Source of the DNA: Candidatus Daviesbacteria bacterium RIFCSPLOWO2_01_FULL_37_10
Lineage (GTDB): Bacteria > Patescibacteriota > Microgenomatia > Daviesbacterales > UBA10151
Direction of reading: 5' to 3'
DNA length: 36,934 nucleotides
NCBI GenBank assembly: GCA_001776865.1
Contig: MFDK01000021.1
Location: 1-36,934 of the forward strand
Made by a program: the position numbers and the translations under genes. The notes beneath the pieces are model-generated. The model saw only the letters and a program-made list of their open reading frames with translations, did no database searches and was not told the origin of the DNA. Within the stretch, counting starts at the first letter, position 1; each line of letters begins with the position of its first letter. Positions 1-36,934 of the stretch are shown here, one piece after another.

Positions 1-579
1 GATGTAGAAACACTCTTGCGGCTTATTCAATCTGTCCCTAGTCCTAAAGCCGAACCAATTAAACTTTGGCTTGCAAAAGTTGGTTTCGAAAGAATACAAG
101 AAATAGCAGATCCGGAAAAATCCATAGATAGAGGAAGAATAAACTGGCAAAGAATGGGCAGAAGTGCGAAATGGATTCAGCAGAGAATGATGGGTCAGGA
201 AACCAGAAATAAGCTTACGGATTACTGGAAAACCCATGATGTCAGGAAAGAGAATGAGTATGCAATTTTAACAAATATTATTCATGAGGAATGGAGTGAT
301 TTATCAGTTAAGGATCATAAAAACCTGAAAGGATTGAAAACCGAAAATCTTCGGGATCACATGAATGAAGCAGAATTGATCTTTACAGCGTTGGCAGAAT
401 TATCAACCAGGCAAATTGCAGAGGTAGATCAGTCTAAGGGGTTGGAAGAAAATAAAATCCCTGCCAAAAAAGGCGGACGGATTGCCAAAAATGCCAGGAT
501 GGAACTGGAACAGAAAACCGGAAAGAAAGTTATCAGCAGCTCAAATTATCTTCCGCATGGGCGAAGAAGATTGAAATAA
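1..579 (+). CDS. BRO-family prophage antirepressor-like protein, C-terminal part (5' end outside window)
   Basis: The reading frame is open from base 1 (D-V-E-T-L-L-R-L...) to the TAA at 577-579, so the gene begins to the left of the window. The first 40 residues (LIQSVPSPKAEPIKLWLAKV) match the end of the BRO-N domain of COG3617 prophage antirepressor-type proteins. The rest matches the conserved C-terminal half of the chromosomal branch of that family: the NLRDHM.EAELIFT.L.E.ST block, then a Lys/Ala-rich KKGGRIAKNARMELE stretch and a basic tail. In phages BRO-N proteins bind DNA and relieve repression; the role of the chromosomal versions is not settled. TTG at 16 is only an internal codon. 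Family assignment is recalled from sequence; function is uncertain. Confidence 0.72.
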   Translation, partial: DVETLLRLIQSVPSPKAEPIKLWLAKVGFERIQEIADPEKSIDRGRINWQRMGRSAKWIQQRMMGQETRNKLTDYWKTHDVRKENEYAILTNIIHEEWSDLSVKDHKNLKGLKTENLRDHMNEAELIFTALAELSTRQIAEVDQSKGLEENKIPAKKGGRIAKNARMELEQKTGKKVISSSNYLPHGRRRLK

Positions 580-623
580 ACGGAATATTCTGATTTGCTC
601 TAGCTTCAGAGAAAGTTTTTATA

Positions 624-1124
624 ATGTATAAATTTTGTCCTAAATGCGGAATTGAAATTAATAAAGCTACAAACAGAAGCTTTGTATGTAAGTGTGGTTT
701 TTCATTTTATGCAAATCCAAAGCCCACTTCTTCATTTATTCCAATATATAAAAATGAGATACTTCTTTATGAAAGGGCATTTGAGCCATCTATTGGGAAA
801 CTGGATTTAATTGGAGGATTTTTAGAATATAGAGAAGATCCAATTATTGGTGGAATAAGGGAATTTAATGAGGAAACTGGAATCAAATTAAAAGCTAAAG
901 ATTTAGAATTTTTGGGAATATTTATGGGAAAATACCCATTTAAAAGAGAAGTATATTCAACGCTCAATATAATATACACTGTTAATTTTAAAGCAAAAAT
1001 AATTCCAAAGGGTTCTGATGAAATCGGAAAATTTTTATGGATTCCTGTAAATAAAACAGAAGATTTTGCATTTGCTCCAATCAAAGAGGCTATTTCGATG
1101 ATAAATAAGAAGCTTAAACTCTAA
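624..1124 (+). CDS. NUDIX hydrolase with N-terminal zinc ribbon
   Basis: A 166-residue protein. Residues 5-24 form a small zinc ribbon (C5-x2-C8 and C22-x-C24) followed by YANPKP, the arrangement seen at the front of NudC-like and related NUDIX proteins. Residues 65-87 are a complete Nudix box: G65, E71, R79-E80, E83-E84, G86-I87, fitting GX5EX7REUXEEXGU. The protein should hydrolyse a nucleoside diphosphate linked to another group, with Mg2+ bound by the box glutamates; substrate cannot be read from the sequence. Full NudC has an extra N-terminal domain and an SQPWPFPxS motif, both absent here, so NADH pyrophosphatase is not claimed. It lies 45 bp after the antirepressor-like gene and 38 bp before ileS. 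The ATG overlaps a TATAAT (620-625), which therefore cannot be this gene's -10. Confidence 0.85.
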   Translation: MYKFCPKCGIEINKATNRSFVCKCGFSFYANPKPTSSFIPIYKNEILLYERAFEPSIGKLDLIGGFLEYREDPIIGGIREFNEETGIKLKAKDLEFLGIFMGKYPFKREVYSTLNIIYTVNFKAKIIPKGSDEIGKFLWIPVNKTEDFAFAPIKEAISMINKKLKL

Positions 1125-1127
1125 CTG

Positions 1128-1156
1128 TTGCTAGGTTTGCCAGATTTAGATACAAT
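1128..1156 (+). promoter_or_regulatory. Promoter of ileS, leaderless type
   Basis: TTGCTA (1128-1133), 17-bp spacer, TACAAT (1151-1156), then only 6 nt before the ileS ATG at 1163. The expected transcription start falls on or next to the start codon. Confidence 0.6.
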
Positions 1157-1162
1157 TACCTC

Positions 1163-4081
1163 ATGTCTAAATTTAAAAGCGTTTCATCACAAGTTGATTT
1201 TCCAGCTCTTGAACATGAGCTGGTAAAAAGCTGGTATGAAGGCGGAATAGTTGAGAAATATTTACACAGGAATGATAATTCTTTAAATAAGTTTGCTTAT
1301 TTAGATGGACCAATTACTGCAAATAATCCTATGGGTGTTCATCACGCTTGGGGAAGAACTCTGAAAGATGTCTGGCAAAGATTTCATAATATGAAAGGTT
1401 ATGCGGGAAGGTTTCAAAACGGTTTTGATGAACAGGGCCTTTGGGTGGAAGTTGAAGTAGAAAAAGAACTTGGTTTAAAAAGTAAGAAAGACATTCTAAA
1501 TTTGGTTTCAGGTGATGAATTTGCCTCACTTGAAAAATTTGTAAATCTTTGTAAAGAGAGGGTTAAAAAATATTCTGTAATACAAACGGAACAGAGTAAA
1601 AGGCTAGGTTATTTTATGGATTGGGATAATTCGTATCACACTTCCTCAGATACCAATAACTATGCGATTTGGAATTTTATGAAAGTTGTTAACGAAAAGG
1701 GTTGGCTTTATAAAGGCCATGACTCTGTGCCATGGTGCCCAAGATGTGGAACTGCTATCTCGCAGCACGAGATAGAATCTGATGGATACCAGGAGGTGAT
1801 CCATGAATCAATTTACTTTGAACTACCAATCGAAGGTCGGGATAGAGAATACTTATTGGTCTGGACTACAACACCCTGGACTTTGCCTGGTAATATAGCA
1901 GTGGCTGTCGATGAAAAGCTCGACTATTCCTTAGTTGAAGGTAGTAGTGGAGATAAGTTTTGGGTCTTAAAAGATTTAGTTGAAAAAATATTTATTAGTG
2001 ATTATAAAGCTATAAAGATAGTTAAAGGAAAAGAGCTGGTCGGGCTTAAATATAAATGGGCATTTGATGATTTGCCAAGAGTGAAAGAGGTTTCAGAAAA
2101 ATCTCAAAATAATTTTCATATTGTTATTGCAACAGATGAATTACTGATGCCTATTAATTTGAGTGAAGGAACAGGTCTTGTTCATACTGCCGTTTCAGCA
2201 GGTGTAGAAGATTTTAAATTAGGTCAAAAATTAGGGCTTCCCATGATAGATATTATAGATGAAGGGGCTAATTATTTGGAGGATTTAGGGGATTTTTCGG
2301 GGCAGAATGCAAAAAAGGATCCCAGAGTCATTTTGGATTTTCTAGAAAATGAGGATAAGAAAGGAGAAAACTGGGTTTTTAAAATCGAAAAATATAAACA
2401 TAGATATCCAACCTGCTGGAGATGTAAAACAGAGCTTGTCTGGCGGGTTGTAGATGAGTGGTATATAGCCATGGATAAGCGAAGCTTGCCATCTAAAGAT
2501 GGTAAAACTGATGAGAGTGGTAAAACATACAGAGAGCAAATGATTGAGGTGGCTAAAAAGATAAACTGGATTCCGGGATGGGCGCTTGATAGAGAGTTAG
2601 ATTGGCTAAAAAATATGCATGACTGGTTGATTTCTAAGAAGCGGTTTTGGGGACTAGCTTTACCTATTTGGGAATGCGAAAAATGCGGAAATTTTGAAGT
2701 TATTGGAGGAAAAGACGAATTGAAAGACAAATCAGTTGAAGGTTGGAAAAAATTTGAAGGAAATTCACCTCATAGACCCTGGATAGATCAGGTAAAAATT
2801 AAATGCTCAAAATGTCAGAATGTAAGTTCCAGAATTCCAGATGTTGGTAACCCTTGGTTAGATGCTGGAATTGTTCCATTTTCTACATTACCAGAAGATT
2901 GGTTCCCTGCGGATTTGGTTTCAGAATCTTTCCCTGGACAATTTAAGAATTGGTTTTATGCCATGATTGCAATGAGTACTGCATTAAAAAAGACAAATCC
3001 ATTTAAAAATCTTTATGGTTATGCATTGGTAAAAGATGAAAAAGGCGAAGAGATGCATAAATCAAAAGGTAATTCTATTGAGTTTAATGAAGCCGCGGAT
3101 AAAATCGGTGCTGATGTAATGAGGTGGATGTTTGTAACCCAAAATCCGGAAAGCAATCTTTTGTTTGGATTTAATACTACGGCAGAAGTTAAAAGAAGAT
3201 TTTATTTAATTCTATGGAATAGTTATAAATTTTTTATAGATTATGCAAGTTTATTTACTTTTGAGCCAAAAGGTTTACCAAAAGAACTTTCTGTTTTAGA
3301 TCATTGGATAATTTCCAGACTAAATCAGCTAATTGATTTGGTAGATACAAAGTTGGGACAGTTTGATCCATACAGCGCCTCAAGAAATATTGAAGACTTT
3401 GCAGTTTCTGATTTCTCAACCTGGTATATAAGAAGATCCAGGGATAGAGTTGGGTCGGAGGCTGATGAAAAAGATAGAGAGGTTTGTCTCTCTGTGATGT
3501 ACGAGGTTTTAGTAACTTTAACAAAGCTGGCAGCACCACTCATTCCCTTTATAACTGAGGAAATGTTTAGAAATTTAACAGGAGAAGACTCTGTCCATTT
3601 ACAAGACTATCCAGCCGTAAACAAAAGTTTACTTGATGAAAAGTTAGTTTCTGATATGGTAATAGTAAGGAAACTTGCTGAACTCGGTCATGCTCAAAGA
3701 AAAGAAGCTGGGATTAAACTTCGACAACCACTTTCCAGTTTAACTTATTTTTCTGAGGATGACCTGCCGGACAAACTGTCAAAAATTCTTGCTAATGAGC
3801 TGAATGTTAAAAATGTTGTACACAAAAAGTCCTCAGGTACTGATCCAAAAGTTAAATTGGATACAAAAATTACCCCGATGCTTGAGGAAGAAGGCAGGGT
3901 TCGAGATCTGATAAGGCACATACAACAACTTAGGAAAGATCAAAACTACACTTTGGCTGATAAGACAACTGTTACCGCTCCGGACTGGCCAAAAAATTAC
4001 GAAGAGCAAATCTTAAAATCAACAGCTTCGATTACAATAGTTAAAGGGAGCGAACTTAAGATTTCTAAAGTTAAATGTTAA
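1163..4081 (+). CDS. ileS: Isoleucyl-tRNA synthetase
   Basis: Class Ia aminoacyl-tRNA synthetase charging tRNA-Ile in the cytoplasm. The 972-residue protein has the HIGH-type motif as PMGVHHAWG (56-64), the conserved GFDEQGLWVEVEVEKELG block, a cysteine pair CPRCGT (C192, C195), the editing domain (about 210-400), a second cysteine cluster near CWRCK, and the KMSKS loop as MHKSKGN (631-637), followed by the anticodon-binding domain. The NYAIWNFMK and KGWLYKGHDSVPWCPRCG stretches separate it from ValRS and LeuRS. The HHAWG form and overall style resemble the archaeal/eukaryotic-like IleRS branch; in bacteria that branch is often linked to mupirocin insensitivity, which is inference here. The start is fixed by the adjacent promoter. 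Its last 7 bases overlap the following SEDS gene. Confidence 0.97.
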   Translation: MSKFKSVSSQVDFPALEHELVKSWYEGGIVEKYLHRNDNSLNKFAYLDGPITANNPMGVHHAWGRTLKDVWQRFHNMKGYAGRFQNGFDEQGLWVEVEVEKELGLKSKKDILNLVSGDEFASLEKFVNLCKERVKKYSVIQTEQSKRLGYFMDWDNSYHTSSDTNNYAIWNFMKVVNEKGWLYKGHDSVPWCPRCGTAISQHEIESDGYQEVIHESIYFELPIEGRDREYLLVWTTTPWTLPGNIAVAVDEKLDYSLVEGSSGDKFWVLKDLVEKIFISDYKAIKIVKGKELVGLKYKWAFDDLPRVKEVSEKSQNNFHIVIATDELLMPINLSEGTGLVHTAVSAGVEDFKLGQKLGLPMIDIIDEGANYLEDLGDFSGQNAKKDPRVILDFLENEDKKGENWVFKIEKYKHRYPTCWRCKTELVWRVVDEWYIAMDKRSLPSKDGKTDESGKTYREQMIEVAKKINWIPGWALDRELDWLKNMHDWLISKKRFWGLALPIWECEKCGNFEVIGGKDELKDKSVEGWKKFEGNSPHRPWIDQVKIKCSKCQNVSSRIPDVGNPWLDAGIVPFSTLPEDWFPADLVSESFPGQFKNWFYAMIAMSTALKKTNPFKNLYGYALVKDEKGEEMHKSKGNSIEFNEAADKIGADVMRWMFVTQNPESNLLFGFNTTAEVKRRFYLILWNSYKFFIDYASLFTFEPKGLPKELSVLDHWIISRLNQLIDLVDTKLGQFDPYSASRNIEDFAVSDFSTWYIRRSRDRVGSEADEKDREVCLSVMYEVLVTLTKLAAPLIPFITEEMFRNLTGEDSVHLQDYPAVNKSLLDEKLVSDMVIVRKLAELGHAQRKEAGIKLRQPLSSLTYFSEDDLPDKLSKILANELNVKNVVHKKSSGTDPKVKLDTKITPMLEEEGRVRDLIRHIQQLRKDQNYTLADKTTVTAPDWPKNYEEQILKSTASITIVKGSELKISKVKC

Positions 4082-5130
4082 ATAAGCTAATAAATATTCC
4101 TATCACAACATGTATGCTTCTGCTTCTATCAATTGGAATACTTGTTATCTATTCTTCATCCAAAACACTGGCATTCCAGCAGCTTATTTTTGCCGGAGCC
4201 GGGATATCTCTTTTCATTTTCATATCTCAACTTAGCTACATTGAACTTAAAAATATTGTAAAGGGTTCGTATATTATAATCCTTATACTTTTAATTCTTG
4301 TACTTTTTGTCGGATTTGAAACAAGAGGTTCGATTAGATGGATACCTCTCGGGTTTATTAATTTACAACCTTCGGAATTTGCAAAACCCGTAATTATACT
4401 TTTCCTGGCAAGCTTTTGGGAAAAAGCTAAAGGTTCGTGGGTAAGTATTTTAAAAAGCATGCTGATACTTTTTCCTGTAGTTTTCTTAGTCTTTGAACAG
4501 CCGGATTTGGGTACGACCTTGACAATTTCTGCTGTCTGGTTTGGTATTGTGTTTGCATCAAGAGTAAGTCTTAAAAAAATAGTTCTAGTATTGATTTTAG
4601 TTTCCTTGCTAATTCCACTATTTTGGTTTACACTGCAGGATTATCAAAAATCCAGAATAACCAGTTTCCTTGAGCCTAGAAATGATCCTTTAGGAGTAGG
4701 ATACAACTTAATCCAATCAACAATAGCTGTTGGATCAGGTCAGTTTTTAGGCAGGGGGCTTGGGTATGGTACACAAAGCAGGCTTCAATTTTTACCTGAA
4801 TATAGAACAGACTTCATATTTGCAGCAATTGGAGAAGAATTTGGGTTTTTTGGAACGACTCTAATTATTGGAATATATTCTTTTTTAATAGGATATTGTT
4901 TAAAAATTGCATCTTCTGCAGATTATTTAGGGTCACTTCTTACCTGCGGAGTTGCTGTAATGCTGATTTTCCAGATCATTGTAAATATTGGTATGAATAT
5001 TGGACTACTTCCTATAACCGGAATAACCCTTCCGCTTATATCATATGGTGGAAGTTCTCTTATATCTACTATGATTTCACTCGGTCTTGTGGCCTCAGTT
5101 GCAAAAGTAAAAAGGGCAAATAAAATCTAG
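4075..5130 (+). CDS. SEDS-family peptidoglycan glycosyltransferase (RodA/FtsW)
   Basis: A polytopic membrane protein of 351 residues with about ten hydrophobic helices. Family landmarks are GSIRWIPLGFINLQPSEFAK, EQPDLGTTL, the LGRGLGYGTQSRLQFLPE loop, TDFIFAAIGEEFGFFG and the final PLISYGGSSL. Asp246 in TDFIF corresponds to the catalytic aspartate of RodA. SEDS proteins polymerise lipid II into glycan strands, working with a class B PBP; none is encoded nearby. The D-F-I-F-A-A-I-G-E-E version and 351-residue length are closer to RodA than FtsW, but I do not assign one firmly. The ATG lies inside the last codons of ileS (7-nt overlap), so the two are probably translated from one message. No Shine-Dalgarno is visible. 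Confidence 0.93.
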   Translation: MLNKLINIPITTCMLLLLSIGILVIYSSSKTLAFQQLIFAGAGISLFIFISQLSYIELKNIVKGSYIIILILLILVLFVGFETRGSIRWIPLGFINLQPSEFAKPVIILFLASFWEKAKGSWVSILKSMLILFPVVFLVFEQPDLGTTLTISAVWFGIVFASRVSLKKIVLVLILVSLLIPLFWFTLQDYQKSRITSFLEPRNDPLGVGYNLIQSTIAVGSGQFLGRGLGYGTQSRLQFLPEYRTDFIFAAIGEEFGFFGTTLIIGIYSFLIGYCLKIASSADYLGSLLTCGVAVMLIFQIIVNIGMNIGLLPITGITLPLISYGGSSLISTMISLGLVASVAKVKRANKI

Positions 5131-5146
5131 GCGCAGGCAGAAACTG

Positions 5147-5175
5147 TTGAAATTTTAGGGGTTTTAAGTTATACT
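5147..5175 (+). promoter_or_regulatory. Promoter of rplU, leaderless type
   Basis: TTGAAA (5147-5152), 17-bp spacer, TATACT (5170-5175), then TCGTTT and the rplU ATG at 5182. This is one of the best sigma70-like promoters in the window and places the transcription start at the start codon. Confidence 0.7.
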
Positions 5176-5181
5176 TCGTTT

Positions 5182-5475
5182 ATGATTAAATATGCAGTTT
5201 TTGAAATTGGAGGGAAGCAGTATAAGATTTTACCTAAAATTCCTGTGGAAGTGGATTTGCAGGAAGGAGAAAATATTACTTCAAAGCTTTTGATGCTTGT
5301 GGATGATGATAAAGTTAAGTTAGGAAAGCCGTATCTTGATGAGAAGCTTAAGATAAATAAGCTTGAAGATATAAAGAAGAAAAAAATTAGAGTTGCAAAA
5401 TTTCATGCAAAAGCAAATTACAGAAAAGTAACAGGTTCCAGGAAGAAATTGACAAGAATTTTGTTGGAACCATAG
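5182..5475 (+). CDS. rplU: 50S ribosomal protein L21 (bL21)
   Basis: 97 residues, a normal length for bL21. It begins with the family hallmark YAVFEIGGKQYKI and ends with the basic KFHAKANYRKVTGSRKK segment, which matches the K-x-R-R-x-x-Y-x-x-x-x-G-H-R-Q region; the usual GHRQ is replaced by GSRK. It binds 23S rRNA in the large subunit. It is followed 77 bp later by rpmA, the usual rplU-rpmA pairing, but rpmA appears to have its own promoter. The obg gene that often follows is replaced here by parB. Confidence 0.96.
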   Translation: MIKYAVFEIGGKQYKILPKIPVEVDLQEGENITSKLLMLVDDDKVKLGKPYLDEKLKINKLEDIKKKKIRVAKFHAKANYRKVTGSRKKLTRILLEP

Positions 5476-5504
5476 CAATTTAACTGGTTGTGAAAATTGA
5501 GGGG

Positions 5505-5533
5505 TTGACATAATTTTTCACAGAGATTAGTAT
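5505..5533 (+). promoter_or_regulatory. Possible promoter of rpmA
   Basis: TTGACA lies at about 5505-5510, with TAGTAT 17 bp downstream and an overlapping TATAAA 20 bp downstream. About 20 nt separate the -10 from the rpmA ATG at 5553, so unlike most genes here it would carry a short leader. Which hexamer is used is uncertain. Confidence 0.4.
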
Positions 5534-5552
5534 AAATTAGACAAAAAATATT

Positions 5553-5798
5553 ATGGCACATAAAAAAGGTGGAGGTACAGCAAAAACAAATAGAGACTCA
5601 ATATCAAAACGCCTTGGCGTTAAGCGCTTTGGCGGTGAAAATGTAACTCCTGGAAATATTATTGTGCGCCAAAAAGGAAATAAGGTTAATTCCGGTATAG
5701 GAACAAAACAGGGAAATGACTATACAATATTTGCAATATCAACAGGAAAAGTGGAATTTAGAAAGAAGATGGGAAAAACTCTAGTTAGTGTAGTTTAA
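5553..5798 (+). CDS. rpmA: 50S ribosomal protein L27 (bL27)
   Basis: 81 residues. It starts MAHKKGGG and contains [20 protein letters not shown], unmistakable for bL27. The protein sits at the peptidyl-transferase centre, where its flexible N-terminal tail reaches the tRNA ends. There is no extra N-terminal peptide like that removed by Prp in Firmicutes, so the mature start is the encoded MAHKK. The usual Ala-Gly after HKK is replaced by Gly-Gly. It follows rplU and precedes parB by 40 bp. Confidence 0.97.
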
Positions 5799-5838
5799 TA
5801 ACTGTAGATTGTTTTTCAAACTGTTTTGAATTCAAATT

Positions 5839-6705
5839 ATGGATGAGCAGATTTTTGAACTTGATATAGATCTGATAGAACCCAATCCTTTGCAACCTCG
5901 AGGTTTAATTACGCCCGAATCCTTAGCTGAACTTGCAGAATCAATCAAGGCCCACGGAATTTTAGAACCTCTTGTTGTTGCAAAAACTCCAGCAGGATAT
6001 CAGATTGTTGCAGGAGAAAGAAGGTGGAGGGCAGGGAAACTCATGGGACTATTGAGAGTTCCTGTAGTAATAAAGGAAACTACCCCCCAGGGTATGCTTG
6101 AGATGGCAATTGTAGAAAATGTTCAAAGAGTTGATTTAAACCCATTAGAACGAGCTCAGGCTTACAAAAGACTCATGGATGAGTTTGCTCTTGGCACAAA
6201 TGATATTGCAGAAAGAGTTGGGAAAAGCCCTTCCTATATTTCAAACACAATTAGGCTTTTAACGCTTCCAGATGCAATAAAAGACGCTTTGATGTCCGGC
6301 GCTACAACAGAAGGTCATTCAAGAGCGCTATCTTCTCTGGAAGATCCGCATATTATCGTAGAAGCATATAAAGAAGTATTAAAAAGAAATTTGTCTGTTC
6401 GTGGAACTGAGGATTTGGTTAGAAGATTTAGAATTAAGCAGGGCTTTGGTCCAAGGAAAACAGCTGTTGTAGAAGCTATGAGAGTTATGTCTGAGGAAAT
6501 TGACCAGATGGAAAATCAGCTGTCTGATACTTTATCTAGTTATGCCAAAACAAGGACAAAATGTGTGCAAACGGGAAAAGGTGCGAAACTTGAACTTTTT
6601 TTTGAGGGAGATCCAAATAAGACTACCCCCATCTTGCAGGATGTAAAGCAGGCAATTTTGGGATATTTTAATCTGAAGAGTGGCGGATCAACCCAAAGCT
6701 ACTAG
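5839..6705 (+). CDS. parB: ParB-family chromosome partitioning protein
   Basis: 288 residues. The N-terminal domain carries the CTPase motif GERRWRA (59-65) and the ENVQRVDLNPLERAQAY block typical of ParB/Spo0J. The central region (about 115-200) has the helix-turn-helix that binds parS (IAERVGKSPSYISNTIRLL), followed by a shorter, diverged C-terminal region. ParB loads at parS, spreads as a CTP-dependent clamp and works with the ATPase ParA to segregate the origin region. No parA lies next to it and no parS-like 16-mer (TGTTTCACGTGAAACA type) was noticed nearby. Its 3' end overlaps the convergent lepB gene by 38 bp. Confidence 0.93.
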   Translation: MDEQIFELDIDLIEPNPLQPRGLITPESLAELAESIKAHGILEPLVVAKTPAGYQIVAGERRWRAGKLMGLLRVPVVIKETTPQGMLEMAIVENVQRVDLNPLERAQAYKRLMDEFALGTNDIAERVGKSPSYISNTIRLLTLPDAIKDALMSGATTEGHSRALSSLEDPHIIVEAYKEVLKRNLSVRGTEDLVRRFRIKQGFGPRKTAVVEAMRVMSEEIDQMENQLSDTLSSYAKTRTKCVQTGKGAKLELFFEGDPNKTTPILQDVKQAILGYFNLKSGGSTQSY

Positions 6706-7288
6706 GCGGCCAGTACCTGAAAAAAACTTTTCCGACAATTTCTTCTCTTGTAATTGATCCCCATTCCCTGGAATCTGATGAGTGATTTCTATTATCTCCA
6801 AATACATAATATTGGTTAGGCGCTACCGTTACGGTTTCCCCTTCATGGAGGAATGCTCCGGATCTTGTCGGGGTTTCTATTGGAAGATAATTTTCAGGGG
6901 TTTTAACTCCATTCACAAAAACAGAACTTCCTTCGACTCTTAAAGTTTGTCCGGGTGTAGCAATTATTCTTTTTATAAAATCCTGAGATTCATTTCTGGG
7001 ATTTTTTAGAACAATTATTTCTCCATCCTTTGGTGCACCTATTCTATAACTTACTTTATCTGTAAGTATAAAATCACCGCTTATAAAGGTTGGAACCATT
7101 GATGAGCCGGATACTTTATGAGGTTGAGCAACAAAAAGATATATTATTGCAAAAATTGCACCAAAAACAACTAAAGTCTGAATAAAATCCACAAGATTTG
7201 CCCCTATTTTCTGAAAAAAAGTCTTTTGTTCCTCAGCAGATTGCCCTGTAGAATAATCTACTTTTGGTGAGTAAACATCGTCTTCCAT
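6668..7288 (-). CDS. lepB: Signal peptidase I
   Basis: Membrane protease that removes signal peptides from exported proteins. From the chosen start it has 206 residues: a cytoplasmic N-terminus, one transmembrane helix (about 34-54), then the catalytic Ser63 in VSGSSMVPT and Lys106 in FIKRIIATPG, and the conserved GDNRNHSSDSREWG box. An upstream in-frame ATG at 7361-7363 would add 25 atypical residues. I prefer 7288 because TTGCAT-17-GATAAT lies exactly 7 nt before it, as for most genes here. A dyad fills the promoter spacer, suggesting repression. It is convergent with parB and divergent from the polysaccharide transporter. Confidence 0.95.
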   Translation of the reverse strand: MEDDVYSPKVDYSTGQSAEEQKTFFQKIGANLVDFIQTLVVFGAIFAIIYLFVAQPHKVSGSSMVPTFISGDFILTDKVSYRIGAPKDGEIIVLKNPRNESQDFIKRIIATPGQTLRVEGSSVFVNGVKTPENYLPIETPTRSGAFLHEGETVTVAPNQYYVFGDNRNHSSDSREWGSITREEIVGKVFFRYWPPSSFGLIRHSSD

Positions 7289-7295
7289 AAAGTGA

Positions 7296-7324
7296 ATTAT
7301 CTCAAAGGTACATTTGAGATGCAA
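7296..7324 (-). promoter_or_regulatory. lepB promoter with operator-like palindrome in the spacer
   Basis: On the minus strand TTGCAT (7319-7324), a 17-bp spacer and GATAAT (7296-7301) precede the lepB ATG by 7 nt. Bases 7299-7320 form a 22-bp near-perfect palindrome with arms ATCTCAAA and TTTGAGAT around GTAC, with a single mismatched pair. It covers the whole spacer and touches both hexamers. Confidence 0.6.
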
Positions 7325-7380
7325 GGGGTATGATATAAAATTAGATTTAAGGCTGCTATCCATTATAAATATACTTTCGT

Positions 7381-7409
7381 TTGATTTTATCTGCAGCCTA
7401 GCATATGAT
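7381..7409 (+). promoter_or_regulatory. Promoter of the polysaccharide transporter operon, leaderless type
   Basis: TTGATT (7381-7386), 17-bp spacer, TATGAT (7404-7409), 7 nt, then ATG at 7417. The -10 overlaps the earlier ATG at 7405, which argues that 7417 is the real start. Confidence 0.65.
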
Positions 7410-7416
7410 ATTCATC

Positions 7417-8187
7417 ATGGAACCCCTTTTTTCGTACAAAGACCTCTTTTGGCAGCTTACATTCAGGGAAATAAAAGCCCGGTATAAACAATCGGTTTTG
7501 GGCTATGCCTGGGCAATTTTGGTTCCACTCCTTAATCTTTTAGTATTAAGCATAGTTTTCTCATATGTTTTTAAAGTCCCCACTGGAAATGTACCTTATC
7601 CAATTTTTTTGTTTGTAGCTTTGGTTCCGTGGTTATTTCTTGTAAACTCCATTACATCAGCGACAGGTTCCATAATGGCAAATAGTTCACTCATAACTAA
7701 GGTGAAACTTCCAAGGGAAATTCTTCCGCTTACTGCAATTTCCTCTAAGATGGTAGACCTCTTGTTGACTTGTATTGTTCTAATGATTTTTATGGTTATT
7801 TACCAAATAAAATTTCAACCCACACTAGCATTAATACCTCTTATTTTTATTATCCAGCTTGGACTCATAACTGGAATTTCATTTATTCTTTCAGCAACAA
7901 ATGTTTTTTTCCGTGATATTGAAAATATTCTGGGAGTTTTCCTAACTATTTGGATGTATCTAACACCTGTTTTATACCCCTCAGAACTAATACCTTCGAA
8001 TTTAAGAATTCTTTTCTTTTTGAATCCAATGACACCTATTGTGGATGCATATAGAAATACAATTATATATGGAAAATTTCCAAATATAGGGGAGTTGGGA
8101 TATTCTTTTATTTTTGCTCTAAGTTTATTAGTATTAGGCTGGATTTATTTTAGGAAAAGGGCTAAATATTTTGCGGATGTGATTTAA
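7417..8187 (+). CDS. Polysaccharide export ABC transporter permease (Wzm/TagG type)
   Basis: A 256-residue ABC-2 type permease with about six membrane helices. The N-terminal amphipathic segment FTFREIKARYKQSVLGYAW-type sequence (here LTFREIKARYKQSVLGYAWA), the VPWLFLVNSI region and the C-terminal LNPMTPIVDAYR are hallmarks of the O-antigen/teichoic acid exporter permeases Wzm, KpsM and TagG. It should dimerise and move lipid-linked polysaccharide across the membrane with the ATPase encoded 51 bp downstream. ATG at 7405 would add four residues but overlaps the -10 box. The neighbouring glycosyltransferases support a role in a cell-surface glycan. Confidence 0.93.
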   Translation: MEPLFSYKDLFWQLTFREIKARYKQSVLGYAWAILVPLLNLLVLSIVFSYVFKVPTGNVPYPIFLFVALVPWLFLVNSITSATGSIMANSSLITKVKLPREILPLTAISSKMVDLLLTCIVLMIFMVIYQIKFQPTLALIPLIFIIQLGLITGISFILSATNVFFRDIENILGVFLTIWMYLTPVLYPSELIPSNLRILFFLNPMTPIVDAYRNTIIYGKFPNIGELGYSFIFALSLLVLGWIYFRKRAKYFADVI

Positions 8188-8196
8188 TTTTTATAT

Positions 8197-8233
8197 GCAA
8201 AAGTATGTTACTACATAGTACTATACTTTTTGC
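8197..8233 (+). repeat. Long imperfect hairpin between ABC permease and ATPase genes
   Basis: The 51-bp gap between the permease stop and the ATPase start is almost filled by an inverted repeat. The left arm GCAAAAGTATG pairs with the right arm CATACTTTTTGC-like sequence (ATACTTTTTGC) with one bulged T; the inner part adds TACTA/TAGTA. The right end lies only 5 nt before the ATG at 8239. There is no U-run, so a classical terminator is not indicated. Confidence 0.6.
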
Positions 8234-8238
8234 AAAAA

Positions 8239-8970
8239 ATGAGAAATAAAGTTATTATAGAATTTAATAATGTAAGTAAGAAATTTAAGAAAGGCCAGAA
8301 ACTTTATTTAAAGCAGGCTCTTTTAGATTTCTTTAAGCCAAATGTAACAGAAGAATTTTGGGCTCTTAAAAACATAGATTTTAAGATATCAAAAGGAGAA
8401 AGTGTTGGAATAATTGGGGTAAATGGTTCAGGTAAAAGTACTATACTAAAACTCATTGCCGGTGTTTTAACACCTACAAGAGGTGAAGTAGAAGTAATTG
8501 GCAGGATAGGTCCGCTAATAGAGCTTGGTGCGGGTTTTCATCCTGAACTTAGCGGTCGAGACAATATCTACCTAAATGGAACCATACTTGGTTTATCAAA
8601 AAAGGAACTAGAGGAAAAATTCGAAAGTATTGTTGATTTTGCAGAACTATCTGATTTTATTGATACACCTGTTAAACATTATTCATCCGGAATGTATATG
8701 AGGCTTGGATTTTCTATAGCAATTCACATTAACCCTGAAATTCTTTTGATTGATGAAATCCTAGCAGTAGGTGATCTGGGTTTTCAGAAAAAATGCATTG
8801 ATAAGATGAATTCATTCCACTCTCAAGGGAAAACTATAATAATTATTTCCCATTCGATGGATATAGTAAGCACTTTTTGTGAGAAAGCCATACTTATTGA
8901 TAAGGGTAAGATTAGAGAGGTAGGTAAACCGGAAAAAGTTATAGCGGCTTATAATAAGTTGATTACTTAG
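8239..8970 (+). CDS. Polysaccharide export ABC transporter ATP-binding protein (Wzt/TagH type)
   Basis: 243 residues from the ATG at 8239 (a TTG three codons earlier is inside the hairpin and less likely). Walker A is GVNGSGKST (60-68), followed by IGRIGPLIELGAGFHPELSG, a stretch specific to polysaccharide exporters, then the signature YSSGM, Walker B ILLIDEILAVGD and the H-loop ISHSM. The E-I-L-A-V-G-D and GRDNIYLNG motifs identify the Wzt/TagH/KpsT group. The protein ends right after the nucleotide-binding domain, so it lacks the C-terminal carbohydrate-binding domain of O9a-type Wzt. This suggests export without recognition of a specific chain terminus. It pairs with the upstream permease. 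Confidence 0.94.
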   Translation: MRNKVIIEFNNVSKKFKKGQKLYLKQALLDFFKPNVTEEFWALKNIDFKISKGESVGIIGVNGSGKSTILKLIAGVLTPTRGEVEVIGRIGPLIELGAGFHPELSGRDNIYLNGTILGLSKKELEEKFESIVDFAELSDFIDTPVKHYSSGMYMRLGFSIAIHINPEILLIDEILAVGDLGFQKKCIDKMNSFHSQGKTIIIISHSMDIVSTFCEKAILIDKGKIREVGKPEKVIAAYNKLIT

Positions 8971-8990
8971 AGTTCCCCTGCCCCATAAAT

Positions 8991-10871
8991 ATGGAAATCC
9001 ATGATCTTATTAGACTTTCGAAAATAGCGAAGAGCCACCCCTTAAAAGTTATAAAAGCGATTTGGATTTTTTTTAAGGAAGGACCGAAAGTTGTTGCTCA
9101 AAAAATAAAACGTCAGGATATTTTAGAGGATTACAACGCTTTTATGAATACACAGTATCTTAAGTGGATTAGAAAAAATTATCCAACAAAAGAAGAAATA
9201 GCCAAACAAAGATATACAAGATTTAAATATTCTCCAAAGATTTCTATTATTTTGCCGGTTTATAATACGCCAATTAAGTTTTTAGAAGAATGCGTACAAT
9301 CTGTTTTGGCTCAGTCGTATGATAATTTAGAGCTTTGTATATCTGATGATGCATCGACTGAAGAATCTGTAAAAGAAGCTGTTTTAAAATATGCAAAAAA
9401 AGATAAAAGAATCAAATATATTTTTAGAGAAACAAAAGGTCATATTTCGGAGGCCTCGAATTCCGCACTGGAACTTGCTACAGGAGAATATATAGCTTTA
9501 CTTGACCATGATGATATACTTTGGCCGAATGCCTTACATGAAATTGTAAGAGTAATTAACGAAAATTCAAATGTGAATTTTATCTATTCCGATGAAGATA
9601 AAATAGAAGAAGATGGTAAATTTCACACAGAACCGTTTTTTAAACCGAATTTTAGCCCGCACTACTTAAGAAGCGTAAATTATATAACCCACTTTACAGT
9701 AATTAGGAGGGCATTGGTGAAAAAAGTCGGAGGATTTAGAAAAGACTTTGATGGTGCACAGGATTGGGATTTGTTTTTAAGAGTTACAAGGCAAATAAAG
9801 AAAGAAACTATTTTTCATATACATAAGATTTTATATAGTTGGAGGAAATCCAAAAATTCGGCGTCATCTAATATTGCAGCCATGGGAGTAAAAAGTTATG
9901 CATTTTCTAATCAAAAAAAAGTATTAGCTGATGATTTAAACAGTCGGGGCTACAGCGGAAAGATTTTATCTACGCAAAACCTAGGGCTTTGGAGAATGAA
10001 ATATAAAATTTTGAATAGGCCGCTTGTCTCAATAATTATTCCAACTAAGGATAAGTATGAGTATATAAGTAAATGTATAAATTCAGTAATTTCTAAGTCA
10101 ACATATAAATATTACCAGTTGATTATTGTTGATACAGGCTCCAGGGATGAAAGGGTTTGGAATTTATACTCTGAAATTCAAAAAAGATATAAAAATCTAA
10201 AAGTATTAAGCTGGGAAAAGGAATTTAATTTCTCGGAAGTTTGTAATTTTGGAGTAGAAAAGTCGAATGGAGAATATTTACTTTTTCTAAACAATGATAC
10301 GGAAATAATAACTCCAAGCTGGATAGAAAACATGATTGAGTTTGCACAACTTAAAGATGTTGGAGCAGTAGGGTGTAAGCTTTTGTTCCCGAATAAAAGG
10401 ATTCAGCATGCAGGAATTGTTCTAGGGATTGAAGGTGGGAGGGTAAAAAAGGGCGTTGCAGGCCATCCTTTTAAAAACTTCTACAACAAAAAAATAAATC
10501 CAGGTTATGCAAAGGTTGTTGATAGTGTAAGAGATGTTGCAGGAGTAACAGCAGCATGTCTATTAATATCAAGAAACAAGTTTATAAAAATTGGCGGGTT
10601 TGATAAGAATTTAAGAATAGCTTTCAATGATGTAGACTTAAATCTTAAATGCCTGAAACAAGGGTGGTTTAATGTATATACTCCATATTCAGTTCTAAGA
10701 CACTTCGAATCGGTCTCAGTTGGTATTCCTGGGGCAAAAGGCAGACTTGTGAAAGAGTTTTTAGGAGAGGTTGGCTTGATGCATAAAAAGTGGGGGGATC
10801 TATTAAAAAATGATCCTTATTACAATAAAAACTTAACTTTAAAAAATGAGGAGTACACAATAGATATATGA
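8991..10871 (+). CDS. Two-domain family 2 glycosyltransferase
   Basis: 626 residues with two GT-A domains in tandem. The first begins at about residue 83 (KISIILPVYNTP), with the acceptor/donor motif LLDHDD and a WD-type QDWDLFLR block. The second begins at about residue 344 (PLVSIIIPTKDK), with LFLNNDTEI as the DXD-like motif near residue 435 and FNDVDLNLK near the end. The order and the 80-residue lead-in resemble bifunctional rhamnosyl- or galactosyltransferases of O-antigen and galactan clusters; the sugar cannot be predicted. Probably cytoplasmic, membrane-associated. It follows the ABC ATPase by 20 bp and overlaps the next transferase by 4 bp, so all four genes are likely one operon building and exporting one glycan. 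Confidence 0.92.
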   Translation: MEIHDLIRLSKIAKSHPLKVIKAIWIFFKEGPKVVAQKIKRQDILEDYNAFMNTQYLKWIRKNYPTKEEIAKQRYTRFKYSPKISIILPVYNTPIKFLEECVQSVLAQSYDNLELCISDDASTEESVKEAVLKYAKKDKRIKYIFRETKGHISEASNSALELATGEYIALLDHDDILWPNALHEIVRVINENSNVNFIYSDEDKIEEDGKFHTEPFFKPNFSPHYLRSVNYITHFTVIRRALVKKVGGFRKDFDGAQDWDLFLRVTRQIKKETIFHIHKILYSWRKSKNSASSNIAAMGVKSYAFSNQKKVLADDLNSRGYSGKILSTQNLGLWRMKYKILNRPLVSIIIPTKDKYEYISKCINSVISKSTYKYYQLIIVDTGSRDERVWNLYSEIQKRYKNLKVLSWEKEFNFSEVCNFGVEKSNGEYLLFLNNDTEIITPSWIENMIEFAQLKDVGAVGCKLLFPNKRIQHAGIVLGIEGGRVKKGVAGHPFKNFYNKKINPGYAKVVDSVRDVAGVTAACLLISRNKFIKIGGFDKNLRIAFNDVDLNLKCLKQGWFNVYTPYSVLRHFESVSVGIPGAKGRLVKEFLGEVGLMHKKWGDLLKNDPYYNKNLTLKNEEYTIDI

Positions 10872-11842
10872 AACATTTGGTCTCTATTGTAACTCCAAAC
10901 TTTAATGGTTTGGAACATCTTAAAGAGTGCATCCCGTCTCTTTTGAAACAAACTTACAAGAATATAGAAATAATAGTTGTTGACAATGGATCAACAGATG
11001 AATCTCTTAAATACTTAGTGGAAAAGTTTCCGAAAGTATTTGTTATCAGATTAAAAATAAATTACGGATTTTCTATTGCCGTAAATAAGGGAGTTAAAAA
11101 ATCCAAGGGTAGATATATACTGGTTTTAAATAATGATACTAAAGTTGAAAGGCGATGTGTAGAATTTTTAGTGCAGAGCGCAAGAGTACATTCCGAGGCA
11201 GGTTTTATTTCTGCTAAAATTTTACAGTTTGATAATATAGATAAAATTGATAATGCGGGAGATTATGTTGATTCCTCAGGACACCTTTTAACCAGAGGAT
11301 TTGGAAAAAGTGAGAAGTTATTTAATAGAGGTGATTATATTTTTTTGGGGACAGGGAGCGGAACTTTGTTTAAAAAAGAAGTTTTTACGATTATTGGTTC
11401 TTTTGACGAGGACTTCTTTTTTTATATGGAAGATGCTGATTTTTGTTTCAGGGCACAAATTGCAGGATTTAAAGGTTGGTTTGAACCAAAAGCTAAAATC
11501 TATCACAAAAGAATGGGTACTTCTAAAAAATATATTAAAAACTTTGAAGCCTTAGTATTTAGGAATATGACGGTGATGCTAATAAAAAACTTTCCAAAAA
11601 GTCTATTCCTGTATCATTTTAACTGGTTGAAAATAATCCTTGTGCATATTAATACTTTAAGGTATTTATTGTTTAAAGGAAAGCTTCTGGATATTATAAG
11701 GGTTGAGTTTTACTTGCTGATACACATCCAGGATCTTTTCAAAAAAAGAAGAATGGTACAAGATTTAAAAGTAGTTTCTGACAGCTATATAATTTCCCAA
11801 ATTAAGGATAAGAAGATTAAGGTTGGAAAGTTACTTTTTTAG
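10868..11842 (+). CDS. Family 2 glycosyltransferase (rhamnosyltransferase-like)
   Basis: 324 residues with a single GT-A domain. It starts VSIVTPNFNG, has VVDNGSTDES, the DXD-like LNNDT (88-90 NND), GTGSGTLFKK and the FFFYMEDADFCFRAQIAGF block common to dTDP-rhamnosyl and related transferases. The last 100 residues are hydrophobic/basic (LFLYHFNWLKIILVHINTL) and probably hold the enzyme at the membrane. Its start overlaps the previous gene's stop as ATGA, the signature of coupled translation. It overlaps the convergent minus-strand gene by 26 bp at the 3' end. Sugar donor unknown. Confidence 0.92.
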   Translation: MKHLVSIVTPNFNGLEHLKECIPSLLKQTYKNIEIIVVDNGSTDESLKYLVEKFPKVFVIRLKINYGFSIAVNKGVKKSKGRYILVLNNDTKVERRCVEFLVQSARVHSEAGFISAKILQFDNIDKIDNAGDYVDSSGHLLTRGFGKSEKLFNRGDYIFLGTGSGTLFKKEVFTIIGSFDEDFFFYMEDADFCFRAQIAGFKGWFEPKAKIYHKRMGTSKKYIKNFEALVFRNMTVMLIKNFPKSLFLYHFNWLKIILVHINTLRYLLFKGKLLDIIRVEFYLLIHIQDLFKKRRMVQDLKVVSDSYIISQIKDKKIKVGKLLF

Positions 11843-12536
11843 TAATTTCCTCGAAATTGGAAGCGAGGTCAACAGCTTTTATTGTTAAAATGTTTTCTCC
11901 GTCGTTTAAGTTAAAAATTAAATTAAAACTCCCATCTGAAGCTACAATTGCTTGAGCATCGTTTACAAAAACCTTAACTCCAGCTTCTGTTTTTCCGGAA
12001 ACTTTAATTTTTCGTTCACTTTGAAAAGCGTGTCCATCTTCTGGTTCAGATACTTCCAGGATTGGTTCCTCGTTGTCGAACATTAGTCGAATTGTTTTAG
12101 AGGGAAGGCTTTCCTTGTCTTTATCGTCAACACTTTTTCCATAAATATTGTTAGTTCCGAGATTTAAATTTACATTTTTTGCAGTAAAACTACCGTTTTC
12201 ATCTGACTGAGTTGTTGATTCCAGGCTATCATCAACATATATTTTTACTCTTGAATTCGGGCTGGTAAATCCGGAAATTTCAATAACTGATGAGTTTGTT
12301 GCTTCATAAGGAATGTTTAAAACCGGAGGAGCAAAGGATGGATTTTCACTTACGTCCTGACCTTTTTTTTGATTCGGATTTATAAAGTTTTTAATGTTCC
12401 CAAGCCCGTTTATAAGATTCGGTAAAATCCAAAAGAAAGTTACATAAATAAGGAGAGCGGAAATTATAATAGTTGTTAAAAAATTTGTTCTCGATTTTTT
12501 AACAAATCTTCTTGTAGACCTGGTTCGGTAGGACAT
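11817..12536 (-). CDS. Membrane-anchored protein with Ig-like repeats
   Basis: 239 residues from the ATG at 12534-12536. A basic N-terminus (RTRSTRRFVKKSR) precedes one transmembrane helix (about 18-38), leaving the bulk outside the cell. The outer part contains two beta-sandwich repeats of the bacterial Ig / glucodextranase-B type: one around VIEISGFTSPNSRVKIYVDD with NGSFTAKNVNLNLGTNNI, the second around IKVSGKTEAGVKVFVNDAQ with DGSFNLIFNLNDGENILTIKAVD. Such domains usually serve as spacers or adhesive modules. A longer start at 12611 would run through the tRNA-Gly gene and is rejected; TATACT 6 nt before 12536 supports the shorter form. Precise function unknown. Confidence 0.82.
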   Translation of the reverse strand: MSYRTRSTRRFVKKSRTNFLTTIIISALLIYVTFFWILPNLINGLGNIKNFINPNQKKGQDVSENPSFAPPVLNIPYEATNSSVIEISGFTSPNSRVKIYVDDSLESTTQSDENGSFTAKNVNLNLGTNNIYGKSVDDKDKESLPSKTIRLMFDNEEPILEVSEPEDGHAFQSERKIKVSGKTEAGVKVFVNDAQAIVASDGSFNLIFNLNDGENILTIKAVDLASNFEEITKKVTFQP

Positions 12537-12542
12537 AAAAAT

Positions 12543-12565
12543 AGTATAGAGTATTTTGGTATAAT
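12543..12565. promoter_or_regulatory. Divergent -10 elements for the Ig-like gene and tRNA-Gly
   Basis: Minus strand: TATACT (12543-12548) is 6 nt before the ATG at 12536. Plus strand: an extended -10, TGGTATAAT with TATAAT at 12560-12565, lies 9 nt before the mature tRNA-Gly 5' end at 12575. No convincing -35 for either. Confidence 0.5.
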
Positions 12566-12574
12566 TTGCATGAT

Positions 12575-12646
12575 GCGGCGGTAGTTCAGTGGTAGAATGT
12601 CTCCTTCCCAAGGAGAAGGTCGAGGGTTCAAATCCCTTCCGCCGCT
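12575..12646 (+). tRNA. tRNA-Gly (CCC anticodon)
   Basis: 72 nt. The acceptor stem GCGGCGG pairs fully with CCGCCGC (12639-12645). The D arm is GTTCAGTGGTAGAAT, the anticodon stem TCTCC/GGAGA closes loop TTCCCAA (anticodon CCC), and the T arm is GAGGGTTCAAATCCCTT. The 3' CCA is not encoded (T then CCC). Folded by eye. Confidence 0.95.
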
Positions 12647-12704
12647 CCCGTGGATTAGAGTCCTACGAGACCTTATTCATAAAACCAGGAATAATCCGGA
12701 TTTT

Positions 12705-13265
12705 CTACTTCTTTAATATTGCTTTTAGCATTTTATATACTCCATCTTCTGATATCGTTTGCCATGTGCCTTCGTAGTAATGGATTTTAGCTTCGCCATC
12801 AACCCAATTTTTGGTTGAAAATTTTACAAATGCCATATCTTTGGTATCACCGTTACGCTTTGTTAAGATTACTTCAACGTCCAGAATATCAGTAAATCTG
12901 TTTGTCCATTCCTCAAAATTTGTTTTCTTCAAATATTCCTGACTTAAAAGTTTAAACCCATCTTCCATTCGTCTGGCTTTAAGGTAAGTATAAAATGCTT
13001 TGACCGCCTCCTCCGGTGAAATAGAAGGATCTACATTAATCTTTTTTATTTCCTGGTCAGTAAATGAAGAGATCATAAACTTTGCCTGATCTGCTGCTAT
13101 AAAGAGGGATAATCCTGCTAGGGGAAGGGTATTTATGCCAACAACACTCCCACACTGGTCTGTTAAAGGACCACCGCTCATGCCTTTGACTAAACTAACG
13201 TTTGTTTGGATATAACTAACCAGTGCTTTTTTGGATTTACGAAACTCAAAGCTCCCTGGAAGTTT
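12705..13265 (-). pseudogene. Trypsin-like (HtrA-type) serine protease remnant with C-terminal NTF2-like domain
   Basis: The reading frame is open from 13265 to the TAG at 12705-12707, with no start codon before the ATG inside the active-site motif. Recognisable sequence begins near 13230 with ALVSYIQTNVSLVKGMSGGP, the last strand and catalytic-serine region of a DegP/HtrA fold (usual GNSGGP is GMSGGP here). The strand VVGINT follows, then about 100 residues (AFYTYLKARRMEDGFKLLS to the end) resembling an NTF2-like domain. The His and Asp of the catalytic triad and the signal peptide are missing, so no protease activity is expected. Upstream, in another frame, lies the front part of a pterin dehydratase; the two meet at an AAAAAAG run. 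Confidence 0.7.
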
Positions 13266-13429
13266 TTAAAAACAAATTTCCGCTGGATTCTCATAGGCTT
13301 CCAGGAGTCTCCTTGTGAGGCTAAAAGTTCCCAGTTGCGGACCATTTTTAAATAATCTTCTGCCTTTTTCCTGGAAAATGGTTTTACTCCACTTTTACAA
13401 GAAACACAGTGTTGTTTAGCTAAATCCAT
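13190..13429 (-). pseudogene. Pterin-4a-carbinolamine dehydratase, 3'-truncated
   Basis: From the ATG at 13427-13429 the protein starts MDLAKQHCVSCKSGVKPFS, continues to NWELL and then IQRKFVFKNFQGALSFVN, a clear match to the N-terminal 60% of PhhB/PCBD-type 4a-hydroxytetrahydrobiopterin dehydratases. After FVN the sequence leaves the family: the helix with the conserved E/D-H-H-P-x-x pterin-binding motif and the last strands are missing and replaced by 14 unrelated residues before a stop. The enzyme is therefore unlikely to be active. An upstream GTG (13480) would read through a palindrome and is not favoured. GGAGGTGG lies 11 nt before the ATG, an unusually good Shine-Dalgarno for this window. 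Confidence 0.75.
13226..13232 (-). other. Slippery A AAA AAG heptamer at the dehydratase/protease junction
   Basis: Read on the minus strand in the dehydratase frame the codons are CCA AAA AAG CAC. This is the X XXY YYZ form used for -1 ribosomal frameshifting, and a -1 slip here continues exactly into the protease frame (GCA CTG GTT AGT...). Whether it is used is unknown; a homopolymer sequencing error or a chance junction is equally possible. Confidence 0.5.
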
Positions 13430-13441
13430 ACAATTTATGTC

Positions 13442-13490
13442 CACCTCCGAGGTGTGATCTTGTGTAACCTTAGATTTCACCTCGGAGGTG
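13442..13490 (-). repeat. Paired palindromes forming a 13-bp inverted repeat upstream of the dehydratase remnant
   Basis: CACCTCCGAGGTG (13442-13454) and CACCTCGGAGGTG (13478-13490) are perfect reverse complements separated by 23 nt, and each is itself a 6+1+6 palindrome. The block begins 1 nt after the nth stop codon and contains the GGAGGTG that would serve as ribosome-binding site for the dehydratase start. It could be a pair of operators or an RNA hairpin hiding that site. Confidence 0.7.
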
Positions 13491-14120
13491 TTAGCTGGCG
13501 TCCGGACATAAGTTTCCTAATGGACAATTATTGCATGTGTGAGTCCTTGCAGTACACATTTGCCGACCGTGGAGGATTAGCATTAAGGGAAGGTCTATCC
13601 AATGCTCTTTGGGGATAATTTTCATGAGATCTTTTTCTATCTTCACTGGATCCTTGGAATCTGTAAGCCCGAGTTTATTTGAAAGCCTTATCATATGTGT
13701 ATCCACAACAATTCCTTCTGCCTTATTAAATGCTGAACCGAGTACAACATTTGCACCTTTTCTGGCGACACCGGAAAGAGAGATTAAATCCTTCATATTA
13801 TCCGGAACTCTTCCGTTAAAATTATCCACGAGCATTTGCGACGTTTTCTTAATCATTTTAGCCTTATTTGTGTGAAAATTGATTTTAGCTATAAACTTAT
13901 CTATTTCTGAAACTTCTGCTTTGGCTAAAGCCTCTGGAGATGGGAATTCTTTGAATAGGGCAGGAGTAGCTAAATTTACAGAAACATCTGTAGCTTGCGC
14001 AGATAAAATGGTTGCAATTAAAAGTTCGTACGAATTTTTAAAGTTCAGGGCAATTTTAGCATTTGGATAAACTTTATGGAGTCTTTTTATTATTTCAAGA
14101 GCCCTTTCCTTCCTGGTCAT
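13491..14120 (-). CDS. nth: Endonuclease III (DNA glycosylase/AP lyase)
   Basis: 209 residues, normal for Nth. It removes oxidised pyrimidines from DNA in base excision repair and nicks the abasic site. Landmarks are the helix-hairpin-helix LSGVARKGANVV with the catalytic Lys121, the catalytic Asp140 in VVDTHMIR, and the [4Fe-4S] loop with C189, C196, C199 and C205 in the canonical 6-2-5 spacing. The usual LPGVGRKTA is LSGVARKGA here; the key residues are kept. TAAAAT (14127-14132) lies 6 nt before the ATG. The gene is divergent from tRNA-Thr and followed by the dehydratase remnant. Confidence 0.96.
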   Translation of the reverse strand: MTRKERALEIIKRLHKVYPNAKIALNFKNSYELLIATILSAQATDVSVNLATPALFKEFPSPEALAKAEVSEIDKFIAKINFHTNKAKMIKKTSQMLVDNFNGRVPDNMKDLISLSGVARKGANVVLGSAFNKAEGIVVDTHMIRLSNKLGLTDSKDPVKIEKDLMKIIPKEHWIDLPLMLILHGRQMCTARTHTCNNCPLGNLCPDAS

Positions 14121-14126
14121 GCCAAA

Positions 14127-14159
14127 ATTTTAACACAATTTGCGAAATTCAGGTAAAAT
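14127..14159. promoter_or_regulatory. Divergent promoters of nth and tRNA-Thr
   Basis: Minus strand: TAAAAT (14127-14132) is 6 nt before the nth ATG. Plus strand: TTAACA (14130-14135), 18-bp spacer, TAAAAT (14154-14159) is 8 nt before the tRNA-Thr 5' end. The nth -10 and the tRNA -35 overlap, so the two may compete. Confidence 0.55.
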
Positions 14160-14167
14160 ATGTTTGT

Positions 14168-14242
14168 GCCGGAGTGGCTCAGTGGTAGAGCGAGGCTTTC
14201 GTAAAGCTTAGGTCGTGGGTTCGATTCCCACCTTCGGCTCCA
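14168..14242 (+). tRNA. tRNA-Thr (CGT anticodon), CCA encoded
   Basis: The acceptor GCCGGAG pairs with CTTCGGC (one G-U). The D arm is GCTCAGTGGTAGAGC, anticodon stem AGGCT/AGCTT closes TTCGTAA (anticodon CGT) and the T arm is GTGGGTTCGATTCCCAC. The body is 14168-14239 and the next three bases are CCA. The two other tRNA genes here do not encode CCA. Confidence 0.95.
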
Positions 14243-14254
14243 GGTTCTGCAGAT

Positions 14255-14899
14255 TTATCTTGGGAGTTTTAGAATCATTCCAGGCTCAATGATATTTGGA
14301 TCAGGAATGTTATTTACCTCTGCTATTTTAGAGTAAGCCATTATATCTCCATAAGCCCTTGCAGCAATTGTTGACAACCAGTCTCCTTCGACTACGGTGT
14401 ACTCATTTGTTTCAATCCTGGGTCCCCAGATAGTAGTATTTCCGCCTCCTGTTGCCTCTGTATCCGCAGTGTCTGCAATTTTTACATCTTGAGCTTCAGT
14501 TGGCTCTACTACTGTTGGTTCAGCTTGTGCCACTTCACTTTCCAGCTTCGGAATTTCCAAAACCTGCCCGACTTCAATTGCATCTGCATTTGCCAAATTA
14601 TTTGTTTTTGCTATTTCAGAGTATTTATAACCATCTTTGTAATAACTTTCCGCTATTAAAAATAGAGTGTCTCCTTCTTTAACAGTATATTTACCAGGAA
14701 GTGCTTCCGGTGCAACATCACCTTCAGTTGTTTGTGAGGGTCCTAAATTGGCATCTTTGTTTTTGTTAAAATAATTGAATATTAAAACCCCTACAACTAA
14801 AATAATTAAAGCTCCCAGTACCAGACTTAAAGTTGACTGATTAGTTTTAATATCAGACTCTATGTTATCAAAATATGAAGATTTAGTTGTTTTAGCCAT
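14255..14899 (-). CDS. Membrane-anchored protein with two LysM domains
   Basis: 214 residues. A short cytoplasmic N-terminus is followed by one transmembrane helix (about 24-43), a linker, LysM domain 1 (about 71-117, KYTVKEGDTLFLIAESYY), an acidic Ala/Glu/Thr/Pro-rich linker (about 120-160) and LysM domain 2 (about 167-213, EYTVVEGDWLSTIAARAYG). LysM modules bind the N-acetylglucosamine part of peptidoglycan, so the protein probably ties the membrane to the wall or forms an assembly scaffold; no catalytic domain is present. It is divergent from the Ig-like/GH18 surface operon that starts at 14999. No strong promoter was found just before its ATG. Confidence 0.92.
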   Translation of the reverse strand: MAKTTKSSYFDNIESDIKTNQSTLSLVLGALIILVVGVLIFNYFNKNKDANLGPSQTTEGDVAPEALPGKYTVKEGDTLFLIAESYYKDGYKYSEIAKTNNLANADAIEVGQVLEIPKLESEVAQAEPTVVEPTEAQDVKIADTADTEATGGGNTTIWGPRIETNEYTVVEGDWLSTIAARAYGDIMAYSKIAEVNNIPDPNIIEPGMILKLPR

Positions 14900-14963
14900 C
14901 TAATTTTGGGCAATTGAAGCAGTTAGCAAGTTCTAGGTTACTTTTTAAACCATTTTAAAATAT

Positions 14964-14992
14964 TTGTCAAGAGGGGAAAAATACTTTACAAT
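14964..14992 (+). promoter_or_regulatory. Promoter of the Ig-like/GH18 surface operon, leaderless type
   Basis: TTGTCA (14964-14969), 17-bp spacer, TACAAT (14987-14992), 6 nt, then ATG at 14999. Confidence 0.65.
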
Positions 14993-14998
14993 GAAATT

Positions 14999-15739
14999 AT
15001 GGCAAGACTTATGCTTTTTCTTATTTCTTCCCTTGGTATATTAATTTTTGTAATGGCTACTGCTGTAGCCCCCTTTAAAAGCAAAGTTTTCAGTATTTTA
15101 TACGCGAAACCGCTGTCTCAGGCTTCGGAAGGATCAGGTATTCCAGGCGTTGAACTGGTCATTGAAGGGATACCTGAAAAGAAAATAAATGCAGATCAGG
15201 GTACCAGTTTAACTTTAAGGTGGAAAACAGCGAATGTTAAGTCTTGTATTGGAAGATCATTTGGAATTTCAGAAAAAGATATTAGCTGGTCAGGCGAAAA
15301 AGATCCGGAAGGAGGCACTTTTCAGACAATACCGCTTACTCATAATAATGTATATGTTTATACAATAGATTGCGCAAACGAATTCGGAGATGCTAGTGGA
15401 GATGCTATTGTTGTTAATGTTGGAGCACCCTTATTATCTCAAGTTCCATACATAACTTCGTTTGAAATTACAAAGGATAAACTAGAAAACTCTGAAAAGC
15501 CGGTTATTTTTACGCCTGGTGATGAGATACAAGTTAAATGGTCGGGTTTAAATTTAAATACGCCATATTCGATTTGTTTTGCTTCAGGCTCGTGGCCTTC
15601 TATGTACCAAAATTCTGGAAAAACTAACGTTTCTGAAAATTTTGTACTTGGCAGTACAAAAGTCTATAGATATTCTCTTTATTGCAGTAATGAAGCTGGT
15701 ATTACAGGAAGAGCTGTAACCTTTAGCCCAAATCCATGA
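14999..15739 (+). CDS. Secreted or anchored protein with two Ig-like domains
   Basis: 246 residues. The first 24 are a hydrophobic signal/anchor (LMLFLISSLGILIFVMATAV). Two beta-sandwich repeats follow: the first with LTLRWKTANVKSC and VYTIDCANEFGDASG, the second with IQVKWSGLNLNTPYSICFAS and YRYSLYCSNEAGITG. Each repeat carries a W-x-[TG]-x-N/L start and a cysteine pair, the pattern of Ig/PKD-like modules common in surface proteins of CPR bacteria. Probably a cell-surface or pilin-like binding protein; no enzyme motif is seen. The stop overlaps the start of the GH18 gene (ATGA, 4 bp), so the two are translated together and the products may act as a pair. Confidence 0.8.
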   Translation: MARLMLFLISSLGILIFVMATAVAPFKSKVFSILYAKPLSQASEGSGIPGVELVIEGIPEKKINADQGTSLTLRWKTANVKSCIGRSFGISEKDISWSGEKDPEGGTFQTIPLTHNNVYVYTIDCANEFGDASGDAIVVNVGAPLLSQVPYITSFEITKDKLENSEKPVIFTPGDEIQVKWSGLNLNTPYSICFASGSWPSMYQNSGKTNVSENFVLGSTKVYRYSLYCSNEAGITGRAVTFSPNP

Positions 15740-17109
15740 ATATATTAGAAGACGATTCTACACTAAAGATTCGCGGTGAACTTGAGAAAGTATATCAGCA
15801 GGACAAGAAATTGTCTACGCTTGAGAAAATCGTTAAGGCAGGGATTTTTATAAACCTTTTTATTGGAGTTTTAATTATTACTGCAGTTATTTTTTTTGTT
15901 ATAAATAAGGATAAAGCAGGTTTCATACCGCAAGCTACAGAAGAGTTGAAATCAATTCCTGAACGGGTTGTACTTGCCTCGGAAGAAAAGCCTTTTCCTG
16001 TTTTTATTAATGAGCAGAGTATAGATATTAGTAAGGCTTTTGAGGCTGATAGAGGAAGCATACATGTTACTTCTTTCGGAAAATTGAAAAGAGCGGTTTT
16101 TGGTTTTTTGCCTTATTGGGTTATTCCTAAACTGGATGAAATTAATATAAAGCTTTTGACAACTGTAAGTTATTTTGGATTGGAAGTTGATAAAAACGGA
16201 AATATAATTAAGAATGATTCAGGGGGGAAGGCAACTACCCCATGGTTCTATTTTCAATCCAGCGTATTTGATAATTTTATAAAAAAAGCTCACTCTAATA
16301 AAATAAAAGTTGTTGTTACACTTAAATGCTTTAACCAGACGAATATTGTAAATCTTGTTACTACTCAAACTGCGCGGACAAATTTTGTAAATAATGCAAT
16401 ATTTCTCGTAGATTCTAAAAATCTTGATGGAGTTAACATCGACTTTGAATATATAGGCGAGCCGGAAAAGGAAGTAAGAGAAGGGTTTTCTCTTCTAATA
16501 ATTGAGTTAAACGAGGAACTTAAAAGACAAAATAAAGATGCCAAGCTTACAGTGGATACTTTTGTTGATGGTGCTTCCAATACAAGAATACATGATGTAG
16601 AGGTTTTATCAAAACATACAGATGCTTTGGTAATAATGGGATATGATTTTCATACTCCCCAGTCTTCCACTGCAGGTCCAGTTGCACCTATGGAGGGCTA
16701 TGGAAATTCCATTGTTGGACTCTTGGGAAGCTATCTTGAAAAAGTGCCTCCTGAAAAACTGATTTTAGCAGTGCCGTATTATGGTTATGACTGGCCAGTT
16801 TCTGAAGCAGGTAAAAATGCAAGCGTATCCGGAGAAAGAGCTGCCGTAAAAATTCTTCCGTATGCGGAAATTGCAGGTGCTACAAAAAATACTCAAATTC
16901 AATGGGATGAAAATGCTAAAACCCCTTGGTATTCGTATAGAGATTCTACCGGGCTTCGGGTGGTACACTTTGAAAATACAAGGTCACTCGGCTTAAAGTA
17001 TGATTTTATTAATCAAAAAAACTTGAGTGGAGTTGGAATTTGGGCTCTTGGATTTGATGGTAAAAGAGAAGATCTTCTGCAGCTTCTTGCAGATAAGTTT
17101 ACAGAATAA
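15736..17109 (+). CDS. Membrane-anchored glycoside hydrolase family 18 protein
   Basis: 457 residues: a cytoplasmic segment with charged heptad-like sequence (1-33), a transmembrane helix (about 34-57), a linker, and a GH18 TIM barrel from about residue 110 (AVFGFLPYWV) to the end. The catalytic motif DGVNIDFE (231-238) fits DGxDxDxE with E238 as acid and D236 present; the second D position is N234. Later barrel strands VIMGYDFHT and LAVPYYGYDW match the YlaJ/SleB-associated and chitinase-like branch that acts on peptidoglycan or chitin-type glycans. It is a type II membrane protein facing outwards. It lies in an operon with the Ig-like protein and the GT-C protein and may remodel wall or neighbour-cell glycans; substrate is inference. 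Confidence 0.9.
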   Translation: MNILEDDSTLKIRGELEKVYQQDKKLSTLEKIVKAGIFINLFIGVLIITAVIFFVINKDKAGFIPQATEELKSIPERVVLASEEKPFPVFINEQSIDISKAFEADRGSIHVTSFGKLKRAVFGFLPYWVIPKLDEINIKLLTTVSYFGLEVDKNGNIIKNDSGGKATTPWFYFQSSVFDNFIKKAHSNKIKVVVTLKCFNQTNIVNLVTTQTARTNFVNNAIFLVDSKNLDGVNIDFEYIGEPEKEVREGFSLLIIELNEELKRQNKDAKLTVDTFVDGASNTRIHDVEVLSKHTDALVIMGYDFHTPQSSTAGPVAPMEGYGNSIVGLLGSYLEKVPPEKLILAVPYYGYDWPVSEAGKNASVSGERAAVKILPYAEIAGATKNTQIQWDENAKTPWYSYRDSTGLRVVHFENTRSLGLKYDFINQKNLSGVGIWALGFDGKREDLLQLLADKFTE

Positions 17110-17121
17110 AGAGTAGGGTTT

Positions 17122-19356
17122 ATGCTAACTTTAATACTTGCAAGTTTTCTTTTTGGTTCTTCTTTATCAGAAATTTTTACCAAAAGTATAATTTCCAAAT
17201 TTGGTCTTAACTTTTTCTCCAGCCAGTTTTCTTCTTCCATTCCTGCATTTTCCAGCCAACTGGCTGTTGTTAAGACTGATGACCTGATTAATTTTGGGAT
17301 GACTATTTTTCTATCCCTTTGTATATTTTTGTTAAATAGTTTTAACTTAAAAAAAGAAACGACTTATAAAAATAATTTATTAAATATTGGTTTCCTTTTA
17401 TTTGCCGTTTTAATGTTTTTGCAAACTCATTTTGTTAGATTTTCCGGCAAAGAAGCAATTGCCTGTTTTATTCTCATCCAAGTATTATTTCTAGTTTTTA
17501 AAAAGTTACTCCCAAAATCTCTTGGTTTTAGGGGTTGGTTAGTGTCAGCAAATGGTTTCTTAATAGGATTTTATCTGGTGCTTTTCGTTAGGTTTTTTAC
17601 TACTTCGTTTTTGATAAATATAGGGGTTATTTTAGCAACGGTAATTTTTTATAATATTTTAGGTTTTTCTAAGTTTGCCTGGATTGTCCGTAACCCCAGC
17701 CATCTATTGCTTATTATTTCTATCTTTTTCCCTTGGAACAGATTTATTCTAATAATCTTAGGTATAGCCAGTTGTGTTTCAATCCTAGTTAATAAGTGTC
17801 CTAAATTTGTAGAAAAAAATTTAAGTTTAATTTATTCAAGTGTTTTTATTTTTTACTTATCATATAATCCGCTTTTTTACTATGGTAATCTGGATTCTGT
17901 AGAAGAGGGTTTTTGGTTGGGTTGGTTAGAAAGATTATTAAATGGTCAGATCCTTTACCTCGATGTAGCTGTTTTTCACCCTCCTTTAATCGCCTGGGGA
18001 ATGGGTTTATTTGTTAAAATTTTTGGAACATCTGTTTATTTTGTCAGGCTTTATCTGCATATTCTTGAGCTAGCCGGAATTATGATATTTTTTGCGCTCT
18101 CTCTAAAACTTTTACAGAAAAAATTAAATATAGTAATGCTCTTGATTTTAATGATTGCTTATCTCTCTACATTGGTTAAAAACAATGTTGAAATTAGAGT
18201 CGGGTTGGGGCTTTTGGCTATATTATTTCTATTTAATTATTTATCTAAAAAGGCTTTCAAGTGGCTGTTCCTCTCCGGTATTTTTACTGCTATTTCCTTT
18301 TTCACCAGTATTGAATCGGGGTTGGCCGCTTTTTCTGCCTGTTTAATTGGACTTGTAACAAATAGACAAACTTTTTCGGACTTTATAAAAAAGTTTTCTC
18401 TTTGGGTAGCTGGGGTAAGCTTGATATCAGGGTTGATTATAGGGATACTTTTATTCCAGAATAGCCTTTTAAATGCTATTTCACAACTATCTTTTTATGC
18501 AATGGCTTTCTCGTCAGGTTATTTTAATAGTCCCATGCCAACCCCGGAAATACAAAATATGCTGCAATGGTGGAGAGTAGACAAATTCTTAGGCTCAGAT
18601 GCCATGATCTGGACAATAGCAATGTTTGCATTATCTGCCGTTTATATGTACCTCATTGCAATTTTCAGGAAAGGTACCTTTATGCTAAAGGATAAACTGT
18701 TATTAATGCTAGTTGTATATTCAACAATAATTAGCAGAGTTATTTTAGCAAAGTCAGACTGGTATCATTTACTTTTCTTGCTTCTTCCGATTATTTTGTC
18801 ATTCATATACGTAATTGAATCTTTGGAAAAAATGGAAAACTTAAAGTATGTATCAATTACTGTTTGGATCTTTTTTATGCTTGTATTTTCAAGAGATATA
18901 GTTTCACAGGTTTTTATAAATAATCAGCTATTTAAGTTAATCTCATATAGTAATATCTCTCAAAGGTTTAATATTTATCAAACACCAAGAGCTAAAATTG
19001 CCGTCGATATTGATGCGCCGGTAAGTGATACAGATCAGTTAATTGATTTTATACAAAATAATACCAGCACAAGTGATAAAATATTTGCTTTTCCCTGGAA
19101 GCCTGAAATTTATTTTTTGGCTGACCGGCAAAACGCCACAAAATTTGATACCCCGTATTCCTTTTTTACTCCCGATTATCAGGATCAAATGGTCAGCCAG
19201 ATTGTGGCGAATAAGCCAAAGTATATAATCTATAATCCTGATATGAACTTTGCTAATTTATCATCCAATAGTTTGCCGAAAGTCCAAACTTATATTGTAG
19301 AAAATTATGTAGTCGTAGAAAATTTTGGTAAAGAAAAAGTTATGGCTGCCAAATAG
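17122..19356 (+). CDS. GT-C/PMT-like polytopic membrane glycosyltransferase
   Basis: 744 residues with at least a dozen hydrophobic helices and a soluble C-terminal part of about 130 residues. The first large outer loop contains YYGNLDSVEEGFWLGWLERL, an acidic D-x-x-E-E motif at the site where GT39/ArnT-like enzymes have their catalytic D-E. It is followed by LNGQILYLDVAVFHPPL, typical of ArnT/PMT-type CPR proteins. Such enzymes move a sugar from a polyprenyl-phosphate donor to protein or lipid on the outer membrane face. The N-terminal 250 residues are an extra membrane block without recognised motifs. It starts 12 bp after the GH18 gene, so the three genes form one operon. Donor and acceptor unknown. 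Confidence 0.75.
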   Translation: MLTLILASFLFGSSLSEIFTKSIISKFGLNFFSSQFSSSIPAFSSQLAVVKTDDLINFGMTIFLSLCIFLLNSFNLKKETTYKNNLLNIGFLLFAVLMFLQTHFVRFSGKEAIACFILIQVLFLVFKKLLPKSLGFRGWLVSANGFLIGFYLVLFVRFFTTSFLINIGVILATVIFYNILGFSKFAWIVRNPSHLLLIISIFFPWNRFILIILGIASCVSILVNKCPKFVEKNLSLIYSSVFIFYLSYNPLFYYGNLDSVEEGFWLGWLERLLNGQILYLDVAVFHPPLIAWGMGLFVKIFGTSVYFVRLYLHILELAGIMIFFALSLKLLQKKLNIVMLLILMIAYLSTLVKNNVEIRVGLGLLAILFLFNYLSKKAFKWLFLSGIFTAISFFTSIESGLAAFSACLIGLVTNRQTFSDFIKKFSLWVAGVSLISGLIIGILLFQNSLLNAISQLSFYAMAFSSGYFNSPMPTPEIQNMLQWWRVDKFLGSDAMIWTIAMFALSAVYMYLIAIFRKGTFMLKDKLLLMLVVYSTIISRVILAKSDWYHLLFLLLPIILSFIYVIESLEKMENLKYVSITVWIFFMLVFSRDIVSQVFINNQLFKLISYSNISQRFNIYQTPRAKIAVDIDAPVSDTDQLIDFIQNNTSTSDKIFAFPWKPEIYFLADRQNATKFDTPYSFFTPDYQDQMVSQIVANKPKYIIYNPDMNFANLSSNSLPKVQTYIVENYVVVENFGKEKVMAAK

Positions 19357-19378
19357 TGTCTTCAGGTGGATTGAGATT

Positions 19379-19477
19379 ATGTCAAAAATGCTTGAAGGTG
19401 AAAATTTCGAACACCTGTATAGAAGTTTAATATACCAGTACAAAACTTTGCAAGATTTAGGAATCATAATTTATTAA
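19379..19477 (+). CDS. Possible 32-residue small protein
   Basis: ATG at 19379 opens a 32-codon frame (MSKMLEGENFEHLYRS...) ending TAA at 19475-19477, in an otherwise empty 175-bp gap. AGGTGG lies about 9 nt before the ATG. There is no hydrophobic segment or known motif. It could be chance in AT-rich DNA. Confidence 0.25.
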   Translation: MSKMLEGENFEHLYRSLIYQYKTLQDLGIIIY

Positions 19478-19517
19478 CTAATTTCTGCTATTCTAGGTTT
19501 TTAGCTTGAATTTCTGA

Positions 19518-19523
19518 TATAAT
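19518..19523 (+). promoter_or_regulatory. Extended -10 before the hypothetical gene at 19532
   Basis: TGATATAAT (TATAAT 19518-19523 with the extended TG) is followed by 8 nt and the ATG at 19532, again predicting a message without a leader. Confidence 0.5.
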
Positions 19524-19531
19524 TCTTTTAA

Positions 19532-19924
19532 ATGATTGAGCCCATTGATAGTACTGAGATACAACCCCAGAAGATTGTTTTAGAAGGTGGGGTTTTAGAA
19601 CCAATAATGGATATAGTTAAAGAAAAAGAGGGATATAGATACAGATATACTGTTAGAGTCCTAGCTAAAGAAAAAGGGTCCGATTGGTTGAAACAATCAA
19701 TATATTACCTTAAACCAGACTCAGATGAATCTAAAATTGGTACAGTTGAAAGATATGTACATGCTTTCTATTTACAAGGAGATATATATGATACCAGTGG
19801 TTCTGTTGATGTTCTCCCAGAGGGAACCACCTATCAACTGGAACAAACGAATAATCCAGATAACACACAGAACACTATTTTAACTTTAACCCTACCGCAT
19901 AAAATCCCTAAAATAAATTTTTGA
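19532..19924 (+). CDS. Hypothetical protein, 130 residues
   Basis: No family recognised. The protein is soluble, with no signal peptide or membrane helix, rich in charged residues and Tyr/Thr. A central stretch (about 36-65) alternates like beta strands (YRYRYTVRVLAKEKG, SIYYLKPDSD) and the C-terminus reads LTLTLPHKIPKINF. It stands alone between the GT-C gene and the tRNA-Asp region, with its own extended -10 element. Codon usage looks like that of its neighbours. Coding is supported by the promoter placement and by a clean 130-codon frame. Confidence 0.6.
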   Translation: MIEPIDSTEIQPQKIVLEGGVLEPIMDIVKEKEGYRYRYTVRVLAKEKGSDWLKQSIYYLKPDSDESKIGTVERYVHAFYLQGDIYDTSGSVDVLPEGTTYQLEQTNNPDNTQNTILTLTLPHKIPKINF

Positions 19925-20021
19925 CATGTAGCAAATCGTTGTTTCAGTCTAACAGGACTCGAATACTTTTAGCCTCAAATGTATGAGGATTTTACAAAAC
20001 TATTAGAATTTCGTGCCTATG

Positions 20022-20095
20022 CGGGACCGACGGGACTCGAACCCGCAACCTCCTCCGTGACAGGGAGGCGCTCTAACCAATTGAGCTACGGCCCC
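20022..20095 (-). tRNA. tRNA-Asp (GTC anticodon)
   Basis: 74 nt on the minus strand. The acceptor GGGGCCG (20095 to 20089) pairs with CGGTCCC (one G-U). The D arm is GCTCAATTGGTTAGAGC, anticodon stem CCTCC/GGAGG closes CTGTCAC (anticodon GTC), and the T arm is GCGGGTTCGAGTCCCGT. CCA is not encoded. Its 5' end supplies the stop codon (TAG of CCGTAG) of the nuclease remnant upstream. Confidence 0.96.
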
Positions 20096-20345
20096 AAATT
20101 AATCTTTTCTTCTTTAATTATTCTATTTAAAATCGTTCTGCTCTTCAATTTTTTTAGCCTTACTTCTATTTTCCTTGCTTCACCTATAGAATTATACTTC
20201 TGACTAAAAACTAATTTAAAAGGTCTACTAAATCTAATCGACTTAGTTTTTCCACTATTGTGCTCTGTCAATCGCCTGTTGAACCTATATAATAACGTTC
20301 GTTTGGCAATGACTTAAGTATATAGACAATTCCCGTACAAGCATG
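20086..20345 (-). pseudogene. GIY-YIG nuclease-like gene with frameshift
   Basis: One minus-strand frame from about 20327 reads VYILKSLPNERYYIGSTGD and stops at TGA (20268-20270). The next frame takes up the same protein as RLTEHNSGKTKSIRFSRPFK, LVFSQKYNSIGEARKIE and on to a stop at 20086-20088. Together these are a compact GIY-YIG domain of the YhbQ/UPF0213 type (VYI and YIG motifs, Arg, and the TEHNSGKTKS loop), missing about three residues at the junction, so a small deletion broke the frame. No good start codon exists upstream, where the frame runs into a degenerate tRNA copy. The last codons and the stop lie inside the tRNA-Asp gene. Confidence 0.72.
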
Positions 20346-20359
20346 TAACCTTAATTCAT

Positions 20360-20421
20360 ACTCGAACCCGCAACCTATCCGATGTACATCGGATCTCTCT
20401 AACCAATTGAGCTACGGCCCC
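20360..20421 (-). pseudogene. Degenerate second copy of tRNA-Asp
   Basis: The minus strand repeats the tRNA-Asp 5' half (GGGGCCGTAGCTCAATTGG... to GAG) and the segment AGGTTGCGGGTTCGAGT, but the anticodon arm is replaced by an 18-bp perfect palindrome (arms ATCCGATGT/ACATCGGAT) and the sequence diverges after the T loop, so there is no acceptor 3' strand. It cannot be a working tRNA. It lies in the same orientation as the intact gene, with the GIY-YIG remnant between them. Confidence 0.75.
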
Positions 20422-20533
20422 AAAATCGTAAAACCAACTCCAGCCGGGATATTTTACTAAAGTTTTCTTTTTTATGCAACGCGCAGTGTTTGAGATCTGT
20501 TTTTGATATATATCTAATACTTAAAAGGTGTGG

Positions 20534-20539
20534 TATACT
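20534..20539 (+). promoter_or_regulatory. Extended -10 of the NUDIX-like/polX unit
   Basis: TGGTATACT, with TATACT at 20534-20539, is 6 nt before the ATG at 20546. Confidence 0.5.
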
Positions 20540-20545
20540 GCATAT

Positions 20546-20992
20546 ATGCATAAAACTTTTTATGCGAGCGGATTCCTTTACAGCTTAAAAACTAAACAAA
20601 TTCTCTTGCTTCAAACTCAATCTGGTGATGATTCAGTTACTATTTGGTCTACACTGGGAGGGGATAGCCTGGATGGAGAGGATGCACAGGCTACATTTCA
20701 CCGGGTAGTTCATGAGGTGATTAATGTGGATCTTAACTCAAAACATATTTATCCAATTTATGACTACTTTCATGAAGGATTAGATAAGGTTAACTATGTA
20801 TTTTATGCTGAAGTAGGAAAAACCCCAAATTTTGACTCTTTCAGTAATAACACTCTTTCCTGGGTTAGCTTTCAGGAAACAATTAAGCTGCTCTTTTCTA
20901 ATCAAACAAAGCAGGATGTTGTGGTTGGACAACGAGTTATAAATTTAAAAGAGCGGATTGAAGAGGCAAATCAAGAAGATGGGTACCTCTAA
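20546..20992 (+). CDS. NUDIX-fold protein with degenerate Nudix box
   Basis: 148 residues from the ATG at 20546; the GTG at 20528 would place the -10 box inside the gene. The beginning (KTFYASGFLYSLKTKQILLL) and the GGDSLDGEDAQATFHRVVHEV region fit the beta-strand and helix layout of a NUDIX domain. The box itself is broken: where REUxEExGU is expected it reads RVVHEVINVDL, keeping one glutamate and losing the E-E pair. Catalytic metal binding is therefore doubtful, and a ligand-binding or regulatory role is possible. It overlaps polX by 14 bp, so the two are probably expressed together. Confidence 0.65.
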   Translation: MHKTFYASGFLYSLKTKQILLLQTQSGDDSVTIWSTLGGDSLDGEDAQATFHRVVHEVINVDLNSKHIYPIYDYFHEGLDKVNYVFYAEVGKTPNFDSFSNNTLSWVSFQETIKLLFSNQTKQDVVVGQRVINLKERIEEANQEDGYL

Positions 20993-22745
20993 TGCTGATA
21001 TATCAAAGCTTCTTCGAGAAATAGCTGCTGCTTATTCTATAAAAAAATCCGGTAATGTTTTTGAAATTCGGGCTTATGAAAATGCTGCGGATTCTATTGA
21101 ACATTTAACTTCTGAGGCAAAGGACCTTTGGGTTGAGGGGAAACTGGATGAAATTCCTGGACTGGGTAAATCTCTACGTGCCTATTTGGGTGAGTTTTTT
21201 AAAACAGGAAAGATTAAGCACTTTGAGGTTGTGAAAAAGGGAATTCCTGGTATTGTATTTGAGCTTTTAGATGTGCCAGGAGTTGGGCCAAAAACGGCTC
21301 AAGAGATTGCTAAATTAGGCGTTAGAAGCTTTGATGGATTAGTGAGCCAAATAAAATCAGGGGAACTTGTTAAGAAAGGTTTTTCCGGGAAAATTGCTGA
21401 GAAGATTTTAGGTGGACTGGAAGAGTTAGGTGAAAGGGAAGGAAGAATGCTACTTCCATATGCTACAGCTCAGGCTGATAGGATTTTGCAATATTTAAAG
21501 AAATGCTTATATGTCATTGATGCCCACCCTTTGGGATCTTTAAGGCGCCAGGTTGCAACTGTGGGAGATCTAGATTTTTCAGCTTCTTCTAAAAGCCCGG
21601 AGAAAGTGGTGAATTACTTTTGCAAGATGCCGGGAATAGATAGGATAGTAGAAAAAGGTGAAAGTAGCGCTACAGTAATTCTGCAAAGCGGATTGCAGCT
21701 GGATTTGCTGGTAGGGTCTCCAGAAACATATGGTGCACTTCTACAACACTTTACGGGTTCAAAAGCGCACAATATTAAGCTCAGGACTTTAGCAGAAAAA
21801 AAAGGCTTGTCGCTTAGTGAACATGGAGTAAGGAAACTTGAGAATGGAAAATTGATAATTGATAATGGAGAATTAATAGAAACAAAGACAGAAGAAGCGT
21901 TTTACAAAATTCTCGGAATGGATACTCCACCACCTGAAATAAGAGAGAATACAGGAGAGATTGAGGTAGCTTTAAAGCATGATTTACCGAACCTAATTAA
22001 ACTTGAAGTTATAAAAGGGGATTTACATACTCACTCAAACTATCCTTTTCCAAATCCATCGCACGGCCCAGGTGCTGACTTAATTGAAGAAATTGTTAAG
22101 AAAGCCCAAGAATTAAAATATGAGTTTATTGGAATTTCTGATCACGCTCCTGGCCATGGGAAGTTATCTAAAGCAGAAATGATTAAGGCAATCGAGAAGA
22201 GGACAAATGTTATTCAATTAATAAAAAAGAAAACAAAAAGTATTCGAGTATTAAATGGACTCGAAATAGATATACTTCCGGACGGAAGTTTAAGTGTACC
22301 AAACGAAGCTTTAACTTCACTGGATTATTGTATTGCAGGAATTCATTCAGACCACCGTGGTGGAAAAGAAGTTATAACAAGAAGACTCCTAAACGCCCTA
22401 TCTAACCCTAATGTTGATATTATCTCTCACCCTACTAATAGGCTTCTAAATGAAAGAGATTCTTCAGAGGCAGATTGGGAAACTATTTTTAAATTTGCAG
22501 CTATAAATAACAAAATTCTGGAAATTGATAGCTATCCAAACAGGCTTGATCTAAGAGATGATTTAGTAAGACTGGCTCTTGGCTTTGGAGTCAGATTTGT
22601 TATAGATTCTGATGCCCATGCAATAGAACAAATGGATAATATGCCTTTTGGGGTTTCAGTTGCTAGAAGGGGATGGACAGAGAAAAAAGACATAGTTAAT
22701 ACTTGGGGCTGGACAAAATTTGCAAAATGGTTTAAAATGGTGTAG
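20979..22745 (+). CDS. polX: DNA polymerase X family (PolX) with PHP exonuclease domain
   Basis: 588 residues from the ATG at 20979 (a TTG at 20958 is less likely). The order is: 8-kDa helix-hairpin-helix domain (about 1-80), a second HhH with VPGVGPKTAQEI (about 100), palm domain with metal-binding Asp197 and Asp199 in VGDLDFSA and Asp242 in LQLDLLVG, then a PHP domain starting DLHTHSNY (348-) with DHAPGHG, NGLEIDI, HSDHRGG, ISHP and DSDAH metal ligands. Bacterial PolX fills short gaps in repair, and the PHP domain gives 3'-5' exonuclease and AP-endonuclease activity. A linker (about 300-340) holds a Glu/Ile-rich insertion. Co-encoded with the NUDIX-like protein. Confidence 0.96.
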   Translation: MGTSNADISKLLREIAAAYSIKKSGNVFEIRAYENAADSIEHLTSEAKDLWVEGKLDEIPGLGKSLRAYLGEFFKTGKIKHFEVVKKGIPGIVFELLDVPGVGPKTAQEIAKLGVRSFDGLVSQIKSGELVKKGFSGKIAEKILGGLEELGEREGRMLLPYATAQADRILQYLKKCLYVIDAHPLGSLRRQVATVGDLDFSASSKSPEKVVNYFCKMPGIDRIVEKGESSATVILQSGLQLDLLVGSPETYGALLQHFTGSKAHNIKLRTLAEKKGLSLSEHGVRKLENGKLIIDNGELIETKTEEAFYKILGMDTPPPEIRENTGEIEVALKHDLPNLIKLEVIKGDLHTHSNYPFPNPSHGPGADLIEEIVKKAQELKYEFIGISDHAPGHGKLSKAEMIKAIEKRTNVIQLIKKKTKSIRVLNGLEIDILPDGSLSVPNEALTSLDYCIAGIHSDHRGGKEVITRRLLNALSNPNVDIISHPTNRLLNERDSSEADWETIFKFAAINNKILEIDSYPNRLDLRDDLVRLALGFGVRFVIDSDAHAIEQMDNMPFGVSVARRGWTEKKDIVNTWGWTKFAKWFKMV

Positions 22746-22773
22746 TGCTATTGAAAAAACTATTTCAATAGCA
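22746..22773 (+). terminator. 11-bp perfect hairpin after polX
   Basis: TGCTATTGAAA (22746-22756), loop AAACTA, TTTCAATAGCA (22763-22773) starts right after the polX stop codon. There is no following T-run, so it is either an RNA-stabilising hairpin or an unusual terminator. Confidence 0.4.
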
Positions 22774-22787
22774 ACGTAAGTATTTCC

Positions 22788-22804
22788 AAAAAGCGAAGCT
22801 TTTT
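22788..22804 (+). terminator. Mini-hairpin terminator between polX and lemA
   Basis: AAAAAGC (22788-22794), loop GAA, GCTTTTT (22798-22804). The core GCGAAGC is known to form an unusually stable miniature hairpin and the 3' arm ends in five T residues. It lies just before the lemA promoter. Confidence 0.5.
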
Positions 22805-22807
22805 ATA

Positions 22808-22813
22808 TATTAT
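22808..22813 (+). promoter_or_regulatory. -10 element of lemA, leaderless type
   Basis: TATTAT (22808-22813) is 7 nt before the lemA ATG. No good -35 is visible because the upstream bases belong to the terminator hairpin. Confidence 0.4.
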
Positions 22814-22820
22814 CTGAATT

Positions 22821-23372
22821 ATGAACACTTTATATATACTGATTGGAGTCGTAGTTATCATTGGTGGGTGGCTTTTGGTTACCTATAACAGTCTAGTGAC
22901 TCTTAGAAATAGAGTTAAAGAAGCATGGTCTCAAATAGATGTGCAACTCAAACGAAGAGCTTCCCTAATTCCGAATTTAGTTGAAGCTGTTAAGGGTTAT
23001 GCAAAACACGAAAAAGAGTTATTTGAAAATGTAACTAAAGCCCGTGCCGCTATGGTTGGAGCTGGATCCCCACATGAGAAAGCTGCTGCAAATGATGTAT
23101 TATCCGGTGCACTAAAATCGCTATTTGCTGTGGCAGAAGCTTATCCGGATCTTAAAGCTTCTGAGAATTTTAAGGAGTTACAGGATGAGCTTTCTGATAC
23201 AGAAACAAAAGTCGCAGCTGCAAGACAGTTTTATAATACAAATGTTTTGGATTTAAATAACTCTTTGGAACAGTTCCCCTCTAGTTTAGTTGGAAGTTGG
23301 TTTAATTTCAAAAAAGAAGACTTCTTTAAGGCTACAGAAGAAGAGAAAAAAGACGTAGAGGTTAAATTTTAA
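22821..23372 (+). CDS. lemA: LemA family protein
   Basis: 183 residues, the standard length. One N-terminal membrane helix (about 2-26) is followed by the LemA signature [20 protein letters not shown], then [19 protein letters not shown] and a long helical bundle ending FNFKKEDFF. LemA proteins are membrane proteins with a helical bundle of poorly known function, very often encoded with HtpX proteases. Here htpX lies 1 kb downstream with three small genes in between, so a looser form of that pairing is kept. It has its own -10 element. Confidence 0.95.
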
Positions 23373-23373
23373 G

Positions 23374-23643
23374 ATGGATGAAAGAGAACAATTGAGATTA
23401 GATTTATCCTTGCAAGCTGGTATAGAAAAACCCCAATTCCCTGAATTGAGTACTCCCTTAAGATATGATCAAGTTTTAAGTTTGGCTCAAAGAGAGACAG
23501 ATTTTTGGTCAGCAATGGGTGTTGCTTGTGGTTTGGAAGTGAGTCAAAGTGATGTACAAAAATGGGCTCATGATGAGCTAGTAAAACTATTTGCTAATAG
23601 TCTGAGAAGGACATATCCTTACCCACAAAATCCTCCAGTCTAA
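23374..23643 (+). CDS. Hypothetical protein, 89 residues
   Basis: No family recognised. It is acidic, mostly helical by appearance, without signal or membrane segments. Residues 30-70 (YDQVLSLAQRETDFWSAMG to WAHDELVKLFA) look like two amphipathic helices and the C-terminus is proline-rich. It starts 1 bp after the lemA stop and ends 7 bp before the SET-domain gene, so it belongs to the same transcript. Position supports a real gene. Confidence 0.55.
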   Translation: MDEREQLRLDLSLQAGIEKPQFPELSTPLRYDQVLSLAQRETDFWSAMGVACGLEVSQSDVQKWAHDELVKLFANSLRRTYPYPQNPPV

Positions 23644-23650
23644 TTTTTAA

Positions 23651-24067
23651 ATGAAATTAATTTCTCCTCCGAAGAAAATTTATATAGCAGATTCAAAAGT
23701 ATCCAAAGCTGGAAATAGTGAATTTAAGACTGGAAAAGGGGTTTTCGCAGGTGAAAATATTAGAAAAGGAGAAGTAATAGAAGTGGCTCCGATTTTAATT
23801 TTGGAATTTAGTGATTTTATTGATACTAAATGGAATCTACTTTTTGAATATTACTTTTGGATGGATGACTTTGTTGTTTTAGCTTTAGGTTATGGGTCAA
23901 TGTATAACCACTCTGAAAATGCGAATATTGAATACCGAATATTGAAAGATGAAAAGATAATTATATTTACTACAATTAAGAATATTAAAAGAGACGAAGA
24001 GCTACTTTTTAATTATAGCGGTTCATTCAGTAAAAAAGCTCCACTTTGGTTTGAAAGAAAGAGTTAG
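23651..24067 (+). CDS. SET-domain protein (possible lysine methyltransferase)
   Basis: 138 residues consisting of little more than a SET domain. The N-terminal GKGVFAGENIRKGEVIEVAP is the first SET motif. MYNHSENANIEY corresponds to the N-H-S-x-x-P-N pseudoknot motif, with Pro replaced by Ala, and DEELLFNYS is the closing motif with the Tyr that lines the catalytic channel. SET enzymes transfer methyl groups from S-adenosylmethionine to lysines of proteins; small bacterial versions are known but their targets are mostly unknown. There are no pre-SET or post-SET zinc sites. It follows lemA and a small hypothetical gene and overlaps a convergent gene by 4 bp. Confidence 0.82.
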   Translation: MKLISPPKKIYIADSKVSKAGNSEFKTGKGVFAGENIRKGEVIEVAPILILEFSDFIDTKWNLLFEYYFWMDDFVVLALGYGSMYNHSENANIEYRILKDEKIIIFTTIKNIKRDEELLFNYSGSFSKKAPLWFERKS

Positions 24068-24330
24068 TAAGGATCATTTTCGAAATCGTATTTTTCTTCT
24101 GATATTCTATCAAGTTCTAAAAGTTCTAGGTTTGACTTGTCAATTAATGCTTTCGGATTTGGAGAGTTTAATATTTCAGCTCTTCTTTTTTTTATACTTT
24201 CCCAAAATTCCGGTCGCTGAGGTGATTTTGTTATGCTAAACCATGCACCAATTAGTATTTGTAGCTGGTCGTCTTGACTAAGGAGTTCCAGTCGTTCTCT
24301 TCGAGTCATTTTGGGTCTAAGGTTTTCCAT
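24064..24330 (-). CDS. Hypothetical protein, 88 residues
   Basis: No family recognised. A basic, helical N-terminal part (MTRRERLELLSQDDQLQILI) is followed by WESIKKRRAEILN and an acidic tail ending DFENDPY. No membrane segment. It is divergent from htpX; the palindromic TATAAT region between them can act as -10 on both strands, though for this gene it lies 14 nt from the ATG at 24328-24330. Its last bases overlap the SET gene's stop. Confidence 0.55.
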   Translation of the reverse strand: MENLRPKMTRRERLELLSQDDQLQILIGAWFSITKSPQRPEFWESIKKRRAEILNSPNPKALIDKSNLELLELDRISEEKYDFENDPY

Positions 24331-24354
24331 TTAAGATTATTTGTATTATAATAC
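24324..24354. promoter_or_regulatory. htpX promoter with palindromic -10
   Basis: Plus strand: TTTCCA (24324-24329), 17-bp spacer, TATAAT (24347-24352), 7 nt, ATG at 24360. The -10 lies inside the perfect palindrome GTATTATAATAC (24343-24354), so the same bases read as TATAAT on the minus strand, towards the gene starting at 24330. Confidence 0.6.
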
Positions 24355-24359
24355 AATTT

Positions 24360-25289
24360 ATGGCAACTGTTAATACAGCTTGGGATCATGTTGGTTCAAA
24401 TATTTTTAAGACTTGGATCTTGATGTTTTTCTTTAGCCTTTTTGTTATAGCTGTGGTTTATATTATTGCAAGAGCCTGGGGATTTGACGGGGCAACTGGC
24501 TTAAGTTTTGTAGGTATGGCTTTAATTATGACCGGGGTTATGAACTTTGTTTCGTATTGGTGGTCAGATAAGATAGTTCTTTCTATTTCCCGCGCAAAAC
24601 CTATTCAGAAAAAGGATAATCCTCAAGTTTATAGATTGGTAGAAAATCTTTGCATAGCTTCGGGGTTACCTTTGCCTAAAATTTATGTTATAGATGATAG
24701 CGCTCCTAATGCTTTTGCAACAGGACGCGATCCAAAACATTCAGCTATTGCTTTTACATCTGGTATCCTGGAAAAACTTAATAAGCAGGAGCTGGAAGGG
24801 GTAACAGCACATGAACTTTCTCATGTAGGCAATAGAGATACTCTGGTTATGACTGTAGTTTCTGTTTTAGTTGGGACAATTGCACTTTTAGCTGACTGGT
24901 ATTTAAGAAGTCTTTGGTTTGGAGGGCGTGATAATGATAGAGATAGTAAAGGGAATGGAGTATTTATGGTTTTGGCTCTAGTCATGGCAATACTCGCACC
25001 GATTGTGGCTACATTGATTCAACTGGCAGTATCCAGAAAAAGGGAATTTCTTGCTGATGCATCAGGAGTACTTTTAACTAGGTATCCAGAGGGCTTAGCA
25101 TCTGCGCTTAGGAAAATTTCCGGAGACCGTGAACCTTTGGAAGTAGCAAACCGCGGTACAGCGCATTTATACATTGTGAATCCACTCAAAGGTCGTGATG
25201 TAGCCGGTTTCATGGCTAATATGTTCAACACTCATCCTCCAATAGAGGCCAGAATTAAAGCTTTACACGAAATGGAAGGAAAAATTTAG
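24360..25289 (+). CDS. htpX: HtpX-type membrane zinc metalloprotease
   Basis: 309 residues of the M48 family. Two N-terminal membrane helices (about 18-70), a conserved PKIYVIDDSAPNAFATGRDP segment, the zinc motif HELSH (H151, E152, H155), two further membrane segments, and the third ligand in REFLADASG. The tail NTHPPIEARIKAL is typical. HtpX degrades misfolded membrane proteins, with its active site on the cytoplasmic side. The promoter is a clear TTTCCA-17-TATAAT. lemA lies upstream. Confidence 0.97.
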   Translation: MATVNTAWDHVGSNIFKTWILMFFFSLFVIAVVYIIARAWGFDGATGLSFVGMALIMTGVMNFVSYWWSDKIVLSISRAKPIQKKDNPQVYRLVENLCIASGLPLPKIYVIDDSAPNAFATGRDPKHSAIAFTSGILEKLNKQELEGVTAHELSHVGNRDTLVMTVVSVLVGTIALLADWYLRSLWFGGRDNDRDSKGNGVFMVLALVMAILAPIVATLIQLAVSRKREFLADASGVLLTRYPEGLASALRKISGDREPLEVANRGTAHLYIVNPLKGRDVAGFMANMFNTHPPIEARIKALHEMEGKI

Positions 25290-25523
25290 TTACTTCTTAA
25301 TTTTTAGAAGAATTGCTATTGGTAAAATAAAAGCTCCAAGATTTAAAAGTGCTGTTAAGGGTGATCCGCTAATGTAGCTTATCCAAGCCAAAACTGCTGT
25401 GCCTATAGCATAGAACATCAAAAAAAGTGGGTTAAAGTCCTGCTTTTTAGGAGTAATTGACAAGTACTGAAGAAGCCAGGAAATTACTATTACAGTAAGA
25501 CCCATGGCGTACAGATTCTCCAT
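25290..25523 (-). CDS. Small three-helix membrane protein
   Basis: 77 residues from the ATG at 25521-25523. Three hydrophobic helices (about 5-20, 31-47, 52-74) are separated by short polar loops, the first being ITPKKQDFNP; the C-terminus is LLKIKK. No family recognised. A longer frame begins at 25559, but TTGACT-18-TATGTT ends 6 nt before 25523 and fixes the shorter start. It ends immediately next to the convergent htpX. Confidence 0.65.
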   Translation of the reverse strand: MENLYAMGLTVIVISWLLQYLSITPKKQDFNPLFLMFYAIGTAVLAWISYISGSPLTALLNLGAFILPIAILLKIKK

Positions 25524-25529
25524 AAATAA

Positions 25530-25559
25530 AACATAGCACTTATCTATTCTTTCAGTCAA
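25530..25559 (-). promoter_or_regulatory. Promoter of the small membrane protein, leaderless type
   Basis: Minus strand TTGACT (25554-25559), 18-bp spacer, TATGTT (25530-25535), 6 nt, ATG at 25523. Confidence 0.6.
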
Positions 25560-25596
25560 TACTCAAATAATTGTTTACGGGAAGGAGAATTAGATA

Positions 25597-25602
25597 TATA
25601 AT
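25597..25602 (+). promoter_or_regulatory. -10 element of the gatCAB unit
   Basis: TATAAT at 25597-25602 with a weak TTTACG 17 bp upstream; 12 nt separate it from the gatC ATG at 25615, so a leader of a few bases is expected. Confidence 0.5.
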
Positions 25603-25614
25603 CAACCTCACTAT

Positions 25615-25908
25615 ATGAAATTATCCAAAGATAAAGTTAGACATGTAGCAAAGCTTGCTAATCTGCCGCTTACTTCTGAGGAGGAGGAAAAATATTCAGA
25701 ACAACTTTCCAAGATTTTGGATTATACTGACCAGCTGAGTAAAGCTGATACTGAAAAAGTGGAGCCGACATACAATGTTTCCGGATTAACTAATATTATG
25801 GCAAAAGATGAGGTTAGTGAATCACTGCCACAAGAAGATGCTACTAAAAATGGAACTAATATTAAAGATGGATTTTTTGTAACTAAGGGAGTGTTTAACT
25901 ATGAATAA
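25615..25908 (+). CDS. gatC: Glutamyl-tRNA(Gln)/aspartyl-tRNA(Asn) amidotransferase subunit C
   Basis: 97 residues. The start MKLSKDKVRHVAKLANLPLT and the SEQLSKILDYTDQLSKADT stretch are typical of GatC, as is the LREDEV-like AKDEVSESLPQEDA segment. GatC wraps around GatA and GatB and stabilises the complex that converts Glu-tRNA-Gln (and Asp-tRNA-Asn) to the amidated forms. First gene of gatC-gatA-gatB, the usual order. The 79-bp gap to gatA is almost wholly a palindromic repeat element. Confidence 0.95.
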   Translation: MKLSKDKVRHVAKLANLPLTSEEEEKYSEQLSKILDYTDQLSKADTEKVEPTYNVSGLTNIMAKDEVSESLPQEDATKNGTNIKDGFFVTKGVFNYE

Positions 25909-25917
25909 TCACAATAT

Positions 25918-25981
25918 GTCATTCTGGGGAGTAAACGACTCCAGAATCTTAATAGGAGGATTCTGGACAAGCCAGAATGAC
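25918..25981 (+). repeat. Palindromic repeat element, copy A (gatC-gatA gap)
   Basis: 64 bp with perfect 10-bp terminal inverted repeats GTCATTCTGG (25918-25927) and CCAGAATGAC (25972-25981). Inside are GGAGT-AAACG-ACTCC and CCAGAATC...GATTCTGG, giving a cloverleaf-like fold. It ends 6 nt before the gatA ATG. Confidence 0.75.
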
Positions 25982-25987
25982 GGATAA

Positions 25988-27376
25988 ATGACAGATATAA
26001 CTTCTCTAACTTTAACTCAAACACTGGCAGCTCTAAAAGATAAAAAGCTGTCTAAAGAGGAGTTAAATAAAGCTTATTTGGAGAGAATAAAAAAGCTAAA
26101 TCCCAGTTTGAATGCTTTTCTTTTTGTAAATGAAGATTCAGGCGAGATTCCGGTTGCAATTAAGGATCTAATTTCTGTTAAAGATATGCCAATGACTTGC
26201 GGGTCAAAGATTCTGGAGAATTATATACCTCCATACAATGCTACAGTTATCGATAGATTAGCCTCACAAGGAGTCTCCTTTTGTGGTAAGACAAATTTAG
26301 ATGAGTTTGCAATGGGAAGTTCTGGAGAAAATTCAGCTTATGGTCCAGCCAAAAATCCATGGAACCTGGTTAAGGTTCCCGGGGGATCTTCCTCAGGTTC
26401 TGCAGTGGCAGTGGCGGCTGACATGGCTGTTTTTGCACTCGGAACAGACACTGGCGGTTCGATCAGACAACCAGCTTCCCTTTGCGGAGTTGTAGGACTT
26501 AAGCCTTCATATGGAAGGGTTAGCAGGTATGGTGCACAAGCTATGGCTAGTTCTCTTGATCAGATTGGACCAATTACTAAGTCTGTGGCTGATGCAAGGT
26601 TGGTTTTAGAATGGATTTCAGGTGGTGGCGGTCATGACTCAAATTGTCATGCTAAACCGTTTGTCACCCTGAGTGAAACGAAGGGTATATATTCTTCGGC
26701 TTCGCCTCAGAATGACAGAATGTTAAAAGAAATAAAAGTTGGTGTACCTAAAGAATATTTTGGTAAGGGATTAGATTCTGAAGTCGAAAAGGTAATAAGA
26801 GATGCAATAAAAAAGCTGGGAGACTTGGGAGCGGAGATTGTAGAAGTGGCACTACCGCATACTGAGTATGCAGTTGCAGCTTACTACATTATTATGGCTT
26901 CAGAGGTTTCTGCTAATTTAGCAAGGTATGATGGTATTAGATTTGGAAAAAATCGTGATCAGTTTGGTGACGAAGCAAAAAGAAGAATAATGCTTGGAAC
27001 CTTTTCGCTATCCAGCGGATATTATGATGCATATTTTACAAAGGCAGCTAGGGTAAGAACTTTAATAAAGAAGGATTTTGATATTGCCTTCGAAAAGTGT
27101 GATGTTATAGTAGGACCGGTTTCACCAACGGTAGCCTGGAATCTGGGTGGAAAAATTAACGATCCCCTAACAATGTATTTATCAGATGCTTATACTATTC
27201 CAGGGTCTCTTACTGGAATTCCTGGACTTTCTGTACCTTGTGGATTTGCGGATGGAATGCCTGTAGGGCTCCAAATATTGGGAAAACATATGGATGAAGA
27301 AACAGTTTTGAATGTAGGGGAAATTTACGAAAATGTCACAGATTGGAAAGATAAAAAACCCAACATGTCATCCTGA
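25988..27376 (+). CDS. gatA: Glutamyl-tRNA(Gln)/aspartyl-tRNA(Asn) amidotransferase subunit A, with repeat-derived segment
   Basis: 462 residues of the amidase-signature family; the subunit releases ammonia from glutamine for the transamidation done by GatB. The Ser-cisSer-Lys triad is present: Lys59 (AIKDLIS), Ser134 (GGSSSGSA) and Ser158 (GTDTGGSIRQPAS), with spacing 75 and 24 as in known GatA. Between GGGGHD and LKEIKVGVPKEYF, about residues 217-245, the normal variable loop is replaced by sequence encoded by a palindromic repeat (26662-26716). The frame is kept and the rest is intact, so the enzyme is probably functional. The stop codon TGA (27374-27376) lies inside another copy of the repeat, giving the tail KPNMSS. 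Confidence 0.96.
   Translation: MTDITSLTLTQTLAALKDKKLSKEELNKAYLERIKKLNPSLNAFLFVNEDSGEIPVAIKDLISVKDMPMTCGSKILENYIPPYNATVIDRLASQGVSFCGKTNLDEFAMGSSGENSAYGPAKNPWNLVKVPGGSSSGSAVAVAADMAVFALGTDTGGSIRQPASLCGVVGLKPSYGRVSRYGAQAMASSLDQIGPITKSVADARLVLEWISGGGGHDSNCHAKPFVTLSETKGIYSSASPQNDRMLKEIKVGVPKEYFGKGLDSEVEKVIRDAIKKLGDLGAEIVEVALPHTEYAVAAYYIIMASEVSANLARYDGIRFGKNRDQFGDEAKRRIMLGTFSLSSGYYDAYFTKAARVRTLIKKDFDIAFEKCDVIVGPVSPTVAWNLGGKINDPLTMYLSDAYTIPGSLTGIPGLSVPCGFADGMPVGLQILGKHMDEETVLNVGEIYENVTDWKDKKPNMSS
26662..26716 (+). repeat. Palindromic repeat element, copy B, inside the gatA reading frame
   Basis: TGTCACCCTGAG (26662-26673) and CTCAGAATGACA (26705-26716) are inverted repeats with two mismatched positions; the inner GGCTTCGCC is a small hairpin. 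It is translated as part of GatA (VTLSETKGIYSSASPQNDR). Confidence 0.8.
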
Positions 27377-27417
27377 GTGAAACGAAGGATATATTCTTCA
27401 CTTCGTTCAGAATGACA
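27366..27417 (+). repeat. Palindromic repeat element, copy C, across the gatA stop codon
   Basis: 52 bp: TGTCATCCTGAG...TTCAGAATGACA ends with inner arms AACGAAG/CTTCGTT. It closely matches copy B in its left part (GAGTGAAACGAAGG). The gatA stop TGA is in the left arm, and gatB starts 10 nt after the right end. Confidence 0.8.
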
Positions 27418-27427
27418 AAAATAAACT

Positions 27428-28759
27428 ATGAATAAAGTATATGAAACAGTTATAGGTATAGAAGTACATGTTGAGTTAAACACTAAAACAAAGATGTTTT
27501 GCAGATGCTCAGCGGATTACTTTGGGAAAAAACCGAATACTCATACGTGTCCAGTTTGTTTAGGTATTCCCGGAGCATTGCCTTATATAAATGAGGAAGC
27601 CATAAAAAAATGCATGCGAATTGGATTAGCCTTAAATTGTTCAGTTAATGAACAGTCATATTTTGAAAGAAAAAACTACTTCTATCCGGATTTAGCCAAG
27701 GGTTACCAAATCTCTCAGTTGGTTAAACCTTTGAATATAAATGGTCAGCTCGAGGTGGAGGATGAAAGTGGCGTGACTTCAATGATTCGAATCAATAGAG
27801 TCCACCAGGAGGAAGACACCGGTAAGTTAACTCACGTTGGCAGTGAGACTTTAATTGATTTTAATAGATCAGGAGTGCCTTTGGTGGAAATAGTGACCGA
27901 ACCGGATTTTCATTCATCAGCCCAGGTTAAAGATTACGCCAAAAAGCTTCAGCAGATTTTTAGATATTTAGGAGTTTCCAATGCAGATATGGAGCGGGGG
28001 GATATGCGATTGGAGGCAAATGTTTCGGTTCGTCCAGTGGGGCAAAAAGAGTTACCACCATATCGTGTGGAACTTAAAAATATTAACAGTTTTAGATTTA
28101 TGCAAGCAGCTATTGAATACGAAATAAAGAGGCAAATTTGGGTTTTGGAGAGAGGTGAAACGCTAACTCAAGAAACCAGAGGATGGAATGAAACCAAAAA
28201 AGAGACTTATTTACAACGAAGCAAGGAAGAAGCACACGATTACAGGTATTTTCCGGAGCCGGATCTCCCGGAATTGAAAATTGACACATTGCAACTCCGG
28301 GAGTTACTGCGTAAACAACTCCCGGAGTTACCTGCTCAGAAGGTTAAGAGATTTTTTGATGAATATGGGTTAAATAAAGCGCAAATAGCCATGATGGCAG
28401 ATTCAAAAGAAATGGCTGAATTTTTTGAAGAAGCAGTAAAAGTTGGTAGCAAATATAAAGTAGAAAGTATAAAGGTGGCAAATTTTATAATTAACAAGAA
28501 AGTTAATATTGAAGATATTAATCCTGAGCAACTAATAAAAGATATTGTAAATCAAAACACTGGAATGATTTCTGATGAAAAAGAGTTGGAAAAGGTAGTT
28601 AAAGAAGTTATTGATGAAAATTCTAAAGCAGTGGAGGATTTTAAAGCTGGAAAAGAGGTAGCACTTCAAGTTATAATAGGTTCTGTAATGAAAAAAACAA
28701 AAGGTAAAGCAGAAATAAAAAAAGTTAAAGAAATACTGGAAGGAGTTTTAAAATCTTAA
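27428..28759 (+). CDS. gatB: Glutamyl-tRNA(Gln)/aspartyl-tRNA(Asn) amidotransferase subunit B
   Basis: 443 residues. The start YETVIGIEVHVELNTKTKMF, the zinc-type cysteines CRC and CPVCLG, the PDLAKGYQISQ block, the DFNRSGVPLVEIVTEPD motif and the YRYFPEPDLP segment are all diagnostic of GatB. The C-terminal 150 residues form the helical and YqeY-like tail that contacts the tRNA. GatB phosphorylates the tRNA-bound glutamate or aspartate and amidates it with ammonia tunnelled from GatA. Bases 28293-28329 within the gene form a strong inverted repeat without disturbing the expected length. Confidence 0.97.
   Translation: MNKVYETVIGIEVHVELNTKTKMFCRCSADYFGKKPNTHTCPVCLGIPGALPYINEEAIKKCMRIGLALNCSVNEQSYFERKNYFYPDLAKGYQISQLVKPLNINGQLEVEDESGVTSMIRINRVHQEEDTGKLTHVGSETLIDFNRSGVPLVEIVTEPDFHSSAQVKDYAKKLQQIFRYLGVSNADMERGDMRLEANVSVRPVGQKELPPYRVELKNINSFRFMQAAIEYEIKRQIWVLERGETLTQETRGWNETKKETYLQRSKEEAHDYRYFPEPDLPELKIDTLQLRELLRKQLPELPAQKVKRFFDEYGLNKAQIAMMADSKEMAEFFEEAVKVGSKYKVESIKVANFIINKKVNIEDINPEQLIKDIVNQNTGMISDEKELEKVVKEVIDENSKAVEDFKAGKEVALQVIIGSVMKKTKGKAEIKKVKEILEGVLKS
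28293..28329 (+). repeat. Strong inverted repeat inside gatB coding sequence
   Basis: AACTCCGGGAGTT (28293-28305) and AACTCCCGGAGTT (28317-28329) are perfect reverse complements, 11 nt apart, and each is itself palindromic. They encode LRELL and LPELP. The architecture resembles the pair upstream of the dehydratase remnant. Confidence 0.65.
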
Positions 28760-29152
28760 ATGGTAGAGACTACGGTAGAAACTAAGGAACCTGAAAATAC
28801 TTCTTTAACAAAACCTGAGTCTTTCAGGGTAAGATTATTTAACAAAGTTTTAAGTTGCTTACCAAGTGCTTATATATACGAGCCAAAAGAAGCATGTAAT
28901 ATAAATACAGCAAGAGAAGCACGCATTACTGCCATAATGACGGGAATTTTTTGCGGAGCTGGAGTAGGAATGTTAACAGGAATTTTTGCTAATTTTTCAG
29001 AAAGTACACCGCTTATCCGTTCTGTTCTAATGACATACACATTTACTTATGCAGGTAGTTTATGCGGGGCTTATGTATATAAGCTGGAAAGTAAAAGAGT
29101 AAATAGAGTTATGTTACAAACTGAAGCAAAAAAGCAAGTTTTGCCTACTTGA
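28760..29152 (+). CDS. Hypothetical two-helix membrane protein
   Basis: 130 residues, no family recognised. A polar, Thr/Glu-rich N-terminus (1-50) is followed by two hydrophobic segments (about 55-78, ITAIMTGIFCGAGVGMLTGI, and about 86-107, LIRSVLMTYTFTYAGSLCGA), with Gly-rich faces suggesting tight helix packing, and a basic C-terminus. It begins directly after the gatB stop with AAGGAG 14 nt upstream, so it is probably the last gene of the gat transcript. Confidence 0.6.
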   Translation: MVETTVETKEPENTSLTKPESFRVRLFNKVLSCLPSAYIYEPKEACNINTAREARITAIMTGIFCGAGVGMLTGIFANFSESTPLIRSVLMTYTFTYAGSLCGAYVYKLESKRVNRVMLQTEAKKQVLPT

Positions 29153-29169
29153 ATCTCTTCTTATAAGTG

Positions 29170-29186
29170 CTGGTAGAATATACCAG
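29170..29186 (+). promoter_or_regulatory. dnaE promoter region with dyad over the -10
   Basis: TGGTAGAAT (extended -10, TAGAAT 29174-29179) is 9 nt before the dnaE ATG. It lies within the dyad CTGGTA-GAATA-TACCAG (29170-29186), which ends 2 nt before the ATG and could be an operator or a start-site hairpin. Confidence 0.4.
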
Positions 29187-29188
29187 AC

Positions 29189-32100
29189 ATGACTAAATTT
29201 GTTCACCTTCATACTCACAGTGAATATTCACTTCTAGACGGTCTTTCAAAAATCACGAAACTTGTAAAAGCTGCAAAAGATCTCGGAATGGATTCTTTGG
29301 CTATAACTGACCACGGTGTTATGTACGGGGCAATAGAATTTTACAAAGAATGTAAAAGTCAGAATATAAAATCTATAATAGGAGTGGAAGTATATGTTGC
29401 CCCAAGATCACATAAATCAAAAGAGGGAAAGATGGATTCCGAGCCGTATCATTTAACTCTTCTTGCAAAAAATTATCAGGGATACTTAAATCTTTTGAAA
29501 CTTGTTTCTATATCTCATCTTGAGGGTTTTTACTATAGACCAAGAGTAGATAAGGCACTTTTAAAGCAGTTTCATGAGGGTTTGATAGCTTTATCAGGCT
29601 GTCCGGCTGGTGAGTTTATAAGAACCTTAGATTCAAAAGGCAATGAAAAGGCAGAAGAAATAGTTAAACAATATCTGGATATTTTTGGAGAAGGAAATTA
29701 TTATCTGGAGATTCAAAACCATTTTTATAAAAATATTATGGAAACCGGCAAAAATTTAGACCAGGGAGTAAAAAAGGATCTTGAAAATATGGCTAGACTG
29801 CAGGACTTAACATGGGAGGCAGCAAAAACTATAGGAAAAAAGACAGGAATCGGGATTGTTGCAACAAATGATTCCCACTATATAAAAGAAAATGACGCGG
29901 AAGCTCAAGATGCGCTTCTTTGCATTCAAACTGCAAAGTTTATTTCAGATGTAGACAGACTCCGAATGATTGATACTCCAAATCTATACCTTAAGTCCTC
30001 TGAGGAAATGGGGGAGGCGTTTTACCTTATCCCTGAAGCTTTAGAAAATACAGCCAAAATTGCAGAAATGGTGGATTTGGAAATTGAAACAGGAAGGGCA
30101 ATCTTTCCGGTATTTAAAACGCCTGAAGATAAACAGCCCATGGAATTTCTAAAAGAACTTACCTTTGAAAAAGCAAAAGAAAAAATGGAATTGTCAGATA
30201 ATGTTGTAAACAGGTTAAATTATGAGCTTGATATTATTGAATATAAAAAATACGCAGATTATTTCCTGGTTGTTGCTGATTTTATAGACTGGTCGCACCG
30301 GAATGGAATTATTACAAACACCCGCGGTTCTGCGGCAGGCTCACTGGTTTTATATTCACTGGGAGTTACAAACTTAAACCCGATTGACTATCTCCTTCCT
30401 TTTGAAAGATTCTTAACAAAAGACAGACCAACCATGCCGGATATTGATGTAGATTTAGCAGACGACAGAAGAGATGATGTAATCAGATATCTAATGAGCA
30501 AATATGGTGAGGATAAAGTAGCACATATTGTTACTTTCGGGACTATGATGGGACGGGCTGCAATACGTGATATTGGAAGGGTTATGGCAATTCCATACGG
30601 AGAAGTAGATAGGATTGCAAAACTCGTGCCTCCTCCGCATCAGGGTTTCCACAAACTTCTTAAAGACGCAATAAAGGAAGTTCCTGAGCTTGCCGAATTG
30701 TACCGGAATAACGAGCAGTATAAAAAAATGCTTGAGCTTGCAATAAAAGTTGAAAGTACTGTACGCCATGCATCCGTCCATGCGGCCGGAATTTTAATTA
30801 CACCGGAGGATATTACAAAATACGTGCCGCTTCAAAGGGAAGCTAACGGTGATAAACTGGTCTCACAATATGATATGTTTTCTACAGTTGATGAGTATGG
30901 GGGGATTGGGCTTGTTAAAATGGATTTACTCGGAATCAGGAATCTCTCAATTCTAGGCAGATCAGTTGAATTTGTTAAAGCAAATCAGGGAAAAGATGTA
31001 AATATAGAAAAACTTCCGCTCGATGATAAAAAGACATACGACCTGCTTTCAAGAGGTGAAACCATGGGCGTATTCCAGCTTTCCTCTGATGGTATGAAAC
31101 GGTATTTAATAGATCTTAAACCCAATAACATTTTCGACATTATGGCAATGGTTGCGCTTTACAGACCAGGACCAATGAGTGTTATACCCGAGTACATAGA
31201 CAGGAAACATGAACCTGACAAAGTGACTTACCTTGATCCTAGAATGAAAGAATACATGGATCAATCCCTGGGGCTTTTAGTTTATCAGGAAGATGTTATT
31301 TTAACAGCTATTAATATTGCAGGTTATTCCTGGACTGAAGCTGATAAATTCAGGAAAGCTATGGGAAAAAAGAAGCCGGAAGAAATGGCAAAACAAAAAG
31401 ACCATTTTGTTGAAGGCTGCGTTGAAAATGGTATGAAGCGGGAAAAAGCTGAAGAACTTTTTAAACTTATTGAAACGTTTGCAGCTTACGGATTTAATAA
31501 GCCCCATGCAGCAAGCTATGCGATGACTGCATATCAGACAGCTTACATGAAGGCGAATTTTCCGGTTGAATTTATGGCTGCAGTTATGACTGCGGAATCC
31601 GGTGATACGGAAAAGATTGCACACGCCATTGAGGAGTGTAAGAGGCTGGAGATTGTGGTTCTGCCTCCTGATATAAACCATTCAGATTTAGGATTTACGA
31701 TCCAGGATTTGAAAGGCTTATCTAAAACAGATTTAGAAAGAGGTATAACAGAGGTAGACGCTAAGCTTAGGCAGGGTATCCGTTTCGGCCTTTCCGCTAT
31801 AAAAAATGTCGGGGATTTGGCAATAAACTCCACAATTAATGCAAGAAAAAAAGGTGGAGAATTTAAAAGTATTATGGATCTTTGTTCAAGAGTTGATACA
31901 AGGCTTGTAAATAAAAAAGCGCTTGAGAGTTTAATTAAAGCGGGTGCTCTAGATACCCTGGGATCAAGAGCTGCCCAGCTTATAATTTTAGACCAATGCC
32001 TGGAGCAGTCGCATAAACTTACAAAGTCCAGAAATTCCGGTCAGGTTTCCCTTTTTGGAGGTGAGGACGAGAGTATTTCCGTTAAAATACCGGCAGTTGA

Positions 32101-32740
32101 TGAACTTCCATTGGAGCAAATGCTTATTTTTGAAAGAGAGTTTTTGGGATTTTACCTTCATGAACCGCCGTATTTATTAAAGCTTACTGCTCTTGGAGAA
32201 TATGTTTCATATAAAATATCTGAACTCTCAGATGAATTAATCGGACAAAAATTAACTTTGGGTGGTGTAATTTTAGATGTAAAAAAAGTACTGACAAAAA
32301 AGTCTCAGGCTGAGATGGCATTTGTAAAAATTTCAGATGGAATTGGTGAAATCGAATGCGTTATTTTTCCTCAGACCTTTGGTCAGACTAAGGAATTTTT
32401 ATTTAAGGATAATGTAATCTTAGTTTGGGGAAGAATTGATAAACGGGAAGATAGTTTATCCCTGGTTGTAGATAATACATCTTTATTCGAGCCTGAAAAT
32501 GCCCAAAAAATGGAAAAAAATGTTGAGATTTCTGTTCCTCCTGGAACTGGAGCGGATATTTTACAAAAAATTAATCAGACACTGCGGGGTTATCCCGGAG
32601 ATACATCTGTTTCCATACTTTTACCAAACGGTGGGGATATACCAAAAAGAATGATCTTGCCGTTTTCAGTAGATCCAGCTGAAGCTTTAGAATCCCAAAT
32701 AAAGGAACTACTAGGTGAAGGAGCATTTAGGAGGGTATAA
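29189..32740 (+). CDS. dnaE: DNA polymerase III alpha subunit
   Basis: 1183 residues, the length of bacterial DnaE. The N-terminal PHP domain starts FVHLHTHSEYSLLDG and keeps ITDHG and ATNDSHY. The polymerase palm has the catalytic acidic cluster PDIDVDLADD (Asp418, 420, 422), preceded by NTRGSAAGSLVLYSLG, with VRHASVHAAGI, LYRPGPM and YGFNKPHAASYA following. The C-terminal part has the HhH region and an OB domain (LGGVILDVKKVLTKK, AFVKISDGIGEIECVIFP), ending with a short tau/clamp-proximal region. It is the replicative polymerase. The gene is separated from gatB by a small membrane protein gene and followed within 8 bp by a repeat element. Confidence 0.98.
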   Translation: MTKFVHLHTHSEYSLLDGLSKITKLVKAAKDLGMDSLAITDHGVMYGAIEFYKECKSQNIKSIIGVEVYVAPRSHKSKEGKMDSEPYHLTLLAKNYQGYLNLLKLVSISHLEGFYYRPRVDKALLKQFHEGLIALSGCPAGEFIRTLDSKGNEKAEEIVKQYLDIFGEGNYYLEIQNHFYKNIMETGKNLDQGVKKDLENMARLQDLTWEAAKTIGKKTGIGIVATNDSHYIKENDAEAQDALLCIQTAKFISDVDRLRMIDTPNLYLKSSEEMGEAFYLIPEALENTAKIAEMVDLEIETGRAIFPVFKTPEDKQPMEFLKELTFEKAKEKMELSDNVVNRLNYELDIIEYKKYADYFLVVADFIDWSHRNGIITNTRGSAAGSLVLYSLGVTNLNPIDYLLPFERFLTKDRPTMPDIDVDLADDRRDDVIRYLMSKYGEDKVAHIVTFGTMMGRAAIRDIGRVMAIPYGEVDRIAKLVPPPHQGFHKLLKDAIKEVPELAELYRNNEQYKKMLELAIKVESTVRHASVHAAGILITPEDITKYVPLQREANGDKLVSQYDMFSTVDEYGGIGLVKMDLLGIRNLSILGRSVEFVKANQGKDVNIEKLPLDDKKTYDLLSRGETMGVFQLSSDGMKRYLIDLKPNNIFDIMAMVALYRPGPMSVIPEYIDRKHEPDKVTYLDPRMKEYMDQSLGLLVYQEDVILTAINIAGYSWTEADKFRKAMGKKKPEEMAKQKDHFVEGCVENGMKREKAEELFKLIETFAAYGFNKPHAASYAMTAYQTAYMKANFPVEFMAAVMTAESGDTEKIAHAIEECKRLEIVVLPPDINHSDLGFTIQDLKGLSKTDLERGITEVDAKLRQGIRFGLSAIKNVGDLAINSTINARKKGGEFKSIMDLCSRVDTRLVNKKALESLIKAGALDTLGSRAAQLIILDQCLEQSHKLTKSRNSGQVSLFGGEDESISVKIPAVDELPLEQMLIFEREFLGFYLHEPPYLLKLTALGEYVSYKISELSDELIGQKLTLGGVILDVKKVLTKKSQAEMAFVKISDGIGEIECVIFPQTFGQTKEFLFKDNVILVWGRIDKREDSLSLVVDNTSLFEPENAQKMEKNVEISVPPGTGADILQKINQTLRGYPGDTSVSILLPNGGDIPKRMILPFSVDPAEALESQIKELLGEGAFRRV

Positions 32741-32745
32741 ACCTT

Positions 32746-32783
32746 CGTCATTGCGAAGCCACGAAGTGGCTGTGGCAATCTAT
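32746..32783 (+). repeat. Short palindromic repeat of a second type after dnaE
   Basis: GTCATTGCGA...GGCAATC ends around GCCAC-GAA-GTGGC. The GTCATTGCG...GCAATC layout is a repeat type seen widely in bacterial genomes and differs from copies A-D. It starts 6 nt after the dnaE stop and may serve as its 3' hairpin. Confidence 0.6.
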
Positions 32784-32795
32784 TTAATGTCTTGA

Positions 32796-32801
32796 TATAC
32801 T
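32796..32801 (+). promoter_or_regulatory. -10 element of the DUF5680-like gene, leaderless type
   Basis: TATACT (32796-32801) is 7 nt before the ATG at 32809. No good -35 is seen; the repeat element occupies that place. Confidence 0.45.
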
Positions 32802-32808
32802 TAACATT

Positions 32809-33288
32809 ATGGCTGAAAGACTATTTTCTCGAGAGCAAATATATGCTTTTATAGATAGAGCAGGAAAAGCTACGTACGCTGGTGGTGGGGCAGAATCTGA
32901 GCAACCAGAGCGTTCTGGTTTTAAGGAACTAGAATATGCGGAGGGTGAATGGAGCTATATAGATAGCTTACAGGCTATTACAGATCTAGAGGTATGGAAT
33001 TGTGAGATTTAAAGAGAAACCAGTTTGGGCTTCTATGTATGGCGGTGGGATGTTAAATGGTAAGGAAGAGTTAGCAGATAAGACCTTCGATTTTTTGAAA
33101 AAAGCTATGAGTATAGATGAAGAAGACTTCTTATCACTCAGAGGTCCGCGCGAATTAAAAGATGGTGAGTGGAGATATAAATATGATCAGGATGGGGATA
33201 TATTTGAATTTTCAGGTTACGAAGAAATTTATTACCAGATGAATTAGTTTTCTTTCACAGAATAATTGGTGGAGTTGTAGATGCTTAA
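32809..33288 (+). pseudogene. DUF5680-like gene interrupted by two frameshifts
   Basis: Three consecutive pieces of one protein occur in two frames. Piece 1 (32809 to about 33000): FIDRAGKATYAGGG, then GFKELEYAEGEWSYIDS. Piece 2 (33002 to about 33238, +1 frame): VRFKEKPVWASMYGGGM to RGPRELKDGEWRYKYDQDGD and FSGYEEIYYQ. Piece 3 (33238-33288, back in the first frame): DELVFFHRIIGGVVDA and TAA. Together they match the compact DUF5680 family (ATYA.GG, K.LEY.EGD..Y.D, KPVW.M.Y.GG, F.G.E.I, .F.H.Y.GG). An extra base near 33001 and a missing base near 33238 would account for it. Either a decaying gene or two sequence errors; function unknown. Confidence 0.68.
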
Positions 33289-33397
33289 TTCTAAGTTTAT
33301 TCACTCTCTCTTCCTAACATAATCAAAGTACGAATACGCTTGGTTCGATACTCTACGTTCCCAGGAGTCTTTTTGCAAAGCTAGAGCTATGGGGTGG

Positions 33398-33426
33398 TTG
33401 CAGGTGAAGAGTATTTATGTTAAACT
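33398..33426 (+). promoter_or_regulatory. Promoter of rplS, leaderless type
   Basis: TTGCAG (33398-33403), 17-bp spacer, TAAACT (33421-33426), 6 nt, ATG at 33433. Confidence 0.6.
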
Positions 33427-33432
33427 TCAAAC

Positions 33433-33747
33433 ATGATTTCGGGAACTGTTAAGGATACTGATATACATATTGGGGATATGTTGAGGGTTCACACTCAAGT
33501 AGTTGAAGGTGGAAAAACAAGGATACAAATTTTTGAGGGAATTTTGATACGGCTTAGAGGCAGGGGTGAAAGTGCAACTTTTACTGTTAGGAAAATCGGA
33601 GCAGGCGCAATTGGAGTAGAAAGAACTTGGCCTTTGGACTCTAAAGCTTTAGTTAAGCTGGAAGTAAAGAAAAAGACAACTGGAGTCAGGCGTTCAAAGC
33701 TTTATTATCTTCGGGACAGAATTGGTAAACGGGCAGTCAGGGTTTAA
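33433..33747 (+). CDS. rplS: 50S ribosomal protein L19 (bL19)
   Basis: 104 residues. GDMLRVHTQVVEGGKTRIQIFEG, TFTVRKIGAGAIGVERTWPL and the end RRSKLYYLRDRIGKRAVRV are diagnostic of bL19, a protein at the interface of the ribosomal subunits. The N-terminal helix found in most bL19 proteins is missing or very short: the protein begins just before the SH3-like barrel. The promoter places the start at 33433. Its stop overlaps the rnhB start by one base (TAATG), indicating coupled translation. The trmD and rimM genes usually found with rplS are not present. Confidence 0.96.
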   Translation: MISGTVKDTDIHIGDMLRVHTQVVEGGKTRIQIFEGILIRLRGRGESATFTVRKIGAGAIGVERTWPLDSKALVKLEVKKKTTGVRRSKLYYLRDRIGKRAVRV

Positions 33748-34385
33748 TGGTTTACTTCACGCTTGATATTGAGAAATCACTCTGGAAATCTGGTTATTCG
33801 GCAATATGTGGACTTGATGAGGTAGGTCGAGGATCTTTTGCAGGACCTGTTGTAGTTGGGGCTGTAATATTTCCAAAAAACTGTAAAATTTCATATGGAG
33901 TTGCTGATTCAAAATTGCTAAAACCCAAAGCTCGTGAGCTGCTGGCAAAACAGATTAAAATACATGCAGCCTCATGGTCTGTTGCAGAAATTAGTGTAAA
34001 AAAGATAAACAAGCTTGGTATTGGTAATGCAACTCAAATGGCATTCAGGAAAGCACTTCGATTACTTACGGTAAAACCAGACTTTGTATTAATTGATGCA
34101 TTTTACATAAAACATCGTGATAAAAGATATCAAAAAGCTGTGAAAGATGGTGATAAAATTTGCGCATCAATTTCTGCAGCCTCCATCATTGCAAAAGTTT
34201 ATAGGGATGAATTAATGAAAAAAATGAATAGAAAATACCCTGAGTATGGTTTTGATAAACATAAAGGATACGGGACAAAACTGCATCAGGAAATGATAAG
34301 ATTACATGGTCTGTCAATAATTCACAGGAAATCATTTGATTTAGAAAAGTTTTTAGATTCTTCGCGGAGTTTACCCCGTACTTGA
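33747..34385 (+). CDS. rnhB: Ribonuclease HII
   Basis: 212 residues. It starts with the active-site motif GLDEVGRGSFAGPVVVGAVI (Asp24, Glu25), followed by VADSKLL, the LIDAF aspartate and KGYGTKLHQEMIRLHG near the end; the D-E-D-D site is complete. RNase HII cuts RNA in RNA-DNA hybrids and removes single ribonucleotides left by DNA polymerase. It overlaps rplS by one base and is followed by yraN, a common trio. The last residues (SSRSLPRT) and the stop TGA (34383-34385) are encoded by a palindromic repeat, so the C-terminus is probably repeat-derived. Confidence 0.97.
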   Translation: MVYFTLDIEKSLWKSGYSAICGLDEVGRGSFAGPVVVGAVIFPKNCKISYGVADSKLLKPKARELLAKQIKIHAASWSVAEISVKKINKLGIGNATQMAFRKALRLLTVKPDFVLIDAFYIKHRDKRYQKAVKDGDKICASISAASIIAKVYRDELMKKMNRKYPEYGFDKHKGYGTKLHQEMIRLHGLSIIHRKSFDLEKFLDSSRSLPRT

Positions 34386-34404
34386 TACGGGGCTCAGAAT
34401 GACA
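34356..34404 (+). repeat. Palindromic repeat element, copy D, across rnhB stop and yraN start
   Basis: GATTCTTCGCGGAG, then CCCCGTA-CTTGA-TACGGGG, then CTCAGAATGACA (34393-34404). The right end is identical to that of copy B. The rnhB stop is in the CTTGA loop and the yraN ATG is inside the right terminal repeat (AGAATGAC). Confidence 0.75.
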
Positions 34405-34755
34405 AATAATAACAAACAAACAGGTGATTATGGGGAAACTTTAGCTTGTGAATTTCTGAAAAAACAGGGTTATAAAATCCTTGAAAGAAATTTTAGAATA
34501 AGGGGCGGAGAAATAGATATTGTCGCAAAAGATAAAGACGATCTGGTTTTTGTGGAAGTTAAAACACGCTACACCCGTGAATATGGATCCCCTGCTGAGG
34601 CCGTAACCCCCTGGAAAATAAGATTTTTAATAAGAGCCTCTCAATTTTATTTACTAAGAAATAGACTTTTAGAAAACCCTTACAGAATAGATGTTATTGC
34701 AGTAGATTTTACAAATAATAATGAAATAGAGCATATTAAAAATATTACTAACTAA
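34399..34755 (+). CDS. yraN: YraN/UPF0102 family endonuclease-fold protein
   Basis: 118 residues, full length. GDYGETLACEFLKKQGYKIL, ERNFRIRGGEIDIVAKD and LVFVEVKTRY are the UPF0102 signatures. The E-x-D-I ... F-V-E-V-K pattern is the PD-(D/E)xK nuclease core, so a DNA-processing role is likely but has not been pinned down for the family. It follows rnhB by 13 bp. The start codon lies inside the right end of a palindromic repeat; no other in-frame ATG occurs before GDYGE, so the repeat supplies the start. Confidence 0.94.
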   Translation: MTNNNKQTGDYGETLACEFLKKQGYKILERNFRIRGGEIDIVAKDKDDLVFVEVKTRYTREYGSPAEAVTPWKIRFLIRASQFYLLRNRLLENPYRIDVIAVDFTNNNEIEHIKNITN

Positions 34756-34781
34756 TGTACTTTTGAGCCTAATTTGATATA

Positions 34782-34812
34782 TTGACAGATTAAGCCAACA
34801 CCTGTTTATAAT
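34782..34812 (+). promoter_or_regulatory. Promoter of the repetitive protein gene, leaderless type
   Basis: TTGACA (34782-34787), 19-bp spacer, TATAAT (34807-34812), 6 nt, ATG at 34819. Both hexamers match consensus exactly, though the spacer is long. Probably a strong promoter. Confidence 0.6.
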
Positions 34813-34818
34813 ATAAAT

Positions 34819-35382
34819 ATGTCCTCGATAATTGATGATGTAAAAAGTGCAATAACTACAGTAATTTCTGGAGCCGGTGATATTGTTTCTGCATCGCAGG
34901 ATGTTGCAAAAGATAATGTAATAAAGGCAGTTCAGGGTGTAGGAGGTGCTGCAGTTTCCGGGATTACAGCAGTTTCTGAGGTTGTAGATGGAGGAGTCCA
35001 GGCTTTTTCTTCAGTCGGAGGCTCTTTCACCGGAGGAGTAGTCGGTTTGGTAAGAGGTGCGATTGACGGAGCAAAAGATACGGGAGTAGATGTAACTGAA
35101 GCGGCAGGTGAAGCTGCATCGACTGTAGTTAAGACAACATATCAAATTGGAGGGGATGTTGGCAGTGTTGCTGTTTCTGCTGTGGAGGGTGCAATTGCAG
35201 CAGCAGGTGACGTAGGTGTGGACTCTGGTACTCTTGCAAAAGGAGCTGTACTGGGTACAATTCGGGCTGCTGATGAAATAGGCTCAGAGGCAGGGTCAAT
35301 AGTTAGAAAAGCACTTCTTTCTGCTGCCGCGCTGCCGCATGATATTATTGATGCCCTTTTAACCGGAGAAACAGACTCTTAA
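34819..35382 (+). CDS. Ala/Gly/Val-rich repetitive protein of unknown function
   Basis: 187 residues with no Cys, Trp or His-rich motifs and no clear signal peptide. From about residue 75 it consists of three diverged repeats of 30-45 residues: VRGAIDGAKDTGVDVTEAAG, VEGAIAAAGDVGVDSGTLAK and VLGTIRAADEIGSEAGSIVR. The N-terminal part (about 1-70) is similar in style (VIKAVQGVGGAAVSGITAVS). Such sequences form long amphipathic helices with small-residue faces, as in phasin-like, apolipoprotein-like or Ala-rich coat proteins, so a membrane-surface or self-assembling role is possible. It has consensus promoter hexamers and stands alone, suggesting high expression. Function unknown. Confidence 0.7.
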   Translation: MSSIIDDVKSAITTVISGAGDIVSASQDVAKDNVIKAVQGVGGAAVSGITAVSEVVDGGVQAFSSVGGSFTGGVVGLVRGAIDGAKDTGVDVTEAAGEAASTVVKTTYQIGGDVGSVAVSAVEGAIAAAGDVGVDSGTLAKGAVLGTIRAADEIGSEAGSIVRKALLSAAALPHDIIDALLTGETDS

Positions 35383-35387
35383 GCATT

Positions 35388-36284
35388 TCAATTTTTAATC
35401 TTTAAATCAGCGCTTACAACAAAAGGTATTTCCTCCCAGTCATGAACTTTTCTAACTTTCTTATTTAATTCCCACATTTTCCCAATTAAACTCAAGTCTA
35501 CTTTTAATTCCCTTGCAAGACCAAGTAGTGCAATAGTATCTTTTGGAAAGCATTTGCCTCCAAAACCTCTCTGCGTTGTTATATCCAGATGTGAATCGTA
35601 AATTCTAGGGTCAGCTGCCACCATAGATTTAACTTCTTCATATTTAATTCCTAGAGCCTGACACAAATCAAACATCTGGTTTGCAAAAGTAACTTTCAGG
35701 GCAAGATAAGTGTTTGCCATATATTTAACCATTTCTGCAGTTGTCGGGTCTGTTTGAAAAACCAGAGTTTTTGAAAACCTTTGTTTGTATAAAGAGACTA
35801 CCCTTCTGGATACCAAATCGTTTGAAGCACCTATAATTGTTCTGTCTGCATTGATAAAGTCCTCAAGATAACTTGCTTCCCTTAAAAATTCAGGATTAAA
35901 GGCAAAATTCGACTTAGGGTATTTTTTTTCAAACTTCAGTGTTGTACCAGGGACAACAGTAGATTTTATGACTATGATTTTATCAGTATTATCTGTTAAC
36001 TTAGTTATTTCCTCCATCATTTCTTCTATTATTGATAAGTCTATTCCGGATTCATCAACCTTCATTGGAGTCGGGAGACAAATAAAAATAAACTCTGAAG
36101 TTTTAATAACTTCATCTAAAGGCGTGCTTTCTTTATATTTGTCAAAGTATTTAATTACGTATTTATCTTTTATTTCAGGTTGGGAAAACCCATATGCCAC
36201 AGCCTGCCCCACAATTCCATAACCGATAATTCCAAGGGAGGCAGGATTTATGAGATTTGAGGTTGAAGTATTTGAACTTGCCAT
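35388..36284 (-). CDS. UDP-glucose/GDP-mannose dehydrogenase family, short form
   Basis: 298 residues. The Rossmann motif GIIGYGIVG (G21, G23, G26) is followed by FICLPTP, IKSTVVPGTT, NPEFLREA, the central-domain helix AEMVKYMANTYLALKVTFANQ (Lys187, Asn191) and the catalytic cysteine C245 in GFGGKCFPKD. These enzymes oxidise a UDP-sugar twice to the uronic acid with NAD+. The C-terminal UDP-sugar-binding domain (about 120 residues in UDP-glucose dehydrogenase) is absent; the protein ends soon after the central domain. The gene is not near the glycan cluster at 7.4-11.8 kb, but its product could feed it. The start is supported by an extended -10 7 nt upstream. Confidence 0.87.
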   Translation of the reverse strand: MASSNTSTSNLINPASLGIIGYGIVGQAVAYGFSQPEIKDKYVIKYFDKYKESTPLDEVIKTSEFIFICLPTPMKVDESGIDLSIIEEMMEEITKLTDNTDKIIVIKSTVVPGTTLKFEKKYPKSNFAFNPEFLREASYLEDFINADRTIIGASNDLVSRRVVSLYKQRFSKTLVFQTDPTTAEMVKYMANTYLALKVTFANQMFDLCQALGIKYEEVKSMVAADPRIYDSHLDITTQRGFGGKCFPKDTIALLGLARELKVDLSLIGKMWELNKKVRKVHDWEEIPFVVSADLKIKN

Positions 36285-36291
36285 AGAATAT

Positions 36292-36297
36292 ATATTA
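36292..36297 (-). promoter_or_regulatory. Extended -10 of the sugar dehydrogenase gene
   Basis: Minus strand TGGTAATAT, with TAATAT at 36292-36297, is 7 nt before the ATG at 36284. Confidence 0.45.
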
Positions 36298-36547
36298 CCA
36301 CAAAGTAGCCCAAATGTTTGAGAATTGGAACCAGCTTCTGAATACTTTAGGTGCGTGGAATAATATATTACAGTCTGGCTTTAAACCCAAGCTGGCTTAT
36401 ACTACCAATAGGGATTAGAACTTATGCTTTATCTTTAAAATATCCCAATTCCATCTGAGGAAAAAGGGGTTAAACCCTAAGCTAGAGTAATAGGGCCGGA
36501 GTGATATAAGATACCTTTTTAAAAATTTTGGCAAATAAGTTTAAAGT

Positions 36548-36934
36548 CTATAAAAATTTTCTAAAATTTTTCGCTTTGGCTCTCATTTCAGTACTGAAAT
36601 TATCCATCGAGCCAATTAAATAAAACCATCCTCGTTTCCACATAGTAAAATTTTTGGGGAGTTCAACTAAAGTTGCTCTATCTTTCTCAATCTTAACTTT
36701 ACAGTAGTATTTTTTACCTCTCGCATCTGTGAAGGTAATTATTGCCGATTCACCATCTTCTTTGAATACAGCCAGAAGTAATCCCTCGAAAGCATCAATA
36801 ACTCTTCCTTCCTTTTTAGCTATTAGAGACAATCTTTTAATTTGATTGTGTTCTAAATAAGGTTCATGTAAAAGAAATTCCAGGGCATACCACTCCTTGA
36901 GTGATGCTAGGTATAAAAATAGAGGGCGTATGTT
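36548..36934 (-). CDS. Hypothetical protein, 3' part (5' end outside window)
   Basis: The frame is open from the right edge of the window (reading NIRPLFLYLASLKEWYALEF) to the stop at 36548, so at least 128 codons; TTG at 36832 is an internal codon, and no in-frame ATG precedes it. No family recognised. The visible part looks like a beta-rich core (GRVIDAFEGLLLAVFKEDGE, AIITFTDARGKKYYCKVKIE) followed by a basic helical tail (MRAKAKNFRKFL). No membrane helix. Between it and the dehydrogenase gene, 36298-36547, I see no gene, RNA or clear terminator. Confidence 0.55.
   Translation of the reverse strand, partial: NIRPLFLYLASLKEWYALEFLLHEPYLEHNQIKRLSLIAKKEGRVIDAFEGLLLAVFKEDGESAIITFTDARGKKYYCKVKIEKDRATLVELPKNFTMWKRGWFYLIGSMDNFSTEMRAKAKNFRKFL

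Follow-up and report, generated by a model that had tools for sequence, protein, structure and literature searches.

A decayed GIY-YIG nuclease unit at a tRNA-Asp gene of Patescibacteria points to what appears to be a family of tRNA-gene parasites

A broken nuclease gene between two versions of tRNA-Asp

In the stretch of DNA analysed here (36,934 nt, contig MFDK01000021.1 of Candidatus Daviesbacteria bacterium RIFCSPLOWO2_01_FULL_37_10; from here on the window) the minus strand carries, in this order, a 5′ part-copy of tRNA-Asp, a broken GIY-YIG nuclease gene and an intact tRNA-Asp(GUC), the latter being present in a single copy in the 0.97-Mb, 95%-complete assembly (Table 1). The initial annotation had taken this for a small nuclease that targeted the tRNA gene and had come to the end of its homing cycle. 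The question is whether the locus is indeed what is left of a mobile unit, or a tRNA duplicated beside a gene that decayed for unrelated reasons.

Table 1. Features of the tRNA-Asp locus, in positions of the window
Feature	Position	Strand	Remarks
Intact tRNA-Asp(GUC)	20021..20095	-	ARAGORN; Rfam 71.7 bits
GIY-YIG gene, C-terminal half	~20086..20276	-	ends ...INLGP* within the tRNA
Break in the nuclease gene	20263..20285	-	lacks 13 nt present in intact relatives; reading frame disrupted
GIY-YIG gene, N-terminal half	20268..20339	-	TGIVYILKSLPNERYYIGSTGD, then stop
5′ part-copy of tRNA-Asp	20360..20421	-	nt 1 to ~61, anticodon arm replaced
Perfect 18-nt palindrome ATCCGATGTACATCGGAT, replacing the anticodon arm	20377..20394	.	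stem kept in relatives with compensatory changes

The part-copy is identical to the intact tRNA-Asp over its first 25 nt (nt 1-25) and continues with the palindrome and then with 17 nt of variable/T-arm sequence. The copy itself had been recognised correctly; its anticodon arm, described as scrambled, has in fact been replaced by a palindrome that is conserved (see below).

The two halves of the nuclease gene occupy different frames, confirming the frameshift that had been read from the window alone, and ACG stands where the relatives have the ATG start. The stop codon is, as also noticed at the outset, supplied by the 5′ end of the intact tRNA-Asp, TAG being nt 8-10 of the tRNA (20088-20086). 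The C-terminal half by itself still matches PF01541 (29.1 bits, E = 1.3e-6; curated cut-off 22.6), whereas the relatives score 54-61 bits. Since frame and start codon are both lost, the nuclease of the window unit should be unable to mobilise it any more. The end of a homing cycle fits this copy but not the family as a whole, which appears active. A scan of the locus for promoters and terminators gave no signal above expectation, and a group I intron as the cause of the arrangement was rejected because an Rfam search found no match to RF00028 in the window. We regard the window copy as the relic of a compact tRNA-gene unit, the value of which lies in pointing to a family.

The genome of the window (G000) contains seven GIY-YIG genes, most of the others not beside a tRNA; many such genes per small genome, typically 2-11, are found in Patescibacteria (this genome and 19 others of the class). 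One of them, intact, lies behind tRNA-Gln on contig C29 (L002:1244-1767); the first 18 nt of this tRNA are repeated just upstream, together with a hairpin-like stretch. In other Patescibacteria there is likewise a clade of the nuclease beside tRNA-Gln.

Relatives and the wider nuclease family

Among 45 genomes of the window's GTDB family (a search of the genus returned the window's own genome only), four (G002, G018, G023 and G029) have the same order with intact nucleases, as has G489 from another family of the same class. The arrangement in the window is therefore neither a matter of chance nor an assembly artefact, the latter having been named in the initial annotation as a possible refutation. 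The nucleases of the family members compared are 57-59% identical, the flanking genes differ between the three relative loci inspected, and the upstream part-copy of each relative agrees with the tRNA-Asp of the genome in which it lies. At the other tRNA-Asp genes of the 45 genomes that search revealed no such unit.

In the relatives the anticodon arm of the part-copy is a hairpin of the form GTCCGATG-NN-CATCGGAC or ATCCGATG-NN-CATCGGAT, and the same hairpin replaces the anticodon arm in part-copies of tRNA-Val, tRNA-Ile and tRNA-Ala in other genera and families, so that the second tRNA copy is not merely degenerate, as had been supposed. When eleven arms were aligned, all 88 of 88 cells were paired, four of the eight pairs showed double changes and none a one-sided change; the lack of one-sided changes is as expected from a DNA palindrome, the numbers being small. 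Searched for alone in 380 genomes, the palindrome pattern was present in five; three of these were additional to the Asp sites already known, and of the three only G160 was a tRNA-like case. The Asp-group palindrome occurs once in the window's genome.

The site in G160 (L085:1380-1550) is a tRNA-Ala-like gene with a palindromic anticodon arm, the D loop of which is split by a complete, different tRNA-Ala(GGC); no nuclease was found near it. A separate kind of interruption was seen in G005, G019, G036 and, twice, in G024 (L091, L092, L093, L094 and L095), relatives in which introns of 196-204 nt interrupt tRNA-Asp between nt 35 and 36 of the anticodon; two of these introns attain the group I cut-off of Rfam.

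When 84,980 genomes were scanned, with loci selected by the protein alone, 45 loci emerged from Patescibacteria, Bacteroidota, Ignavibacteriota, Nitrospirota and other taxa, with many tRNA isotypes. At 37 of the 45 a tRNA lies on the same strand within 150 nt, whereas random placement within the same loci, repeated 2000 times, gave 4.9 on average and never more than 11. Usually a part-copy of the same tRNA is found across the nuclease from the whole tRNA, either as 5′ part-copy, nuclease, whole tRNA or as whole tRNA, nuclease, 3′ part-copy; of 35 nucleases in the first of these layouts, 25 have their stop codon within the tRNA. The early suspicion that a small nuclease is associated with tRNA genes, and that a partial duplication of the tRNA arises with it, was thus borne out, and the check proposed with it, whether GIY-YIG genes lie beside tRNA genes elsewhere, was positive. 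In an independent sample of PF01541 proteins, 18 of 28 loci had a tRNA no more than 300 nt away, invariably on the same strand, and seven had a part-copy scoring above 100 shuffles.

The intact nuclease has about 87 amino acids and consists of the GIY-YIG catalytic domain only; comparison with PF01541 and NCBIfam revealed no separate DNA-binding domain beyond the catalytic fold, and NCBIfam TIGR01453 is matched only below its cut-off. On the nuclease tree, which is short (87 columns) and poorly resolved, the tRNA isotype changes 30 times as compared with a mean of 45.4 after shuffling. A viral origin was rejected, only eight weak matches to viral contigs being found, none of them near a tRNA. 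The family, occurring next to tRNA genes in several phyla, appears to be an undescribed kind of tRNA-gene parasite; in its anatomy and in the existence of the family we have high confidence.

Palindromes in tRNA loops, and empty and occupied sites

Inserted into the part-copies are GC-rich hairpins, one or a pair, of 13-72 nt; in most cases no tRNA bases have been lost, and the inserts lie mostly in the D, anticodon or T loop. By our own tally, in which many insertions are related by descent and hence are not independent events, about 16 are in the D loop, four in the anticodon loop and five to seven in the T loop or at its edge; a few weak alignments suggest positions in the D stem. Folding energies are below those of shuffles for nearly all of the hairpins. 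The palindrome is co-inherited with the nuclease: the stem type, assigned by eye from the stem sequence, changes nine times on the poorly resolved tree, as against a mean of 20.2 and a minimum of 16 in 500 shufflings. The stem CCCGCC, for example, is found in L054, L113, L063, L066 and L080 in different loops and tRNAs with close nucleases, an indication that the palindrome belongs to the unit.

Palindromes of the type CCTGCCTG..CAGGCAGG recur at 1-21 per genome in 11 of 12 Bacteroidota genomes, the reversed pattern used as control giving 0. That they insert into any DNA hairpin loop was rejected for G424 (Bacteroidales), in which the dispersed copies often lie within runs of GGATGCT repeats (L186-L205). 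At another locus (L066:2070-2308) an extra, full-length copy of tRNA-Arg(CCT) has palindromes in both the D and the T loop, the one in the D loop enclosing about 70 nt of AT-rich cargo.

Intact nucleases and empty sites in relatives, both of which the initial annotation had suggested looking for, were found. Presence and absence at one site are clearest in Aquimarina, where the tRNA-Arg(TCG) that follows one conserved gene holds no unit in 27 of the 30 loci fetched and is occupied in the other 3. G419 has one unit of 296 bp; G445 has two in tandem, of the same length as that of G419 and 99.0% identical, which may reflect re-invasion of the intact copy or, equally well, unequal crossing-over. 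The nuclease of G448 is only 50.7% identical to that of G419, its nearest neighbour on the tree being that of Flavobacteriaceae R38 (L054), another genus, with which it also shares the palindrome type. From the nuclease and palindrome types of G448 on the one hand and G419 and G445 on the other we conclude that two lineages entered the same Aquimarina site.

The unit may bring its own tRNA. In G445 and G448 (two of the three occupied Aquimarina sites; L104 and L113) remnant and intact tRNA differ at acceptor pairs 5-6, and in G160 the intact tRNA is clearly not a copy of the remnant. By analogy with the mobile ORFs of fungal mitochondria (mORFs, see below) these differences would favour import of the whole tRNA, although mutation could be an alternative source of those in Aquimarina, where the acceptor pairs are hypervariable. 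In the window remnant and intact tRNA-Asp are nearly identical, and given the agreement over nt 1-25 the intact tRNA could be a plain local duplicate. Among the Aquimarina loci L103-L132, pairs 5:68 and 6:67 of tRNA-Arg(TCG) are of at least four types between congeners, the rest of the tRNA being almost invariant.

A proposed homing-like unit, its rivals and known systems

From the sequences compared we propose that the unit is probably a homing-like mobile ORF in tRNA genes, which carries a palindrome and either keeps the tRNA or puts another in its place. It would consist, in about 0.3 kb, of the palindrome and a single-domain GIY-YIG ORF (~87 codons) between an intact version of the host tRNA and a truncated, sacrificed one. 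The nuclease would cut an empty tRNA gene, and repair from the occupied allele would introduce a complete tRNA along with nuclease and palindrome, whereby the essential tRNA is retained; the repair route is deduced, the empty/occupied polymorphism observed. The native copy would be left as the remnant seen at the loci, with the palindrome in a loop or in the anticodon arm. Such a remnant should be unable to act as a tRNA and may thereby escape cutting. Transcription of the ORF presumably starts at the promoter of the tRNA itself, and as the stop codon of the ORF is often inside the downstream tRNA, processing by RNase P would limit expression of the nuclease. Our confidence in this mechanism, in which we infer the specificity and the mobility of the nuclease, is moderate. 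Several findings count against it: the nuclease has no domain beyond the catalytic fold to which its specificity could be assigned; about 11 of the 18 tRNA-linked genes in the independent sample have no recognisable part-copy; an intact, apparently cuttable tRNA always adjoins the nuclease, which simple homing fails to explain and which is the chief difficulty; and of the dispersed palindromes in one Bacteroidales genome none is in a hairpin loop and only one is beside a nuclease. The agreement of the two Asp copies in the window and the hypervariable acceptor pairs of Aquimarina, described above, point the same way.

The dispersed palindromes would be accounted for if the GIY-YIG protein acted like a transposase on its linked palindrome, following REPtron logic (see below), with the tRNA gene as a docking site and the dispersed palindromes as non-autonomous copies. 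This is possible, though we find it rather doubtful. The palindrome type goes with the nuclease tree, irrespective of which loop or which tRNA is occupied, the recurrence in Bacteroidota genomes is as just described, and the insertions into tRNA loops are mostly exact; yet the Asp-group palindrome is present only once in the window's genome, the dispersed copies have no insertion context in common, and we know of no GIY-YIG protein that joins strands. It is improbable that the nuclease benefits the host as a housekeeping enzyme of repair or tRNA metabolism that is co-transcribed with tRNAs, the part-copies being incidental tandem duplicates. In favour of this, tRNA and nuclease gene share a strand throughout, and a clade of some orthologues linked to tRNA-Gln is devoid of part-copies. 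Presence is patchy, however (3 of 30 loci at the syntenic Aquimarina site, 5 of 45 genomes in the window's family), and such polymorphism argues against a housekeeping role, as do the many tRNA isotypes, the tandem copies, the palindromes co-inherited with the nuclease and the tolerance of broken copies.

The answer to the question asked at the beginning is that a plain local tRNA duplication with unrelated decay, be it a misassembly or a pseudogene outside any mobile unit, is most improbable. The window taken alone would agree with it, its nuclease being broken and its two tRNA copies identical over 25 nt, but the same structure with intact genes is present in independent genomes, including L054 and L058, which are not titled as MAGs, and the anticodon hairpin is conserved with compensatory changes; at the level of the family this explanation is already refuted.

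We return to the homing-like unit and what it would mean. In the open-access literature (subscription journals and preprints lay outside this scope) no description of tRNA-linked GIY-YIG/palindrome units was found, nor any role assigned to GIY-YIG genes beside tRNAs; a survey of the GIY-YIG superfamily names tRNA in other contexts only (PMC1564403). If the genes are tRNA-gene parasites, both the abundance and the patchy distribution of small GIY-YIG genes would be explained, and the units would be a means of duplicating or replacing essential tRNA genes across bacteria, as well as an experimentally tractable selfish element of 0.3 kb with matched nuclease and palindrome. On this reading, too, expression of the nuclease would be held in check by the maturation of the very tRNA on which it sits. 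A broader claim, which we put forward tentatively and would not yet bet on, is that the units are a new class of prokaryotic mobile element, in which a single-domain GIY-YIG nuclease, jointly with the palindrome that belongs to it, enters tRNA genes, puts a tRNA of its own in place of the resident one and spreads palindromes over the genome, in at least Patescibacteria, Bacteroidota, Ignavibacteriota and Nitrospirota.

Of the solved structures the closest by sequence are single-domain GIY-YIG proteins of UPF0213 (1ZG2 and 1YWL, entries labelled hypothetical), which agree also in size; it is by sequence only that they are set beside the tRNA nucleases. With GIY-YIG homing endonucleases of the I-TevI type, be they free-standing or borne by introns, the units share the catalytic fold and the occurrence of empty and occupied alleles at one site, but there is no group I intron at the window locus, although tRNA-Asp of some relatives has one, and the nuclease has no DNA-binding tail.

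Rickettsia palindromic elements are small palindromes inserted inside genes. To our knowledge they have no linked nuclease and are not specifically in tRNA loops. The tRNA units resemble them in having small palindromes within genes and differ in exactly these two respects.

These elements are mentioned together with REPtrons, which consist of a RAYT transposase and REP palindromes (PMC3733652). REPtrons and tRNA units alike have short palindromes that are linked to a nuclease gene, the linkage in the tRNA units being seen from the palindrome type following the nuclease tree, and that are dispersed in the genome; the tRNA units, however, use a GIY-YIG protein rather than an HUH tyrosine transposase (RAYT), and are anchored in tRNA genes with the palindrome in tRNA loops.

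In the mORFs of fungal mitochondria, e.g., in Allomyces atp6 and in Glomus atp6, atp9, cox2 and nad3, an endonuclease ORF has entered an essential gene and brought with it a duplicate of part of that gene, by which the native part is restored or replaced, the native remnant staying behind; the enzyme of the Glomus atp9 mORF is of the GIY-YIG type (PMC3630166). As in mORFs, a part of the host gene that restores the gene is carried along, the part-copy and the intact tRNA flanking the nuclease on opposite sides. Unlike mORFs, the tRNA-nuclease units are bacterial and in tRNA genes, have a single-domain nuclease of ~87 amino acids and a linked palindrome, and duplicate either end of the tRNA. The full definition of mORFs does not cover the tRNA units, nor does that of REPtrons; by analogy, the units would work most like mORFs with a REPtron-like palindrome as partner.
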